Shown here: in pieces, positions 1 through 64,000 of the stretch
Numbering within the stretch: position 1 is the stretch's first letter
Layout: every line of letters begins with the position of its first letter
Origin: Paenibacillus durus ATCC 35681
GTDB lineage: Bacteria; Bacillota; Bacilli; Paenibacillales; Paenibacillaceae
NCBI RefSeq assembly: GCF_000993825.1
Contig: NZ_CP011114.1
Span: forward strand, 4,712,001 to 4,776,000
DNA: 64,000 nt
Direction of reading: 5' to 3'
Notes under the pieces: model-generated
Databases searched by the model: none
What the model was told of the DNA's origin: nothing
What the model saw: only the letters and a program-made list of their open reading frames with translations
Made by a program: the position numbers and the translations under genes

Positions 1-679
1 ATTTTCCATCCTCCAGCAGGAACCGCCACATTGGCGCCGCTACCTGGCTCTCGGAATTAAACAGCTCTCCGTAATAGCCCAGCTCGATTTCCTTCACCGC
101 CGCGCCCTGCGGGAAGAACTTCTCGATCAGACTGCCCAGTGCCTTCGAAGCCGGCAGCACCTTCTGCGCTTCACCTTTTCCGCCTTCCCCGATATCAATC
201 TGCGGCTTGCGGTAAGCGACGATTCTCTGATTATTGTAGACCAGCTCCAGCCTTACGCTGAACAGAGGCCATTTGCCGTCGACCAGAGGATGCAGTACGA
301 ATTTGCCGACCTCGCTTTCCAAAGGATCGAACCGGTAATTTCCAATATCGGGAATCTGGCTCTCCAGCTCCCCGCTCAGCTCGGTAAAGGAAAAAATCAA
401 TTTGCTGTCAACCGGCCGGGTGAGCTGAACCATCCCGTCACCCTCACCAGCCGAATAGCGGTACGTAATATCGGGAAGCTGTGGCGTAGCCGCCGGAATG
501 GGGCACAGAATGCGGATATCCTTCTGCTCCATGATTTGCTGGGTTGAGCCGGAAAGCGAGGTGAAGTCAAGATTGGCGCTGACCTGCTCCCGCAGGTCCA
601 TCCACAGCTGGTAGCACAGCAGCAGATTCAGCAGCAGAAATGAATAGATCAGCACATTTTTGGCTCTCCCCCAGTCCAT
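1..679 (-). CDS. yycI: YycI (WalI), regulator of WalK, 3'-truncated by window edge
   Basis: The reverse frame from ATG at 679 is open for 226 codons and runs off the left edge, so the C-terminus is missing. It begins MDWGRAKNVLIYSFLLLNLL, a single N-terminal membrane anchor followed by an extracellular domain, as in YycI. A strong AAGGAGG lies upstream. It sits 27 bases behind yycH, the usual walR-walK-yycH-yycI order. In B. subtilis YycH and YycI contact the WalK transmembrane segments and modulate the kinase. The assignment rests on the anchor, the length so far and position; the internal sequence is divergent, as is normal for this family. Confidence 0.85.
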   Translation of the reverse strand, partial: MDWGRAKNVLIYSFLLLNLLLCYQLWMDLREQVSANLDFTSLSGSTQQIMEQKDIRILCPIPAATPQLPDITYRYSAGEGDGMVQLTRPVDSKLIFSFTELSGELESQIPDIGNYRFDPLESEVGKFVLHPLVDGKWPLFSVRLELVYNNQRIVAYRKPQIDIGEGGKGEAQKVLPASKALGSLIEKFFPQGAAVKEIELGYYGELFNSESQVAAPMWRFLLEDGK

Positions 680-706
680 GCCCTTCCTCCTTTTAACCAT
701 GTAGTA

Positions 707-1999
707 TTACTTCAGCGTAAGCGAGCTTCCGTTACTAAAATCGACCTTCCAGACCGGAGTCAGCTCGAGCTTATCTCCTTTGACTACCGGCAGATAGACC
801 GGGTACAGGTCGCGAATCGCCGAAGATTGGCTGATCTCCGCAAGCTGCCTCCGCAGAGCGTCCCCGCCGGGAAGCTCCACGATCTTTTTCGAACCTTTAT
901 CATCCTCACCGTACATCAATGACCGTTCGTAGGTCGTGACCGTCCCCTGCTGCAGCCGCAAATCGATAAGCCCGTAATGCAGCTTCGGCTGATCCAGAAC
1001 CGGGTACGCCCCGTATGGATAGGAGCCGTAGTACTGCTGGAAGGAAACAAGCCGCTCCTGATTGCTTTCCACCGCTGCCTTCAGCTTGTACGTCCCGTTC
1101 CACCCTCCATGCTGATTGACAAAATCAACCGCCTCCAGCACATCCTTGGCATCGGTGCTCTCCCCCGCCGGCAGCGCCGCAGGGTCGCTGTAGCTCATCC
1201 AATGATGTTCCTGATCCACTTGGAGGCTGCGCTTGCTGTCCGTATAGATTTCCGAGCCGTCCTTTTCCCGAATATACCGGGTGCTCCCGCTATCGAAGAA
1301 CAGGCTGCTCTGCATTTGCTCTACCGTATATAGCTTGGAGGGTAGCTCAGCCGCCACGAGCGACAGATTGCTATCCGGAACATAATAACTGCCGTCTGAC
1401 GTTGTGTAAGGCGTCCATGATTTACCGAAATCCACATGCTGCTGTACATCCTGCATGGTAAGATCGGCTTTGGCCGCTTCATACACGATGTCACCCCTTG
1501 TGCTGAAAAAAACGGCATGTGCCTTCGAATCGTTCTTCCCACTGTATATCCAGATCCGGTCGACGCTCTCCCCGGCGAACAGAGAATCCGGAGAGAGCTG
1601 CATCACTCGCTGGAGCAACGCTACGGGAATACCCGAACGGAATGACAGCTCGATTCCGGGATTCTCACTGCGGATCTTGTCCCAGTTGAAGCTCTGAACG
1701 GAGCGGCGCTGGAAGCTCTCGAAGCTTCGTCCCTTCAGCCGGGTGAGGATTAGATTGTAAAAGGTGGAGCTTGGGTAAAACAGCGTATGTTTGTTATCTC
1801 CCAGATGAATGATCATTTTATCAGGAAATAGCAAATTCTCAACTTTTTCCTCAGGCCCCATATTGTCAGTCTTCACATATAAGTTCTCCGAGAAGACCGC
1901 GGAATCGCTGCCAGGCAGACGATAGATCAAATAATAACTCTCCACCAGGCTGCTCAGGACGAGCAGCGCCAGAATCCAGGACTTGATCCGTTCCTTCAC
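707..1999 (-). CDS. yycH: YycH (WalH), two-component system activity regulator
   Basis: A 430-residue protein with one N-terminal transmembrane segment (about residues 7-27) and a large extracellular part, the YycH layout. It starts at GTG 1999 with AGGAGGG seven bases upstream, and overlaps the end of walK by four bases, so it is translationally coupled to the kinase. In Bacillus it works with YycI outside the membrane to adjust WalK activity and hence autolysin expression. In Paenibacillus, whether it inhibits or activates cannot be told from sequence. Confidence 0.9.
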   Translation of the reverse strand: MKERIKSWILALLVLSSLVESYYLIYRLPGSDSAVFSENLYVKTDNMGPEEKVENLLFPDKMIIHLGDNKHTLFYPSSTFYNLILTRLKGRSFESFQRRSVQSFNWDKIRSENPGIELSFRSGIPVALLQRVMQLSPDSLFAGESVDRIWIYSGKNDSKAHAVFFSTRGDIVYEAAKADLTMQDVQQHVDFGKSWTPYTTSDGSYYVPDSNLSLVAAELPSKLYTVEQMQSSLFFDSGSTRYIREKDGSEIYTDSKRSLQVDQEHHWMSYSDPAALPAGESTDAKDVLEAVDFVNQHGGWNGTYKLKAAVESNQERLVSFQQYYGSYPYGAYPVLDQPKLHYGLIDLRLQQGTVTTYERSLMYGEDDKGSKKIVELPGGDALRRQLAEISQSSAIRDLYPVYLPVVKGDKLELTPVWKVDFSNGSSLTLK

Positions 2000-3825
2000 G
2001 CTTCATCCCTCCTAAGCTTCTCCAGAGGCAGCGTAAAGGTAACCTTAGAGCCTTTGTTCAGTTCAGATTGCAGCGATATAGCGCCACCGTGAGCCTTAAC
2101 AATTTCCCGGGCAATGGAAAGTCCGAGTCCGGTTCCCCCCATATTCCGCGAACGCGCCTTGTCCACCCGGTAAAAGCGCTCGAAAATGCGCTCAATATCC
2201 TTCTTCGGAATGCCGATCCCGGAATCGCAGACAGAGATTTCCAGCATTCCTTCGGAATTGCGTCCCGCCTCAATCTCGATGCGGCCGCCTTCCGGCGTAT
2301 ATTTCAGGGCATTGGACACCAGATTGCCGAGCACCTGGTCAATCTGATCCCTGTCGAGCCAAGCCGTGGAGATTTCCCGGCGGACGACAGTGCGGATGGA
2401 AATCCGCTTCTGCCGGATTTGGAAGGAGAAGCGGTCCGCCACATCCTCCAGCATCTCGGCAATATCGGTCTCCTGATAGCGCAGCTGCGCTTCCCTGGAG
2501 TCGAGCCGTGACAGATGCAGCAGATCGGTAACGAGCCGGATCATCCGCTCCGTCTCGCTGCGGATTACGCCGACAAAGCGGCCTGCCAGCTGCGGATCTT
2601 CCAGCGCGCCGTCATCCAGCGCTTCCGCATAGCTCTTGATCGTCGTCAGCGGCGTACGCAGCTCATGCGATACATTCGCCACGAATTCGCGGCGAGACGC
2701 TTCCAGGTTCTCCTGCTCGGTGACGTCCTGGAGCACCGCGATCGTTCCAGCGATTCCGCCCTCGCGGCGGTGTATCGGCGTGAACGTTACCCGCACGATG
2801 TTCGGTTCCTCCTCTTCGGAAGATTTCAGCCTCAGCATCGTGGACTGTGCCGTGCCGCCGAACAAAGCGAGCGTCTGATCGCCTTCGAGGCCAAGCAGCC
2901 TATCCAGTGCAAACCCCCTGGGCAGCGGCTCCTCCGCCCCTAGCATCAGGGATGCCCGGAGGTTCATCAGAATGACGCGGCCGGTTTCGTCCGTCGCCAC
3001 CACGCCGTCGCTCATATTCGTTAGAATGGAAGCGAGCTTCTCCTTCTCTTCCTCGTTCTGGGACAGCGCGTCCCGCAGCCGTCCGGTCATATAATTGAAC
3101 GCCTTGCTCAGCTGCCCGATTTCATCATTGCCGAAGATTGGCATTTTCCGGTCGAAGCTTCCTTCGGCCACCGCCGTGGCGTGCCGCGTCATCTCCTTGA
3201 TCGGCTGCGTAATCGTATGGGCAAGTATAACGCCGAGCACCGCCGTCAGGGCCAGCGCGATGAGAAGTCCGGAGATGAATACGCTGTTGATCCGGCCCAT
3301 CGTCGCATACAGATCCTTCATATCGGCGGCGATGTAAATGGCGCCTACTACCTTCCCGCCTGACCATACCGGCTTAGCCACGACCTTCTTCCGCACATTA
3401 TCGTCGCCAATAATGTACTCCTCGTTGTCACTGATGCCCTGCAGTGCGCGGCTGACGACCGTCTGTGTATTGCGCCGCCCGACATAGTCGCTCTGCGACT
3501 GTACCGAGGTGGTGATGATTTTGCCGCTCGCATCAAGCACCTGAATTTCCGCGCCGTTGATGTACAGATTGTTGACCATGCCGCGCAGGCTGTCCACCGA
3601 CGATTCTTCACTCGTTCCGCCGGCTTCGCTGCTGAATTTATCAGCTGTCAGAATCGACAGCATTTCCGCCCGGGCCTTCAAATCCTTCGTGAAGTTATCG
3701 GTCAGCGAATTCTTCATCGAACTTACAAAAAAAACGCCGATCAGCTGCATCGCGATCAGAATCAGCAGCACGTAAATAATAATCAGCTTCGCCTGAATTG
3801 TCCGGAAAAAGGACATGGCCTGCAT
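1996..3825 (-). CDS. walK: WalK (YycG), essential cell-wall sensor histidine kinase
   Basis: About 609 residues, close to the usual 608-611. Order of parts: transmembrane segment 1 (about 13-35), extracellular sensor domain, transmembrane segment 2 (about 183-205), HAMP, a PAS domain (about 265-370), HisKA with H-box SHELRTP (His about 387), and HATPase_c with N box (500-512), DSGIGIP (535-541) and GGTGLGL (564-570). I chose ATG 3825, which overlaps the walR stop in TGATG and has GGAGG six bases upstream; a GTG one codon earlier and an ATG at 3813 are alternatives. It autophosphorylates and passes phosphate to WalR to control peptidoglycan hydrolases. Confidence 0.96.
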   Translation of the reverse strand: MQAMSFFRTIQAKLIIIYVLLILIAMQLIGVFFVSSMKNSLTDNFTKDLKARAEMLSILTADKFSSEAGGTSEESSVDSLRGMVNNLYINGAEIQVLDASGKIITTSVQSQSDYVGRRNTQTVVSRALQGISDNEEYIIGDDNVRKKVVAKPVWSGGKVVGAIYIAADMKDLYATMGRINSVFISGLLIALALTAVLGVILAHTITQPIKEMTRHATAVAEGSFDRKMPIFGNDEIGQLSKAFNYMTGRLRDALSQNEEEKEKLASILTNMSDGVVATDETGRVILMNLRASLMLGAEEPLPRGFALDRLLGLEGDQTLALFGGTAQSTMLRLKSSEEEEPNIVRVTFTPIHRREGGIAGTIAVLQDVTEQENLEASRREFVANVSHELRTPLTTIKSYAEALDDGALEDPQLAGRFVGVIRSETERMIRLVTDLLHLSRLDSREAQLRYQETDIAEMLEDVADRFSFQIRQKRISIRTVVRREISTAWLDRDQIDQVLGNLVSNALKYTPEGGRIEIEAGRNSEGMLEISVCDSGIGIPKKDIERIFERFYRVDKARSRNMGGTGLGLSIAREIVKAHGGAISLQSELNKGSKVTFTLPLEKLRRDEA

Positions 3826-4556
3826 CACAATCCTCCGCTTTTGGGACTGTGCATCAAATATCCAAGCCCGCGCCGTGTAAATATATATTCCGGCTTGCTC
3901 GGGTTCTCTTCGATTTTCTCTCTCAGCCGCCGGATCGTTACATCGACCGTCCGCACGTCTCCGAAATATTCAAATCCCCAGACCGCCTGGAGCAAATGCT
4001 CCCTTGTCATGACCTTCCCGGCGTTGCGGACCATATAATAGAGCAGTTCGTACTCGCGATGCGTCAGATCGAGCGGCTCCCCGCCCTTGTAGACCGTATA
4101 CATGTCGGTATCTATAAACAAATCGAAATGGTGAACGCCCTGCTTGCCTTCACCCGGCTCACTCTGCGTCTCTGCGGGAGCCAGCTTGTGCTGGCGCCGC
4201 ATCTGCGCTTTAACCCGGGCAAGCAGCTCGCGCGTACTGAACGGCTTGGTGACATAATCGTCCGCCCCAAGCTCAAGACCCAGCACCTTGTCGATCTCCC
4301 CGTCTTTGGCGGTTAACATGATGATTGGAATATCCAGGTGGGCTGACCGCACCTCACGGCATACATCCATACCGTCCTTGCCGGGCAGCATGAGATCAAG
4401 CAGCATGAGATCGGGCCGTTTGGACAAGGCCAGGTCCACAGCGCTTATACCGTCAAAAGCGCAAACGACCTCATACCCTTCTTTTTCCAAATTGAACTTT
4501 AAAATATCGGCAATAGGCTGTTCGTCGTCCACTACCAAAATCGTTCCCATCCCCAT
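3825..4556 (-). CDS. walR: WalR (YycF), essential cell-wall response regulator
   Basis: A 243-residue OmpR-family regulator: receiver domain with acidic pair DDE (10-12), phosphoacceptor Asp54 in LLDLMLP and the TKPF lysine near 104, then a winged-helix DNA-binding domain (about 140-235). Sequence such as [20 protein letters not shown] matches WalR closely. The start may instead be ATG 4550, which is better spaced from GGTGG. It is the first gene of walR-walK-yycH-yycI. WalR binds paired TGTWAH half-sites; I did not find a clean pair directly upstream. An insert of about 15 residues after the receiver ([13 protein letters not shown]) lengthens the linker relative to B. subtilis. Confidence 0.96.
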
Positions 4557-4604
4557 AATCCACCGTTTTCACCCTTCTATGTTACTATTAAAGCTTCTTC
4601 ACTC

Positions 4605-4632
4605 ATTTTAGCATACCTGTCCGCTCGTCACA
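4605..4632 (-). promoter_or_regulatory. Putative promoter of the walRK operon (extended -10)
   Basis: Reading the minus strand, TGTGAC (4632-4627), a 16-base spacer ending in TGC, and TAAAAT (4610-4605) resemble a SigA promoter with an extended -10. It ends about 50 bases before walR. The -35 match is poor, so the call depends on the -10. Confidence 0.45.
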
Positions 4633-4689
4633 TCCTACGAAGTACGCAGTCAAGCCCTCAGGCAGTGAAAATGGATGTTTCTTCCTAAT

Positions 4690-4726
4690 AAATAATGAAG
4701 CCGTCCGGGAATTTACCCGAGCGGCC
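4690..4726 (-). terminator. Probable terminator of the M23 peptidase gene
   Basis: On the minus strand 18 bases after the stop of the M23 gene, arms GCCGCTCGGG and CCCGGACGGC pair (two internal mismatches) around a short A/T loop and are followed by a T-rich tract. Confidence 0.6.
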
Positions 4727-4743
4727 TATGGAGTCATGACAAA

Positions 4744-6279
4744 TTACTGCAAATATTTTAGCGGGTTCATGGCTGTGCCATTCTTGCGGATTTCAAAATG
4801 CAGATGGGTGCCCGTGGATCGCCCGGTATTACCCATAATTCCGATCGCGGAGCCCTGCTCCAGCTTCTGGCCGGCGGAAACGGAAATTTGGCTTAAATGG
4901 CCATAGTATGTTGAATATCCGTTGCCGTGATCGACAATAACAACATTACCGTAACCGTTCTGTACTCCGGCAAAAGATACCGTTCCGGCGTCGGCGGCCT
5001 TAATCGTCCGGTTGCCGGATACCATATCAAGCCCTTTATGCGGCCGTCCCCAGCGTTCGCCGAAACTGCTGGAAATGATTGCGCCGCTAACCGGCCAAGC
5101 GAATGATCCGGAAGCTTCATAGGCTACCTTGGTGCCGCGGTATACAACCTCAGGCAGCGGAGCCTTGAGAACCGTCTGGCCGAGCCATTCTTCCTTGACG
5201 ACCTCGCCGTTCTCCTTGGTCAGCCGGTATTGCATCTCCTTCAGCCCTGTCTGGCCCGGACGCACCACCTTCGTCTTGCCTTTGGGCAGAAGATCGCTGG
5301 TACGCACGATCACTTCGGGTTCCGTCACGATTTGCTCAGCCGCCTTCTCCGTCGTTACGACGGTAACCGGCGGCTGCGGCACCGTCAGCTTAAGCTCATC
5401 ACCGATCTGCAGCGTCAGTTCCTTCACGTCCCGGTTATTCTGGAAAATTTCCTGCTGCGTAATTCCATATCGGCTGGCAATGCTGGAGATCGTGTCTCCT
5501 TCTTGCACCGTGTATACGAGCGGCGCCTCTACGCCTTCGGTAAGCAGCTTGACTGCCGCCTGCACATCCAGCACCTTATTCGGGTCGGCCTTTACCGGTT
5601 CCACGGATACCTGCTCGCGTATATCCGCCGACTCTACCTTATCTCCTGAGGAAGCTGGAGCGGATAACGCCGCCGCTGTCTTGGTCAGCTGCGGAACACC
5701 GGATGCTTCCTTCTTCCCGGATATGTAGTAAGCTTTTACTTGCTGAAGCACAGCCCCGGCCGTTTCCTGGTCTTTAACGATACCGATAGCTTTACCGTCT
5801 ACGACCAGTTGAACGCCGACGGCGTATGCTTTGAGCAGGCCGTCCAACTTATCCAGCGTTCCCTCGTTGTCGATCACCGGCTTATAGCCGCTGGCCGCCG
5901 CCGTGGTAATGCCGTCCGTCTGCAGAACCATAACCTCATCCGGGTATTTGTTCTGATACTCCTTGCGCTTCTCCTCAAATAAAGCCTTCAGCCGCTCCTT
6001 GTCGGAGAGCGTTCCGATTTCCTTGCCGTGCAGCAGAACCCGGTAATAGACCTCCGTATTAGCCTTCACATAATACTTATGCGCCCCGATGAACGAGACC
6101 GTGAGCAGCGCAATACCGGCGGATGCCGCGAGCCATGTCATAAGCAGACGCCGCCGTGATCGATGAACCACTGGAGCGGACATCATGCCTTCCCCGGCAT
6201 TGTCATTCCGCTCAGCTACAGGCATGGAAGCTTGCCCTTGCTGCTTCTTCAGCCCACGTATTAACTTCAATCCTTTCAC
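4744..6279 (-). CDS. Membrane-anchored M23 metallopeptidase with LysM and G5 domains
   Basis: A 511-residue cell-wall hydrolase candidate. Parts: cytoplasmic basic N-terminus, one transmembrane segment (about 47-66), a long stretch, a LysM domain (about 257-302, beginning YTVQEGDTISSIASRYGIT), a G5 domain (about 305-390) and a C-terminal peptidase M23 domain (about 400-511). The M23 zinc motifs are visible: HKGLD and HLHFE. The start is GTG 6279 behind AAGGGAGA. M23 enzymes cut peptidoglycan cross-bridges; LysM and G5 bind glycan. It sits directly upstream of walR, which controls such hydrolases, but with its own terminator. Substrate bond is not inferable. Confidence 0.92.
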   Translation of the reverse strand: MKGLKLIRGLKKQQGQASMPVAERNDNAGEGMMSAPVVHRSRRRLLMTWLAASAGIALLTVSFIGAHKYYVKANTEVYYRVLLHGKEIGTLSDKERLKALFEEKRKEYQNKYPDEVMVLQTDGITTAAASGYKPVIDNEGTLDKLDGLLKAYAVGVQLVVDGKAIGIVKDQETAGAVLQQVKAYYISGKKEASGVPQLTKTAAALSAPASSGDKVESADIREQVSVEPVKADPNKVLDVQAAVKLLTEGVEAPLVYTVQEGDTISSIASRYGITQQEIFQNNRDVKELTLQIGDELKLTVPQPPVTVVTTEKAAEQIVTEPEVIVRTSDLLPKGKTKVVRPGQTGLKEMQYRLTKENGEVVKEEWLGQTVLKAPLPEVVYRGTKVAYEASGSFAWPVSGAIISSSFGERWGRPHKGLDMVSGNRTIKAADAGTVSFAGVQNGYGNVVIVDHGNGYSTYYGHLSQISVSAGQKLEQGSAIGIMGNTGRSTGTHLHFEIRKNGTAMNPLKYLQ

Positions 6280-6534
6280 GAAACTCTCCCTTTCAGCCTG
6301 CCCTTTGTAGTATCGCTTTGCAGCCGGAACTTTGGTAAGACCGCTTAATCTATATTTTGCCGATGGAACGTATTCTACGTACGAAAATCGAAAATTTTAT
6401 TGGAATCATATGGCAAAAGGTTACAAAAAATTAACCAAATTCGGTCCCTGTTTACTTTACCACAGCCTGCGGAAAAATTTCAACTTTCGCTCAAGAGGTA
6501 ACATCTGGGCCATCCCTTTAATGCGGTACCATGC

Positions 6535-6576
6535 AAAAGAGCCGCCCCTCACCGTCTATAGCGGCGTTGGGCAGCC
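6535..6576 (-). terminator. Terminator of the 220-residue hypothetical gene
   Basis: Minus-strand arms GCTGCCC and GGGCGGC are followed by TCTTTT, about 33 bases after the stop at 6609. The rest of the 329-base gap 6280-6608 holds an A/T-rich stretch (6350-6440) that is the likely promoter zone of the M23 gene; no further gene is seen there. Confidence 0.6.
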
Positions 6577-6608
6577 TTTTTTCCCGAGATATATTATGGT
6601 TTGCGTGC

Positions 6609-7271
6609 TTACTGTCCGCCCGTGCCGGTAGTCAGTATCTTCATCAGCTTGTCATATTCCTCCTGCGTGACATACTTGGAAATTACCGACTGAACCTCCG
6701 TGACTTCCTGCGCCGTCAATCCGTTCTCCATGGCTGCGGATATCTTCTGCATCTCGTCCTGGGGAACCTTGTTCATCAAAATATTGAACACACTGACTTT
6801 TTCATCGGACGGCAAATTGTCCTTCAAATCCTTCATCGCCTCCGGAGTCATAACCAGCTGCTGATCCTGCGCGCTGCCGCTCTGATCCTCGATTGATGCC
6901 TCACCCATGACAGGCAGCGCGTTGTCCAGCGCCTTGTCTTCCCCAGCGCCTCCTCCGGTACCAGCCGTCGCCGTAGGAACGGTCTCGCCGCTGCCGCCCG
7001 TACCGGACGGCTCCTGCGTCTTTGAGCTATCGGCTGCCGCAGAGCTGCCATCATCTTTGACCGTATCTTTGGAGGCCCCCTTGCCGCTTGTGCCCATAAG
7101 GCTGCTTAGCATTCCGCCGAAGCCCGGAGCCGGGGTATCCACTTTCAGGCCGAGCCCGGACATGACCGACTGAACATACGCATTTACGATAACGCTCGTT
7201 GTCAAAATGGACAGACTGCTGGCCAGCACTACGATTAAGCAGATGCCCAGCGTACGCTTCACAAATTTCAT
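6609..7271 (-). CDS. Hypothetical membrane-anchored acidic protein
   Basis: I do not recognise this family. ATG 7271 (MKFVKRTLGICLIVVLASS) is chosen because GGGAG sits eight bases upstream and the next residues form a signal anchor; a frame open further upstream to 7463 is poorly supported. The mature part (220 residues in total) has a low-complexity Gly/Ser/Thr/Ala linker (about 60-120) and a helical acidic C-terminal region with repeats of the type MTPEAMKDLKDNLPSDEK and VTEVQSVISKYVTQEEYDKL. This looks like an extracytoplasmic helical bundle. It lies between purA and the M23 gene with its own terminator. Confidence 0.75.
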   Translation of the reverse strand: MKFVKRTLGICLIVVLASSLSILTTSVIVNAYVQSVMSGLGLKVDTPAPGFGGMLSSLMGTSGKGASKDTVKDDGSSAAADSSKTQEPSGTGGSGETVPTATAGTGGGAGEDKALDNALPVMGEASIEDQSGSAQDQQLVMTPEAMKDLKDNLPSDEKVSVFNILMNKVPQDEMQKISAAMENGLTAQEVTEVQSVISKYVTQEEYDKLMKILTTGTGGQ

Positions 7272-7443
7272 TCCCATCTCTCCCTTGCATCTATACGTCC
7301 GTGATTCTGCCGCTTCCATATCAATACGTCTTGCTTGCCATCTTTCCAGTATTGACCAATATGGACTCCGTGAAACGTCCGTCCGTTTATTCATGCGGAA
7401 GCTGTGCCACGGTAGATGCGCCAAGATCGAAATAGACACGCAG

Positions 7444-7481
7444 AAAAAACCGCAGAAAGCCATTGCAGGCTCTCTGCGGTT
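7444..7481 (-). terminator. Terminator of purA
   Basis: On the minus strand AACCGCAGA with inner AGCC pairs with GGCT and TCTGCGGTT, followed by TTTTTT, about 36 bases past the purA stop. Confidence 0.85.
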
Positions 7482-7517
7482 CTTATAAACGTATAATATA
7501 TGGGATATCGCTGCTAA

Positions 7518-8919
<1,402 letters not shown>

Positions 8920-8928
8920 ACAATTACC

Positions 8929-8957
8929 AGTGTACCAGCCGTCTTTTTTAAAGTCAA
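8929..8957 (-). promoter_or_regulatory. purA: SigA-type promoter of purA
   Basis: Minus strand TTGACT (8957-8952), 17-base spacer, TACACT (8934-8929). It begins right at the end of the dnaB terminator. Confidence 0.7.
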
Positions 8958-8959
8958 AC

Positions 8960-8998
8960 AAAAACGAACGATTGCACAAAAAAATGTACAATCGTTCG
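8960..8998 (-). terminator. Terminator of the gdpP-rplI-dnaB operon
   Basis: Perfect 10-base arms CGAACGATTG and CAATCGTTCG with a T-rich loop, followed on the minus strand by TTTTGTTT; 20 bases past the dnaB stop. Confidence 0.88.
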
Positions 8999-9017
8999 GA
9001 AATTGTCATGATTATCC

Positions 9018-10379
9018 CTAACCTGCGAACGGTTCGGAGTGAGCGCGCTCGTAGTTGACGAACTTGTTGAAATTTTTCAGAAATACCAGCTCTACCGTGC
9101 CGACAGGACCGTTACGCTGTTTGGCGATAATAATCTCGATAATGTTCTTCTTCTCGGTCTCCTGATTGTAGTAATCATCCCGGTACAAGAACGCGACAAT
9201 ATCCGCGTCCTGCTCGATTGAGCCCGATTCCCGAAGGTCCGACATCATCGGCCGCTTGTCCTGACGCTGCTCCACGCCCCGGCTGAGCTGGGACAAGGCG
9301 ATTACCGGCACATCCAGCTCCCGCGCAATCTGCTTCAGCGTCCGCGAGATATCCGATACCTCCTGCTGGCGGTTCTCTCCGCCCTTGCCGCGGCCTTGAA
9401 TGAGCTGGAGGTAGTCGATCACGATCATGCCCAGCCCTTTTTCTTTCTTGAGTCTCCGGCATTTGGCCCGGATATCGGCGACGGTTACACCCGGCGTGTC
9501 GTCAATATAGATTTCCGATTCCGACAGCGAGGCAATGCCCATCGTCAGCTTCGACCAGTCATCATCGCTTTTGAAGTCACCGGTACGCATGATGTTCGCA
9601 TCCAGATTCGCTTCGGCGCAGATCATCCGCTGCACAAGCTGGGCGGCCGACATTTCCAGACTGAAGATGGCTACCGTCTCCCTCGCGCGCACCGCCACAT
9701 TCTGGGCGATGTTCAGCGCAAAGGCCGTCTTTCCGACCGACGGGCGGGCAGCGACGATAATAAGATCATTGCGCTGGAAGCCGTTGGTCATCCGGTCGAG
9801 GTCGGCGAAGCCGGAAGGAATGCCGGACGTGCCTCCTTTATTCTGGTGAAGCATCTCCACCCGGTCAAAAACCTCCATCAGCACATCGCGGATCGCAATG
9901 AACCCGCTGCCGCTGCGCCGGTTGGAAATTTCCAGAATACGGCGTTCGGCGTCGCTCAGCATATCGGCGACATCCTCGCCGCCGGTATAGCCTTCGCTTA
10001 CGATCTGCGTCGCGGTCCGGATCAGTCTGCGCAGCATCGCTTTCTCTTCAATGATCTGCGCGTAATAATCCACATTGGCCGCGGTAGGAACGGCATGCGC
10101 GAGCTTGGCCAGATAGCTGACTCCGCCGATCGTCTCAAGCTCTCCTTTATCCTGAAGCTTGGCTGTCAGGGTAACCAAATCAATCGGCTGGTTCTCTTCT
10201 CCGAGCTGTACCATCGCCTCAAAAATGATTTGATGCGGCTTGTCGTAGAAATCTTCGGTATTCACCCGCTCCATGGCGGCAATCAGCGCTTCATCCTGCA
10301 GCAGGATAGCGCCGATTACCGCCTGCTCCGCTTCCAGATTCTGCGGGGGAACCCGATCGAAAAAGAGATCTCCGCCCAT
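9018..10379 (-). CDS. dnaB: Replicative DNA helicase DnaB
   Basis: 453 residues: N-terminal DnaB_N helical domain (begins PPQNLEAEQAVIGAIL), then the RecA-like hexameric helicase domain with Walker A ARPSVGKTAFALN, Walker B VIDYLQLI and SQLSRGVE. No intein. This is the ring helicase that unwinds the fork (named DnaC in B. subtilis). It starts at ATG 10379 behind GGAGGAG, one base after rplI, as the last gene of the mazG-like/yybS/gdpP/rplI/dnaB operon, a frequent Bacillales order. Confidence 0.98.
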   Translation of the reverse strand: MGGDLFFDRVPPQNLEAEQAVIGAILLQDEALIAAMERVNTEDFYDKPHQIIFEAMVQLGEENQPIDLVTLTAKLQDKGELETIGGVSYLAKLAHAVPTAANVDYYAQIIEEKAMLRRLIRTATQIVSEGYTGGEDVADMLSDAERRILEISNRRSGSGFIAIRDVLMEVFDRVEMLHQNKGGTSGIPSGFADLDRMTNGFQRNDLIIVAARPSVGKTAFALNIAQNVAVRARETVAIFSLEMSAAQLVQRMICAEANLDANIMRTGDFKSDDDWSKLTMGIASLSESEIYIDDTPGVTVADIRAKCRRLKKEKGLGMIVIDYLQLIQGRGKGGENRQQEVSDISRTLKQIARELDVPVIALSQLSRGVEQRQDKRPMMSDLRESGSIEQDADIVAFLYRDDYYNQETEKKNIIEIIIAKQRNGPVGTVELVFLKNFNKFVNYERAHSEPFAG

Positions 10380-10380
10380 A

Positions 10381-10827
10381 CTACTCCTCCGTTACCTGAA
10401 CCTTCAGCACAGCCTTGACTTCCGTATGGAGCTTCACCTGAACCTGTGTTGTTCCCAGGTGACGAATCGGTTCTTCCAGCTCGATTTTGCGCTTGTCGAT
10501 GGTGATTCCGTTAGCCTTCGCCAGCGCTTCGGCAATCTGCTTGCTTGTAATGGCACCGAACAGCCGGCCGCCCTCTCCCGCTTTTGCTTTCATCGTCAGT
10601 TCCAGCCCGCTCAGCTTCTGTCCAAGCTGCTCGGCTTCCTCTTTCTCCTGCTGCTTGCGGCGCTCCTCGGCAGCCGCCTGATTCTCCAGCGTCTTCATAT
10701 TCCCTTCGGTCGCCGGACGGGCCATGCCCCGCGGCAGCAGGAAGTTAGTGGCATAGCCTTCCGATACCTCTTTGATTTGGCCCTTCTTGCCTTGACCTTT
10801 AACGTCTTTAATGAATATAACCTTCAT
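10381..10827 (-). CDS. rplI: 50S ribosomal protein L9
   Basis: 148 residues with the L9 N-terminal rRNA-binding domain [20 protein letters not shown] and [16 protein letters not shown], a long connecting helix and the globular C-terminal domain. It overlaps the end of gdpP by four bases and abuts dnaB, so the three are translationally linked. Confidence 0.98.
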
Positions 10828-12830
10828 TCGAACAGACCTTCTTTCGCTTCGATTTCAGCCAGCACCTCCAGCAGTCTGGCCTCTGCTTCCTTGCTTGTTC
10901 CTTCAAGCTGTACAGCCGCGTTAGTCAAATGACCGCCGCCGCCCAGCTTCTCCATGACGACCTGTACATTCATCCGTCCTAGCGAACGGGCGCTGATGCC
11001 GATCAAGCCGTCCGGACGCTCGCTGATGACAAAGGAGGCGAGCACATTGGTCATGCCCAGCAGCGTATCCGCCGTCTGGGCGATCAGGAGCTGCGGTATT
11101 TTCATGCCGGGCGCCGTGACCACCAGCGCAATATGATCATAGACCATGCGGGCATGCTTGATAATTTCCGCTTTCGAGATGTACTCTTGCAAATCTTCCT
11201 TCAGCATCCGCTGAATCAGAATCGTATCGGCGCCTAGCCGGCGCAAGAAGCCCGCCGCCTCGAACGTCCGCGACCCCGTATGAAGGGCGAACTGCTTCGT
11301 GTCCACCGTAATGCCGGCCAGCAGCATCGTCGCTTCCAGTGTGCTGAGTTTGACCTTCTCATGGATGTATTGCAGCAGCTCCGTGACCAGTTCGCAGGTG
11401 GAAGACGCATAAGGCTCCAGATAGACAAGCACCGCTTCGTTGATGAACTCCTCGCCCCGCCGGTGATGATCGACAACGACAATCCGGCTGGCGTATTGAA
11501 CAAGCCGCGGCTCCATCGTCATCGAGGCCTTGTGCGTATCGACTACGATCAGCAGCGTATGCTCGGTCATGATCTGCAGCGCCTGCTCTGTCGTGATGAA
11601 AGAGCTGTACAGCTCTTCGTCTCTTCGAATCTGCTCAAGCATGCGCGTAATAGAAGGATTCGGCCCGTCAAGCACGATATCGGCTTCCACGTTATACATT
11701 TGCGCTGCCCGGAGCAGGCCGATCGAGGCTCCCACGGCATCGATATCGGGATTGCGGTGTCCCATAATGATGACCCGGTCGCTTTCCTGAATCAAATCGC
11801 GCAGGGCATGAGCGATTACGCGCGCCCGCACCCGTGTGCGCTTCTCCGCCGCATTGGTCTTGCCGCCGTAGAACGACAGCCGCTGACCCGCCTTAACAGC
11901 CGCCTGATCGCCGCCCCTTCCGAGCGCCATATCCAGACTCGACTGAGCGAGAGCGCCGAGCTCGCTCGCCGACTCCGCTCCGAAGGCCAGACCGATGCTC
12001 AGCGTCATCGGCACCTTCAGATCAGCTGTCATTTCCCGTACCTCGTCCAGAATAACGAACCGGCTCTCTTCGAGCGCTTGCAGGCTGCGGTAATTCAGCA
12101 GCATCATATAACGCTCCGAGGAAAGGCGGCGCAGATAAACCTCAAACTGCTTAGCCCAATCGGTAATCTCGCTCGTTACCTTGGCGATCAGCGAAGTCCG
12201 CTGCTGATCGTCCATTCCCTGCGCGGCCTCATCAAGGTTATCCATCAGCAGAATGCCAAGAGCCAGCTTCTCTTCCTCGTACCGCTGCCGCAGATCGATC
12301 AGCTCGGTGATTTCATACAAATACAGAAGCCTCTCGCTTGGAATAACGACCGCCTGGTAATAGCGCTCGTCAACTTTGATTTCCGCGCGAAGTTCCTTCT
12401 GGACTCCCTCCTTGCCCGCTTCCCGTTTCGCAGGAGCCCCGCCGCCTACGAGGGGCGTCAAATCCGGGAGCAGCTCCAGGAGCGGATCGTTCACCAGCGA
12501 TTTACGCGCAAAAACACTCCCGGCATAACGGTTGTTCCACTCCACCGAGCGGTCCTCGCCGTATAGAATAATGCCCAGCGGCAGCGTTCCGATCGCTTCC
12601 CCTTCCACCCGCTTGATGCGGAAAGAGAGGCCGTTAATGTATTCCACAAGATTACGCCGAAACGATATTTCAGCCTTAAGCATTGTGAAGCACAGCGTCC
12701 CGGCCAGAAACAGGCAGACGACACCCAAGACCCAATTATAAACGCTGACTATAATAATCAGGACCAGCAGCAGCAAGAACGCCCAGACGATGTGATAGCC
12801 GTGCCAGCGCTTTTGCAGAAATTTTGGCAT
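10824..12830 (-). CDS. gdpP: Cyclic-di-AMP phosphodiesterase GdpP
   Basis: 668 residues: two N-terminal transmembrane segments (about 12-50), a PAS-like domain, a degenerate GGDEF domain (about 175-310), then DHH and DHHA1 domains. Metal motifs GHRNPDID (357-364), DTH (431-433) and DHH (454-456) are intact, and the C-terminal [10 protein letters not shown] of DHHA1 is present. It hydrolyses c-di-AMP to pApA and so influences potassium and osmotic balance and beta-lactam tolerance. ATG 12830 follows GGTGAG. Operon neighbours are yybS-like upstream and rplI downstream. Confidence 0.96.
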
Positions 12831-12841
12831 GAGCTCTCACC

Positions 12842-13762
12842 CTATCGTTTCGATTTGGCCACCATTTCCCGCAGCGGCACCACCAGATCAATAATCCCGA
12901 TAATCCACAGCGGAGGCAGCATAATGGCCATTACCGCCAGCATAACCGGAATAACCCTGTTCCAATTCCGTTCATGGGCGATAAAGAAGAAGAAACCAAT
13001 CGTCTGGATGATAAAGCAAACCCGCAGCAGCGGAACCAAGTTGGCCGTAATCATTACCATAAAGCTGTTTTCCGATTTAAAAAAGAACAGTTGAATCACT
13101 GTAGCGATTAAATAATACCAAATAAACGATTTGGGAATTCTCCAATCACGCGCAGGCTTTAGCTTGGGTACCGCATATCCCATACTGTTCAGAATCGGCC
13201 GGACGATCGAATGTGTGATCACCGTAATTACGAAGGAAGACATAATCAGCGCCATCGGAATCACCTGGATGAACGCGCGGCTATTTTTGCTGAGGTCCTC
13301 TGAACTTCCTCCCAGAAAGTTCCCCACACCAAATTCCTGCATCGGGGACAGCGTCATCGTCCGCATCTCGTTCAGCACATCGTATACATAATTATACAGA
13401 TCGAACTGGAAGAGAGTCTTTCCCAGAAGGAGCAGCAGCAGAAATTCTCCCAAAAGGGTAATCGTTCCGGCAAGTATCGTCGAAGAGGCTGTGGCTTTTT
13501 TCTTATATCGCCATCCCATTACGAGCGCGGGAACAATCAGGTATGCGGCAATCAGTATATAAAACGGGCTGATCAGCCCCAGCACAAGCCATACGGGCGC
13601 AATCGTTAAAATAAACTGCCTTGTATTCAGCGTAGTGAACAGCAGGGCCGCCGGAATAATCATAAACAGTGTCGTGATGATGAGAAAAGGGGTTGACAGG
13701 GATAACAGCAGGAGCAGGTATACAATACTCCAGGCCACGGATGTCCAGCGATATTTCAACAA
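12842..13762 (-). CDS. yybS: YybS family (DUF2232) multi-spanning membrane protein
   Basis: 306 residues with about eight hydrophobic segments and a layout matching YybS/DUF2232, which is normally found upstream of gdpP. The function is not established; ECF-type substrate-binding-like folds have been suggested for DUF2232. The start is TTG 13762 or the next TTG 13759, both behind GAGGTG, three bases after the MazG-like stop. Confidence 0.85.
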   Translation of the reverse strand: MLKYRWTSVAWSIVYLLLLLSLSTPFLIITTLFMIIPAALLFTTLNTRQFILTIAPVWLVLGLISPFYILIAAYLIVPALVMGWRYKKKATASSTILAGTITLLGEFLLLLLLGKTLFQFDLYNYVYDVLNEMRTMTLSPMQEFGVGNFLGGSSEDLSKNSRAFIQVIPMALIMSSFVITVITHSIVRPILNSMGYAVPKLKPARDWRIPKSFIWYYLIATVIQLFFFKSENSFMVMITANLVPLLRVCFIIQTIGFFFFIAHERNWNRVIPVMLAVMAIMLPPLWIIGIIDLVVPLREMVAKSKR

Positions 13763-13765
13763 TGT

Positions 13766-14077
13766 TCACCTCTTACGCATATGTTCTTCTAACGCAGATA
13801 TATCCTGATACCAATCTTCCAGCTGATGGCCTTCCTGCCGGTGCTTCCTCAGCTTCTCCAGCAGCACCTCGTCCATATCACGGTACGAAATGCCAAGCCT
13901 GCGGCCCAGAATATAAGAGCTCATGATCAAACTCGCCAAGCTGTCGCTGACACGGGCGGTACTGCCTTCCCACAGTGCTTTAAACAGTCTGGAAACCTGG
14001 TCGATGACTTCGGTCTTCAGCCATTCGATGACCTTGGCCCGCTTGGCTACATCCAAATCCTTCGGCATATTGGACAC
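13766..14077 (-). CDS. MazG-like family protein
   Basis: 103 residues, helical, beginning MSNMPKDLDVAKRAKVIEWLKTE; it matches the short MazG-like proteins (PF12643 type) seen upstream of yybS in Paenibacillus and Bacillus. The full EExxE-E12-28-ExxD pyrophosphohydrolase signature is not obvious, so catalysis is doubtful. The start is GTG 14077 with GGAGG nine bases upstream. It is the first gene of the gdpP-rplI-dnaB operon. Confidence 0.75.
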   Translation of the reverse strand: MSNMPKDLDVAKRAKVIEWLKTEVIDQVSRLFKALWEGSTARVSDSLASLIMSSYILGRRLGISYRDMDEVLLEKLRKHRQEGHQLEDWYQDISALEEHMRKR

Positions 14078-14111
14078 GTCTCTCTACCTCCGGGAAAAAG
14101 CTTTATTCTCC

Positions 14112-14120
14112 ATTATAGCA
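14112..14120 (-). promoter_or_regulatory. Extended -10 promoter element of the mazG-like to dnaB operon
   Basis: Minus strand TGC immediately before a perfect TATAAT (14117-14112), about 35 bases from the first start codon. No good -35 is seen, which is common with extended -10 promoters. Confidence 0.6.
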
Positions 14121-14187
14121 TAAATGCCCATTCGCTACACTTCCCCCCCCTTGAGCTTCGATACCTTCTCCTGGCGCGCTGTAATTG

Positions 14188-14224
14188 AAAAAGGCCCGCA
14201 TTCCCTTTTGCCGGAATACAGGCC
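14188..14224 (-). terminator. Terminator of the CBS-domain gene
   Basis: Minus strand arms GGCCTGTATTCC and GGAATGCGGGCC form a 12-pair stem with two G-T pairs, followed by TTTTTC. Confidence 0.85.
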
Positions 14225-14259
14225 GCACGATCGAACCTTCTGTACCGGAGTGATCTCGC

Positions 14260-14685
14260 TTACAAAGATTCCAATGATTGACGGGAGACGAACTTCTCGC
14301 AGTACCCGATAATTTGGCTACGGCGGACAATCCCAATGAAGCGGTTCATGTCGTCAACAACCGGCACAAAATTCTGAACCTTGGCCAGATTAATCAAGTC
14401 TTCCATATCCGCGTCGATGGACACCGGCTTGTTGTTCATCCGTAGCGGAACATCCTTCAGCAAAAATTTGGACGCATTGTCGAACGTAACCTTCCCATGC
14501 GAATCCTTCATGTACCAGAGCAGATCGCCTTCTGTCACTGTACCGGCGTACTCGCCATTGCTGTTCAGGATCGGAATAGCGGTGTATCTGTGATGCTCCA
14601 TTCGCTCAAGCGTCTGGCGCAGGGTGGAATCCAGCGTAACGCAGGCCACCTCCTGCTTCGGAAGCAAAAAAAACGCAATATTCAT
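14260..14685 (-). CDS. Tandem CBS-domain protein (DarB/CbpB-like)
   Basis: 141 residues holding two CBS motifs (about 10-65 and 75-135) and nothing else, with YTAIPILNSNGEYAGTVTEGDLLWY and FVPVVDDMNRFIGIVRRSQII. Stand-alone CBS pairs bind adenine nucleotides; in Bacillus and Listeria relatives (DarB/CbpB) the ligand is c-di-AMP and the partner is a (p)ppGpp synthetase or pyruvate carboxylase. Placement two transcription units from gdpP fits but does not prove that. ATG 14685 has AGGAGG nine bases upstream. Monocistronic, with its own terminator. Confidence 0.8.
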   Translation of the reverse strand: MNIAFFLLPKQEVACVTLDSTLRQTLERMEHHRYTAIPILNSNGEYAGTVTEGDLLWYMKDSHGKVTFDNASKFLLKDVPLRMNNKPVSIDADMEDLINLAKVQNFVPVVDDMNRFIGIVRRSQIIGYCEKFVSRQSLESL

Positions 14686-14793
14686 CTTCTTGGTCCTCCT
14701 CAAAAAGTCCCCAAGGAATGATAGTCCTCCCCACTCTTAGTCCAGGGAGTCCGTTTTATTTATACGTATCGGCTGAATCGCAGTTCCATTACC

Positions 14794-14802
14794 AGTATAC
14801 CA
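14794..14802 (-). promoter_or_regulatory. Extended -10 element upstream of the CBS-domain gene
   Basis: Minus strand TGG followed by TATACT (14799-14794), about 110 bases before the start. The -35 is weak. Confidence 0.35.
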
Positions 14803-14813
14803 TAGGAACAACA

Positions 14814-14849
14814 AGCAGCAGCCGGTAACTGTTCACCAGGGCTGCTGCT
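14814..14849 (-). terminator. Probable terminator of the LCP gene
   Basis: Perfect 10-base arms AGCAGCAGCC and GGCTGCTGCT; on the minus strand they are followed by TGTTGTTCC, a weak T tract. It lies about 40 bases past the stop at 14890. Confidence 0.55.
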
Positions 14850-14889
14850 GTCTCTTTTACAGTAAATAGCGGTCCGAAGCCGTCCTGTC

Positions 14890-15924
14890 TTAGTGGGCGG
14901 CCGATGTAGCCTTGGCTTCCAGCGCGTTGCCCGCTTTTCCCGGCTCGATCAACTGATCCACCGGTGTTCCGGCGTTCATCCAGTTGTCAATCATCACCTT
15001 CGCCTTATCCAGATCCTCTTCGTTTACAACATCATAATAAACGCCGCCGATGCGGGTGCCCTCGCCCATAACGGTGAAGCTGGAAATATCGGCTTCCTTG
15101 CCGCCCAGAAACTTCTTGGCCAAACCGGTAATCATGGAAGGCGGCATATCCGTCTTGAAATTGTCTCCCAGTATGTTGAGCAGCTCCGTCACATTGCCGA
15201 TTTGGTTAAGCGACAGCATTTTGCTCGCAAGCACATCGAGGAATACCTGCTGGCGTTTCGTACGGTTAAAGTCGCTGTCCTCACGGTAACGCACATAATT
15301 GAGCGATTCCTCGCCGTTATAAAGAGACTTCCCGCCCACAATCGTAAATTTCTCATGGTCCTTGCCTTTGTTCTCGATCGTCTTCTTAATCGGCAGCGGC
15401 AGTCCGCCCAAAGCGTCAACGGTGTCCTTCAGGCCCTGAAAGTTAATGGTCGCATAGTACTGAATATCATGCCCAAGCAGCGCCTCCAGCGTATCCTTCG
15501 CCATCTGCTGGCCGCCAAAAGCGTATGCGTGCGTAATCTTGTCCTTCTTATCGCCGTCATGACCGATAATTTCGGTATAGGTGTCCCGGGGAATCGAAAT
15601 AAGCAGCACTTTATAATCCTCGGGCCTTACCACCGCATAGATCATCGTATCGGACCGGGCCGTTTCCGTCTTGCGCTGATCGGTGCCAAGAAGCATCACA
15701 GAAAAAGGATCGCTCTTATAGGCTATCGGTTCAGGCTTCACGGAATTATCTTCATTCGTCGTGAGCGGCTGGTAAGATTTCTGTGCCAGCGTGCTTTCTA
15801 CCCTGTCCGACAGAAACAGATCGAAGGCCAGAACAGTCAGCGGCTTCCGGAACACAAACCCTCCGGCGATAATGACTAAAAGTACAATTAAGGCGATATA
15901 TCTTTTTTTCCACTTTTTTCTCAC
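14890..15924 (-). CDS. LytR-CpsA-Psr (LCP) family glycopolymer ligase
   Basis: 344 residues: short basic cytoplasmic tail, one transmembrane helix (about 9-28), then an extracellular LCP domain (about 75-290) with the family signatures FSVMLLGTDQRK, RSDTMIYAVV, SIPRDTYTEI and a late RTKRQQ arginine cluster. LCP enzymes attach wall teichoic acid or other phosphoglycopolymers from undecaprenyl carriers to peptidoglycan. Start GTG 15924. It stands alone between the opp cluster and the CBS gene. Which polymer it attaches cannot be told. Confidence 0.93.
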   Translation of the reverse strand: MRKKWKKRYIALIVLLVIIAGGFVFRKPLTVLAFDLFLSDRVESTLAQKSYQPLTTNEDNSVKPEPIAYKSDPFSVMLLGTDQRKTETARSDTMIYAVVRPEDYKVLLISIPRDTYTEIIGHDGDKKDKITHAYAFGGQQMAKDTLEALLGHDIQYYATINFQGLKDTVDALGGLPLPIKKTIENKGKDHEKFTIVGGKSLYNGEESLNYVRYREDSDFNRTKRQQVFLDVLASKMLSLNQIGNVTELLNILGDNFKTDMPPSMITGLAKKFLGGKEADISSFTVMGEGTRIGGVYYDVVNEEDLDKAKVMIDNWMNAGTPVDQLIEPGKAGNALEAKATSAAH

Positions 15925-16249
15925 AATAGATTCCTTCTTTGTATAATAGAGTAGAGTTAATAGGTGCTATATATTGGAATGGCCGTCCGGACACATTGAA
16001 TGGAGCGGTCATGGATTGGTGCTGCGGGCAGACTTGCTCTTCACCGGCGTTCGACCCCTGGTTATTGCAGAGCGTTCCTCCTTTCCAGGGCAGCTTGTAC
16101 AAATACAAACTCTATTGTAATCACTCTGAACCTAAAAAGAAACAACAATAACCGACATATTTGGAAAAAAATATATTCGTTTCATCCTTTACAGCTATAT
16201 AGACGAAGGTAACGGCATTTTGATTCGATTCTTCACAAAATCTTAAAAA
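15925..16249 (-). other. Intergenic region between oppC and the LCP gene
   Basis: 325 bases. On the minus strand there is a TACAAT element near 16115-16125 and, further on, AAAGGAGG near 16080 without a good start codon after it; a TATTAT near 15945 may serve the LCP gene. No clear terminator for oppC is visible. A reverse frame is open from about 16108 into the LCP gene in another phase, but it looks like chance. Confidence 0.4.
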
Positions 16250-17119
16250 TCATAAACGTTCCTCTTGAACTTTGAACGCTTCCTTTACCCCTTCACCGAT
16301 AAAATTGATCGAAAGAATGACTCCGGTAATGAGCAGCCCGGCGGGGAGCCATACCCACCACTGTTCCCTGATTACTTCCGGAGAAAGCGCGTCCGCCAGC
16401 ATATTTCCCCAGCTTGGCTGTCCGATGGGTACGCCGAAGCCCAGAAAGCTGAGACTCGCTTCCACTCCGATCATGGCCGCAGCCGTCCACATCAGATTCG
16501 TAATAAAGACACTCAGCAGGCCAGGCAGCAGATGGCGCGTCAATATCCGCAGCGTCCCGGCTCCCAGCGCGCTTGCGGCCAGCATGTATTCATTTTCTTT
16601 CTCGGCCAGCGTCTTTGCCCGGATGATGCGGGCGAATCCCCCCCAGCCCAGCAGCCCCACCGTCCAGATCAGCGAGGGAATGCCGCCGCCTGGATAGATG
16701 CTTTTTACAACAATAATAAAGATTAAAAAAGGAAATGACAAAATAACATCGGTGATCCGCATCAGCAGCGAATCCGCCGATCCGCCAAAATAGCCGGCCA
16801 GAACCCCCACCACGGTTCCCGTACCGGCTATGATTGCGGACACGCACAGACTAATCCACAGCGTCGTCCGGCCTCCAAATAACAGGCGGGAGACAATATC
16901 ACGCCCTCCCTTGTCGGTGCCCAGCCAATGTTCGGCGCTCGGACCTTTATTCAGACCCCGCAGATCGATCTTCGCTGGATCGTGGGCGGTAAGCCAAGGA
17001 GCAAGCAGACACAGCGCCAACACAGCGAGAAGAAACAGCAGCGAGATAACAGCTAACCGGTTCGCGGCAAATTTTTGGACGGCGTCGCTAATGAGCGAAG
17101 CCGGCGCGTTCTTGAGCAT
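16250..17119 (-). CDS. Oligopeptide-type ABC transporter permease (OppC family)
   Basis: 289 residues, about six membrane spans, an N-terminal OppC segment and the BPD_transp_1 domain with the EAA loop region (SALGAGTLRILTRHLLPGL). DPAKIDLRGLNKGPSAEHWLGTDKGGRDIVSRLLFGGR style sequence is typical of OppC/DppC. Its ATG overlaps the oppB stop by one base (TAATG). Last gene of a three-gene cluster; the ATPase genes usually found next (oppD, oppF) are absent. Confidence 0.92.
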   Translation of the reverse strand: MLKNAPASLISDAVQKFAANRLAVISLLFLLAVLALCLLAPWLTAHDPAKIDLRGLNKGPSAEHWLGTDKGGRDIVSRLLFGGRTTLWISLCVSAIIAGTGTVVGVLAGYFGGSADSLLMRITDVILSFPFLIFIIVVKSIYPGGGIPSLIWTVGLLGWGGFARIIRAKTLAEKENEYMLAASALGAGTLRILTRHLLPGLLSVFITNLMWTAAAMIGVEASLSFLGFGVPIGQPSWGNMLADALSPEVIREQWWVWLPAGLLITGVILSINFIGEGVKEAFKVQEERL

Positions 17120-18099
17120 TATGATCTTCCTCCGTTATAACCCGCGCGTATGCGGGGATCGAGCCATCCGTACAGCACATCCGCCACAACATTCCCGGCG
17201 ACGATCATGAAGCCCGTCATTAACGTAACCGCCATCATTACCGCGTAATCCCGGCCGGACACCGCAGCCGTAAACAGCGTTCCGATACCCGGATAAGCGA
17301 ACAGATTCTCGATGACAACCGAGCCTTCCAGCAGGGCTCCTATATCCATTCCAAGAAAAGTAATAAGCGGAATGAGCGAATTGCGCAGAATATGCCTGTT
17401 ATATACCGAGGACCTGGATATGCCTTTGGCTACAGCCGTGCGCACGTAATTTTTGCCACTGTTCTCCACGATTTCATTACGCAAAAACAGCGTGTACGCC
17501 GCTGTATTGAACAGTCCCAGCACAGCCGCAGGCAACAGGGCATGAACAAGCCGGTCTCCCAGCGCTGACAGTCCTCCTGATGTTACAACCGATGCCGTGC
17601 CGCCAAGAGGCACCCAGCGGAGAACTACCGCAAATATATAAATGGCGAAAATGGCCGCAATAAAGGTCGGAACCGCATAGGTAACATAAGCAGCCGTCCG
17701 GATCAAGCGGTCGAGCCAGCTTCCCGGATTGCGTCCGGCGATCATTCCCAGAGCCAAAGAACTTCCATATGTAATGAGAAGCGAGAGTGCGGTCAGGAGC
17801 AAAGTTGCGGGCAGACGCTGGCCGATCAGTTCACCGACAGGCATTTTGTATAAGAAGGATTGTCCGAAATGACCTGTAGCCGCATCTTTAAGCCAGCGGA
17901 TATACTGAATAACCACTGGATCGCCGTACCCCAGCCTCTCGCGCATTTCCGTAATATACCGGGGATCTTTATTGCCCGGATTCAGCCCTCCCCCAAGGCC
18001 GTCGCCCGGCATCTGCTTGGCCAGCACGAACACCAAGACGGAGATCACCAGCAGCAGCGGCACCGAGCCCGCTAGTCTGCGAAGCGCAAATTTCAGCAC
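17119..18099 (-). CDS. Oligopeptide-type ABC transporter permease (OppB family)
   Basis: 326 residues with the OppB N-terminus (RRLAGSVPLLLVISVLVF), six spans and the EAA loop AVAKGISRSSVYNRHILRNSL. It forms a heterodimeric channel with the OppC-like partner downstream. Start GTG 18099, 15 bases after the binding-protein gene stop. Confidence 0.92.
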   Translation of the reverse strand: MLKFALRRLAGSVPLLLVISVLVFVLAKQMPGDGLGGGLNPGNKDPRYITEMRERLGYGDPVVIQYIRWLKDAATGHFGQSFLYKMPVGELIGQRLPATLLLTALSLLITYGSSLALGMIAGRNPGSWLDRLIRTAAYVTYAVPTFIAAIFAIYIFAVVLRWVPLGGTASVVTSGGLSALGDRLVHALLPAAVLGLFNTAAYTLFLRNEIVENSGKNYVRTAVAKGISRSSVYNRHILRNSLIPLITFLGMDIGALLEGSVVIENLFAYPGIGTLFTAAVSGRDYAVMMAVTLMTGFMIVAGNVVADVLYGWLDPRIRAGYNGGRS

Positions 18100-18114
18100 T
18101 ATGCCCGTGACCCC

Positions 18115-19851
18115 CTATTCGCTGCCTTTGATCCACCACTTATAAGGATCGATTATTGGGCTAATCGCATTAATCTTCACTCCCTGAAGCCGCTTGTTTA
18201 CCGCAGTAATCGTCACGCGCTCCGCAATGAAAATCATTGGCACCTCGTCATTTATTAATTTCTGCCAGTCGTAATACACCTGCTTGCGGTAATCGCGGTC
18301 GTATGCCTTCAAGCTGATCCCGTCGCGGATCAATTGCTCATTCTCCTTAGAGGACCACCGAGGATAGTTCCACAGATCATTCTCCCTCCATAGTCCGGTA
18401 GGATCGGGATCATTGGATAATCCCCAGACACCGTTAAACAGCTCGACCGACCGATCATCCTCTTCCACCATCGTATAGAAGGTATTCATTTCCTTCAGCG
18501 CTCCGCCGTTCAATCTTACGTCCAAACCGACGGCTCTCCAGTTCTGCAGCATAGCCTCGGTGCGCGGCTCATCATTGGTACCGCCAACCATGCCGTCGAA
18601 ATGAATCACGAGCTTCGATCCCTTGGGATCTTCCCGCAAGCCGTCCCCGTCCAAATCCTTATAACCCGCTTCATCCAGCTGCTCATTGGCCTTCCCGGGA
18701 TCATAAGGGTACCGGTTGATTTGATCCTCCGGAATTTTCGCCCAGCTCTCGCTGGAAATCGGCGTTTCCGCCAGCTTGCCCAGCCCATAGGAGAAGCCGT
18801 CTATAATCCCCTGGCGGTCGAGTGCGTAGTACATCGCCTGCCGCAGCCGTTTATCGCTGAACTTGGGGTTATCCATAACGATCTTTTGCGCCTTGTCGTC
18901 CCAGTGTCCGAACTTAAAGCCTATATACTCGTAAGACAAATCCGGGGATTTCATCAGCGTAATATGATCCAGCTTGTTCAGGCTTTCATAGGCATCACGC
19001 GGCGCCTGCTCCATATCGATTACCCCCTGCTCGAACAGGCTCGTAATCATCTTGTCGTCAAATACTTTGTACAGCACTCCGTCTAGCAGCGGCTTGCCTT
19101 TGTAGTAATTGTCAAAGCGGGTCATCTCAACAAATTCTCCCGGCTGGATGTTCGTAACCTGGAACGGTCCGATACCGATGGGAGCTTTGCGCACCTGACC
19201 GCAATTTGGCATATCTTTTACCGCTACTCCTGCAAAATATCTCTTATTCATCGGATAAGCCCATAGATTATCAATGGTATTGACGCGCGCAGCCGTTACC
19301 CTAAGCTCCAGCGTATAGGGATCAATGACCCGGATGCCCGATATTTGCTTCGCCTTTCCGGTATGATAGGCATCAGCGCCTTCAATCATTTCCACACTGT
19401 AATAGCGCGGTCCGGTGTAGTCCGGGTCGGCAATGACCTCAAGCGCGAATTTCCAGTCCTCAACCGTCAGTTCATCGCCGTTCTGCCAGTGCACACCATG
19501 CTTGATTTTGAAAGTGAAAGTTTTATGATCTGCCGATTCCTGCCAGCTTGCAATGCCGGGAACAGTCGTTAAATCATCCTTGACCGTAAACAGCGGCTCC
19601 GTTATGAATTCCAGAACGCGGAGATCATCTTCTCCTTCATAAAAAGCCGGTTCGAACAACCCCTTAAACGGGGAAGGGAAACCGTAAGTCACCGTGCCTC
19701 CCGCTCTCGGTTCGCCTTCATTACCCGCTGCAAGAGAGGAAGGCTCATTCCCGCTTCGATTATCCGGAGCACCCGCCCCGCCGCAAGCCGTTAGCAGCAT
19801 CATTACGAAGAGCAGCGGTGCGAGGATCCTAGCTATATATCGGTTGTTCAT
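18115..19851 (-). CDS. Oligopeptide-type substrate-binding lipoprotein (SBP_bac_5)
   Basis: 578 residues. ATG 19851 follows GGAAGG and gives a lipoprotein signal with lipobox LLTAC (modified Cys about 23), so the protein is anchored outside the membrane. The mature part is a family 5 solute-binding protein: EPLFTVKDDLTTVPGIA, HWQNGDELTVEDWKF and DKRLRQAMYYALDRQGI are typical. Substrate is probably peptides but nickel, opines or glycans are also bound by this family. First gene of oppA-oppB-oppC-like, driven from 19983-20011. Confidence 0.93.
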   Translation of the reverse strand: MNNRYIARILAPLLFVMMLLTACGGAGAPDNRSGNEPSSLAAGNEGEPRAGGTVTYGFPSPFKGLFEPAFYEGEDDLRVLEFITEPLFTVKDDLTTVPGIASWQESADHKTFTFKIKHGVHWQNGDELTVEDWKFALEVIADPDYTGPRYYSVEMIEGADAYHTGKAKQISGIRVIDPYTLELRVTAARVNTIDNLWAYPMNKRYFAGVAVKDMPNCGQVRKAPIGIGPFQVTNIQPGEFVEMTRFDNYYKGKPLLDGVLYKVFDDKMITSLFEQGVIDMEQAPRDAYESLNKLDHITLMKSPDLSYEYIGFKFGHWDDKAQKIVMDNPKFSDKRLRQAMYYALDRQGIIDGFSYGLGKLAETPISSESWAKIPEDQINRYPYDPGKANEQLDEAGYKDLDGDGLREDPKGSKLVIHFDGMVGGTNDEPRTEAMLQNWRAVGLDVRLNGGALKEMNTFYTMVEEDDRSVELFNGVWGLSNDPDPTGLWRENDLWNYPRWSSKENEQLIRDGISLKAYDRDYRKQVYYDWQKLINDEVPMIFIAERVTITAVNKRLQGVKINAISPIIDPYKWWIKGSE

Positions 19852-19982
19852 GAAGTCCTTCCCTTCTTCCAAAATGACTGCGAACGCTTTCTTATCCAGC
19901 GGCCAATAAATAAACCATCGGTCAATTTATATCAAGTTTATAGACGGATAGATGAATTTTTTTCTTTAACAAAATTTTAAAC

Positions 19983-20011
19983 ATCATACAATGCAATATA
20001 CATTGCGTCAA
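19983..20011 (-). promoter_or_regulatory. Strong SigA-type promoter of the opp cluster with spacer dyad
   Basis: Minus strand TTGACG (20011-20006), 17-base spacer, TATGAT (19988-19983), directly behind the mutS2-like stop at 20021. The spacer holds GCAAT-N4-ATTGC, a dyad that could be an operator. A second weaker TTGATA/TATTTA pair lies about 60 bases downstream. Confidence 0.75.
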
Positions 20012-20020
20012 TATTATTTA

Positions 20021-21976
20021 TTACTCTCTATCATTCCTCTCCTTTTCTTTGATGATCATTACACCTTCCACATGTTTGCGCCGCATTAAATTCCGTTTCT
20101 TCCGGTCTTCTTTCGTCTCCAGCACAATATCCAGATCATAATTTTCCGGGTATAGCTCATCTTTGGATAGATACGGCTTCAAGCGTTTATGATTAATCTG
20201 CAGTTTATGCTTTTGGACCATGACGCCTACCATGCCTCTTGCATTCCGTTTCTCATATACGATTCCCGTTCGGCCAAGCGAACTGACATAGACTGCGTCG
20301 CCGACTTCAAAAGAATGCGGCTGTACCTGGCGATCCTTATGTCCTTCCTCTGCATGCTGCCGCTTGCTTTCTGCCATTTCTGCCGCTTCTTTCTCTTCTT
20401 CCCTTCCTTCATGGTCATACCACAGCCGCATTTCTTGTTCGCCCAGCTGTCCGCGGCTCTGACCGCCGGCAATTTGACGCGAGCGTTCAATAACTCTGGC
20501 GTCGATCCCGAGCTTCTCGGCAATTTGCAGCGCATAGCTGTGCCCCGCTTCCCCTATTGTCAGCTTATATAGCGGGCGGAGCGTAGACGGGTCAAATTCC
20601 ATTCGCGCATTTTGGAACTGCGGGGCGGCCGAGGCAAACACTTTTAACTCATTAAAATGTGTTGTGACAATGATATTGGCACCTTTGCGGCTCAGCTCCT
20701 CCAAAATGGCGATCGACAGAGCGATGCCCTCCCCCGGGTCGGTGCCCGCCGCCAGCTCATCGATTAGCAGTAAAATATTCGGTCCTGCGGCGCGCAGCAT
20801 CTCGTCTACCCCCTTCATCTGGGCGGAGAACGTACTGAGGGACTGCGTCAGGCTTTGCCCGTCTCCAATTACACTCATTACATCGGCAAAAACGGGAAGT
20901 CGGCTCTCTTTATCCGCCGGAATCAAGAGCCCCGACTGAGCCATCAGCACAAGCAGCCCCACCGTCTTCAGCACAACCGTCTTTCCGCCCGTATTCGGGC
21001 CGGTGATTACCAGCGACCGATATCCCTTGCCGAATTCAACATGGATCGGAACCATACCGGCAAGCATCGGATGTCTGGCTCCGCAGAGCCGCAGATCCCC
21101 CCGGTCATTGAAGGTTACAGCTTCGCCCCCTATCACAGCAGCATATTTCGCCTTAGCAAAAATAAAATCATACACCCCCGTAATTTCGATATTCAGCCGC
21201 AGGGCATCCTGCTCCCGTTCGATCAGCCCGGTCAGCATGCTCAAAATGATGCCCTCCTCCCGCGCTTCTTCAGCCGACAGCATTTCCAGTTCCCCTTGCA
21301 GAGCCGCTACTTCCTCCGGTTCCACATACACCGTCTGCCCGCTTGTGGACTGATCGAGCACTGAGCCCTTCACCTGCTTATGGTACTCACGCTTGACCGG
21401 GATCACGTAACGGCCTCCCCGCTGACTGTACAGATTTTCCTGCAAAATGGATTGGTGGCGCGACATGACGCTCTCAATTTTCTTGAGCAGCCGTTCTTTG
21501 GTTACTCTCAGCCGTTTGCGCACCTTCTCCAGCCCCTTGCTGGCTCCGTCGTCAATTACGCCGAACCGGATACAGCGTTCGATCTCCGCTTTGACCGTCT
21601 TTAGTTCCGCCAATGAGGATGCATAAGCGCCGATCCGCGGCGCTGTTTCTTTGGAAGCCATATACTTGCGCAGCTGGCTGCAGCTGTTCAAGAATACGCC
21701 CACAGACGTAAAATCCTGCTCATTGAACAGATATCCCGTTCCCAGAAGCGATATCACCCATTCAATCCCTTCTAGCGAGGGGATCGGCACACTCGACCCT
21801 CTTATTACTAATTCCTTCGCCTCCGCTGTTTCTTCCACCGCTCTGTGGATCGCCGTAAGCTCAGTCATTGGCGCAAGCTCTGCAATGAGCGCTTTTCCGA
21901 CATAGGAGACGGCATACCGTCCCAGTTCCTCCTTGATCAAATGATATTCGAGCGTTTGCCGGCTTTGTAAATGCAT
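20021..21976 (-). CDS. MutS2-family ATPase lacking the C-terminal Smr domain
   Basis: 651 residues from ATG 21976 (AGGAGG eight bases upstream). It has the MutS core without mismatch-recognition domain I: lever/clamp region (about 1-290), then the ABC-type ATPase with Walker A GPNTGGKT (326-333), Q-loop and signature region STFSAQMKG (381-389), Walker B LLIDELAAGTDP (about 403-414) and switch His in TTHFNELK. After a coiled, charged stretch (510-555) comes a KOW-like domain (about 557-602). Bacterial MutS2 is about 780 residues and ends in an Smr nuclease domain; here the chain stops soon after the KOW-like region. B. subtilis MutS2 has been reported to act on collided ribosomes; this one might act on ribosomes or DNA without cleavage. 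Preceded by an attenuator-like leader. Confidence 0.88.
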   Translation of the reverse strand: MHLQSRQTLEYHLIKEELGRYAVSYVGKALIAELAPMTELTAIHRAVEETAEAKELVIRGSSVPIPSLEGIEWVISLLGTGYLFNEQDFTSVGVFLNSCSQLRKYMASKETAPRIGAYASSLAELKTVKAEIERCIRFGVIDDGASKGLEKVRKRLRVTKERLLKKIESVMSRHQSILQENLYSQRGGRYVIPVKREYHKQVKGSVLDQSTSGQTVYVEPEEVAALQGELEMLSAEEAREEGIILSMLTGLIEREQDALRLNIEITGVYDFIFAKAKYAAVIGGEAVTFNDRGDLRLCGARHPMLAGMVPIHVEFGKGYRSLVITGPNTGGKTVVLKTVGLLVLMAQSGLLIPADKESRLPVFADVMSVIGDGQSLTQSLSTFSAQMKGVDEMLRAAGPNILLLIDELAAGTDPGEGIALSIAILEELSRKGANIIVTTHFNELKVFASAAPQFQNARMEFDPSTLRPLYKLTIGEAGHSYALQIAEKLGIDARVIERSRQIAGGQSRGQLGEQEMRLWYDHEGREEEKEAAEMAESKRQHAEEGHKDRQVQPHSFEVGDAVYVSSLGRTGIVYEKRNARGMVGVMVQKHKLQINHKRLKPYLSKDELYPENYDLDIVLETKEDRKKRNLMRRKHVEGVMIIKEKERNDRE

Positions 21977-22032
21977 GTTTTTTTCCTCCTTTTTTGGGTA
22001 TCGTTCATCGTTCTGGAATTCGTCCTTAACGC

Positions 22033-22072
22033 AAAAAAGGGCAAAGAATGCCGCAGCGGCATTCTTTGCCCT
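22033..22072 (-). terminator. Intrinsic terminator inside the MutS2-like leader
   Basis: Minus strand: 17-base perfect arms (left AGGGCAAAGAATGCCGC, right its exact complement) around one central base, followed at once by TTTTTT. It is upstream of the gene's ribosome-binding site (about 57 bases before ATG 21976), so it would block the gene unless overcome. Confidence 0.88.
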
Positions 22073-22097
22073 AATCCTTACACTGCTCCCTTGTCCT

Positions 22098-22128
22098 GGG
22101 CATGGGGCTAAGGATAGCTCCATGCCCC
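22098..22128 (-). other. Stem-loop in the MutS2-like leader
   Basis: Arms of about 13-14 bases (plus strand GGGCATGGGGCTA and TAGCTCCATGCCC) with one internal mismatch and a four-base loop. No T tract follows, so it is not a terminator in itself. Confidence 0.6.
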
Positions 22129-22132
22129 AAAT

Positions 22133-22175
22133 ACACGAACAAAACCGTGCTGCAAGAGCACGGTTTTGTTCGTGT
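22133..22175 (-). other. Perfect 19-bp hairpin in the MutS2-like leader
   Basis: Left arm 22133-22151 and right arm 22157-22175 are exact complements, loop five bases (GCAAG on the plus strand). On the minus strand the arm is followed by ATTTG rather than a T run. It may insulate leader folds or be a processing site. Confidence 0.7.
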
Positions 22176-22366
22176 AGACGGGATAACAGCCGTAAAGAGG
22201 CTATTGACGCGTCGCGTGTTCTTAACTAAATCATTCACCATAGGCTATAAGGGCACAGCCATGCCAGAAACACGTGTTAACATGCGTTTCGGACACGCTC
22301 AAATAAGCGTGCGTTTCAGCGGCTAAATAACAGCCGCCGTTCTGCCTTCAGGTGATATGAAATTGC

Positions 22367-22390
22367 TTAGTTAAGAACGCTCACCGACAT
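22367..22390 (-). CDS. Leader peptide MSVSVLN upstream of the MutS2-like gene
   Basis: Seven codons plus TAA, ATG at 22390, with AAGGGG about eight bases upstream, starting roughly 25-30 nt after the predicted transcription start. The last three codons and the stop (Val-Leu-Asn-stop) are the strand that pairs with 22229-22218 downstream, so ribosome position would decide which RNA structure forms. Short leaders of this sort control erm, cfr-like and ARE ABC-F genes in Firmicutes. The peptide itself I do not recognise. Too short for codon statistics; the support is ribosome-binding site plus pairing. Confidence 0.6.
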   Translation of the reverse strand: MSVSVLN

Positions 22391-22421
22391 CAAAATTTCC
22401 CCTTCGTTATAGGATGGTTTA

Positions 22422-22450
22422 AATTTACTACATTTGGCTGGCCGCGTCAA
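22422..22450 (-). promoter_or_regulatory. SigA-type promoter of the MutS2-like leader
   Basis: Minus strand TTGACG (22450-22445), 17-base spacer, TAAATT (22427-22422). It starts about 49 bases after the rpsR terminator, so the unit is independent of the ribosomal operon. Confidence 0.65.
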
Positions 22451-22498
22451 TCGGCCGGTGCAAGGGCTAACCTGCCCCCTTACCGACTTTACGGCAGC

Positions 22499-22526
22499 AA
22501 AAAAGACAGCCGGTAACCCGGCTGTC
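22499..22526 (-). terminator. Terminator of the rpsF-ssb-rpsR operon
   Basis: Minus strand GACAGCCGG and CCGGCTGTC around a short loop, followed by TTTTTT; 13 bases past the rpsR stop. Confidence 0.9.
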
Positions 22527-22538
22527 TCTGGGCCTGTC

Positions 22539-22811
22539 TTATTCAGTAGTGTAAGGCAGAAGCGCAATTTGACGCGAACGTTTGATTGCGATCGTCAGGG
22601 CGCGTTGGTATTTTGCGCTCGTGCCGGTTACACGGCGAGGCAAAATTTTACCGCGCTCACTGATGAATTTCTTCAGCAGTTCCGTATCTTTATAGTCAAT
22701 GTGAGTAATTTTGTTCACAGTGAAAAAACATACTTTACGACGTTTGTTGCGGCCGCCACGGCGTGGAGGTCTTTTGTCGTTATCTCCGCCTTCTCTTTGT
22801 TTAAAAGCCAT
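22539..22811 (-). CDS. rpsR: 30S ribosomal protein S18
   Basis: 90 residues with a basic N-terminal tail ([26 protein letters not shown]) and the conserved [23 protein letters not shown]. Binds S6 and helper site in the 30S platform. Contains a single Cys, so not the zinc-binding form. Third gene of rpsF-ssb-rpsR, 21 bases behind ssb. Confidence 0.98.
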
Positions 22812-22832
22812 TGTCTTTTCAGTCCTTCCGTA

Positions 22833-23327
22833 TTAAAATGGCAAATCATCATCCGATATATCAATCGGCTTACCGTCGCCCGAAAAGGGATCCTGATTAT
22901 TGTTGCGCGAGAAACCGCTATTTCCACTGTTTCCGCGTCCGCCGCCGCCGTATGAAGGTGGCTCGGGCATATCCCCCCCGCCGGATGCGTTTCCGCTCTC
23001 ACGGCTCTGGGAAGATTCCAGGAACCGGACATTATCGGCAATAACTTCGGTTACGTATACACGCTTGCCTTCGTTATTCTCGTAATTCCGTACTTGGATG
23101 CGTCCCTCTACCGCCGTCAGCCGACCTTTGCGCAAGTAATTGGCACAGGTCTCCGCCAGCTGTCTCCAGGTTACGACCGGAATGAAATCCGCTTCACGTT
23201 CGCCGCCTTGGCTTGTAAAAGGCCGGTCTACAGCAAGCGTAAACTGGGTTACGGCAACGCCGGCAGGCGTATAACGCAGCTCAGGATCGCGGGTCAATCG
23301 GCCGATCAGAATGACACGGTTCAACAT
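22833..23327 (-). CDS. ssb: Single-stranded DNA-binding protein
   Basis: 164 residues: OB fold (about 1-108, [26 protein letters not shown]), a Gly/Ser/Asn-rich flexible linker and the acidic tip ISDDDLPF that recruits replication and repair partners. Encoded between rpsF and rpsR as in B. subtilis ssbA, the essential copy. Confidence 0.98.
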
Positions 23328-23377
23328 CTTTGGTCCCCTCCTTGGAGCGATTTCCTTACAAAGCGAACTTCGCGCTA

Positions 23378-23662
23378 TTAGGCAACGTCGTTCGTGATGA
23401 GATAACGAATAACTTCGTCGGAAATTTTCATCAGACGTTCCAATTCGGCAACTACTGCAGGCTCTGCATTGAAGTTAACCAGAACATAAACGCCATCACG
23501 GAATTTCTTGATCTCATACGCAAGACGTTTCTTACCCTGCACATCGTGCTTCGTAATTTCCCCGCCGTTAGAGATGATGCCTTGGAATTTTTCGACTGCT
23601 GCTTGAACGGCTTCTTGTTCAATGTCAGGACGAACAATGTACATCACTTCGTATTTGCGCAT
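23378..23662 (-). CDS. rpsF: 30S ribosomal protein S6
   Basis: 94 residues from ATG 23662 ([19 protein letters not shown]), with AAGGAGGTG seven to eight bases upstream; a longer frame to 23710 overlaps the leader and is rejected. Forms a heterodimer with S18. First gene of the operon, driven from 23738-23766. Confidence 0.98.
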
Positions 23663-23720
23663 AACTTTCACCTCCTTATGGTCTAAGGCCCCTGATCGGG
23701 TCAGGAGCAAGGATCGAGCA
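23663..23720 (-). promoter_or_regulatory. Candidate S6:S18 autoregulatory mRNA leader
   Basis: In the rpsF 5' UTR the minus strand forms CCTGA-CCCGA-TCAGG (23705-23691), exposing a CCG in the loop, and then CCTTA-GACCA-TAAGG (23688-23674), the latter pairing away part of the AAGGAGG ribosome-binding site. The known Bacillales S6:S18 leader exposes a CCG motif mimicking 16S rRNA. Match judged by eye. Confidence 0.5.
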
Positions 23721-23737
23721 CAAACTCGAACTATAAT

Positions 23738-23766
23738 AATATACCAAATCTGCGGACCCGATGCAA
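23738..23766 (-). promoter_or_regulatory. SigA-type promoter of rpsF-ssb-rpsR
   Basis: Minus strand TTGCAT (23766-23761), 17-base spacer, TATATT (23743-23738), the same element pair as the rrn promoters at 54.4-54.5 kb. Confidence 0.8.
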
Positions 23767-23882
23767 GCTCTATTCCTTTTCACCCTGTCTGATTATCGAC
23801 TACCCTCGGGCTACATGAAGCCGCGATGCAATGTGCACAATAGAACTGCAGTTCATTTTTAATGCGGAAAGGAGGCGGCAAA

Positions 23883-24080
23883 ATGGGCGAACAGACCGAA
23901 TTTGAAGAAGGCCAACGGGCCCCAAATCCCGGAGTCTATACGGAGGTAGGCGAGGCACGAAGCTTCCATACGGAGATTCAGCATCCAAAGTCGATTAAGA
24001 TGAAAAAGGGCGATATGTTCCCGGAAACCACGAACAAAAACCGCAAATGGAAAAAAGTCGAGAAAGCGCGCGTGCATTAA
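23883..24080 (+). CDS. YjzC-like small protein
   Basis: 65 residues, MGEQTEFEEGQRAPNPGVYTEVGE ending GDMFPETTNKNRKWKKVEKARVH. The pattern G(E/D)xAPxxGxY and FPxTxxxNRKWK matches the YjzC family (PF14168), small proteins of unknown role with possible sporulation links. ATG 23883 has AAAGGAGG seven bases upstream; the frame extends to 23862 but without a site. It is on the plus strand, against the local trend, between the divergent rpsF promoter and a plus-strand hairpin. Confidence 0.78.
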   Translation: MGEQTEFEEGQRAPNPGVYTEVGEARSFHTEIQHPKSIKMKKGDMFPETTNKNRKWKKVEKARVH

Positions 24081-24327
24081 TTTTTTTACAGCCATGTATA
24101 AAACAAGCTCCGCCATCCCATACTATTCTCAGGCAGCACAAGAGAGAGGTGTGGTTCCGTTGGACAATGAAGCCCGACAAACTCACAGGAATTCTGTTGC
24201 AGCAACTATGGTTGGCCAAGGAGAGTGCTGACGGCAGAGTCTCATTAGACAGAAGCCTTTAGTGTTCCTTACTCGCTTTAGCAGCTTTCTACAGAGAAAT
24301 TCCAAAAATCATTCAAGTGCTGCCTCG

Positions 24328-24352
24328 GAAGGGCCCGTAAGGGTCCTTCTTT
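24328..24352 (+). terminator. Possible terminator after the yjzC-like region
   Basis: GAAGGGCCC and GGGTCCTTC pair (one G-T) around GTAA, followed by CTTTGC. It lies 250 bases after the yjzC-like stop; between them (24081-24327) are only weak small frames. Confidence 0.45.
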
Positions 24353-24422
24353 GCTGTGTTCAGCAAGTCATGCCTATGTAAAAATTACGGATTCCCGCCT
24401 TCCTCGTCCCCGGCAATAAATC

Positions 24423-24453
24423 AAAAAATCCTCCGCCCGCCGGACGAAGGATT
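24423..24453 (-). terminator. Terminator after tRNA-Ser copy 1
   Basis: Minus strand AATCCTTCGTCC and GGGCGGAGGATT pair with a three-base loop, followed by TTTT; 20 bases past the tRNA 3' end. Confidence 0.75.
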
Positions 24454-24472
24454 GTGATTAACTGATAGGTAA

Positions 24473-24563
24473 TGGCGGAGAAGGTGGGATTCGAACCCAC
24501 GCACGCTTTGACACGCCTAGCTGATTTCGAGTCAGCCCCCTTGGGCCTCTTGGGTACCTCTCC
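24473..24563 (-). tRNA. tRNA-Ser, anticodon CGA (copy 1)
   Basis: 91 nt class II tRNA read on the minus strand: acceptor GGAGAGG with CTTCTCC, long variable arm, anticodon stem GCTGA/TCAGC with loop CTCGAAA (anticodon CGA, reads UCG), T arm GTGGGTTCGAATCCCAC and encoded CCA. Differs from copy 2 at four positions. Both flank the four-gene two-component/ABC module. Confidence 0.95.
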
Positions 24564-24623
24564 ATTGCCGCAGAAACACACAGGTAATATCTTACCATAA
24601 ATCAGTTTCTTCCGGCAAGTGAT

Positions 24624-25313
24624 TTAAGCGACATCGTCCCGTTCTACCCTGCGAATGGACAGATAAGCGATAGCTATTCCAAGCAGGCCCAGGGATACCG
24701 AGACAAGCGCCAGATCTCCCAAGCGGAATTTACCGAAGCCGGATGAGATAAGCGTGACAATCAGCACCGCGCTGACTATGGTCGCCGGCACCGATTTTTT
24801 GCGCATTCCCACATACAAGGGGATCAGACCTATACCCGCTGCGTATACAGCACTCGCTCCGGTCTTAATCAACTCCGAAATGAGCAGGTTAGCGGTGATT
24901 TCCTCCGAAATGGCGCTCACGAAACTGTTAACGCCCACTATGATCGCCCCGAGCACGATATTTGACACCACAATATTAAGGAAAGTGAACAGCAGCACGA
25001 TGATGAGCTTCGCATACATCAGCTTCATCCGTGAAATGGGATACGTAAACAGCAGGGCCATCGTATTGTTCTTATACTCGTCAATAATCAACCTGCTGAG
25101 CAGAACGGAAGCAAAGATGATGAATGTACCGCTTATAAAGATATGCAGCCCTTCAAAAGCCTCCGGATAGGTTGCAAATTCACTTTGGTCAATGAAGACG
25201 ACTAGTATCATGAAGGCGAGGATGGCCAGATTGGCGATGAGTACACCTTTCAGCATTCCAGCCAGCTTATGCTTGCGAATTTCCAGAGAAATAAGCTTAC
25301 GCAATGCCCTCAC
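24624..25313 (-). CDS. ABC transporter permease (YcbO-like)
   Basis: 229 residues with six predicted membrane spans and no extracytoplasmic domain, the ABC-2 type permease layout found in lantibiotic/bacitracin-type immunity exporters. GTG 25313 overlaps the ATPase gene by 17 bases, so the two are coupled. With the kinase and regulator upstream the order matches B. subtilis ycbL-ycbM-ycbN-ycbO, whose substrate is not settled. Probably exports or detoxifies a membrane-active compound (inference). Confidence 0.85.
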   Translation of the reverse strand: MRALRKLISLEIRKHKLAGMLKGVLIANLAILAFMILVVFIDQSEFATYPEAFEGLHIFISGTFIIFASVLLSRLIIDEYKNNTMALLFTYPISRMKLMYAKLIIVLLFTFLNIVVSNIVLGAIIVGVNSFVSAISEEITANLLISELIKTGASAVYAAGIGLIPLYVGMRKKSVPATIVSAVLIVTLISSGFGKFRLGDLALVSVSLGLLGIAIAYLSIRRVERDDVA

Positions 25314-26217
25314 CCCCGATCAGGCTTAAGAAATGATCTTCCAGTGAGTGTTTATTTTTGCTGATACTTTCTATTTCCACATCCTCCATCACCAGCGCCT
25401 TATTCAGTTCATGCTGCGAAACTCCTTCATCGTAAATCCGGATGATGCCGGAATCCATCACTTTAAAATTCGACAGATGCAGTTTGTGCTCCAGCACATA
25501 AACCGCTTTACTGACCGAACGGGTGACCAGCTCAATATACTCCGTATTTCGGCTGAGAATGGAGTCCATCGCCATCTCCTCAAGCAGTACGCCCTCGCGA
25601 ATAACGCCGATCGTATCGGCAATCTGTTCAATTTCGCCAAGGATGTGGCTGGAGATTAGCAAGGTCATTCCATATTCCCGGCTGAGCATCCGAAACACAT
25701 CGCGCAGTTCCTTAATGCCGACCGGGTCCAGACCGTTAATCGGCTCATCCAGGATAAGCAGCTCGGGTTTCGTCATTACCGCTCTAGCAATGCCCAGACG
25801 CTGCTTCATGCCAAGAGAGAACTCCTTCACCGGCTTCTTATCTACTCCCGTAAGTTTTACCAGCTCCATAACATCGTCAATCGCCTGGCGGTTGTAATAG
25901 CCCATATATTCACCATGCAGCAGCAGATTTTCACGGGCAGTCAGTTTATCGTAAAAAACGGGGTACTCGATAATGCTGCCCATTCGTTTTAGCATCTCAT
26001 AGGAACGGCTGGTCATACGTTCACCGAAAAATTCGATTTCGCCTTCCGTCGGCTTTACGAGGTTTGTAATCATCTTCATCACGGTCGTTTTGCCCGCGCC
26101 GTTCGGTCCCAGAAAGCCGTAGATTTCACCCTGCCTAATTGTCATGTTTACGCTGCTTACGCTATGTTTCCCCTTGTACATTTTGCTTAAATTTCGCGTC
26201 CGAAGAATTACCGTCAC
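25297..26217 (-). CDS. ABC transporter ATP-binding protein (YcbN-like)
   Basis: 306 residues: full ATPase domain with Walker A GPNGAGKTT (about 36-44), signature FSLGMKQRLGIARA, Walker B LLILDEPINGLDP and switch His in SSHIL, plus a C-terminal extension (about 220-306). Same length and order as YcbN (307). GTG 26217, after GGGGG. It pairs with the YcbO-like permease. Confidence 0.92.
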   Translation of the reverse strand: MTVILRTRNLSKMYKGKHSVSSVNMTIRQGEIYGFLGPNGAGKTTVMKMITNLVKPTEGEIEFFGERMTSRSYEMLKRMGSIIEYPVFYDKLTARENLLLHGEYMGYYNRQAIDDVMELVKLTGVDKKPVKEFSLGMKQRLGIARAVMTKPELLILDEPINGLDPVGIKELRDVFRMLSREYGMTLLISSHILGEIEQIADTIGVIREGVLLEEMAMDSILSRNTEYIELVTRSVSKAVYVLEHKLHLSNFKVMDSGIIRIYDEGVSQHELNKALVMEDVEIESISKNKHSLEDHFLSLIGGEGIA

Positions 26218-26297
26218 TTCCGCTGCCCCCTTTGGATTTCTCTTTCTGTTCCTGGTTTTTATTGTATAGAGCGGAATTTTCTTTTTTATTAATGTAA

Positions 26298-26313
26298 TCT
26301 TACGAAATTCTTA
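26298..26313 (-). promoter_or_regulatory. Candidate response-regulator direct repeat upstream of the ABC genes
   Basis: Minus strand TAAGA occurs twice with 11-base periodicity (26313-26309 and 26302-26298), one helical turn apart as expected for OmpR-family dimers, in the 144-base gap between the kinase stop and the ATPase start. A TACAAT lies downstream near 26266-26262. Inference from spacing only. Confidence 0.35.
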
Positions 26314-26361
26314 AGAAGCGACTCCAGACAGGACCGACATCTCCTGACCGCCACGGCCGAT

Positions 26362-27297
26362 TCACAGATTTATCCTCGGAAAAACGACCGTAAAAGCCGT
26401 CCTCACATAAGGCTTGCTCACGAGCGAAATCTTACCGTTCATCTGCTCCGTTAATCTTTTAGTGATCGTCAGTCCAAGACCGCTTCCCTGATAGACCCGG
26501 TTCCGTGAATCCTCCAGCGTATAAAGGCGCTCGAACACTTTATCCTGATGGCCCTCGGTAATCCCCTTTCCCCGGTCCCAAATTTCAATACTCACGGTGT
26601 CCGTATCATGATTAAGCTTCAGCCCAAGCACCCCTCCGGCGGCTCCGTACCTGATCGCATTGGACAGCAGATTGGACAGAATCCGGTCCAGCGCCTCATT
26701 ATTCCCCCGGATGTAGCAAGCTTCATCTGGAATCTCAATCGATACATCAATACCTTTGCCGCTTAGGATATCGTAAAAGGCCAAAATATTCCTGCGGCAC
26801 ACTTCGCCGGCCTCTACCCTTGACAGTGAAAGCTGATGATCGCCCGATTCGAGCTTGGCCAAGTCAAAAAAGGTGTTCATCTGCGTGATTACCTCCCCAG
26901 CCTTCCAGTGGATCATTCTCAGCATTCGCTCCCGTTCTTCGGCGTCCATATCTGCGTCCTGCAGCAGTGTTTCAATATACCCGAGAACGACGGTCAGCGG
27001 CGTCTTCAGGTCATGCGACACATTCGCCAGCATCTGGCGCATGGATTTCTGCAGTTTATTTCTCCGGGCGATGCCTTCATGGTTGAGATCCAGCAGCCGG
27101 TTCACATCTGTCAGCAGCGTTTGCAGTTCGGGCGAGCTGCTGAACACCAGCAATCGTTCCTGTGAATGCTGTGAAATGATCTGGTCCAGTTTATCGTGGA
27201 TATACTTCAACTGGCGCGAATGATGACGCGACCTCCGGTACTGCATCACAAGACCCAACAGAAGCAGACCGATCACAGCTCCAAGCACCGCAGTCAT
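26362..27297 (-). CDS. Sensor histidine kinase (YcbM-like)
   Basis: 311 residues, the same length as YcbM: one short N-terminal membrane span (about 4-20) with almost no extracellular part, then a coiled linker, HisKA with SHDLKTPLT (His about 96), HATPase_c with N box SNLLSNAIRY, DRGKGI and GSGLGLTI. ATG 27297 overlaps the regulator stop in ATGA. Such intramembrane-sensing kinases usually detect through their partner ABC transporter. Confidence 0.93.
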   Translation of the reverse strand: MTAVLGAVIGLLLLGLVMQYRRSRHHSRQLKYIHDKLDQIISQHSQERLLVFSSSPELQTLLTDVNRLLDLNHEGIARRNKLQKSMRQMLANVSHDLKTPLTVVLGYIETLLQDADMDAEERERMLRMIHWKAGEVITQMNTFFDLAKLESGDHQLSLSRVEAGEVCRRNILAFYDILSGKGIDVSIEIPDEACYIRGNNEALDRILSNLLSNAIRYGAAGGVLGLKLNHDTDTVSIEIWDRGKGITEGHQDKVFERLYTLEDSRNRVYQGSGLGLTITKRLTEQMNGKISLVSKPYVRTAFTVVFPRINL

Positions 27298-28016
27298 TGC
27301 ACCGTATCTCCCAGCTTATACCCGATGCCCCATAAGGTTTTGATATATTCAGGGTGGGAGGGATCGTCTTCAATCTTCTCCCGCAGCCTTCTCATATGTA
27401 CGTTAATCACATTCTCGTCTCCGTAATACTCTTCCGCCCATACCATCCCATAAATCTGCGCCTTGGTGAACACCCGGCCCGGATGGGTCATAAACAGCTT
27501 CAGGATTTGAAATTCCTTGGCCGTCAGCTTCACCTCTTCCCCATTTTTCAGCGCCGAGAAATTATCAAAATCCACCGTCAGCCCGCGCAAGGTAATGCTA
27601 TGCTTCGGATTGGCTGTCCCTTCGGACGGGCCGCGGCTTGAGGCATATTCCGCCCGGCGGATTGCCGCCTTCACCCTCGCCGCAAGCTCAATCATCGAGA
27701 ATGGCTTACTGATATAATCATCCGCTCCAAATCCGAGTCCGAGCGCTTTATCGACATCGGTATCTTTTGCGGACACAATCATCACGGGTACCAAACTTGA
27801 TTTACGAATGCTTTGAAGAACATCCACGCCGCTGCGATTCGGCAGCATTTGGTCCAGCAGAACAAGGTCAAAGGGACCTCTATCGCGAAAAGCTTGCTCC
27901 GCCGCCTCTCCGTCGAAGGCGCTCTCGACCTGGTAACCCTCTTTCACTAAATACGAGCGAACCATCTCACTGATGGCTTCGTCATCCTCGACCAACAATA
28001 CACGATGCTGCAACAA
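27294..28016 (-). CDS. OmpR-family response regulator (YcbL-like)
   Basis: 240 residues: receiver with acidic EDDE (about 10-13), phosphoacceptor Asp in LVLLDQMLP (about 54) and SKPFS lysine, then a winged-helix domain ending in YIKTLWGIGYKL. TTG 28016 is preceded by GGGAGGG. First gene of the four-gene module; likely controls the ABC genes. Confidence 0.93.
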   Translation of the reverse strand: MLQHRVLLVEDDEAISEMVRSYLVKEGYQVESAFDGEAAEQAFRDRGPFDLVLLDQMLPNRSGVDVLQSIRKSSLVPVMIVSAKDTDVDKALGLGFGADDYISKPFSMIELAARVKAAIRRAEYASSRGPSEGTANPKHSITLRGLTVDFDNFSALKNGEEVKLTAKEFQILKLFMTHPGRVFTKAQIYGMVWAEEYYGDENVINVHMRRLREKIEDDPSHPEYIKTLWGIGYKLGDTVQ

Positions 28017-28178
28017 GATTCCCTCCCGCAGTAAATTCCTCGGCCGGCTGACAGGTTATAATAGCCCGACTCATACCCAGCCTTACCAAAAAAGTTTCTT
28101 TCAGCATATTCGTTTACATAGTATAAACTTACCAGAATTATTAGGGTACGGGAGATCCACAACTTATAAATTTATGAC

Positions 28179-28211
28179 AAAAAAACCTCCCGCCTAACAA
28201 GGCAGAAGGTT
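28179..28211 (-). terminator. Terminator after tRNA-Ser copy 2
   Basis: Minus strand AACCTTCTGCC and GGCGGGAGGTT with G-T pairs, loop six bases, then TTTTTTTG; 31 bases past the tRNA 3' end and upstream of the response regulator. Confidence 0.8.
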
Positions 28212-28242
28212 AATTTCATCTCGTTTATTAACTTGGCTTTAG

Positions 28243-28333
28243 TGGCGGAGAGAGTGGGATTCGAACCCACGCACGCTTTGACACGCCTAACTGATTTCGA
28301 GTCAGCCCCCTTGGACCTCTTGGGTACCTCTCC
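28243..28333 (-). tRNA. tRNA-Ser, anticodon CGA (copy 2)
   Basis: 91 nt with encoded CCA, same fold and anticodon CGA as copy 1 at 24473-24563; the four differences are one in the D arm, one in the anticodon stem (C-G to a wobble pair) and two in the acceptor 3' strand, all keeping the structure. It lies 43 bases after the DUF951 stop and could be cotranscribed with it. Confidence 0.95.
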
Positions 28334-28376
28334 GCAGCAAGCTCTATTGTACCATTTAACAAGGGTAATTGCAAGC

Positions 28377-28589
28377 TTAATTATTATCCACTTTTTTCTC
28401 GGCTGATCGAAGCACCTTTTTTAAATTCTTCTCAAATTTAGCCCGGGGAATCAGTACACTGTGCTGACAACCCGTACACTTAATTCGAATATCCATCCCC
28501 ATGCGGATAACTTCCATTTCATTCGTCCCGCATGGATGCGGCTTCTTCATCTGTACGATATCACCCAGTTGAAAGCTTTTACGTTCCAT
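28377..28589 (-). CDS. DUF951 family protein (YyzM-like)
   Basis: 70 residues from ATG 28589 (MERKSFQLGDIVQMKKPHPCGTNEM), matching DUF951: an N-terminal SH3-like LGDIVxMKKPHPCG motif and CTGCQ, giving a three-Cys pattern (CG, C-x-x-C) that suggests metal binding or DNA contact. In B. subtilis the homologue yyzM is in the same neighbourhood. It overlaps the end of the MscS gene by 11 bases. Role unknown. Confidence 0.88.
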   Translation of the reverse strand: MERKSFQLGDIVQMKKPHPCGTNEMEVIRMGMDIRIKCTGCQHSVLIPRAKFEKNLKKVLRSAEKKVDNN

Positions 28590-29673
28590 CAGGCTTCCCC
28601 CCTTTTTCTTTGGCATTCCCAGCCGCCTGCTCCAGCAATCCCGTTCTTGCCGAACGGCGCGCTGTCTGCTGCTCCGATGCTGATCCAGACGGCTCCTCAT
28701 CAGCTAACGCCTTTGTCTCTGACTGTGTGTCTGACTCGGAGTGAGCTTCGGCTGCTGCCTCCCCCTGTTCTTGTTCAGCCCGCTCCGCTACCTTCTGCGC
28801 CTGCTGCTCAAGTGCTTTTTTAATATCGCTCTGAATCTGACGCTGTGCGACATCCCTTTTATTAGGCAGGGTATTGGCGGTTACGCGAACCACATACTCA
28901 GAAGTGCTCATCGATTGAATCCCCAGAATGTTCGGAAATGCGACGACATTGGGATTACGTTCTTCAATGCCTTCAAGCGCCTGACGGATGAGGCCCAGCG
29001 TTTCTTCCAGACTCTGTTCGATTTTTACCGGAACATCAACAACGGCCAAGGCATTGGCCATCGAGAAATTCGTCACGTTCGCTATTGTACCGTTTGGAAT
29101 GATATACATTTCGCCATTACTGCCAAGCAGTTTGGTCGTACGCAGCCCGATCATCTCGACTGTACCTTTGAATCCGCCAGTTGCAATCACATCGCCTACC
29201 GCAAATTGATCCTCCAGAATAATGAAAAAGCCGGTAATCACATCTTTGACCAAACTTTGCGCGCCAAAACCGATAGCCAGGCCAAGTACGCTTGCACTTG
29301 CCAGCAGCGGACCGAGCTTAAAATTAAACTCCGATAGTATGATCAGAATCATGATGAAATTGCAGACAATCGTTACCGTATTTTTCAGCAGCTCGCCAAC
29401 TGTTGAGAAGCGCCGCGTATTAGCCAGTATCCCTCTGCTGCTCTTTCGTTCCAATGAACGATCAATAACGCCGTATACAACCTTAATCAATATGCGCGTC
29501 AGAATGAATAGAAAAATAATGCGCAGGCCCGCAAACAAAACATTAGCCCACATATCCGCATTGGTTACCCAGTTCCATATTTTATCCCTAAACTGAACCG
29601 CCTTGTTTACCGCCTGACTCATTGTCCCTTCCGAAGTATCGGCACTCAGCAGCCAGCCAAACCAGTGATGCAT
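28579..29673 (-). CDS. MscS-family small-conductance mechanosensitive channel
   Basis: 364 residues: N-terminal membrane spans (to about residue 140) with the pore helix region LLASASVLGLAIGFGAQSLVKDVITG, a beta domain (FAVGDVIATGGFKGTVEMIGLRTTKL) and a cytoplasmic cage. The C-terminus (about 295-364) is extended, Glu/Gln/Ala-rich and charged, beyond the usual YkuT-type length (about 270). ATG 29673 has GGAGGAGG. Opens on membrane tension to release solutes in hypo-osmotic shock. Confidence 0.93.
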   Translation of the reverse strand: MHHWFGWLLSADTSEGTMSQAVNKAVQFRDKIWNWVTNADMWANVLFAGLRIIFLFILTRILIKVVYGVIDRSLERKSSRGILANTRRFSTVGELLKNTVTIVCNFIMILIILSEFNFKLGPLLASASVLGLAIGFGAQSLVKDVITGFFIILEDQFAVGDVIATGGFKGTVEMIGLRTTKLLGSNGEMYIIPNGTIANVTNFSMANALAVVDVPVKIEQSLEETLGLIRQALEGIEERNPNVVAFPNILGIQSMSTSEYVVRVTANTLPNKRDVAQRQIQSDIKKALEQQAQKVAERAEQEQGEAAAEAHSESDTQSETKALADEEPSGSASEQQTARRSARTGLLEQAAGNAKEKGGKPDGT

Positions 29674-29686
29674 TCCCTCCTCCTCC

Positions 29687-29944
29687 TCACTCAGAAATCA
29701 ATCTGTACCCGCCTTCATGGTCATCCCTGCCGTATATACCGCGGATTTCGATTGTCTCTTCCTTTATAATCTGTTCAACCTTAGCGAGCTCGCGGCGAAA
29801 AAATTGAATCGACATGGCGCAGCCAGCGGTAATATCTTTTGGCGTCGGACAGGTGTCAATCTCAATTTCAGCATATTCCAGCAGCATCTCGGCGCGCAGC
29901 GCCTGCTGGGTAGAGTCAAACGCTATCAACAGTTCCTCGTTCAT
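29687..29944 (-). CDS. DUF3343 family protein (putative Se/S carrier-like)
   Basis: 85 residues: MNEELLIAFDSTQQALRAEMLLE, then CPTPKDITAGCAMSIQF with the conserved C...GCAMSI pattern. DUF3343 proteins are small ferredoxin-like proteins, some next to selenium or sulfur transfer genes. A cysteine-desulfurase-like gene lies 1.2 kb away in the same direction, which fits a sulfur-handling role but is not proof. ATG 29944 after AGGAG. Confidence 0.82.
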   Translation of the reverse strand: MNEELLIAFDSTQQALRAEMLLEYAEIEIDTCPTPKDITAGCAMSIQFFRRELAKVEQIIKEETIEIRGIYGRDDHEGGYRLISE

Positions 29945-29990
29945 TGGTCACACTCCTCATAGGCTTCAGGGCTCATCTCTTCTTCCTGAA

Positions 29991-30020
29991 GTATAAAACT
30001 GTCCTTCTATCCATATACTA
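29991..30020 (+). promoter_or_regulatory. Candidate forespore (SigG/SigF-type) promoter of yyaC-like
   Basis: GTATA (29991-29995), 18 bases, TATACTA (30014-30020), close to the SigG consensus GHATR-N17/18-CATAMTA, about 40 bases before the ATG. Visual match only. Confidence 0.35.
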
Positions 30021-30059
30021 GCTAGCATCAAGTAGAAATGTCCTGGAAAGGAAGATTGT

Positions 30060-30665
30060 ATGTATTATTCCTCTAATCCAACGCCACTACAAGAAATGTC
30101 TTGTTTAAAAATATCACATACGGACCCTGAAATCTATTCTGCGATCATTCACCGGCTGCTGTTTCATTTCTCCCGCGCCCGTGCCGGCGCTCAGATTGTC
30201 GTTGTCTGCATCGGCACCGACCGTTCGACCGGAGATGCGCTCGGACCGCTTGTGGGCACCGCCCTGTCGCGCTTTCACAGCCCGCTGTTCTCTCTATATG
30301 GGACGCTCGACAATCCGGTGCATGCCGTCAATCTGGAGGAGACGCTGAACCTGATCCGTGAGCGCCATGATAATCCCTATATCATCGGCATAGATGCCTG
30401 TCTGGGACATTCCACAAGCGTTGGTTCAATTCAAGTCGTTGAGGGCCCTCTGCGCCCCGGAGCGGGTGTAAACAAACAACTGCCGCCGGTAGGCGATATC
30501 CATTTAACTGGCATCGTTAACGTCGGCGGCTTTATGGAATATTTCGTATTGCAAAACACACGGCTTAGCCTTGTTATGAAGCTATCGGAGATTATCGCTT
30601 CCAGCCTCTTTTCGGCTATGAAGCAGTGGCACGTGCACTCTAAATCCGCTGCAGCGCAAGAGTAA
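30060..30665 (+). CDS. yyaC: YyaC family sporulation protein (DUF1256, GPR-related)
   Basis: 201 residues: VVVCIGTDRSTGDALGPLVG, GTLDNPVHAVNLEETL and IIGIDACLGHSTSVGSI are the DUF1256/YyaC blocks; the fold is related to the GPR spore protease. In B. subtilis yyaC is expressed in the forespore. It is on the plus strand, opposite its neighbours, and its last 26 bases overlap the end of the DUF4446 gene. ATG 30060 after AAAGGAAG; the first 25 residues are variable. Confidence 0.9.
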   Translation: MYYSSNPTPLQEMSCLKISHTDPEIYSAIIHRLLFHFSRARAGAQIVVVCIGTDRSTGDALGPLVGTALSRFHSPLFSLYGTLDNPVHAVNLEETLNLIRERHDNPYIIGIDACLGHSTSVGSIQVVEGPLRPGAGVNKQLPPVGDIHLTGIVNVGGFMEYFVLQNTRLSLVMKLSEIIASSLFSAMKQWHVHSKSAAAQE

Positions 30666-31140
30666 CCACTTCTTGTTCCTCGGGTGAAAGCGGATATTGC
30701 GGTTCTCCTTCATTAAGCGTCTTGGCGTAAATATAGGAGTTGTCACGGTTGTGCAGACTGGTAAGCACCATGCCGGTTCGGCGGTCATCGAGAATGGCCA
30801 GCGAGAAACTGAGGTCATTTCCGCGGTCTCCAAAAGCATTATAGCGTTTCAGAGCAATATGTCCCTTGATGCCCTGTAATTTTAACTGAAGCGCTTCTAT
30901 CGCATTCTTTTGCAGCTGCTGGGTTTCTTCCAGCAGGTCGTTCTGCGTTTTCAAATCGACCAACAGGCTTTCCAAATCCTCAATTCCCGAACCGGACATC
31001 ATGGCATCATACTTTCGCCGCATGGACCGCAGTCTGCTTCCCTGCACAAGAATAAGAATAAACATAACGAGCAAGAGAATGGCCATCCCCGGGATAAACC
31101 ATTGCAGTTGATCGCTTATAAATTGGTTCATTTCTGACAT
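30640..31140 (-). CDS. DUF4446 family membrane protein
   Basis: 166 residues: N-terminal transmembrane helix (about 16-34), a coiled-coil (about 50-85), then the conserved domain GHIALKRYNAFGDRGNDLSFSLAILDDRRTGMVLTSLHNR, which defines DUF4446 (YyaB neighbourhood in Firmicutes). Function unknown. It converges on yyaC-like with a 26-base overlap and follows the cysteine desulfurase-like gene by 21 bases. Confidence 0.88.
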   Translation of the reverse strand: MSEMNQFISDQLQWFIPGMAILLLVMFILILVQGSRLRSMRRKYDAMMSGSGIEDLESLLVDLKTQNDLLEETQQLQKNAIEALQLKLQGIKGHIALKRYNAFGDRGNDLSFSLAILDDRRTGMVLTSLHNRDNSYIYAKTLNEGEPQYPLSPEEQEVVTLALQRI

Positions 31141-31161
31141 CGATAAGACCGTCCTTTTTCT

Positions 31162-32325
31162 TTATCTGCTGCGCCGCTCGCTATAGAGTTCCCTCATTGC
31201 ATGCAGCATCATACCGACATCTTGTTCTGTCGTATCCACACCTACACTCACTCTTACCGCCCCGCTCTGCAGCGTACCGGCGGCTTTATGCGCCAGCGGC
31301 GTACAATGCATTCCTGCCCTTACAGCAATCCCATACTCCCTGTCAAGGCGGTGGGCAATTTGTGCCGATTCTTCACCCTCTATAACAAATGACAGAAGTC
31401 CCGTACGCGGAGCACCTTCGGCCGGGCCAAGAAATCTCATCCCGGTAATATCCCTCATCCCCTCCATTAGGGATTGAATAAGGTTCCATTCATGCCTGTG
31501 TATATTTTCCGTACCCAGTGATTGTACCTTCTGTACTCCTGCAAGCAGTCCCGCAATCCCAACTGTATTCTGCGTCCCCGCTTCATATTTGTCCGGTCTT
31601 ACGTTCGGCTGCTCACTATTCTCCGACTGACTTCCCGTACCTCCGTGCATAAGCGGCTCCAAATCGAGTTCCGGCGAAATATACAGCCCCCCTGTTCCCT
31701 GTGGTCCAAGAAGACCTTTATGCCCGGGAAAAGCTAGAAGATCGATATTCATTTTGCCTACATCGATATCCAGTGAACCGGCGCTTTGAGCGGCATCCAC
31801 CAAAAATACAGCGCCATGCGTTTTGGCAATATCACCTATTTCGCCAATGGGCAGAATACTTCCAAGCAAATTGGAACTGTGGCTGCAGATGACCATTCTA
31901 GTATTGGACTTGAAAGTCTTTTTCAATTCCTGCAGATCAAGCTGTCCTTCCGAGTCCACCTTTAAATAATCAACCTCAATCCCCTTGGTTCTGCGCAAAT
32001 ATTCCAGTGGCCGGCGTACCGAATTATGCTCAGTCATCGTTGAAATGACATGATCCCCCGGGCGGAGTGTCCCTTGAATCGCCATATTAAGCGACATCGT
32101 CGTATTATGTGTAAACGCGATATCCTGCGCATTGGTAACTCCAAACAATTCCGCTAGTGCCATTCTCGCCCGAACCAGCACCCTTCCGGTTCCCATAGCA
32201 AGTGAATAGTTACCTCTTCCGGCGTTGGCTCCAGCGTGCTGCAGAGCATCCATCATCGCTTGTGCAACCTCTGGAGGTTTGGGCCATGAGGTTGCAGCAT
32301 GATCCAAATAGACAAACTCCTTCAA
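31162..32325 (-). CDS. Class V aminotransferase, cysteine desulfurase-like
   Basis: 387 residues with the NifS/SufS/Csd pattern: YLDHAATSWPKP at the N-terminus, THNTTMSLN, PLP Schiff-base Lys203 in FPGHKGLLGPQG, and a Cys near 343 in GMHCTPLAHK where the sulfur-transfer Cys usually lies. It probably removes sulfur from cysteine as an enzyme-bound persulfide. TTG 32325 after GGGGGCGAG. No Fe-S scaffold is adjacent; the neighbouring DUF3343 could be an acceptor. Confidence 0.88.
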   Translation of the reverse strand: MKEFVYLDHAATSWPKPPEVAQAMMDALQHAGANAGRGNYSLAMGTGRVLVRARMALAELFGVTNAQDIAFTHNTTMSLNMAIQGTLRPGDHVISTMTEHNSVRRPLEYLRRTKGIEVDYLKVDSEGQLDLQELKKTFKSNTRMVICSHSSNLLGSILPIGEIGDIAKTHGAVFLVDAAQSAGSLDIDVGKMNIDLLAFPGHKGLLGPQGTGGLYISPELDLEPLMHGGTGSQSENSEQPNVRPDKYEAGTQNTVGIAGLLAGVQKVQSLGTENIHRHEWNLIQSLMEGMRDITGMRFLGPAEGAPRTGLLSFVIEGEESAQIAHRLDREYGIAVRAGMHCTPLAHKAAGTLQSGAVRVSVGVDTTEQDVGMMLHAMRELYSERRSR

Positions 32326-32366
32326 GTTCTCGCCCCCTTAATGTTGAACATACCGTTCCTTCGTGC

Positions 32367-32415
32367 AAAAAACATATCCATCATTATCCTTTACGGATAG
32401 ATCAGGATATGTTTT
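32367..32415 (-). terminator. Terminator of parA-parB
   Basis: Minus strand AAAACATATCC and GGATATGTTTT enclose a 25-base loop containing an inner TATCC-GGATA, followed by TTTG; 14 bases past the parB stop. Confidence 0.75.
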
Positions 32416-32429
32416 CCAAGAAGTATTCA

Positions 32430-33272
32430 TTAATTTCCGAGCAGTTCCAGCAGTCGTTCCAAATCCTGAGCACTGTAATAATTCAATTCGATTTTACCTT
32501 TGTCCTTACCCTGCTTAATTTTTACTGTCGTCTTGAACCGTTCACGTAAAATTTCTTCTACATTTTCGATGTACGGGTCGCGTTTAACGATCTTTGTCTT
32601 TACCCCTCCGAGCGGTTTACGGTCCAGGTTTTTCACCGCTTCTTCCAGTTCCCTTACACTCCATTGCTGATCCACACATTGCTGAGCTAACTGCTTGATC
32701 AGTTCCGGTTCTTTCAATCCTACAATTGCACGCGCATGTCCCATCGAAATTGTTCCACGTGAAACAAATTCCTTCACCTCTTCCGGAAGCGTCAGCAGCC
32801 GCAAAAAGTTAGCAATATGCGGACGGGATTTCCCAACCTTCAAGGATAGCTCTTCCTGTGTAAGTGAGAATTGATCCATCAGTCCTTGATAAGCAACAGC
32901 TATTTCCATAGCGTTCAAATCCTCACGCTGCAGATTTTCAATTAGTGCAATCTCAGTCACCTGTTGGTCACTGAAACTGCGGACAACAGCCGGAATCGTT
33001 ACTTTTCCGCAGTACTGCGAAGCGCGGAATCTTCGTTCACCGGCGATAATCTCATAGCCTTTAAGTACGCTTCGCACTATAATCGGCTGAATAACCCCAT
33101 GCTGGCGAATAGATTCGGCCAATTCCTGGATGCTCTCTTCATTAAAGTCTTTACGAGGCTGGTAAGGATTGGCACGAAGCTGTGAAAGAGGAATTTCTAC
33201 CACTTTATCATCTTCATTAATGGACAAGGAAGGGATTAGGGCATCCAATCCTTTACCCAGACGCTTACTCAT
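32430..33272 (-). CDS. parB: Chromosome partitioning protein ParB (Spo0J)
   Basis: 280 residues from ATG 33272 (MSKRLGKGLDALIPSL); a longer frame into parA is rejected because AAGGAAG fits this ATG. ParB N-terminal CTPase domain with LRANPYQPRKDF and GERRFRAS (the CTP/arginine patch), helix-turn-helix LTQEELSLKVGKSRPHIANFLRLL and C-terminal dimerisation domain. It clamps on DNA at parS and loads SMC. It overlaps the parA end by eight bases. A parS (32751-32766) lies inside. Confidence 0.97.
   Translation of the reverse strand: MSKRLGKGLDALIPSLSINEDDKVVEIPLSQLRANPYQPRKDFNEESIQELAESIRQHGVIQPIIVRSVLKGYEIIAGERRFRASQYCGKVTIPAVVRSFSDQQVTEIALIENLQREDLNAMEIAVAYQGLMDQFSLTQEELSLKVGKSRPHIANFLRLLTLPEEVKEFVSRGTISMGHARAIVGLKEPELIKQLAQQCVDQQWSVRELEEAVKNLDRKPLGGVKTKIVKRDPYIENVEEILRERFKTTVKIKQGKDKGKIELNYYSAQDLERLLELLGN
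32751..32766. other. parS site inside parB
   Basis: TGTTCCACGTGAAACA, an exact copy of the B. subtilis parS consensus, lies in the parB coding sequence, the same place as in B. subtilis spo0J. The minus-strand codons it encodes are tolerated as part of FVSRGTIS. ParB would nucleate here. Confidence 0.95.
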
Positions 33273-34026
33273 AAGATAACACTTCCTTTGCCAACTCATA
33301 ATACACTTCCGCACCTTTGGAGCGCCGATCATAAGTGATAATGGATTGTCCGTGAGATGGCGCTTCACTTAACCTGATGTTACGTGGGATAATCGTCCGG
33401 TACACTTTTTCCTGAAAATACTTTTTCACTTCTTCAATAACCTGTATCCCGAGATTGGTTCGGGCATCCAGCATCGTTAGCAAGACTCCCTCAATTTGTA
33501 AATGAGGATTTAAATTTTTCTGTACCAGCCTCACTGTATTTAAGAGCTGGCTCAAACCTTCCAGCGCGTAATATTCACATTGGATTGGAATAATAACGGA
33601 GTCGGACGCAGTCAGCGAATTGATCGTCAGAATCCCCAGAGACGGCGGACAATCGATAATAATATAATCATAGTTCTGCTTCACGAGGCCGAGCGCTTTC
33701 TTAAGCCGCAACTCTCTTGATATGGTCGATACCAATTCAATTTCCGCGCCTGCCAGCTGAATGGTGGCTGGTATAATGTGAAGACCGTCAACCTTTGTCT
33801 CTTGAATCGCTTCTTGAGGAGGAATGTCATCAATCAGAATATTGTATATACAATTTTCCACATCCGCTTTATTTATCCCTACACCGCTTGTGGTGTTACC
33901 CTGCGGATCAATGTCAACAAGCAGTACCCTTTTGCCCAAAGTAGCCAAACCGGCTCCTAGGTTCACAGAAGTCGTTGTTTTACCGACACCGCCTTTTTGA
34001 TTTGCTATGGCAATAATTTTGGACAC
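33265..34026 (-). CDS. parA: Chromosome partitioning ATPase ParA (Soj)
   Basis: 253 residues, identical in length to B. subtilis Soj. Deviant Walker A KGGVGKTT preceded by VSKIIAIANQ, and IIDCPPSLG (Walker B). GTG 34026 is chosen because GAGG lies eight bases upstream; the frame also has a GTG at 34035 too close to it. Works with ParB on origin segregation and on DnaA control. Confidence 0.97.
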   Translation of the reverse strand: MSKIIAIANQKGGVGKTTTSVNLGAGLATLGKRVLLVDIDPQGNTTSGVGINKADVENCIYNILIDDIPPQEAIQETKVDGLHIIPATIQLAGAEIELVSTISRELRLKKALGLVKQNYDYIIIDCPPSLGILTINSLTASDSVIIPIQCEYYALEGLSQLLNTVRLVQKNLNPHLQIEGVLLTMLDARTNLGIQVIEEVKKYFQEKVYRTIIPRNIRLSEAPSHGQSIITYDRRSKGAEVYYELAKEVLSYE

Positions 34027-34132
34027 ATATTTCACCTCGAATAGTTGGGAAAAATCTTGTAGTCATTTCACATTGATGAGATAGATTTGCATTTCCTTTT
34101 TTAAAAACCAGACCTACATGGATAAGTCGCAG

Positions 34133-34165
34133 AAAAGGCGGCCATTCACCTCAGGGCCGCCTTCA
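34133..34165 (-). terminator. Terminator of noc
   Basis: Minus strand AAGGCGGCC and GGCCGCCTT with an 11-base loop, followed by TTCTG; 15 bases past the noc stop. Confidence 0.8.
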
Positions 34166-34179
34166 GCTTTGCAATCATT

Positions 34180-34995
34180 TTATCTTTTTGGAATTTGGAT
34201 AACGATCTCATAATGGTCGCCGCGATCGTTCTCAGAAGTTTTGATTTCCATTCCCGAACCGGTTACCATATCAATCGATTGACGAATCGTGTTGAGCGCC
34301 AACCGCACATCTTTTGTATAAGAGATTCGTTTTGTTTTTTTGATCTTGGATGCTTCCTTATAAAAGGCTATTCGCGCTTCGGTCTGCTTTACGTTCAATC
34401 CTTTGGATATAATTTCTCCAAGCACTTTAAGCTGCATTTCCTCGTTATCCAGTGATAAGAGCGACCGCGCATGTCTTTCCGTGATTTGCCTTTCCATCAA
34501 AGCGGTTTTAACCTCTTCCGGCAGTTGGAGCAACCGGATTTTGTTGGCAATGGTGGATTGGCTTTTGCCGAGCCGCTGCGCGAGACTCTCCTGGGTCAAT
34601 TGATGCAAATCAATCAGCTTCTGATAAGCAACAGCTTCTTCAATGGATGTGAGATTCTCCCGCTGCAAATTCTCAATAAGAGCAATAGAAGCAGCCTGCG
34701 AATTGTTGAAATCGCGCACGATTGCCGGAATAGTCTCCATTCCCAGCTTCTTGACCGCACGCCAGCGCCGCTCCCCCGCAATGATCTCATAATGGGAATC
34801 TACCATGCGAACGACAATCGGTTGAATCACTCCATGAGTTTTAATCGTCTGGCATAGTTCATCAATCTTCTCATCATCAAAAATAGTACGAGGCTGATAA
34901 GGACTGCTGACTATATCATTGACCTGGATTTGCTTAATTTCTTCTCCGCTGCTTCGCTCGGTAAATCCAAACAGTCTGGTGAATTGTTCTTTCAT
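34180..34995 (-). CDS. noc: Nucleoid occlusion protein Noc
   Basis: 271 residues from ATG 34995 ([16 protein letters not shown]); this basic amphipathic N-terminus is the Noc membrane-targeting helix, which supports starting here although ATG 35004 and GTG 35010 also exist. ParB-like core with [14 protein letters not shown] and GERRWRAV and [27 protein letters not shown]. It binds NBS sites and keeps FtsZ off the nucleoid. Paralogue of parB (32430-33272), one gene away. Confidence 0.94.
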
Positions 34996-35018
34996 TCCGT
35001 TCATTACCACCTAATTTC

Positions 35019-35061
35019 ATTATAGTACGATCTTGACCTTGATTCGGAATAACAATCGTAC
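35019..35061 (-). promoter_or_regulatory. Promoter region of noc with flanking dyad
   Basis: Minus strand TATAAT (35024-35019) is 24 bases before the start. Just upstream GTACGAT (35061-35055) and ATCGTAC (35031-35025) form a 7-base inverted repeat 23 bases apart, which would place an operator across the -35/-10 spacer. No good -35 is seen. Confidence 0.45.
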
Positions 35062-35548
35062 AAATCAAAAAACTTTATGCGGTTCAGGCACAGCTCAGCT
35101 CTATGCCGGGCGAAATGCTCCTCTAATGTTTCTTGAAATTAACAAACAACTAAGAGGTTCAGTTCGGTCCTGCATCATAATGCTGCAAGAATGAAAAAAC
35201 ATCAACGTGCCCAGACGGCGCCTTTGGCACCGCATCGTTACTATATTATTCTATCACTTTTCTGTCCATAATCCTATTCTTCATATGGACCTATTTTCCT
35301 TCTAATAGAATGAATAAACCGCAGTTTTATAAGATGAACTTCACATTTCCTTATCCGATTCCATTCGCAATTACGAGGAATGTCTAGCTTCCGGCCTTCG
35401 CCCCTTGCCATCCTGAGATGGCTTGATTTTTACGGTGTTCGCGGATGAAATCCGGCGACAGCCTATGCATTCGAAGCTTGCTATAGTCCGGAATCATTCG
35501 GGCGGCCGCTACCGCTCTTCAGTCCCAAACCTCCTCGTCGCTGCTCTT

Positions 35549-35557
35549 TTATCCACA
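35549..35557 (+). other. Isolated exact DnaA box
   Basis: TTATCCACA, about 7 kb from oriC and 200 bases from parS. No second exact box was noticed within the gap, so a regulatory or titration role is only a possibility. Confidence 0.5.
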
Positions 35558-35701
35558 CCTTATTTTTCAGTTTCACTGTATATCTTTATGTAAAATGTGT
35601 AATCAATCTATTATCAGCATGGGCCAGAATTAATCTCTATTATGAGCTTACTCCAACACTCACTCTATAAGTGCCAGTTCGGCTTCGCTAATAATTACAT
35701 T

Positions 35702-35730
35702 AAGCCGCCTCCCGTGTGAGGAAGACGGCC
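35702..35730 (-). terminator. Probable terminator of mnmE-mnmG-rsmG
   Basis: Minus strand GCCGTCTTCC and GGGAGGCGGC pair over 10 positions (two G-T) around six bases; the following tract TTAATG is weak. Confidence 0.55.
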
Positions 35731-35756
35731 TTTGATTGCAAACCCCTGTTTCCAAA

Positions 35757-35772
35757 TGTTTCACGTGAAACA
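35757..35772. other. parS site next to rsmG
   Basis: TGTTTCACGTGAAACA, a perfect 16-base palindrome fitting the parS consensus, one base past the rsmG stop codon and about 7 kb left of oriC. Confidence 0.95.
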
Positions 35773-35773
35773 T

Positions 35774-36502
35774 TTAGAGAAGCGGAGTTTTAGCGGGTAT
35801 ACCTGCTTTACGTGGATATTTAGCCGGTGTAGCACCGGTCTTGCGAATAATGATGATATGTCTGGCTGAATCCTCCACAGGCAAATTGAACGATTCTACC
35901 TTTTCCAACTGACCACGCAGTTCTTTAAGACTGAACTTGGACTCGCTTATTTCCTCCATAGGATCACTGCCCTTCATAGCGGCAAAAATACCATCCTTAC
36001 GGACAAAGGGCAAGCAGAACTCATTCAGCAAAGCCAGCCTTGCAACTGCGCGCGCCGTTACCAAGTCGAATTGATCCCGATGCGACGCTTGTCTTGCAAT
36101 GTCTTCTGCCCGGCCGTGAACCAGTTCTACCCCTTCCAGCTTAAGCTCATCACAGACATGCTGGAGAAAGGAAATACGCTTGCTAAGTGAATCAACAATG
36201 GTCAGCTTGATATGAGGAAAAGCAATTTTAAGCGGAATACCCGGAAATCCTGCGCCGGAGCCAATATCAGCCATCCGCTCAACTGCAGTCATATCCACAA
36301 AAAAGGCAAGTGACAGGGAGTCATAAAAATGCTTTGTATATACCTGTTCGCGTTCCGTAATGCCTGTAAGATTCATCTTTTCATTCCAGCTAATAAGCTC
36401 CCGGTAATAACTCTCAAACTGTTCGAGCATGGAGGAAATTGAAATCTCCCGCTCTTCCAGCCGCCGGGCAAACTGTTCTTGAATTGCATCCATGGAACTC
36501 AC
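35774..36502 (-). CDS. rsmG: 16S rRNA (guanine527-N7)-methyltransferase RsmG (GidB)
   Basis: 242 residues with the RsmG blocks EKMNLTGITE, the SAM-binding MADIGSGAGFPGIPLKI and VTARAVARL. It methylates G527 of 16S rRNA; loss gives low-level streptomycin resistance. GTG 36502 immediately follows the mnmG stop; ATG 36493 (MDAIQEQF) is an alternative. The C-terminal tail TPAKYPRKAGIPAKTPLL is family-typical. Confidence 0.97.
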   Translation of the reverse strand: MSSMDAIQEQFARRLEEREISISSMLEQFESYYRELISWNEKMNLTGITEREQVYTKHFYDSLSLAFFVDMTAVERMADIGSGAGFPGIPLKIAFPHIKLTIVDSLSKRISFLQHVCDELKLEGVELVHGRAEDIARQASHRDQFDLVTARAVARLALLNEFCLPFVRKDGIFAAMKGSDPMEEISESKFSLKELRGQLEKVESFNLPVEDSARHIIIIRKTGATPAKYPRKAGIPAKTPLL

Positions 36503-38389
36503 TTATCCTTTCGCCGCGGTCACCCGGTTATAGTGCTCCAAGTGGACCAGCAGGATAGAGATATCGGCCGGTGTTACGCCGGAGATCCGTGATGCCTGAC
36601 CAATGGAAATCGGACGGATCTTCGCCAGCTTTTGCCGGGCTTCGATGGCCAATCCGTGAATATCGCTGTAATCGATATTTTCCGGAAGCTTTTTCTGCTC
36701 CATCTTTTGCAGCCGCTCCACATGCTGAAGCTGCTTCTCAATATAACCGGCATACTTGATTTGAATTTCGACTTGCTCCTTCATTTCCTCATCCAGTGAC
36801 ACCGGCGGCGGAGAAATCCGCTCAACAAAGGCATAATCTACTTCCGGCCGGCGCATCAGGATAAGCAGATTGCTGCCGTCGACAATCGGCGCCGATCCTT
36901 TTTCTTCCAGTACATAATTTACTTCGGATGGCTTCACCTTTGTATCCTGTAATCTTTGGATTTCCTGTTCCACCTTCTGCTTCTTATCAATAAATGCCGC
37001 ATAACGTTCTTCGGAAATCAGTCCGATTTCATAACCAATTGGGGTCAGACGAAGGTCGGCATTATCGTGTCGAAGCAGCAGCCGGTACTCCGCCCGGGAA
37101 GTAAGCAGCCGGTAGGGCTCGTTCGTGCCCTTGGTCACAAGATCGTCGATCAGCACGCCGATATAGCCTTGGGAACGGTCCAGAATGACCGGTTCTTTCC
37201 CTTGGGCCTTGCGGGCGGCATTAATACCGGCCATTACACCCTGGCCCGCTGCTTCCTCATACCCGGAAGTGCCGTTGATCTGACCGGCCGTGAATAGACC
37301 TGGCAGACGCTTCGTTTCCAAGCTCGGCCACAGTTGGGTAGGCACCATGGCGTCATATTCAATAGCGTATCCGTTACGCATCATTTCTACTTTTTCTAGC
37401 CCTGGAATCGAGCGCAGAATGGAGAGCTGGACATCCTCCGGCAGGCTGGTCGAAAGGCCCTGAACATAGTATTCCGCCGTGTTTTTTCCTTCCGGTTCAA
37501 GGAAAATTTGATGTTTCGGCTTGTCGCTGAAACGAACCACCTTATCCTCAATGGATGGGCAATAACGGGGTCCAGTTCCTTCAATAATGCCGGTAAACAT
37601 CGGAGCGCGATGCAGATTGCTATTAATAATCGCATGGGTCTCCTCCGACGTATACGTCAGCCAGCAAGGAAGCTGCTCGTTGTCCGAAGATTTCGTCTCG
37701 TAGGAGAAGAACTTCGGATGCTCATCACCCGGCTGGATTTCCGTCTTGGAGAAGTCAATCGTATCCTTGTGCACACGCGGCGGAGTGCCCGTCTTGAAAC
37801 GCACCAGTTCAAAGCCCAGCTCGCGCAGGTGCTCCGAGAGCTTAATCGATGGCTGCTGATTATTCGGACCGCTCTCATAGGTGGTCTCGCCCATAATCAC
37901 CTTGCCCCGCAAATAAGTGCCCGTAGTCAAAATAACACTTTTACTCCGGTAAATCGTTCCAGTCTTGGTAACTACTCCGGCACTAACGCCATTCTCTACA
38001 ACGAGCCGTTCCACCATTCCTTGACGCAGTGTCAGATTTGGTGTCTTCTCCATCGTTTCCTTCATGGTATGCTGATACAGAAACTTATCGGCCTGAGCGC
38101 GCAGCGCGTGAACAGCAGGTCCCTTTCCGGTATTAAGCATACGAAGCTGAATGAAAGTCTTGTCAATATTGCGGCCCATTTCACCGCCCAAAGCATCGAT
38201 TTCACGGACGACATGCCCTTTGGCCGGTCCTCCGATCGACGGGTTGCAGGGCATGAACGCAATCATATCCAAATTGATCGTCACCATTAAGGTGCTGCAG
38301 CCCATACGGGCGGCGGCCAGAGCGGCTTCGCAGCCTGCATGCCCCGCGCCGATGACGATCACGTCATAGCTTCCTCCTTCATAACTCAT
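36503..38389 (-). CDS. mnmG: tRNA uridine 5-carboxymethylaminomethyl modification enzyme MnmG (GidA)
   Basis: 628 residues: N-terminal FAD-binding [17 protein letters not shown], the two Cys regions, MnmG signatures [23 protein letters not shown] and [19 protein letters not shown], and a helical C-terminal domain. With MnmE it installs cmnm5 at wobble U34 of several tRNAs. Second gene of mnmE-mnmG-rsmG, 47 bases after mnmE. Confidence 0.98.
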
Positions 38390-38436
38390 TACATTTCCTC
38401 CTTTATATTAAACACGGCTCTCTACGGCCGTATGTC

Positions 38437-39813
38437 TTATTTTCCTAAGCAAAACTGTGAAAAAATTTGATCTAGCAGCGAATCTGCCGCCGTATCGCCG
38501 ACAATCTCTCCAAGCTGTTCCCAGGCAAGCCGGACGTCAATCTGGATCATGTCGATTGGTATCAGCTGTTCCGCTGCTTCATAGGCATCTTGAAGCGACT
38601 TATGCGCTTTTTTAAGCAAAGCGATATGACGCACATTGCTGACATAGGTCAAATCGCCGGACTCCAGCTTGCCTCCGAAGAAGAGTTCGGAAATAGCCTC
38701 CTCCAACTGGTCAAGGCCCTTCTCTTCCAGCACGGACATGGAGACGATCGCAGATTCATCGAAATACTGCAGCAGCACACTTTTGTCCAATTTCGGCTGT
38801 AAGTCCATTTTATTCATGATACATAAAACTTGTCTACCGTGGATTTGTTCCATTAAAGTCAATTCGTCCTCATGCAGAGGCTCGCTGGCATTCAGCACAA
38901 GCAGAATAAGATCGGCCTCACTGACGGCGGCTTTGGAGCGTTCCACCCCAATTTTCTCCACCACATCCATGGTTTCACGGATACCGGCCGTATCCAGCAG
39001 CTTAAGCGGAATGTTGTTTATCGTGACGAATTCTTCGATGACATCCCGGGTCGTTCCGGGAATATCCGTCACAATCGCTTTGTTTTCCCGGGCCAGCGCA
39101 TTAAGCAGCGACGATTTCCCGACATTGGGACGGCCGACAATAGCAGTCGTAATCCCTTCGCGCAAAATTTTTCCTTGAGTCGCCGTCTTAAGCAGCTGGT
39201 CAATCCCTCCCATGACTTCACGGCTCTTGTCTTTGACATATTCCGCCGTCAGCAGCTCAACATCATGCTCCGGATAGTCGATATTGACCTCAATATGAGC
39301 AAGCAGCTCCAGCAAACTTTGTCTAAGAATGCCGATCCGCTGCGACAATGAGCCCCCAACTTGCTTCAGAGCGACGGAGAAAGCGCGATCGGACTTTGAG
39401 CGAATAAGGTCAATTACCGCCTCGGCCTGGGACAAATCGATTCGGCCTCCGAGAAATGCCCGCTTGGTAAATTCACCGGGCTCCGCCAGGCGGATCTGCT
39501 GCTGAAGCAGGACATCCATCACTCTGCGCACCGAGATGACACCGCCGTGCGTACTAATCTCCACCACATTTTCAGTCGTAAAAGAACGCGGGGCCCTCAT
39601 GACAGTGACGAGTACTTCTTCCATAATTTCGCCATTGCCTGGACTTACGATATGTCCATAGTGAACGGTGTGACTCTCTGCTTCCGTCAGTGGAATCCGG
39701 CTGCGGAACAATGGTGCTACCTGAGTGATGCTGTCCGGTCCGCTTACCCGGATAATTGCGATTCCTCCCTCGCCCACTGCCGTCGAAACAGCGGCGATTG
39801 TATCACTGAGCAT
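38437..39813 (-). CDS. mnmE: tRNA modification GTPase MnmE (TrmE)
   Basis: 458 residues from ATG 39813 (MLSDTIAAVSTAVGEGGIAIIRVSG), with GAAGG five bases upstream; B. subtilis MnmE has 459. Formyl-THF-binding N-terminal domain, helical domain, G domain (GRPNVGKSSLLNAL, DIPGTTRD, DTAG, NKMD) and the C-terminal FCLGK with the catalytic-associated Cys. Partner of MnmG. Confidence 0.98.
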   Translation of the reverse strand: MLSDTIAAVSTAVGEGGIAIIRVSGPDSITQVAPLFRSRIPLTEAESHTVHYGHIVSPGNGEIMEEVLVTVMRAPRSFTTENVVEISTHGGVISVRRVMDVLLQQQIRLAEPGEFTKRAFLGGRIDLSQAEAVIDLIRSKSDRAFSVALKQVGGSLSQRIGILRQSLLELLAHIEVNIDYPEHDVELLTAEYVKDKSREVMGGIDQLLKTATQGKILREGITTAIVGRPNVGKSSLLNALARENKAIVTDIPGTTRDVIEEFVTINNIPLKLLDTAGIRETMDVVEKIGVERSKAAVSEADLILLVLNASEPLHEDELTLMEQIHGRQVLCIMNKMDLQPKLDKSVLLQYFDESAIVSMSVLEEKGLDQLEEAISELFFGGKLESGDLTYVSNVRHIALLKKAHKSLQDAYEAAEQLIPIDMIQIDVRLAWEQLGEIVGDTAADSLLDQIFSQFCLGK

Positions 39814-39862
39814 GTCTACCTTCACCTTTCTTCATCATATAATCAAGCACCATATATACGTT

Positions 39863-39901
39863 AAAAAAACAATGACCCCTTACAGTGTCAAGGAGTCATT
39901 G
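39863..39901 (-). terminator. Terminator of the rpmH-rnpA-yidC-khpB region
   Basis: Minus strand CAATGACTCCTT and AAGGGGTCATTG pair around GACACTGT, followed by seven Ts; 12 bases past khpB. Confidence 0.92.
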
Positions 39902-39913
39902 CGGCTATAGTCT

Positions 39914-40648
39914 CTACTTCAATGTGATAACGACGCGGCGGTTCGGCTCTTCACCCTTGCTGTAGGTGTTCACCTGGCGGTGATCCTGAAGTCTGGAATG
40001 GATAATCTTCCGCTCTTGCGGCGACATAGGCTCCAGCACAACTTCTTTGCGGGTACGAACGACCCTGCCTGCCAGGCGATCCGCCAGATCCTCGAGCGTC
40101 TTCTTGCGCCGTTCACGGAAATTCTCCGCATCCAGCACTAGACGGATAAAGCTGTCGGAATAACGATTGGCAACGATATTAGCCAAGTATTGCAATGCAT
40201 CGAGAGTTTGTCCTCTTCTGCCAATCAGCAGCCCCAAATCCGGACCGGTGATTTGCAGTGTATCGGCATCCTTGGAGTGAATGACTTCCACATCTACGTG
40301 AAGTCCCATGCTCCCGGCGACATCCACTATGAAATGAATCGCCTCCTGATAAGCTTCCTCTACCGGTTTTTCGGAATCCTGGCGGGGCGCGCCCCCGATC
40401 GCCTCTCTTGTCGTCTGGGTTTCATTCTGCTGAGGCAGTGACGGAGCACTCGCCGCTGATACCGGCGCGGGTTCAGGAAGCAAGGTAAGCTCCACCTTCG
40501 CGTCCTTCGCACCGATTAATCCCAGGAATCCTTTTGAGGGCTGTTCAAGCACGGTGACCGTAACTTTGTCCTTTTCGGCCGCCAACCGGGCAAGTCCGCG
40601 CTTCACAGCTTCTTCAATGGTTTTCCCTGTCGCGACGACTTTGTTCAT
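39914..40648 (-). CDS. khpB: RNA-binding protein KhpB (Jag/EloR)
   Basis: 244 residues: Jag N-terminal domain (about 1-50, MNKVVATGKTIEEAVKRGLA), a Pro/Gln-rich linker, KH-II domain (about 110-170, LLIGRRGQTLDALQYL) and R3H domain (about 175-240). With KhpA it binds many RNAs and in cocci controls cell elongation; in Bacillus it is beside spoIIIJ. ATG overlaps the yidC stop by four bases. Confidence 0.95.
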   Translation of the reverse strand: MNKVVATGKTIEEAVKRGLARLAAEKDKVTVTVLEQPSKGFLGLIGAKDAKVELTLLPEPAPVSAASAPSLPQQNETQTTREAIGGAPRQDSEKPVEEAYQEAIHFIVDVAGSMGLHVDVEVIHSKDADTLQITGPDLGLLIGRRGQTLDALQYLANIVANRYSDSFIRLVLDAENFRERRKKTLEDLADRLAGRVVRTRKEVVLEPMSPQERKIIHSRLQDHRQVNTYSKGEEPNRRVVITLK

Positions 40649-41481
40649 TTCGACTTTTTAGCCTCCTTCAACTTCGCTGTCTTACCGCTGCTGTCAGAAT
40701 CAGCGACTGCCGTTTGGGGAGTAGCCTTTCCCCGATACAGGAAATAATTCTGACCGATGGTATACAGGTTGCTGAATACCCAGTAAAGCGGCAGTGCGGA
40801 CGGGAAGTTGTAAGACATAATAAAGATTAAAACCGGATAAACCATCAGCATGAACTGCATGGGGCCCTGCTGCTGCATCGGATTCATCGACGACATCATT
40901 TTCGTTTGCAGGAATGTCGTTATCGCGGCAAGCGCCGGTAGGATGAACAAATGGTCGGGCTTTCCAAGCTGCAGCCACAGGAACGAATGCTCCCGCAGAT
41001 GGGGATTATAATAAATCGAGTTGTAAAGAGCGATAAAAATCGGCATTTGTACAATCAGCGGCAGACAGCCGGCCATCGGATTGACTTTGTTCTCCTGGAA
41101 CAGCCGCATCGTTTCCTGCTGGACTTTTTGGGGATCGTCTTTATATTTTTTCTGGATTTTCTGAAGCTCAGGTTGAATGGCCTGCATAGCACGCGAGCTC
41201 TTAATCTGCTTCATTGTCAGGGGTAAAATAAGCGTACGGACGATAATTACCATTACAAGAACGGCAAGCGCGTATTCACCGTTAAACCACTTTGCAAACA
41301 GTTCCAAGGCCTCGGCAAAGTAAAGGACAACATTCCTTTCCCAAAAGTTCCCTTTCTGCAAATCCTCAACTGTATGCGTAACCGTGGCCGATTGACCGCA
41401 CCCCGATAATACAGCCATCATTAGAACTAATCCGGTGATGAGGAGAAACCATTTTCCTCGTCTAGTCTTCAATAGAGACAC
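40645..41481 (-). CDS. yidC: Membrane protein insertase YidC (SpoIIIJ/OxaA)
   Basis: 278 residues: lipoprotein signal with lipobox VLSGC (Cys about 28), five membrane spans, the hydrophilic groove arginine region and LIVQMPIFIALYNSIYY. It inserts membrane proteins; the SpoIIIJ type also supports SpoIIIA-dependent forespore signalling. Between rnpA (86 bases away) and khpB. Confidence 0.96.
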   Translation of the reverse strand: MSLLKTRRGKWFLLITGLVLMMAVLSGCGQSATVTHTVEDLQKGNFWERNVVLYFAEALELFAKWFNGEYALAVLVMVIIVRTLILPLTMKQIKSSRAMQAIQPELQKIQKKYKDDPQKVQQETMRLFQENKVNPMAGCLPLIVQMPIFIALYNSIYYNPHLREHSFLWLQLGKPDHLFILPALAAITTFLQTKMMSSMNPMQQQGPMQFMLMVYPVLIFIMSYNFPSALPLYWVFSNLYTIGQNYFLYRGKATPQTAVADSDSSGKTAKLKEAKKSK

Positions 41482-41566
41482 TTCATAACCCCTCTCTTAA
41501 ACATTCCATTGCACCGTAAATCATACCATAATTATGAGGACAAATAAACAAGCCCCGCCGCCCCAT

Positions 41567-41917
41567 CTATTTGCGCGAAGCCTTGAGCAGCTTGGCTTTG
41601 CGCAGCACGTGCAGCACGCTTTTTTCAAGCTCCGCATAGCTCATATCGAGAGCTCCTTTTCTAACGATGAATACCAGATCCAGCCCGCCGGCGATCTCGG
41701 CTTCGTGGTGACGTACAATCTCCTTCACGAGTCTTCTCATCCGGTTGCGGACAACAGCGTTCCCAACCTTTTTGCTGACCGATACGCCAACCCGGAACCG
41801 CTCCAACTGCTTTCGATTGAACCAGTACACCACAAACTGATGGTTCGCAAACGACTTCCCATGTCTGTATACGCGGCTGAAATCGGCGCGGTTTCGTAAA
41901 CGCAAGCTTTTATGCAC
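41567..41917 (-). CDS. rnpA: Ribonuclease P protein component
   Basis: 116 residues with the RnpA basic signature VGNAVVRNRMRRLVKEIVR. GTG 41917 (MHKSLRLRNRADFSRVYRHG) is behind AAGGAG. Helps RNase P RNA process tRNA 5' ends. It follows rpmH as in nearly all bacteria. Confidence 0.97.
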   Translation of the reverse strand: MHKSLRLRNRADFSRVYRHGKSFANHQFVVYWFNRKQLERFRVGVSVSKKVGNAVVRNRMRRLVKEIVRHHEAEIAGGLDLVFIVRKGALDMSYAELEKSVLHVLRKAKLLKASRK

Positions 41918-42153
41918 GGGAATCTCCTTGTTTCAAAGACCGTAAGGGTCCTCAAAATTTTTCTTCTTATTATTATAGTCACTGGAGAGCTTCATTAAAC
42001 GAGGCAGCACCAGCCTTAAATCGCCATCCCCAACGCAGGCAATCGGTAATTTCCCCCATTATGCAAGAAGAAACGGCTAAGCTCCCAGAAGGAACACTAC
42101 CCGTTTCCCCAGATATATAAGAAGATAAACATGAAGCTTATCCCCTTATATAT

Positions 42154-42177
42154 AAAAAAGACCACCGTAGTGGTCTT
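42154..42177 (-). terminator. Partial terminator between rpmH and rnpA
   Basis: Minus strand AAGACCAC-TACG-GTGGTCTT, followed by TTTTATA, 13 bases past the rpmH stop. It probably sets the rpmH to rnpA ratio. Confidence 0.8.
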
Positions 42178-42189
42178 ACCTAGACTGAC

Positions 42190-42324
42190 TTACGCACTCA
42201 GAACTTTTCTGCCTTTCAGGCGGCGAGCAGCCAGCACCTTGCGGCCGTTTTTCGTGCTCATTCTTGCGCGAAACCCGTGCACCTTCTTACGCTTGCTTAC
42301 ATTCGGTTTGAACGTCGGTCTCAT
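42190..42324 (-). CDS. rpmH: 50S ribosomal protein L34
   Basis: 44 residues, [20 protein letters not shown] then [20 protein letters not shown] and VLSA; the standard L34. ATG 42324, preceded by GGGAGG. First minus-strand gene left of oriC, divergent from dnaA. Confidence 0.98.
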
Positions 42325-42455
42325 GTATTGCACCTCCCTTGCAGGAACTTAATGGACTGTCTATAAACGGCTTGGCCGTCCCAGGTAGGACAGTATCTAC
42401 AAGATCATCATTTTCATTTATCTGAGAAATTACCTCACAGAAAACACCTTTATAT

Positions 42456-42485
42456 ATTAAAACATAAATCAGCAGTAAAAGTCAA
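42456..42485 (-). promoter_or_regulatory. Promoter of rpmH
   Basis: Minus strand TTGACT (42485-42480), 18-base spacer, TTTAAT (42461-42456), about 130 bases before the rpmH ATG. Confidence 0.6.
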
Positions 42486-42526
42486 CTGAAAACTTGCTCC
42501 CTCTTTTCCCTCTCCTAAATTAGCGT

Positions 42527-42873
42527 TTATCCACAGCTTCCAAGGCAAATTTAATAATCCACAATTCCTCAAAGTTATCCACCTGTGCCCAACAAGCGGC
42601 AAAAAAATCCTCGGTACATGGACAACCTGTGTATAAAAAAATAAATGATTGCCGGATCATGTCGAACGCTGAACAAATTATCAACAATATGTAGTATTGT
42701 GGCTATTAATTATACACAAGTGGTTGAATTTGTGGATAAAATCCGTGGGTTCATTGAAAATCAAGGGGAGTTTTGCTATGATGGTATTACTTTTGATTGT
42801 GAATAGATTTGAATGTCCTCCATATTATCAACAAGCTGTGGATAAAGTTGTGAACAATTCAAGTTTATCCATA
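42527..42873. other. oriC: Upstream part of oriC: DnaA-box cluster
   Basis: Exact TTATNCACA boxes: 42527-42535 (+), 42628-42636 (-), 42710-42718 (+), 42731-42739 (-), 42837-42845 (-). One-mismatch boxes: 42555-42563, 42575-42583, 42678-42686, 42825-42833, 42849-42857 (-), 42865-42873. They surround the dnaA promoter in the 667-base rpmH-dnaA gap. This is the incA/incB-equivalent half of a bipartite Bacillales origin. Confidence 0.93.
42754..42782 (+). promoter_or_regulatory. dnaA: Promoter of dnaA with extended -10
   Basis: TTGAAA (42754-42759), 17-base spacer ending TGC, TATGAT (42777-42782). DnaA boxes lie on both sides (42731, 42825 on), as expected for autorepression. Confidence 0.75.
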
Positions 42874-42991
42874 TTTTTTTGTCTTCTCTTCCTGCGTATT
42901 GGGGATAATATCTCCCCATCATCTTATTTTCTTCGATATTTCCACTTCATGGCTTTAGCCACATTTGGAAGATTTAAAGGAGTGACAGTGT

Positions 42992-44338
42992 GTGGACAGC
43001 CATACTTCCGAACTATGGCAGCAGATTTTATCGATTATTCAGACCAAACTAAGCAAGCCAAGTTTCGACACCTGGTTTAAGGCGACCAAAGCGATCTCAT
43101 TCAATTCCCAATCGCTTGTTATTTCGGCGCCAACGACCTTTGCTGTCGAATGGCTTGAGAGCAGGTATACGAAGCTGGTTGGAGCTACGGTCCTCGAAAT
43201 GACCGGGAAGCAGGTGGACGTCAAGTTTGTTATAGAAGAGAACAAGCCTGCGGAGCCTGTCGTGCAGATTTCGTCCGGGCCGCCCGCTGTATCCCGTGAT
43301 GAAGCTCAGACGCATATGCTGAATCCCAAATATACGTTCGATACGTTTGTCATCGGTTCCGGCAACCGGTTTGCTCACGCGGCGTCCCTTGCCGTGGCGG
43401 AAGCGCCTGCCAAAGCTTACAATCCCTTGTTCTTATACGGAGGGGTGGGACTCGGCAAAACTCATCTGATGCATGCGATCGGTCATTATATTCTGGAACA
43501 TAATCCGAGCAATAAGGTGATTTATATTTCATCAGAGAAGTTCACCAACGAGTTCATCAATTCCATTCGCGACAACCGCGGAGAAAGCTTTCGCAATAAG
43601 TACCGCAACGTCGACATCCTGCTGATCGACGATATTCAATTCCTGGCCGGCAAAGAATCAACGCAGGAGGAATTTTTCCATACGTTCAACGCGCTGCATG
43701 AGGAACGCAAGCAGATCATCATTTCCAGCGACCGTCCGCCAAAAGAAATTCCGACTCTGGAAGAGAGACTGCGCTCCCGGTTTGAGTGGGGACTGATAAC
43801 GGACATTCAGCCGCCGGATCTGGAAACGAGAATTGCGATTCTGCGCAAGAAGGCCAAAGCCGAGAACCTTGACATTCCAAATGAAGCGATGATGTATATC
43901 GCCAATCAGATCGATACCAACATCCGTGAGCTGGAAGGCGCTCTCATTCGGGTGGTTGCCTACTCATCCCTGACCAATCAGGACGTGACGACACATTTGG
44001 CGGCCGAAGCGCTGAAGGATATCATCCCGTCCAGCCGGCCGAAGATGATTACGATACAGGATATTCAACAAAAAGTCGGCGAATATTACAACTTACGGCT
44101 GGAGGATTTCAAAGCGCGCAAGCGGACGAAAGCCGTCGCTTTTCCAAGACAGATTGCTATGTATCTTTCCCGTGAGCTGACTGACTACTCCCTGCCCAAG
44201 ATTGGCGAAGCCTTTGGAGGCCGGGATCATACGACCGTCATTCATGCCCACGAAAAAATAAGTCAAACGCTCAAAGTCGACCAAGAGCTGTACAAAGTGG
44301 TAAACAATATTTCAGAGAAAATTAAAAATCCTTCATAA
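42992..44338 (+). CDS. dnaA: Chromosomal replication initiator DnaA
   Basis: 448 residues from GTG 42992 with AAAGGAG nine bases upstream. Domain I (about 1-80, [15 protein letters not shown]), linker, AAA+ domain III with Walker A GGVGLGKT (150-157) and Walker [12 protein letters not shown], and domain IV with the box-binding signature [16 protein letters not shown]. It melts the DnaA-trio region downstream and recruits helicase. Confidence 0.99.
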
Positions 44339-44356
44339 CAAAAGGAATAAACAAGC

Positions 44357-44448
44357 CTATACACAATCTATTCACATGTGCGTAGGCTTAATTTTATGCG
44401 ATCCGGGCAACTTATCCACATATCCGGCGCCCCTACTACTAATACTAT
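44357..44448. other. oriC: Downstream part of oriC: DnaA boxes, GC cluster and DnaA-trio unwinding element
   Basis: Boxes 44357-44365 and 44368-44376 (one mismatch each) and exact TTATCCACA 44412-44420, then the G/C cluster CCGGCGCCCC (44424-44433) and successive trinucleotides TAC TAC TAA TAC TAT (44434-44448) running into an A/T-rich stretch. Box, GC cluster, trios, AT-rich is the order of the B. subtilis basal unwinding system in the dnaA-dnaN gap. Confidence 0.88.
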
Positions 44449-44507
44449 TTAAAAGCTTTAATATTCTTCATCTAACGCTTCCCCATTTTTCAGCTAGGAG
44501 TGAAACT

Positions 44508-45650
44508 ATGAAAATCAGCATTCTTAAAAATGAACTCAACGAATCCATCCAACACGTATCCAAAGCGATATCCAGCAGAACAACGATCCCCATTCTGACA
44601 GGCATCAAAATGGAAGTCAGCTATCAGGGCGTTACGTTAACCGCAAGCGATACGGATATTTCCATCCAATCGTTCATTCCCGCGGAAAATGACAGCACGC
44701 AGATCGTTAAAGTGGAGCAGCCGGGAAGCGTAGTGCTTCCTGCCAAATTTTTCGTTGAAATTATTAAGAAGCTTCCGTCCACTGAGATTCACATGGAGGT
44801 TAAGGCAGGCTTTCAGACTTTCATTGCTTCAGGCGCGACGGAGATCCAGATGGTCGGTCTTGATCCGGAAGAATTTCCCGTTCTGCCGAATATTGAGGGA
44901 AATGAAACGATCTCTTTGCCCGGCGATTTGCTGAAAGAAATGATCAAACAAACGGCTTTTTCCATCTCCAACCAGGAGACAACGCCGATATTAACAGGTA
45001 TACTATGGAATCTGTCCGACGGGGAGTTGAAATTTACGGCGACGGACCGCCACCGGCTGGCAACAAGAGCCGCCAGACTGGAAGGTACAGAGGATATCCA
45101 TTTTGGCAATGTCGTTATCGCCGGCAAAACGCTGAATGAACTGAGCAAAATCATTCCAGATCAGAACATGCTGGTAGATATCGTTGTGGCCGACAACCAG
45201 GTGCTCTTTAAGCTGGACCGGGTTCTTTTCTACACACGCATCCTGGACGGCATTTACCCTGATACTTCTAGAATTATTCCGAGCGTCTACAAAACAGAAC
45301 TAACTTTGGATACAAAAAAATTAAGCGAATCGATCGACCGGGCTTATTTGCTGTCCCGCGAGGAAAAGACGAACATCGTCCGGCTGCAGACATTGGAACA
45401 TGGAGGCATCGAAATTTCCTCAAGTTCCTCGGAGCTTGGCAAGGTGCGGGAAGAGCTTGGAGTGATAGACTTCAAAGGAGAAGAGCTGAAAATATCGTTC
45501 AATTCCAAATATATGCTGGACGTGCTGAAAGTTGTCGACAGCGAGCAGCTGACAATCGCTTTTACCGGCATGATGAGCCCGATTATTCTGAAGCCGCTGG
45601 ATGCAAGCAAGGCACTCTACGTCATTTTGCCTTATCGTACGACCAATTAA
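44508..45650 (+). CDS. dnaN: DNA polymerase III beta subunit (sliding clamp)
   Basis: 380 residues from ATG 44508 (MKISILKNELNESIQHVSKA), with AGGAG seven bases upstream; an upstream extension of 44 residues reads through the oriC trio region and is rejected. Three DNA-clamp domains; ends LYVILPYRTTN with the typical C-terminal cleft region. Encircles DNA and tethers polymerases. Confidence 0.98.
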   Translation: MKISILKNELNESIQHVSKAISSRTTIPILTGIKMEVSYQGVTLTASDTDISIQSFIPAENDSTQIVKVEQPGSVVLPAKFFVEIIKKLPSTEIHMEVKAGFQTFIASGATEIQMVGLDPEEFPVLPNIEGNETISLPGDLLKEMIKQTAFSISNQETTPILTGILWNLSDGELKFTATDRHRLATRAARLEGTEDIHFGNVVIAGKTLNELSKIIPDQNMLVDIVVADNQVLFKLDRVLFYTRILDGIYPDTSRIIPSVYKTELTLDTKKLSESIDRAYLLSREEKTNIVRLQTLEHGGIEISSSSSELGKVREELGVIDFKGEELKISFNSKYMLDVLKVVDSEQLTIAFTGMMSPIILKPLDASKALYVILPYRTTN

Positions 45651-45697
45651 CGCCACAATTCCCTTTTGTGGATAAATGGCCTGAGAGGAAAGAAATC

Positions 45698-45925
45698 ATG
45701 AAAAAAATAGTTATCCACAGTGGATATATTAAACTGGATCAATTTTTGAAGCTTTCGGACTGCGTATCCACAGGCGGGATGGCGAAGGCTCTGCTGCAGG
45801 AGGGCCATGTGCTTGTGAACGGAGAACCTGAGGATCGCCGAGGCAGAAAGCTGTATCCGGGTGATAAAGTCGAAGTAAAAGGGGAAGGCCTGTTCGAGGT
45901 AGCCGGAGGGGAAGAACAACAGTAG
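45698..45925 (+). CDS. yaaA: S4-domain protein YaaA
   Basis: 75 residues from ATG 45698 behind AGAGGAAAG. S4-like RNA-binding fold: YIKLDQFLKLSDCVSTGGMAKALLQEGHVLVNGEPEDRRGRKLYPGD. Between dnaN and recF as in B. subtilis. Its role, probably ribosome-related, is not well defined. Confidence 0.93.
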   Translation: MKKIVIHSGYIKLDQFLKLSDCVSTGGMAKALLQEGHVLVNGEPEDRRGRKLYPGDKVEVKGEGLFEVAGGEEQQ

Positions 45926-45957
45926 CCTGCCGTACCCTATATGGGAGGAACGCTTTC

Positions 45958-47076
45958 GTGTTTGTTAACAGAATCAGCCTGCGGCATTACCGCAACTACG
46001 GATCGCTGCTGCTTGAGGGCCTGGGGGATGTGAATCTGATCCTTGGACAAAATGCCCAGGGCAAGACGAATCTCGTTGAGGCGCTCTATTGCCTTGCGAT
46101 GACCAAGAGCCACCGGACCTCCAAAGACCGCGAGCTGATCTCCTTCGATGCTCCGGACGGGGCCGCTCATATCGAGGCGGAGGTTCAGCGGAAGTACGGA
46201 AGTTTGAAGCTCGAGCTGTCATTGTCCCCGCAGGGGAAGAAAGCGAAAATTAACGGTCTGGAGCAGCGGCGCCTGAGCGAGTTTGTCGGTTCGCTGAATG
46301 TCGTTATGTTTGCGCCGGAGGATCTGGAGATTGTCAAAGGCACTCCCGGTGTGCGGCGCCGTTTCTTGGACATGGAAATCGGTCAGGTTCAGCCAAGCTA
46401 CCTGTTCCATCTGCAGCAGTACCAGAAGGTGCTCCTCCAAAGAAGCAATCTGCTAAAGCAGCTGTGGGCAAAAAATGGGGCAGGAGGGGATATGCTGGAA
46501 ATATGGGACGCCCAGCTTGCGGAGCATGGTGTTAAAATCGTCAAAAAAAGGAAACAATTCATAAAGAAGCTGCAAATATGGGCTGAAGAAATTCATAAAG
46601 GGATTACAAACGGCGGTGAAGAGCTGAAATTACGCTATGTTCCTTCTTTCGGAGAGCGGGAGGAGGAAGATGAAGCTGTCTTATTAGACAAATTTATGTT
46701 AAAGTTATCACAAACACGTGAACAGGAAATCCGGCGAGGAATGACGCTGACAGGTCCCCATCGGGACGATCTGTCCTTTTTTATCAACGGCAGAGAAGCT
46801 TCCGTCTACGGCTCGCAGGGGCAGCAGCGCACGACCGCCCTTTCGCTTAAGCTGGCCGAAATCGAACTGATCCATGAGGAAATTGGGGAATATCCCGTCC
46901 TGCTGCTTGACGATGTCCTGTCCGAGCTTGATCCGTACCGTCAAACGCAGCTGATCGAAACTTTTCAAAGCAAAGTGCAGACTTTCATAACGGCCACCGG
47001 AATTGAAAGCCTGAATGCCGATAAATTAAAAGGTGCAACCCAGTATCGGGTCCACAGCGGGATCATAGAGTCTTAA
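45958..47076 (+). CDS. recF: DNA replication and repair protein RecF
   Basis: 372 residues from GTG 45958 (MFVNRISLRHYRNYGSLLLE), GGGAGG seven bases upstream. SMC/Rad50-like ATPase: Walker A GQNAQGKTNLVEALY, signature GSQGQQRT and Walker B LLLDDVLSELD. Helps load RecA on gapped DNA. Confidence 0.98.
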   Translation: MFVNRISLRHYRNYGSLLLEGLGDVNLILGQNAQGKTNLVEALYCLAMTKSHRTSKDRELISFDAPDGAAHIEAEVQRKYGSLKLELSLSPQGKKAKINGLEQRRLSEFVGSLNVVMFAPEDLEIVKGTPGVRRRFLDMEIGQVQPSYLFHLQQYQKVLLQRSNLLKQLWAKNGAGGDMLEIWDAQLAEHGVKIVKKRKQFIKKLQIWAEEIHKGITNGGEELKLRYVPSFGEREEEDEAVLLDKFMLKLSQTREQEIRRGMTLTGPHRDDLSFFINGREASVYGSQGQQRTTALSLKLAEIELIHEEIGEYPVLLLDDVLSELDPYRQTQLIETFQSKVQTFITATGIESLNADKLKGATQYRVHSGIIES

Positions 47077-47093
47077 ACGAGCGGAGGAAGACC

Positions 47094-49300
<2,207 letters not shown>

Positions 49301-49334
49301 TTATTCTGCACTGGCCATGCCAGTAGCTATCGTT

Positions 49335-49387
49335 AGCAGCCTCCGGTTGCCGCCCAGCGGGCGAGCGACTTCGGGGGCTGCTTTTTT
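49335..49387 (+). terminator. Terminator of gyrB
   Basis: AGCAGCC-TCCGG and CTTCGG-GGCTGCT arms with an inner G/C hairpin, followed by TTTTTT; 35 bases past the gyrB stop, before the antisense YheC/YheD gene end. Confidence 0.85.
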
Positions 49388-49421
49388 AAGTATGGCGGAC
49401 GATTATGAAGAGATCCGAGGG

Positions 49422-50285
49422 TTAATGGCTGCGCGCAAGCGGCTTGCGGCGTAAGGATGTGCTCGGGCTGCTAAAGCCGGCACGGCCGTAGGCGGCGGCA
49501 TACTGGTGGATTTTTCGGTAAATGGATTTGTCGTCGAACATCTTAAATACTACGAGAGAAGGCAGTGTATTAACCTCAAGAATCCATAGATCGTAGTGAT
49601 CATCCATGGCGACATCCAGCCCAATTTCCTTCATGCCTGGAAAAGCCGTCTCCAACTGATGTCCAGTATCTACACCAAGATTTTTCAGATGGGTGATCAT
49701 TGCTAAGCGCTCGTTCTGCTTCATATGCTCCTTCAGCAGCGCTTCGACAGATAATACTCTGCCTCCGTTATGATAGTTGGTCACAATTTTTTGCGGAGCC
49801 GCCACTCTGCCGATCAGTCCGGTCGTTTCCCAGCGTCCTTCAGGGCTTTTTTGGACAAGTACACGCAGATCGAACGGATGTTTCTTGTAGCACAGCAGGC
49901 TGATACCTCTTTGAATCAAATAGAAACGTCCCTGTGTTCTTTCGGCTATCGCTTGATGTAGTTCCTCGATGGAACGATACGCCTGTGCTTTTGTGTCATA
50001 ACGGAGAATATACAGAATACTGGAATGGGAGTCTTCCCCTTCGTTTTCTCCGGACTTTTCCGTGCCGCTGGGGGTCAAGTTCAAGCTCCGCCGCTCAGCT
50101 CGCATAACCCCGCTTCCATAGGTTCCGCGGTCGGGTTTGATATAGACGGTTTCATACAGGCCCAGCATCTCGCTGAGCGCTTCAGGATCATATTTACGGG
50201 TATCGGGAATATAAGGCGTTAAGGAATGATTAAGCAGAATGACTTCGGTCTTGGCCCATTTGCTGGGAACCCGTTGAATTCTCAT
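49422..50285 (-). CDS. YheC/YheD family ATP-grasp protein (spore-coat associated type)
   Basis: 287 residues. Blocks YETVYIKPDRGTYGSGVMR, YLIQRGISLLCYKKHPFDLRVLVQKS, and DVAMDDHYDLWILEVNTLPS fit the YheC/YheD branch of ATP-grasp proteins, with the metal-binding E-V-N at the end. B. subtilis YheC and YheD are endospore coat-associated. ATG 50285 with AGGAGG. It is transcribed against gyrB and gyrA, between them, an arrangement absent from B. subtilis. Confidence 0.85.
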   Translation of the reverse strand: MRIQRVPSKWAKTEVILLNHSLTPYIPDTRKYDPEALSEMLGLYETVYIKPDRGTYGSGVMRAERRSLNLTPSGTEKSGENEGEDSHSSILYILRYDTKAQAYRSIEELHQAIAERTQGRFYLIQRGISLLCYKKHPFDLRVLVQKSPEGRWETTGLIGRVAAPQKIVTNYHNGGRVLSVEALLKEHMKQNERLAMITHLKNLGVDTGHQLETAFPGMKEIGLDVAMDDHYDLWILEVNTLPSLVVFKMFDDKSIYRKIHQYAAAYGRAGFSSPSTSLRRKPLARSH

Positions 50286-50500
50286 GATATTCCTCCTCTA
50301 CACTGCTGAAATATAAGGACAAGTGTTCTAAACAATGGTATAATCGAAGGATATGGGATAATGTCTTGGGCGGACTTTTGGAGCGGTTAGGCAGTGTTGC
50401 TCCATACAGTCTATGAGCCGTCATTATTTACGGACAGGGCTAATACCCGGGCACCAGGAAAGAAAATCTCTTATATGAATAGTTAAGCTAGTACGTTTAA

Positions 50501-50529
50501 TTGTGCAGTTTTTGTGAAAGGAATATAAT
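50501..50529 (+). promoter_or_regulatory. gyrA: Promoter of gyrA
   Basis: TTGTGC (50501-50506), 17-base spacer, TATAAT (50524-50529), 41 bases before the gyrA ATG. It gives gyrA independent transcription from gyrB. Confidence 0.8.
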
Positions 50530-50570
50530 ATAGGGTAGCGGTTTTTTAACTGAAGGAGGTCCAGCAACTC

Positions 50571-53129
50571 ATGGCTGAACAAAATAACCCGCAAATCAGG
50601 GACCGGGACATCGGTGTGGAAATGCGCGATTCTTTCATGGATTACGCAATGAGCATCATTGTAAGCCGGGCTTTGCCGGACGTAAGGGACGGACTTAAGC
50701 CGGTGCACCGGCGCATTTTGTTTGCGATGTCGGAGCTTGGAATGTCACCGGATAAGCCGTATAAGAAATCGGCGAGAATCGTCGGTGAGGTGATCGGTAA
50801 ATACCATCCGCACGGCGACTCGGCCGTTTATGAGACGATGGTCCGGATGGCCCAAGACTTCTCCATGCGCTACATGCTGGTCGACGGGCATGGCAATTTC
50901 GGCTCGATTGACGGCGATATGGCCGCGGCGATGCGGTATACCGAAGCCAGACTTTCCAAGATTGCGATGGAAATGCTGCGCGATCTGAACAAAGATACGG
51001 TCGATTTTATACCTAACTATGACGGCGAAGAGCATGAACCGGCCGTTCTGCCTTCACGTTTTCCCAATCTGCTGGTTAATGGGGTATCCGGCATCGCGGT
51101 AGGGATGGCTACCAATATACCGCCGCATAATTTGGGCGAGGTCATCGACGGTGTACAGGCTATGATCCGTAATCCCGAAATTACGCCGATGGAGCTCATG
51201 GAATATATCAAGGGGCCGGATTTTCCTACGGCCGGTTATATTTTGGGCCGCGAAGGCATCCGCCAGGCGTATCGTACGGGCCGTGGCTCGGTCACGATGC
51301 GCGCAAAGGCTTTGATTGAGGAAGAGAATAACGGCAAGGCGCGCATCGTTGTTAACGAGCTGCCTTATCAGGTTAATAAAGCGCGGTTGGTGGAGAAAAT
51401 TGCCGAGCTGGTGCGTGAGAAACGAATTGAGGGCATCACCGATCTGCGGGATGAGTCGGACCGCAACGGAATGCGCATCGTTATCGAGGTCAGACGGGAT
51501 GTTAATGCGAATGTAGTGCTTAATAATCTGTACAAGCACACTTCAATGCAGTCTTCATTCGGCATTAATATGCTGGCCATTGTCGGCAATGAGCCGAAGG
51601 TGCTGAATCTGCGCGACGTGCTATACCACTATTTGCAGCATCAGATCGAGGTTATCCGCCGCCGGACGGAATTTGAACTGAAGAAGGCGGAAGCACGGGC
51701 GCATATTCTGGAAGGATTGCGCATTGCGCTGGATAACCTGGATGAAGTCATCGCGTTAATCCGCGCTTCGCGTACGGTTGATATTGCGCGTGAAGGCTTG
51801 ATAGAGACGTTTAGTCTCAGCACCGAGCAGGCTCAAGCGATTCTGGACATGCGGATGCAGCGTCTGACCGGTCTGGAACGCGACAAGATCGAGAACGAGT
51901 ATAACGAGCTGCTCGCCAAAATAGCCGAGTACAAGGCCATCCTGGCTGACGAATCGCTCGTGCTTGAAATTATCAGCAATGAATTGCAGGAGCTGCGGGA
52001 CCGGTACGCCGACGAGCGGCGGACGGAGATTACCATCGGAGAAGAGAGCATTCTGGATGAGGATCTTATCCCGCGCGAAGAGGTTGTCATTACAGTATCG
52101 CATACCGGCTATATTAAGCGGCTTCCGGTAAGCACTTACCGCAGTCAAAAACGCGGCGGCCGCGGCGTAGTGGGCATGGACACGAAGGATGAGGATTTTG
52201 TCGAGCATCTCTTCGTCAGCAACTCGCATAACTATCTCATGTTCTTTACCGATAAAGGTAAGGTGTACCGCATCAAGGCCTACGAGATTCCGGAGCTTGG
52301 ACGGACGGCGCGCGGGACGCCGATTATTAATCTGCTCCAGATTGAGCAGGGCGAGAAGATCAGCGCCGTTATCCAAATCGAGGAAACGGACAGCGATAAA
52401 TATCTATTCTTTGCCACCCGTGAAGGCATTGTGAAGAAGACGCCGCTTGAGGATTACAACAATATTCGTAAAGGCGGACTCATCGCAATCAATCTGCGGG
52501 AAGAAGATGAGCTGATCGATGTGAAGCTTACCGACGGCAAGCAGAAGCTTATTCTGGGCACGGCAGACGGAATGTCTATCACCTTCTCCGAAGAGGATGT
52601 CCGTTCCATGGGTCGGAGCGCAACAGGAGTCAAGGGTATTACCCTGGATGAAGAGGATCATGTTATCGGCTTGGATTGCATTGACCAAGATCTGGATGTG
52701 CTGATCGTCACAACCAAGGGTTATGGCAAACGTACGCCTGCCAGCGATTACCGTCTGCAGACCCGCGGAGGCAAGGGGATCAAGACCATCAATCTTACGG
52801 AGAAGAACGGCCCTGTGGTCAGCCTCAAGGTCGTTAAGCAGGAAGAGGACCTGATGATCATTACGACGGGCGGAACCTTGATCCGTATGAGCATGGACGG
52901 CATTTCGACCATGGGCCGTTATGCGCAGGGCGTGAAGCTGATCAATATCCGCGATGAGGATGCCGTATCCACCGTCTGCCGCACCGACAAGAGCGAAGAC
53001 GGGGATGAGAATACGCAGTCCGATGAGACTGCGGAAATCAATCAGGAGCCGAATGAAGCCCCGGAAGTCAATGAGACTGCTAACTCTGCCGAGTCCGATA
53101 CGGAGGATGACGGAGAGGCTTTGGAATAG
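50571..53129 (+). CDS. gyrA: DNA gyrase subunit A
   Basis: 852 residues. Catalytic Tyr123 in MRYTEARLS, quinolone-determining stretch [10 protein letters not shown] with Ser84 and Glu88 (the susceptible residues), GyrA box QKRGGRG near 527, and a C-terminal beta-pinwheel. The last 40 or so residues are an acidic, Asn/Glu-rich tail. ATG 50571 behind GAAGGAGG. Own promoter and terminator. Confidence 0.98.
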
Positions 53130-53141
53130 TGTAAAGTAACG

Positions 53142-53187
53142 AGAGAGTGCCGCTAGACTAATTTCTGGTGGGCGCTCTCTTTTTTTT
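53142..53187 (+). terminator. Terminator of gyrA
   Basis: AGAGAGTGCC and GGCGCTCTCT (one G-T) around a 19-base loop, followed by TTTTTTT. Confidence 0.9.
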
Positions 53188-53305
53188 GTTCAAAAAAATA
53201 TAAGTCTTATTCCTTTCATACTAGTCGCTTCTCCATTTCCATAATATAATTAGGTAATAAGTACCTATTTGTCATGAATGGGGTAGAGTAAAAGGAGTGG
53301 AGCGT

Positions 53306-54403
53306 ATGCCGAGCATATCGGTGGCGGAAATAAGGCCGGGTTCAAAAGTGAGTAAGGACGTCATTACGCCTTTGGGAGGCTTGTTATTTGCCAAAGGGAA
53401 AATACTGCTGCCGCGCGATATGGAGGTTCTGGAGGCTTTTCTGATTCAGCAGGTCGATATTGAATGCTCCGAGGAGGACGTCCAAGCCTTGGAACCGTCC
53501 AAAGCTCCTTCTAAGGGTGCGGTTAAAGCCGGAGCGGTCATTACAGCTTCTGCGCTGGCCAAGAGCGGCTCTCAGCTGCATGAGGAATACGATCACATGC
53601 TGACGCTCATCAAAAAATGTTACAGCTCAGCCGACGCAGCGGTTCTGCCGATCTATGAACTTCGCAGCAGGCTGGAGGCCATGATCGCCCATATCAAGGA
53701 TTATCATGTTCTCAATTTTTCCCCGCGTACGCTTAACGAACAGGATTACATTTATCATAACGCCGTACTTTCTGCGCTCACATCTTATAAGATTGCCCAG
53801 TGGTGCGACTGTCCCCAGAAAGAGTGGCTGCAAGTGAGTTTTGCCGGTTTGCTGCATGATATCGGAAATGCAAAGATTGACAGTTCAATTATGCAGAAGC
53901 CTGAGCCGCTTACGATTACTGAAAGAAATGAAGTGCAAAAGCATACAACATATGGATATCAGATTTTGCGAAAAGTAACGGCTATTAACGAAGGGGTCCG
54001 GCTTGCAGCTTTGCAGCATCATGAAAAAATTGACGGTTCGGGCTATCCGCTTCGGCTGCGGGGGAGTCAAATTCATTTATATGCGAAAATTGTCGCTGTG
54101 GCGGATATTTTCCATGCAATGACGCTGGAGCGGACATACAAGAAGGCGCAGTCGCCATATCTCGTTCTGGAGGAAATTCAAAAAGAAGGGTTCGGCCAAC
54201 TGGAACCATCCATTGTACAAACCTTCATACACAAGACGACGGAGCTGCACAATGGAACGAAGATACGTCTAAACGATGGCCGGCCTGGTGAAATCATCTT
54301 CTCTGATCGAAGCAACCCTACACGCCCATTGGTAAGCGTAGAGGGTAAAATCATCAATTTGGCACACTCACGTCATCTCTATATCCAGGAGATCTTGGAG
54401 TAA
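53306..54403 (+). CDS. HD-GYP domain protein (putative cyclic-di-GMP phosphodiesterase)
   Basis: 365 residues from ATG 53306 with AAAGGAG eight bases upstream (the GTG at 53297 is inside that site). N-terminal DUF3391-like stretch (about 1-60), then HD-GYP: LLHDIGN (HD at about 184-185), later histidines and HHEKIDGSGYP (about 238-248) and VVAVADIFHAMT. The residue after the HDIG core is Asn rather than the usual Lys; the metal ligands and GYP motif are kept. Between gyrA and the rrn operon. It probably degrades c-di-GMP. Confidence 0.9.
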   Translation: MPSISVAEIRPGSKVSKDVITPLGGLLFAKGKILLPRDMEVLEAFLIQQVDIECSEEDVQALEPSKAPSKGAVKAGAVITASALAKSGSQLHEEYDHMLTLIKKCYSSADAAVLPIYELRSRLEAMIAHIKDYHVLNFSPRTLNEQDYIYHNAVLSALTSYKIAQWCDCPQKEWLQVSFAGLLHDIGNAKIDSSIMQKPEPLTITERNEVQKHTTYGYQILRKVTAINEGVRLAALQHHEKIDGSGYPLRLRGSQIHLYAKIVAVADIFHAMTLERTYKKAQSPYLVLEEIQKEGFGQLEPSIVQTFIHKTTELHNGTKIRLNDGRPGEIIFSDRSNPTRPLVSVEGKIINLAHSRHLYIQEILE

Positions 54404-54435
54404 GGCGGAAATTTAACGAGTTAATAAAAAAAGTG

Positions 54436-54464
54436 TTGCATAAAATAATCAAACATGATATATT
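54436..54464 (+). promoter_or_regulatory. rRNA operon promoter P1
   Basis: TTGCAT (54436-54441), 17-base spacer, TATATT (54459-54464), in an A/T-rich region immediately downstream of the HD-GYP gene. Confidence 0.8.
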
Positions 54465-54519
54465 CTAATTCCGGCCAAGAAATACGAGTTCTGGTTCGAA
54501 AGAAATTTCAAAAAAGAGC

Positions 54520-54548
54520 TTGCATTAAACGGTCGGATATGATATATT
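54520..54548 (+). promoter_or_regulatory. rRNA operon promoter P2
   Basis: TTGCAT (54520-54525), 17-base spacer, TATATT (54543-54548), the same hexamers as P1 84 bases downstream. Tandem promoters are typical of Bacillales rrn. The 160 bases to the 16S gene contain the antitermination and RNase III leader. Confidence 0.85.
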
Positions 54549-54708
54549 ATAAAAGTTGCTGCTGAGGCAAAGTTGAACGGCGGCAAACAAGTTTGATCTT
54601 TGAAAACTGAACAACGAGTGAGTGGGAATTCGCTTTTGGCGAGTTCCAAAATTGAGAATGCAAATTCTCGTCAGATGTTTCAAAATGAGCGAATCGCTCT
54701 TTCAATAC

Positions 54709-56267
<1,559 letters not shown>

Positions 56268-56480
56268 TGGAGAATCGTTTCCCGCAGCGGAAACATTCAA
56301 ATACGGAAGCTTGACTTCCGGCAACGCTCACTCGTTGCTCAGTTTTGAGAGTTCAATCTCTCAAAAGCAAGAACCTTGATCCTTGAAAACTGGATACCGA
56401 AACGAAAATTGCGTTTTAGAACATCTTTTAGCTGAAACTTGTGTCAAGCGATTGATCAAGTGAAGTAAGAGTGCTTAGTT

Positions 56481-59405
<2,925 letters not shown>

Positions 59406-59531
59406 AAATTCACCCCAAAAAGTGAAGCGGAGGCTTCGAAGAGTATGCCGAATACTTTTCGGGGACCCCGGGCACAGGGGGAAACGCAATGTTTCGTTTC
59501 GATCCAGTTTTCAGGCGATTGAGGCCTGCCG

Positions 59532-59648
59532 TTTGGTGGCGATGGCGGAGGGGTTCCACGCGTACCCATCCCGAACACGACCGTTAAGCCCTCCAGCGCC
59601 GATGGTACTTGGACCGAAGGGTCCTGGGAGAGTAGGACGCTGCCAAGC
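59532..59648 (+). rRNA. rrf: 5S ribosomal RNA
   Basis: 117 nt from TTTGGTGGCGATGGCGGAGG to CGCTGCCAAGC with CCCATCCCGAACACGA in the middle; terminal ends pair. Confidence 0.96.
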
Positions 59649-59653
59649 ACATG

Positions 59654-59685
59654 AACCACTGCTGATACTTCAGCAGTGGTTTTTG
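59654..59685 (+). terminator. Terminator of the rrn operon
   Basis: AACCACTGCTG and CAGCAGTGGTT, perfect 11-base arms, six-base loop, then TTT; just after the 5S gene. Confidence 0.92.
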
Positions 59686-59740
59686 TATTTCTTTTTAAGT
59701 TCTGGATTACAATACTGTTCCGGTAACAGGAGGGATGATT

Positions 59741-59821
59741 ATGACCAATGAAGAGAATGCAAAGACTGAATTGATCAGGTGTATATGCGAAATCCGGACC
59801 TTAATCTCATTGATGCAATAG
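59741..59821 (+). CDS. Possible small ORF after the rrn operon
   Basis: 26 codons, MTNEENAKTELIRCICEIRT LISLMQ, with AGGAGGG seven bases upstream of ATG 59741. I do not recognise it. A second phase inside it reads MRNPDLNLIDAIVKGL, so it may be the frameshifted remnant of a longer helical protein. The rest of 59686-60010 (326 bases) shows nothing else except an A/T-rich stretch that may hold the promoter of the lipoprotein gene. Confidence 0.3.
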   Translation: MTNEENAKTELIRCICEIRTLISLMQ

Positions 59822-60010
59822 TGAAGGGATTATGAAGATCGGCATCATTGAATGACATTTTTGTTACCGACATGTCAATAGATATAAGTATAATAGAAAA
59901 GTGCAAATTTAAGCATAACCTTAATACGAATGAACTACTCATAACATTCATATGTTGAATTGTTTCCTGTGTCTTTAGTTGCAGGGTTGAGGGTAAGGAG
60001 GATTTAAGGT

Positions 60011-60424
60011 ATGAAGCGAGCCCGAACGTTGTGGACGCTCCTTATTTTATGTATGGTAACTGTATTGCTGGCCGGATGCGCCGCGAAGGAACCTACATGG
60101 GAATCGTTCGAGGGTGCCCTTAACGAGAAGAGCTTTCCCGTACCCAAGGAGGCCAACTCGCCAGATCGAACGACAACGAATACTGCTATGGACTACGTGC
60201 GTTATTCCCTTCCTGGGTTAAAGGAGAATGATAATATTCCGGAGCCTTATTCTGAAGCGATACAAGCCTGGGGCTGGGATGAATTGCCTGTAAAAAACAC
60301 GGCTAGCTCGCACGTATTCCAGAAGGATCAGCTTATTGTTCATTTAACTATTCATGACGGCTATTTCATTATTATGGTCCCAAAGGATAAAAAGGCCGGC
60401 GTCAAAAGCCTCAACAGCCAGTAG
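60011..60424 (+). CDS. Hypothetical lipoprotein
   Basis: 137 residues with a clear lipoprotein signal, lipobox LLAGC (Cys about 23), then CAAKEPTWESFEGALNEKSFPVPKEA. The mature part is about 115 residues, soluble, without a family I know. ATG 60011 with AAGGAGG nine bases upstream, own terminator directly after the stop. Confidence 0.8.
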   Translation: MKRARTLWTLLILCMVTVLLAGCAAKEPTWESFEGALNEKSFPVPKEANSPDRTTTNTAMDYVRYSLPGLKENDNIPEPYSEAIQAWGWDELPVKNTASSHVFQKDQLIVHLTIHDGYFIIMVPKDKKAGVKSLNSQ

Positions 60425-60464
60425 AAATAAAATCACCACCTTGATAGATGGTGATTTTATTTTT
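60425..60464 (+). terminator. Bidirectional-looking terminator of the lipoprotein gene
   Basis: AAATAAAATCACCA and TGGTGATTTTATTT form a 14-base perfect stem with a 10-base loop, and A/T tracts occur on both sides, so it may also serve the converging gene at 60531. Confidence 0.9.
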
Positions 60465-60530
60465 AGGGACACAGGCCACGTACATTACGTAAATAGGATT
60501 CAAGAAGAATAGAAGGGATATGTACAGTTG

Positions 60531-61052
60531 TTACTGCGAATAACAGGAGACGTCCGCCCGATTAAACTTAAGCATGTCATCCTGTCTCTTCCAGCCTGTC
60601 CGCAGCAGAGCGTAAAATCTCGGAAACAGCAGCCATACATGCAGAAAGGCTAAGGAGAGCGTAAAGGCGTACGGCGATAATACGGCAAATAATGCTGTAA
60701 AGGAAAGACCGATCCAGAGACTATGAAGCTGTACCCTGCGGAAAAGACTGCAGCTGATATATTGATCCGGCATATAGCCGAGCCACGGAAGCCTGAAGGA
60801 GTTGCGCCAACGTTTGGCAACCGGGTAACCCGAAATCAAGAGGACGGATCGGGAGACGACATATTGAACCCAAAAGATAACCGGAATGGCAATTAGAAAA
60901 AATAACAAACTGGCAGGGGAAACGAAAACGGTTTCCAATAGAATAAACAGAATAGGAATCGCTGCATAAATCCGTAAAGCATTGACGGGTATGCTTATTT
61001 TTTTAAGAAGCTTATATTGGTAAAAAGTCGCTCCTTTATTAGTCGGTTCCAT
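60531..61052 (-). CDS. Hypothetical membrane protein
   Basis: 173 residues with about four hydrophobic segments in two hairpins (about 26-48, 49-72, 110-128, 133-150) and basic loops. No family recognised. Minus strand, converging on the lipoprotein gene. ATG 61052 after GGAGGG, and the next gene (csfB) diverges from it. Confidence 0.7.
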   Translation of the reverse strand: MEPTNKGATFYQYKLLKKISIPVNALRIYAAIPILFILLETVFVSPASLLFFLIAIPVIFWVQYVVSRSVLLISGYPVAKRWRNSFRLPWLGYMPDQYISCSLFRRVQLHSLWIGLSFTALFAVLSPYAFTLSLAFLHVWLLFPRFYALLRTGWKRQDDMLKFNRADVSCYSQ

Positions 61053-61184
61053 ACTTTCCCTCCAGCTTTGGGCTTATCTCATATCTTATATCCATACTAT
61101 CGGCATTCTTGATGAATTCTTTAAATCATATAAGTCTAGGTCGCCTGTGGGCTGTACAAGCCGCGATGGAAAAGGGATTCAAGG

Positions 61185-61215
61185 GTATGAAAAAACTATG
61201 AAAGGGTTTAAAATG
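61185..61215 (+). promoter_or_regulatory. Candidate SigF-type promoter of csfB
   Basis: GTATG (61185-61189), about 15 bases, then GGTTTAAAAT (61205-61214). The match to the SigF -10 is partial. B. subtilis csfB is expressed in the forespore from SigF, which is the reason to note it. Confidence 0.3.
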
Positions 61216-61263
61216 ATAGGAAGTGAAGCATACTGTTCTTAAAAGGGCCAAGGTGGGATTAGT

Positions 61264-61455
61264 ATGGAACAAGATCACACGAAAACTGAAGTCTGCATTA
61301 TATGCGGGCAGGAAAAAGAAGAGGGAATCCGCATCGTTTCGCAGTTTATTTGCGAGGATTGCGAGGCGGAAATGGTAAGGACTGAGGCGGAGGATGCCAA
61401 ATACCGCTTTTTTATCGGACGAATGAAAAAAATCGGTCTGCAAAAGAACGCTTGA
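61264..61455 (+). CDS. csfB: Anti-sigma-G factor Gin (CsfB)
   Basis: 63 residues with two zinc-knuckle pairs, CIICGQEK and CEDCEAE, and the Gin end FFIGRMKKIGL. In B. subtilis Gin holds SigG inactive until engulfment is complete. ATG 61264 after AAGGTGGG. Gene order csfB-yaaO-tmk matches B. subtilis (without xpaC and yaaN). Confidence 0.93.
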   Translation: MEQDHTKTEVCIICGQEKEEGIRIVSQFICEDCEAEMVRTEAEDAKYRFFIGRMKKIGLQKNA

Positions 61456-61666
61456 TCGACGCCCGGTTGCCGTACAATTGTTTTGCCGTGATGGTATTAG
61501 AAGGTTGTCTTCGCTTATACAGGTTTTTAACGCAGCGGCTTTTCCTTGCATAGAAGTAAGGGGGAGCCGTTTTGCTGCGCGTACAGGCGGTAAATTCAAG
61601 GCATAGGCGGGGAAGCGGTTATGGGTTAAAATAGAGTTAAGCCGGTGTGGAAGGAATTGCGATCAA

Positions 61667-63226
61667 ATGAAAGAGACAGAGCGTGCAGGCGCGCCATTAT
61701 ATGAAATGCTGGAACGCTATAAAGCGGAAGGAAAGAGCTCTTTTCATGTGCCGGGTCATAAAAATGGGCAGGCATTTAAGATGGAAGGAAGCGCCGGCTT
61801 GTTGGATGAGGTCATGACGGCGGATATTACCGAGATTTCGGGGAGCGATGATCTGCATCATCCAGGCGGCGTCATTCTGGAAGCGCAGAAGCTTGCTGCG
61901 GACTGTTTCGGGGCCGAGGAAAGCTTCCTGCTCGTAGGCGGCAGTACGGCCGGGAACCTAGCGCTAATCCTGACGGTATGCGCTGAACCGGGCACCGTGC
62001 TCTTGGTGCAGCGCAACGTGCATAAATCGGTTATTCATGGGCTGATGCTGGCGGGAGCGCGTGCGGTATTCCTTGAACCGCAGATGGATGACGCCAGCGG
62101 TCTGGCGGTTGCACCGTCCGAAGAGACGGTGCGCAAGGCACTGGCGGCCTGGCCGGAGGCCGCCGGCCTGCTCGTGACCATGCCGAATTACTACGGCATG
62201 GGAAGCGACCTCGCGCCCCTCGCGCGGGCCTGTCACGACAGCGGCGTGCCGCTGCTGGTCGACGAGGCGCATGGGGCGCACTACGGGCAGCACCCGGAGC
62301 TGCCGCCGGGTGCCTTAAGCTGCGGCGCGGACGGCGTCGTGCAGTCCACGCACAAGATGCTTGCGGCGATGACCATGGGCGCCATGCTGCATGTCCAAGG
62401 GCCGCGGCTTGACCGCGCCCTGCTGCGGCAGCGGCTCGCTATGGTGCAGAGCTCCAGCCCATCATACCCCGTGATGGCTTCGCTCGATCTGGCGCGCCGG
62501 CTGCTCCACACGCGGCGCGCCGACGCCTTCACGGCGGGGCTGGCCGCCGTGGAAACGCTGCGGCGCGGCTTGGTGGAGCTGCCGCGCTTTAAGCGGCTGC
62601 GGCCGGAGCCGCCGCAGCCCGAGACCGGCGGAGGCGAAACGGAAGCCTCCGCCTCAGGGCTGGCGCCGCGAAGCACAAGCGGCGCCTACCGCACACAGGA
62701 CCCCTTCAAAGCCGTCATATATGACGCCACCGGGGTCCTGAGCGGATTCGAGCTGCAGGCAGAGCTCGAGAAGAGAGGCTGCGTACCGGAAATGAGCGAT
62801 GAACGGCATGTGGTGCTGCTGTTTAGCCTCGGTTCAAGGGTGGGGGATGCCGATCGGCTGCTTGCGGCGCTGCGGGAGATTGACAGGGAATTCCCTCCAG
62901 GGCCGATCTCCTCCACTTCCGTCCATGTTTCCACGTGGAACAATTTTGCCAACAGCTTCATTTCGGAGCCGGTGCAATTTTCTCTGAGACCCGTTAGGGA
63001 GGAAGAGACAGAACCTATCAAGCTTGAAATGAGCGAGGGCAGAATCGCGGCGGAGATGGTTGTTCCTTATCCTCCGGGCATACCGCTGCTGTATCCAGGC
63101 GAGGTTATTACCGGGGAAATAAGCCGAAGGCTGCAGAGTTTGGCGGCTGCTGGGACCAGATTTCAGGCCGCGTCCGATCCGGCTTTGCGGACGATACGAG
63201 TATTTTTAAAGCAAGAAGAGATATAA
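61667..63226 (+). CDS. yaaO: YaaO, Orn/Lys/Arg decarboxylase-family PLP enzyme
   Basis: 519 residues. Fold type I PLP enzyme: FHVPGHKNG, DELTDI-like TADITEISGSDDLHHPGG, LLVDEAHGAHYG, Schiff-base Lys230 in STHKMLAAM and GIPLLYPGE. B. subtilis YaaO is about 480 residues; here about 30 extra low-complexity residues (about 317-345, Pro/Gly/Glu/Ser-rich) link the domains. G+C rises strongly over about 62.1-62.7 kb. Substrate among Lys, Arg and Orn not inferable. ATG 61667. Confidence 0.9.
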   Translation: MKETERAGAPLYEMLERYKAEGKSSFHVPGHKNGQAFKMEGSAGLLDEVMTADITEISGSDDLHHPGGVILEAQKLAADCFGAEESFLLVGGSTAGNLALILTVCAEPGTVLLVQRNVHKSVIHGLMLAGARAVFLEPQMDDASGLAVAPSEETVRKALAAWPEAAGLLVTMPNYYGMGSDLAPLARACHDSGVPLLVDEAHGAHYGQHPELPPGALSCGADGVVQSTHKMLAAMTMGAMLHVQGPRLDRALLRQRLAMVQSSSPSYPVMASLDLARRLLHTRRADAFTAGLAAVETLRRGLVELPRFKRLRPEPPQPETGGGETEASASGLAPRSTSGAYRTQDPFKAVIYDATGVLSGFELQAELEKRGCVPEMSDERHVVLLFSLGSRVGDADRLLAALREIDREFPPGPISSTSVHVSTWNNFANSFISEPVQFSLRPVREEETEPIKLEMSEGRIAAEMVVPYPPGIPLLYPGEVITGEISRRLQSLAAAGTRFQAASDPALRTIRVFLKQEEI

Positions 63227-63333
63227 AACAACTCCACAAAGTGTAGGTTTGGCTGACAAAGTCTATTCAGGTACTTTACGTGGACCCCGAGGCACTATTG
63301 AATTTTGAATGAAAGAAAGGCGGAGAAGCGTAA

Positions 63334-63975
63334 TTGGGCCGGAAAGGATTTTTTATTACACTTGAAGGCGGAGAAGGATCGGGTAAAACAACGATTATGG
63401 GCAGGCTGGCCGCTTATTTGCAGAACCGCTCCCTCCCTTATCTGATTACCCGCGAGCCGGGCGGCATTGAGATCGCCGAGAAAATCCGCTCTATCATTCT
63501 TGACCCTGCTCATACGGCGATGGACGCGCGCACCGAAGCGCTGCTCTATGCAGCATCCAGAAGCCAGCATTTGGCCGAAAGAGTGGAGCCGGCGCTGAAG
63601 GAAGGACTTATCGTGCTGTGCGACCGCTTTGTGGACAGCAGCCTAGTATACCAGGGCTACGCCAGAGGACTGGGTATGGATGAGGTACGGGCGATTAACC
63701 AGTTTGCCACCGGCGGCCGGATGCCGGACCTCACCTTCTATCTGGATATCGAGCCCAAGGTGGGTCTGGCAAGAATTTCGGCGAACGGAGAGCGGGAAAT
63801 CAACCGGCTGGATATGGAGAGCCTTGCTTTTCACGAGAAAGTAAGAGAAGGATATCAGTTGATTGCCAAAGCGGACCCTGCTCGGATTGTGACTTTGGAT
63901 GCCAATCGGCCGCCGCATGTTGTAGAGCGTGAGCTTGTAAGTACACTTGAAGATAAGCTGTTAAAGGACTTCTAG
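63334..63975 (+). CDS. tmk: Thymidylate kinase
   Basis: 213 residues from TTG 63334 (no ATG is near; GGCGGAG eight bases upstream decides it). P-loop FITLEGGEGSGKTT (about 7-20), DRFVDSSLVYQGYARGLG and lid SANGEREINRLDMES. Makes dTDP. Only 25 bases remain to the window end. Confidence 0.97.
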   Translation: MGRKGFFITLEGGEGSGKTTIMGRLAAYLQNRSLPYLITREPGGIEIAEKIRSIILDPAHTAMDARTEALLYAASRSQHLAERVEPALKEGLIVLCDRFVDSSLVYQGYARGLGMDEVRAINQFATGGRMPDLTFYLDIEPKVGLARISANGEREINRLDMESLAFHEKVREGYQLIAKADPARIVTLDANRPPHVVERELVSTLEDKLLKDF

Positions 63976-64000
63976 GAACTTTGTCTAATATAATGTATTA

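Follow-up and report, generated by a model that had tools for sequence, protein, structure and literature searches.

A conserved seven-codon leader and predicted RNA switch preceding an Smr-less MutS2 paralogue in Paenibacillus durus: a probable ribosome-sensing transcription attenuator

The window analysed, a stretch of 64,000 nucleotides from the genome of Paenibacillus durus ATCC 35681, carries on its minus strand, between rpsR and a gene for a paralogue of MutS2 (mutS2L), a leader which lies directly 3' of rpsF-ssb-rpsR and comprises the features collected in Table 1; the ATG of mutS2L is at position 21976, beyond the second of two terminators (T1 and T2). An earlier note on this DNA had pointed to the promoter, to the ORF MSVSVLN with its ribosome-binding site, and to a 12-base complement between the end of that ORF (arm1) and a downstream segment (arm2), each of which was found in place. 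An in-frame TTG stands directly 5' of the leader ATG. The predicted fold of the leader transcript gave a z-score of -12.1 against shuffled sequences, none of 100 shuffles being as low, and the only Rfam families above gathering score in the window were those of rRNA and tRNA, the leader being unmatched. Counted singly, promoter matches (6 found, 6.1 expected) and terminator matches (6 found, 5.8 expected) in the region were at chance level, so that it is conservation that shows their relevance.

Table 1. Positions in the window of the leader features, mutS2L and parts of its product.
Feature	Positions	Strand	Basis or remark
SigA-type promoter, TTGACG-17-TAAATT	22422-22450	-	sequence match; upstream promoter in relatives
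Shine-Dalgarno AAGGGG of leader ORF	22399-22404	-	SD-like run also in 29/29 readable protein-fetched loci, where the script required it
Leader ORF MSVSVLN-stop, 7 codons from ATG	22367-22390	-	ATG TCG GTG AGC GTT CTT AAC TAA
arm1, GTTCTTAACTAA	22367-22378	-	codons 5-7 and stop of leader ORF
Conserved motif AATTTCATA just 3' of leader stop	22356-22364	-	alignment A2
arm2, TTAGTTAAGAAC	22218-22229	-	perfect 12-base complement of arm1; anti-antiterminator helix
AAGAACACG, arm2 half of predicted antiterminator	22215-22223	-	partner CGTGCTCTT at 22154-22162, one mismatch
Segment 3' of arm2	22199-22217	-	in the OFF fold pairs back toward leader start; alternatively assists antiterminator
T1, AACCGTGCTCTTGCAGCACGGTT hairpin with U-rich tail	22137-22165	-	conserved attenuator terminator
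T2, second and stronger intrinsic terminator	22033-22072	-	
mutS2L, Smr-less MutS2 paralogue, 651 aa	20024-21976	-	stop codon 20021-20023
KOW domain of MutS2L, residues 558-603	20168-20305	-	hhalign and predicted structure
Family-specific C-terminal tail LYPxxYDxDIxFESKENRKKRxLMxRKHVEG, residues 605-640	20057-20164	-	occupies Smr position

Elsewhere in the window, at 24457-28333, two tRNA-Ser(CGA) genes (identical at 87 of 91 positions) were found in 107-nt direct repeats, 90% alike, which flank an ABC transporter, whose best match, below cut-off, was of the lantibiotic-protection type, and a two-component system resembling VanRS/YycF, again below cut-offs; the arrangement suggests a module that was inserted or duplicated.

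The description of the downstream gene product in the earlier note, a MutS2 paralogue devoid of Smr, was borne out: MutS2L has a MutS2-type core with intact ATPase motifs (Walker A at residues 326-333, Walker B around 402-407) and a KOW domain, predicted as five strands with a pLDDT of about 92, that aligned with the canonical MutS2 KOW over 33 columns (hhalign 90.6%, E = 1.3e-6). No Smr domain was present at the C-terminus, and the best stretch of TIGR01069 covered positions 5-515 of 790. MutS_V was the sole Pfam domain recorded, the two ATPase domains that mark ABC-F proteins of the antibiotic resistance (ARE) type being absent. Members of the family, annotated as endonuclease MutS2 or as DNA mismatch repair protein MutS, were represented in a tree by 44 of 111 full-length sequences after thinning (further alignments held 38 sequences in A1, 28 of 32 prepared in A3 and 15 of 16 prepared in A4), and the genome from which the window derives has a full-length MutS2 as well. 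The most distant family member (L238, genome G025) is without an MxxxVLN leader; at 2419-2745 this locus has a 9-codon upstream ORF, MSVAGFQQV, in a long hairpin, together with a paired arm and a terminator adjoining the gene, and is of similar design with a different leader.

As bait, the MutS2L protein alone gave a match in 40 of 40 relatives searched, a count that includes canonical MutS2 and MutS1. Within the best 30 loci fetched with the protein (L001-L030), 29 upstream regions were readable, that of L012 being masked by Ns, and all 29 contained the leader ORF together with its downstream complement (0-2 mismatches, arm1-to-arm2 distance 87-151 nt). In every one the ORF was of exactly seven codons from its ATG, preceded directly in most by an in-frame TTG, and it ended in VLN in 28 and in ILN in one (L025). 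The stop codon was TAA in 21, TAG in five (L004-L007, L011) and TGA in three (L018, L019, L029), the last accompanied by a compensating TCAG in arm2; because all three stop codons occur, specificity for a stop codon or release factor was rejected.

When named genomes were scanned for the ORF alone, arm2 forming no part of the pattern, at least 120 leader loci were obtained, and 116 of the 120 listed had an arm2 with no more than one mismatch. A SigA-like promoter (9/12 or better) stood upstream in 111 of 114 listed loci, compared with 2 of 114 control windows, six of the 120 being omitted for want of upstream sequence. The 80 titles among the matches listed were mostly of Paenibacillus, the remainder coming from Brevibacillus, Fontibacillus, Saccharibacillus, Longirhabdus, Neobacillus, Lentibacillus and two MAGs. 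Across the peptides of the 120 listed leaders no run of one regulatory codon, as would characterise a trp-type attenuator, was conserved.

A pattern made up of the two arms, with no start codon required, found hits in 162 of the 392 genomes searched in the order and in 4 of the 398 in the phylum. Three of the latter four belong to the window's own family, and the reversed-pattern control gave zero among the matches listed. At loci fetched in this way the ORF was again of seven codons, with ATG, TTG or GTG as the start, the choice of the start nearest the stop making several of them begin at codon 3; arms read on the reverse strand (such as MISAVLN, MISVVLN and MLSAVLN) were set aside as antisense of the same leader. 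With a codon-degenerate pattern, 119 genomes of the order yielded 60 matches in 58 genomes, of which 59 were read as leaders and the remaining match (G066, C1:4884716) as a chance hit; 58 of the 59 had GTTCTTAAC as arm1 and the other (G126) had GTTTTTAAC. Changes in arm1 that weaken the pairing comprised GTC for Val (L005, L006), ATT for Ile (L025) and TTT for Phe (G126). The exact ORF pattern had no match in viral contigs. Plasmid records matching the MutS2L protein numbered 55, and the two inspected, from Paenibacillus sp. IHB B 3084 and Cytobacillus spongiae, both carry the leader. On these comparisons of sequence, the leader and its predicted RNA switch are common to many Paenibacillus and some relatives. 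The AATTTCATA motif (or AATTCCATA) that follows the leader stop is almost invariant, and no pairing was found to explain it.

Wherever the gene behind the leader was assignable, it was mutS2L or a member of the BpsA family, and sometimes both. Thus 107 of the 120 listed loci lead to mutS2L and six (L048, L050, L063, L064, L091, L129) to a BpsA-family gene, the remaining seven having less than 500 nt of downstream sequence; further fetched loci led to mutS2L or bpsA again, with exceptions in G180, G071 and G039. In three genomes bpsA lies directly 3' of mutS2L behind one leader (G088, L216; G112, L226; G130, L225), and in Paenibacillus sp. DMB20, sp. USDA918EY and P. flagellatus each gene has a leader of its own. 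The second target matched the BpsA_C domain at 153 bits and, among solved structures, 2qm3 ('predicted methyltransferase') at 88.5 bits and the BpsA structure 5xnc at 85 bits. Among 119 genomes of the order, 17 had PF01861 above cut-off (33 including weak matches), which makes it rarer than the leader, matched in 58 of the 119; the window's own genome had no PF01861 match. A second BpsA subgroup of the same order, at 48-52% identity, is without the leader (L221, L222, L227, L228).

As to the exceptions, G180 has a leader (L160/L185/L250) behind which the fetched stretch showed neither mutS2L nor bpsA, L250 combining a TTG start with a T1-like hairpin. L224 (G071), where a leader ORF without a recognisable arm2 is followed by a short mutS2L remnant and then by an intact-looking bpsA, reads as a decaying copy. 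At L153 (G039) some 2.1 kb containing an ORF for a reverse transcriptase, judged by eye to be of group II intron type, separate the leader from mutS2L, which suggests an insertion.

The 175 leaders collected included 161 with a gene and an arm2 in range, of which 135 had T1 at 45-75 nt past arm2; these were thinned to 40, and 38 of them made up alignment A2, L089 and L094 being left out for their long loops. RNAalifold applied to these 38 non-redundant leaders predicted arm1:arm2 and T1 and no other structure. In A2, 93.0% of the cells of the named structures were paired, compared with 28-41% when partners were slid, and 23 cells had changed on both sides, compared with 7.6 in shuffles, both counts being biased toward a structure derived from the same alignment. 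Some covariation of the paired segments, on which the earlier note had staked its proposal, was seen: nine of the 12 arm1:arm2 pairs are invariant and so neutral in this respect, and the compensated pair lies in the stop codon.

T1 (CCGTGCT...AGCACGG plus a U tract), which begins at a median of 60 nt past arm2, stands before both mutS2L and bpsA genes; two terminators were scored in 113 of the 161 leaders, and one only was seen at L258 and L259. Arm2 and the bases that follow it can pair with both the 5' arm and the loop of T1, in the register ACGGAU:AUCCGU in some leaders and as AAGAACACG:CGUGCUCUU with one mismatch in the window, where the duplex (-9.3 kcal/mol) is weaker than most; the divergent L030 has ten antiterminator pairs with an altered T1. 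Over the 40 leaders, the mean arm2:T1 duplex energy was -11.95 kcal/mol with own partners, -10.90 with permuted partners and -7.9 with shuffled ones. None of 5000 permutations was as low as the own partners, a result which ignores kinship and to which clade-wide differences between leader types contribute.

When RNA with a complete T1 was folded at equilibrium, the probability of T1 was 0.974 with the ORF free and 0.944 with it covered (0.955 with the ORF covered and the arm2 region shuffled), with a drop of more than 0.2 in one of the 40 leaders; the effect of the ribosome had gone. Since T1 was kept in that test, unfinished RNA ending at the T1 loop was folded, whereupon the antiterminator rose from a mean of 0.56 bp with the ORF free to 10.56 bp when a ribosome occupied the stop, the gain exceeding 2 bp in 38 of the 40; controls gave 5.16 bp with a shuffled arm2 and 8.63 bp with the T1 arm of another species. 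The folding with and without an occupied ORF that the earlier note had suggested was favourable in unfinished RNA but left T1 unchanged at equilibrium. As T1 persists at equilibrium, antitermination would have to be kinetic, as is usual for attenuators. For the window's leader the corresponding values were 0.0 bp free and 6.6 bp with a ribosome at the stop, and the ribosome had to be at codon 4 or beyond for more than 6 bp to form. In the fold model, whichever of codons 1-7 the ribosome occupies, arm2 becomes free in 37-39 of the 40 leaders, so that no specific stall site is singled out, and selection on the amino acids VLN is not cleanly separable from RNA pairing.

The terminator to which the earlier note had assigned the switch, T2, is present, but no antiterminator partner for it was detectable by permutation: energies as low or lower were obtained in 1994 of 2000 permutations for the 3' half of T1 plus spacer, in 1606 of 2000 for the 3' arm of T1 and in 1887 of 2000 for arm2, and all three candidates were rejected. 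The conserved attenuator is instead T1, the target of arm2 some 60 nt on, which that note had listed only among 'several stems'. In sum, a short ORF with a ribosome-binding site lies downstream of a promoter and overlaps the anti-antiterminator arm, and the antiterminator and T1 exclude one another by comparison and in unfinished RNA, though not at equilibrium and not for T2. The leader ORF, arm1, arm2, T1 and the alternative arm2:T1 pairing were shown by comparative analysis to be conserved or co-varying, and the predicted RNA switch is well supported.

We consider it probable, with fair assurance, that the leader is a ribosome-sensing transcription attenuator controlling a dedicated MutS2 paralogue, in which stalling would bring about antitermination and with it a rescue or resistance factor; the natural reading of the arrangement would be that stalling is the input and antitermination the response. 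Normally a ribosome would complete the seven-codon ORF and depart, arm1 and arm2 would pair, T1 would fold and transcription would end. If a translation inhibitor or an insult of similar effect stalled a ribosome on the ORF, possibly at VLN-stop, that ribosome would cover arm1; the freed arm2 would then seize the emerging 5' arm and loop of T1, T1 would fail and mutS2L would be transcribed. From its domain make-up (KOW and intact ATPase without Smr), we infer that MutS2L may split stalled ribosomes as MutS2 of B. subtilis does, and that inferred activity would make it an inducible factor for rescue or resistance, equivalent on the MutS2 side to HflXr.

A more far-reaching version of the same scheme, which we put forward tentatively and regard as rather doubtful, is a two-gene regulon for ribosome stress, in which an MxxxVLN arrest peptide and the switch precede two unrelated genes, for a resistance MutS2 capable of splitting stalled ribosomes without Smr-based recognition of collisions and for a BpsA-type enzyme that protects ribosomes from the same agent by making branched polyamines or an aminopropyl modification. 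MxxxVLN would then represent an arrest sequence of a new class, one that takes effect where a very short ORF ends. The hosts of the leader-linked BpsA are presumably Bacillota of moderate temperatures and, were induction by a drug true, this would be, to our knowledge and within the literature searched, the first link of the BpsA family to translation stress outside thermophiles. In thermophiles branched polyamines have been linked to ribosome stability (excerpts of PMC12979288).

Alternatively, the leader may be a general sensor of translation speed, any slowing (amino-acid shortage, ppGpp, many inhibitors) giving readthrough and the peptide mattering through RNA pairing only. This is a real but lesser possibility, which overlaps with the stall-sensing attenuator preferred here; the conservation of arm1 at the nucleotide level, wobble bases included, is consistent with it, as is the freeing of arm2 from any codon of the ORF, whereas the constant length of exactly seven codons, the lack of a conserved run of one regulatory codon, and the fact that the few arm1 changes that break or weaken pairing (L005, L006, L025, G126) are silent or mild for the peptide argue against it. 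That the ORF has a fixed length and end, and that the leader precedes BpsA-family genes at six of the 120 listed loci and more elsewhere, including three fetched genomes with bpsA directly after mutS2L behind one leader, would also suit a metabolite sensor in which stalling on VLN-stop is caused by a polyamine, by dcSAM or by a related compound, BpsA being the primary target and MutS2L clearing the stalled ribosomes; metabolite-type stalling reportedly occurs on the leader peptides MAGDIS and SpeFL. We judge this improbable: BpsA is rarer than the leader and has no match in the window's genome, some BpsA-family genes are without the leader, and one would expect control by a product to act through repression and not through induction.

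It is similarly unlikely that MutS2L is an ATPase of DNA recombination or repair, as the classical MutS2 annotation and the names given to the family would have it, with the attenuator answering some other stress, for the Smr nuclease domain is absent and MutS_V is its only Pfam domain, KOW is retained, control runs through a leader ORF and the closest solved relative is a structure on collided ribosomes. The position of the window's leader directly downstream of rpsF-ssb-rpsR would agree with hairpins that were mere terminators of the rpsR operon and an incidental ORF, but rpsR lies upstream in only 24 of the 103 mutS2L loci whose upstream sequence was long enough, a count on which rpsR linkage as a general feature was rejected, and the leader, promoter and arms accompany mutS2L or bpsA elsewhere, plasmids included; the chance of this explanation being correct is negligible.

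If the stall-sensing attenuator is as proposed, the system would point to an undescribed means of coping on demand with drugs or insults that jam protein synthesis, and, were induction by drugs true, to an unrecognised route of intrinsic resistance or tolerance, plus a new arrest peptide, in a genus rich in antibiotic producers. MutS2L, a natural Smr deletion under what looks like a stall-sensing switch, directly raises the question of whether splitting needs collision recognition. How the Smr, KOW and ATPase parts of MutS2 divide the work is described as unsettled in the excerpts of PMC10897456, and the part of PMC13410324 available to us treats context-specific inhibitors without mention of MutS2. 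No published description of this system was found by searching for the leader, for MutS2 together with attenuation or splitting, and for MutS2 in Paenibacillus, in a literature collection whose coverage lay outside most subscription journals and all bioRxiv preprints.

In kind, we call the system a putative stall-sensing attenuator, of the short-ORF, ribosome-mediated transcription type represented by ermK; what would be new is the arrest-like leader, the effector and the unexpected second target. Like canonical MutS2 of B. subtilis (PDB 7qv3, 8qpp, 8r55), MutS2L has a MutS-type core, ATPase and KOW domain, with 36% identity to 7qv3 by structural alignment; unlike it, MutS2L has a conserved family-specific tail in place of Smr, forms a separate clade and stands behind a leader switch. 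B. subtilis MutS2 splits stalled or collided ribosomes, and its deletion causes hypersensitivity to chloramphenicol, tetracycline and erythromycin; a Walker B mutant was erythromycin-sensitive, and KOW and SMR mutants very modestly so (all from excerpts of PMC10897456). The second target matches the BpsA_C domain like BpsA, the N4-bis(aminopropyl)spermidine synthase (PF01861; PDB 5xnc, 6j26), and differs from known BpsA in that its predicted product has an extra cysteine-rich C-terminal stretch.

Among attenuators, the vmlR leader of B. subtilis, as presented in the excerpted text of PMC9226507, likewise has a very short ORF (MIN) within an anti-antiterminator, and stalling there permits the antiterminator, as is proposed here; its NusG pause motif TTNTTT is weakly enriched in the present leaders (24 of 40, compared with 14.6 expected). 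The vmlR system differs in its ABC-F target, its three-codon ORF and the one terminator hairpin described in that text, and its Shine-Dalgarno sequence is also sequestered. In Listeria, hflXr (lmo0762) and its rli80 attenuator offer the other parallel, again on the excerpted text (PMC6310831): in both systems a ribosome-splitting factor would have a paralogue reserved for stress and placed under a short-ORF attenuator built from anti-antiterminator, antiterminator and terminator. The effector there, however, is an HflX homologue and here a MutS-type ATPase, the ORF there encodes 14 residues with an RLR motif and here the seven of MxxxVLN, and the leader described here has a BpsA-family partner, whereas none is mentioned for hflXr in the excerpts of PMC6310831.
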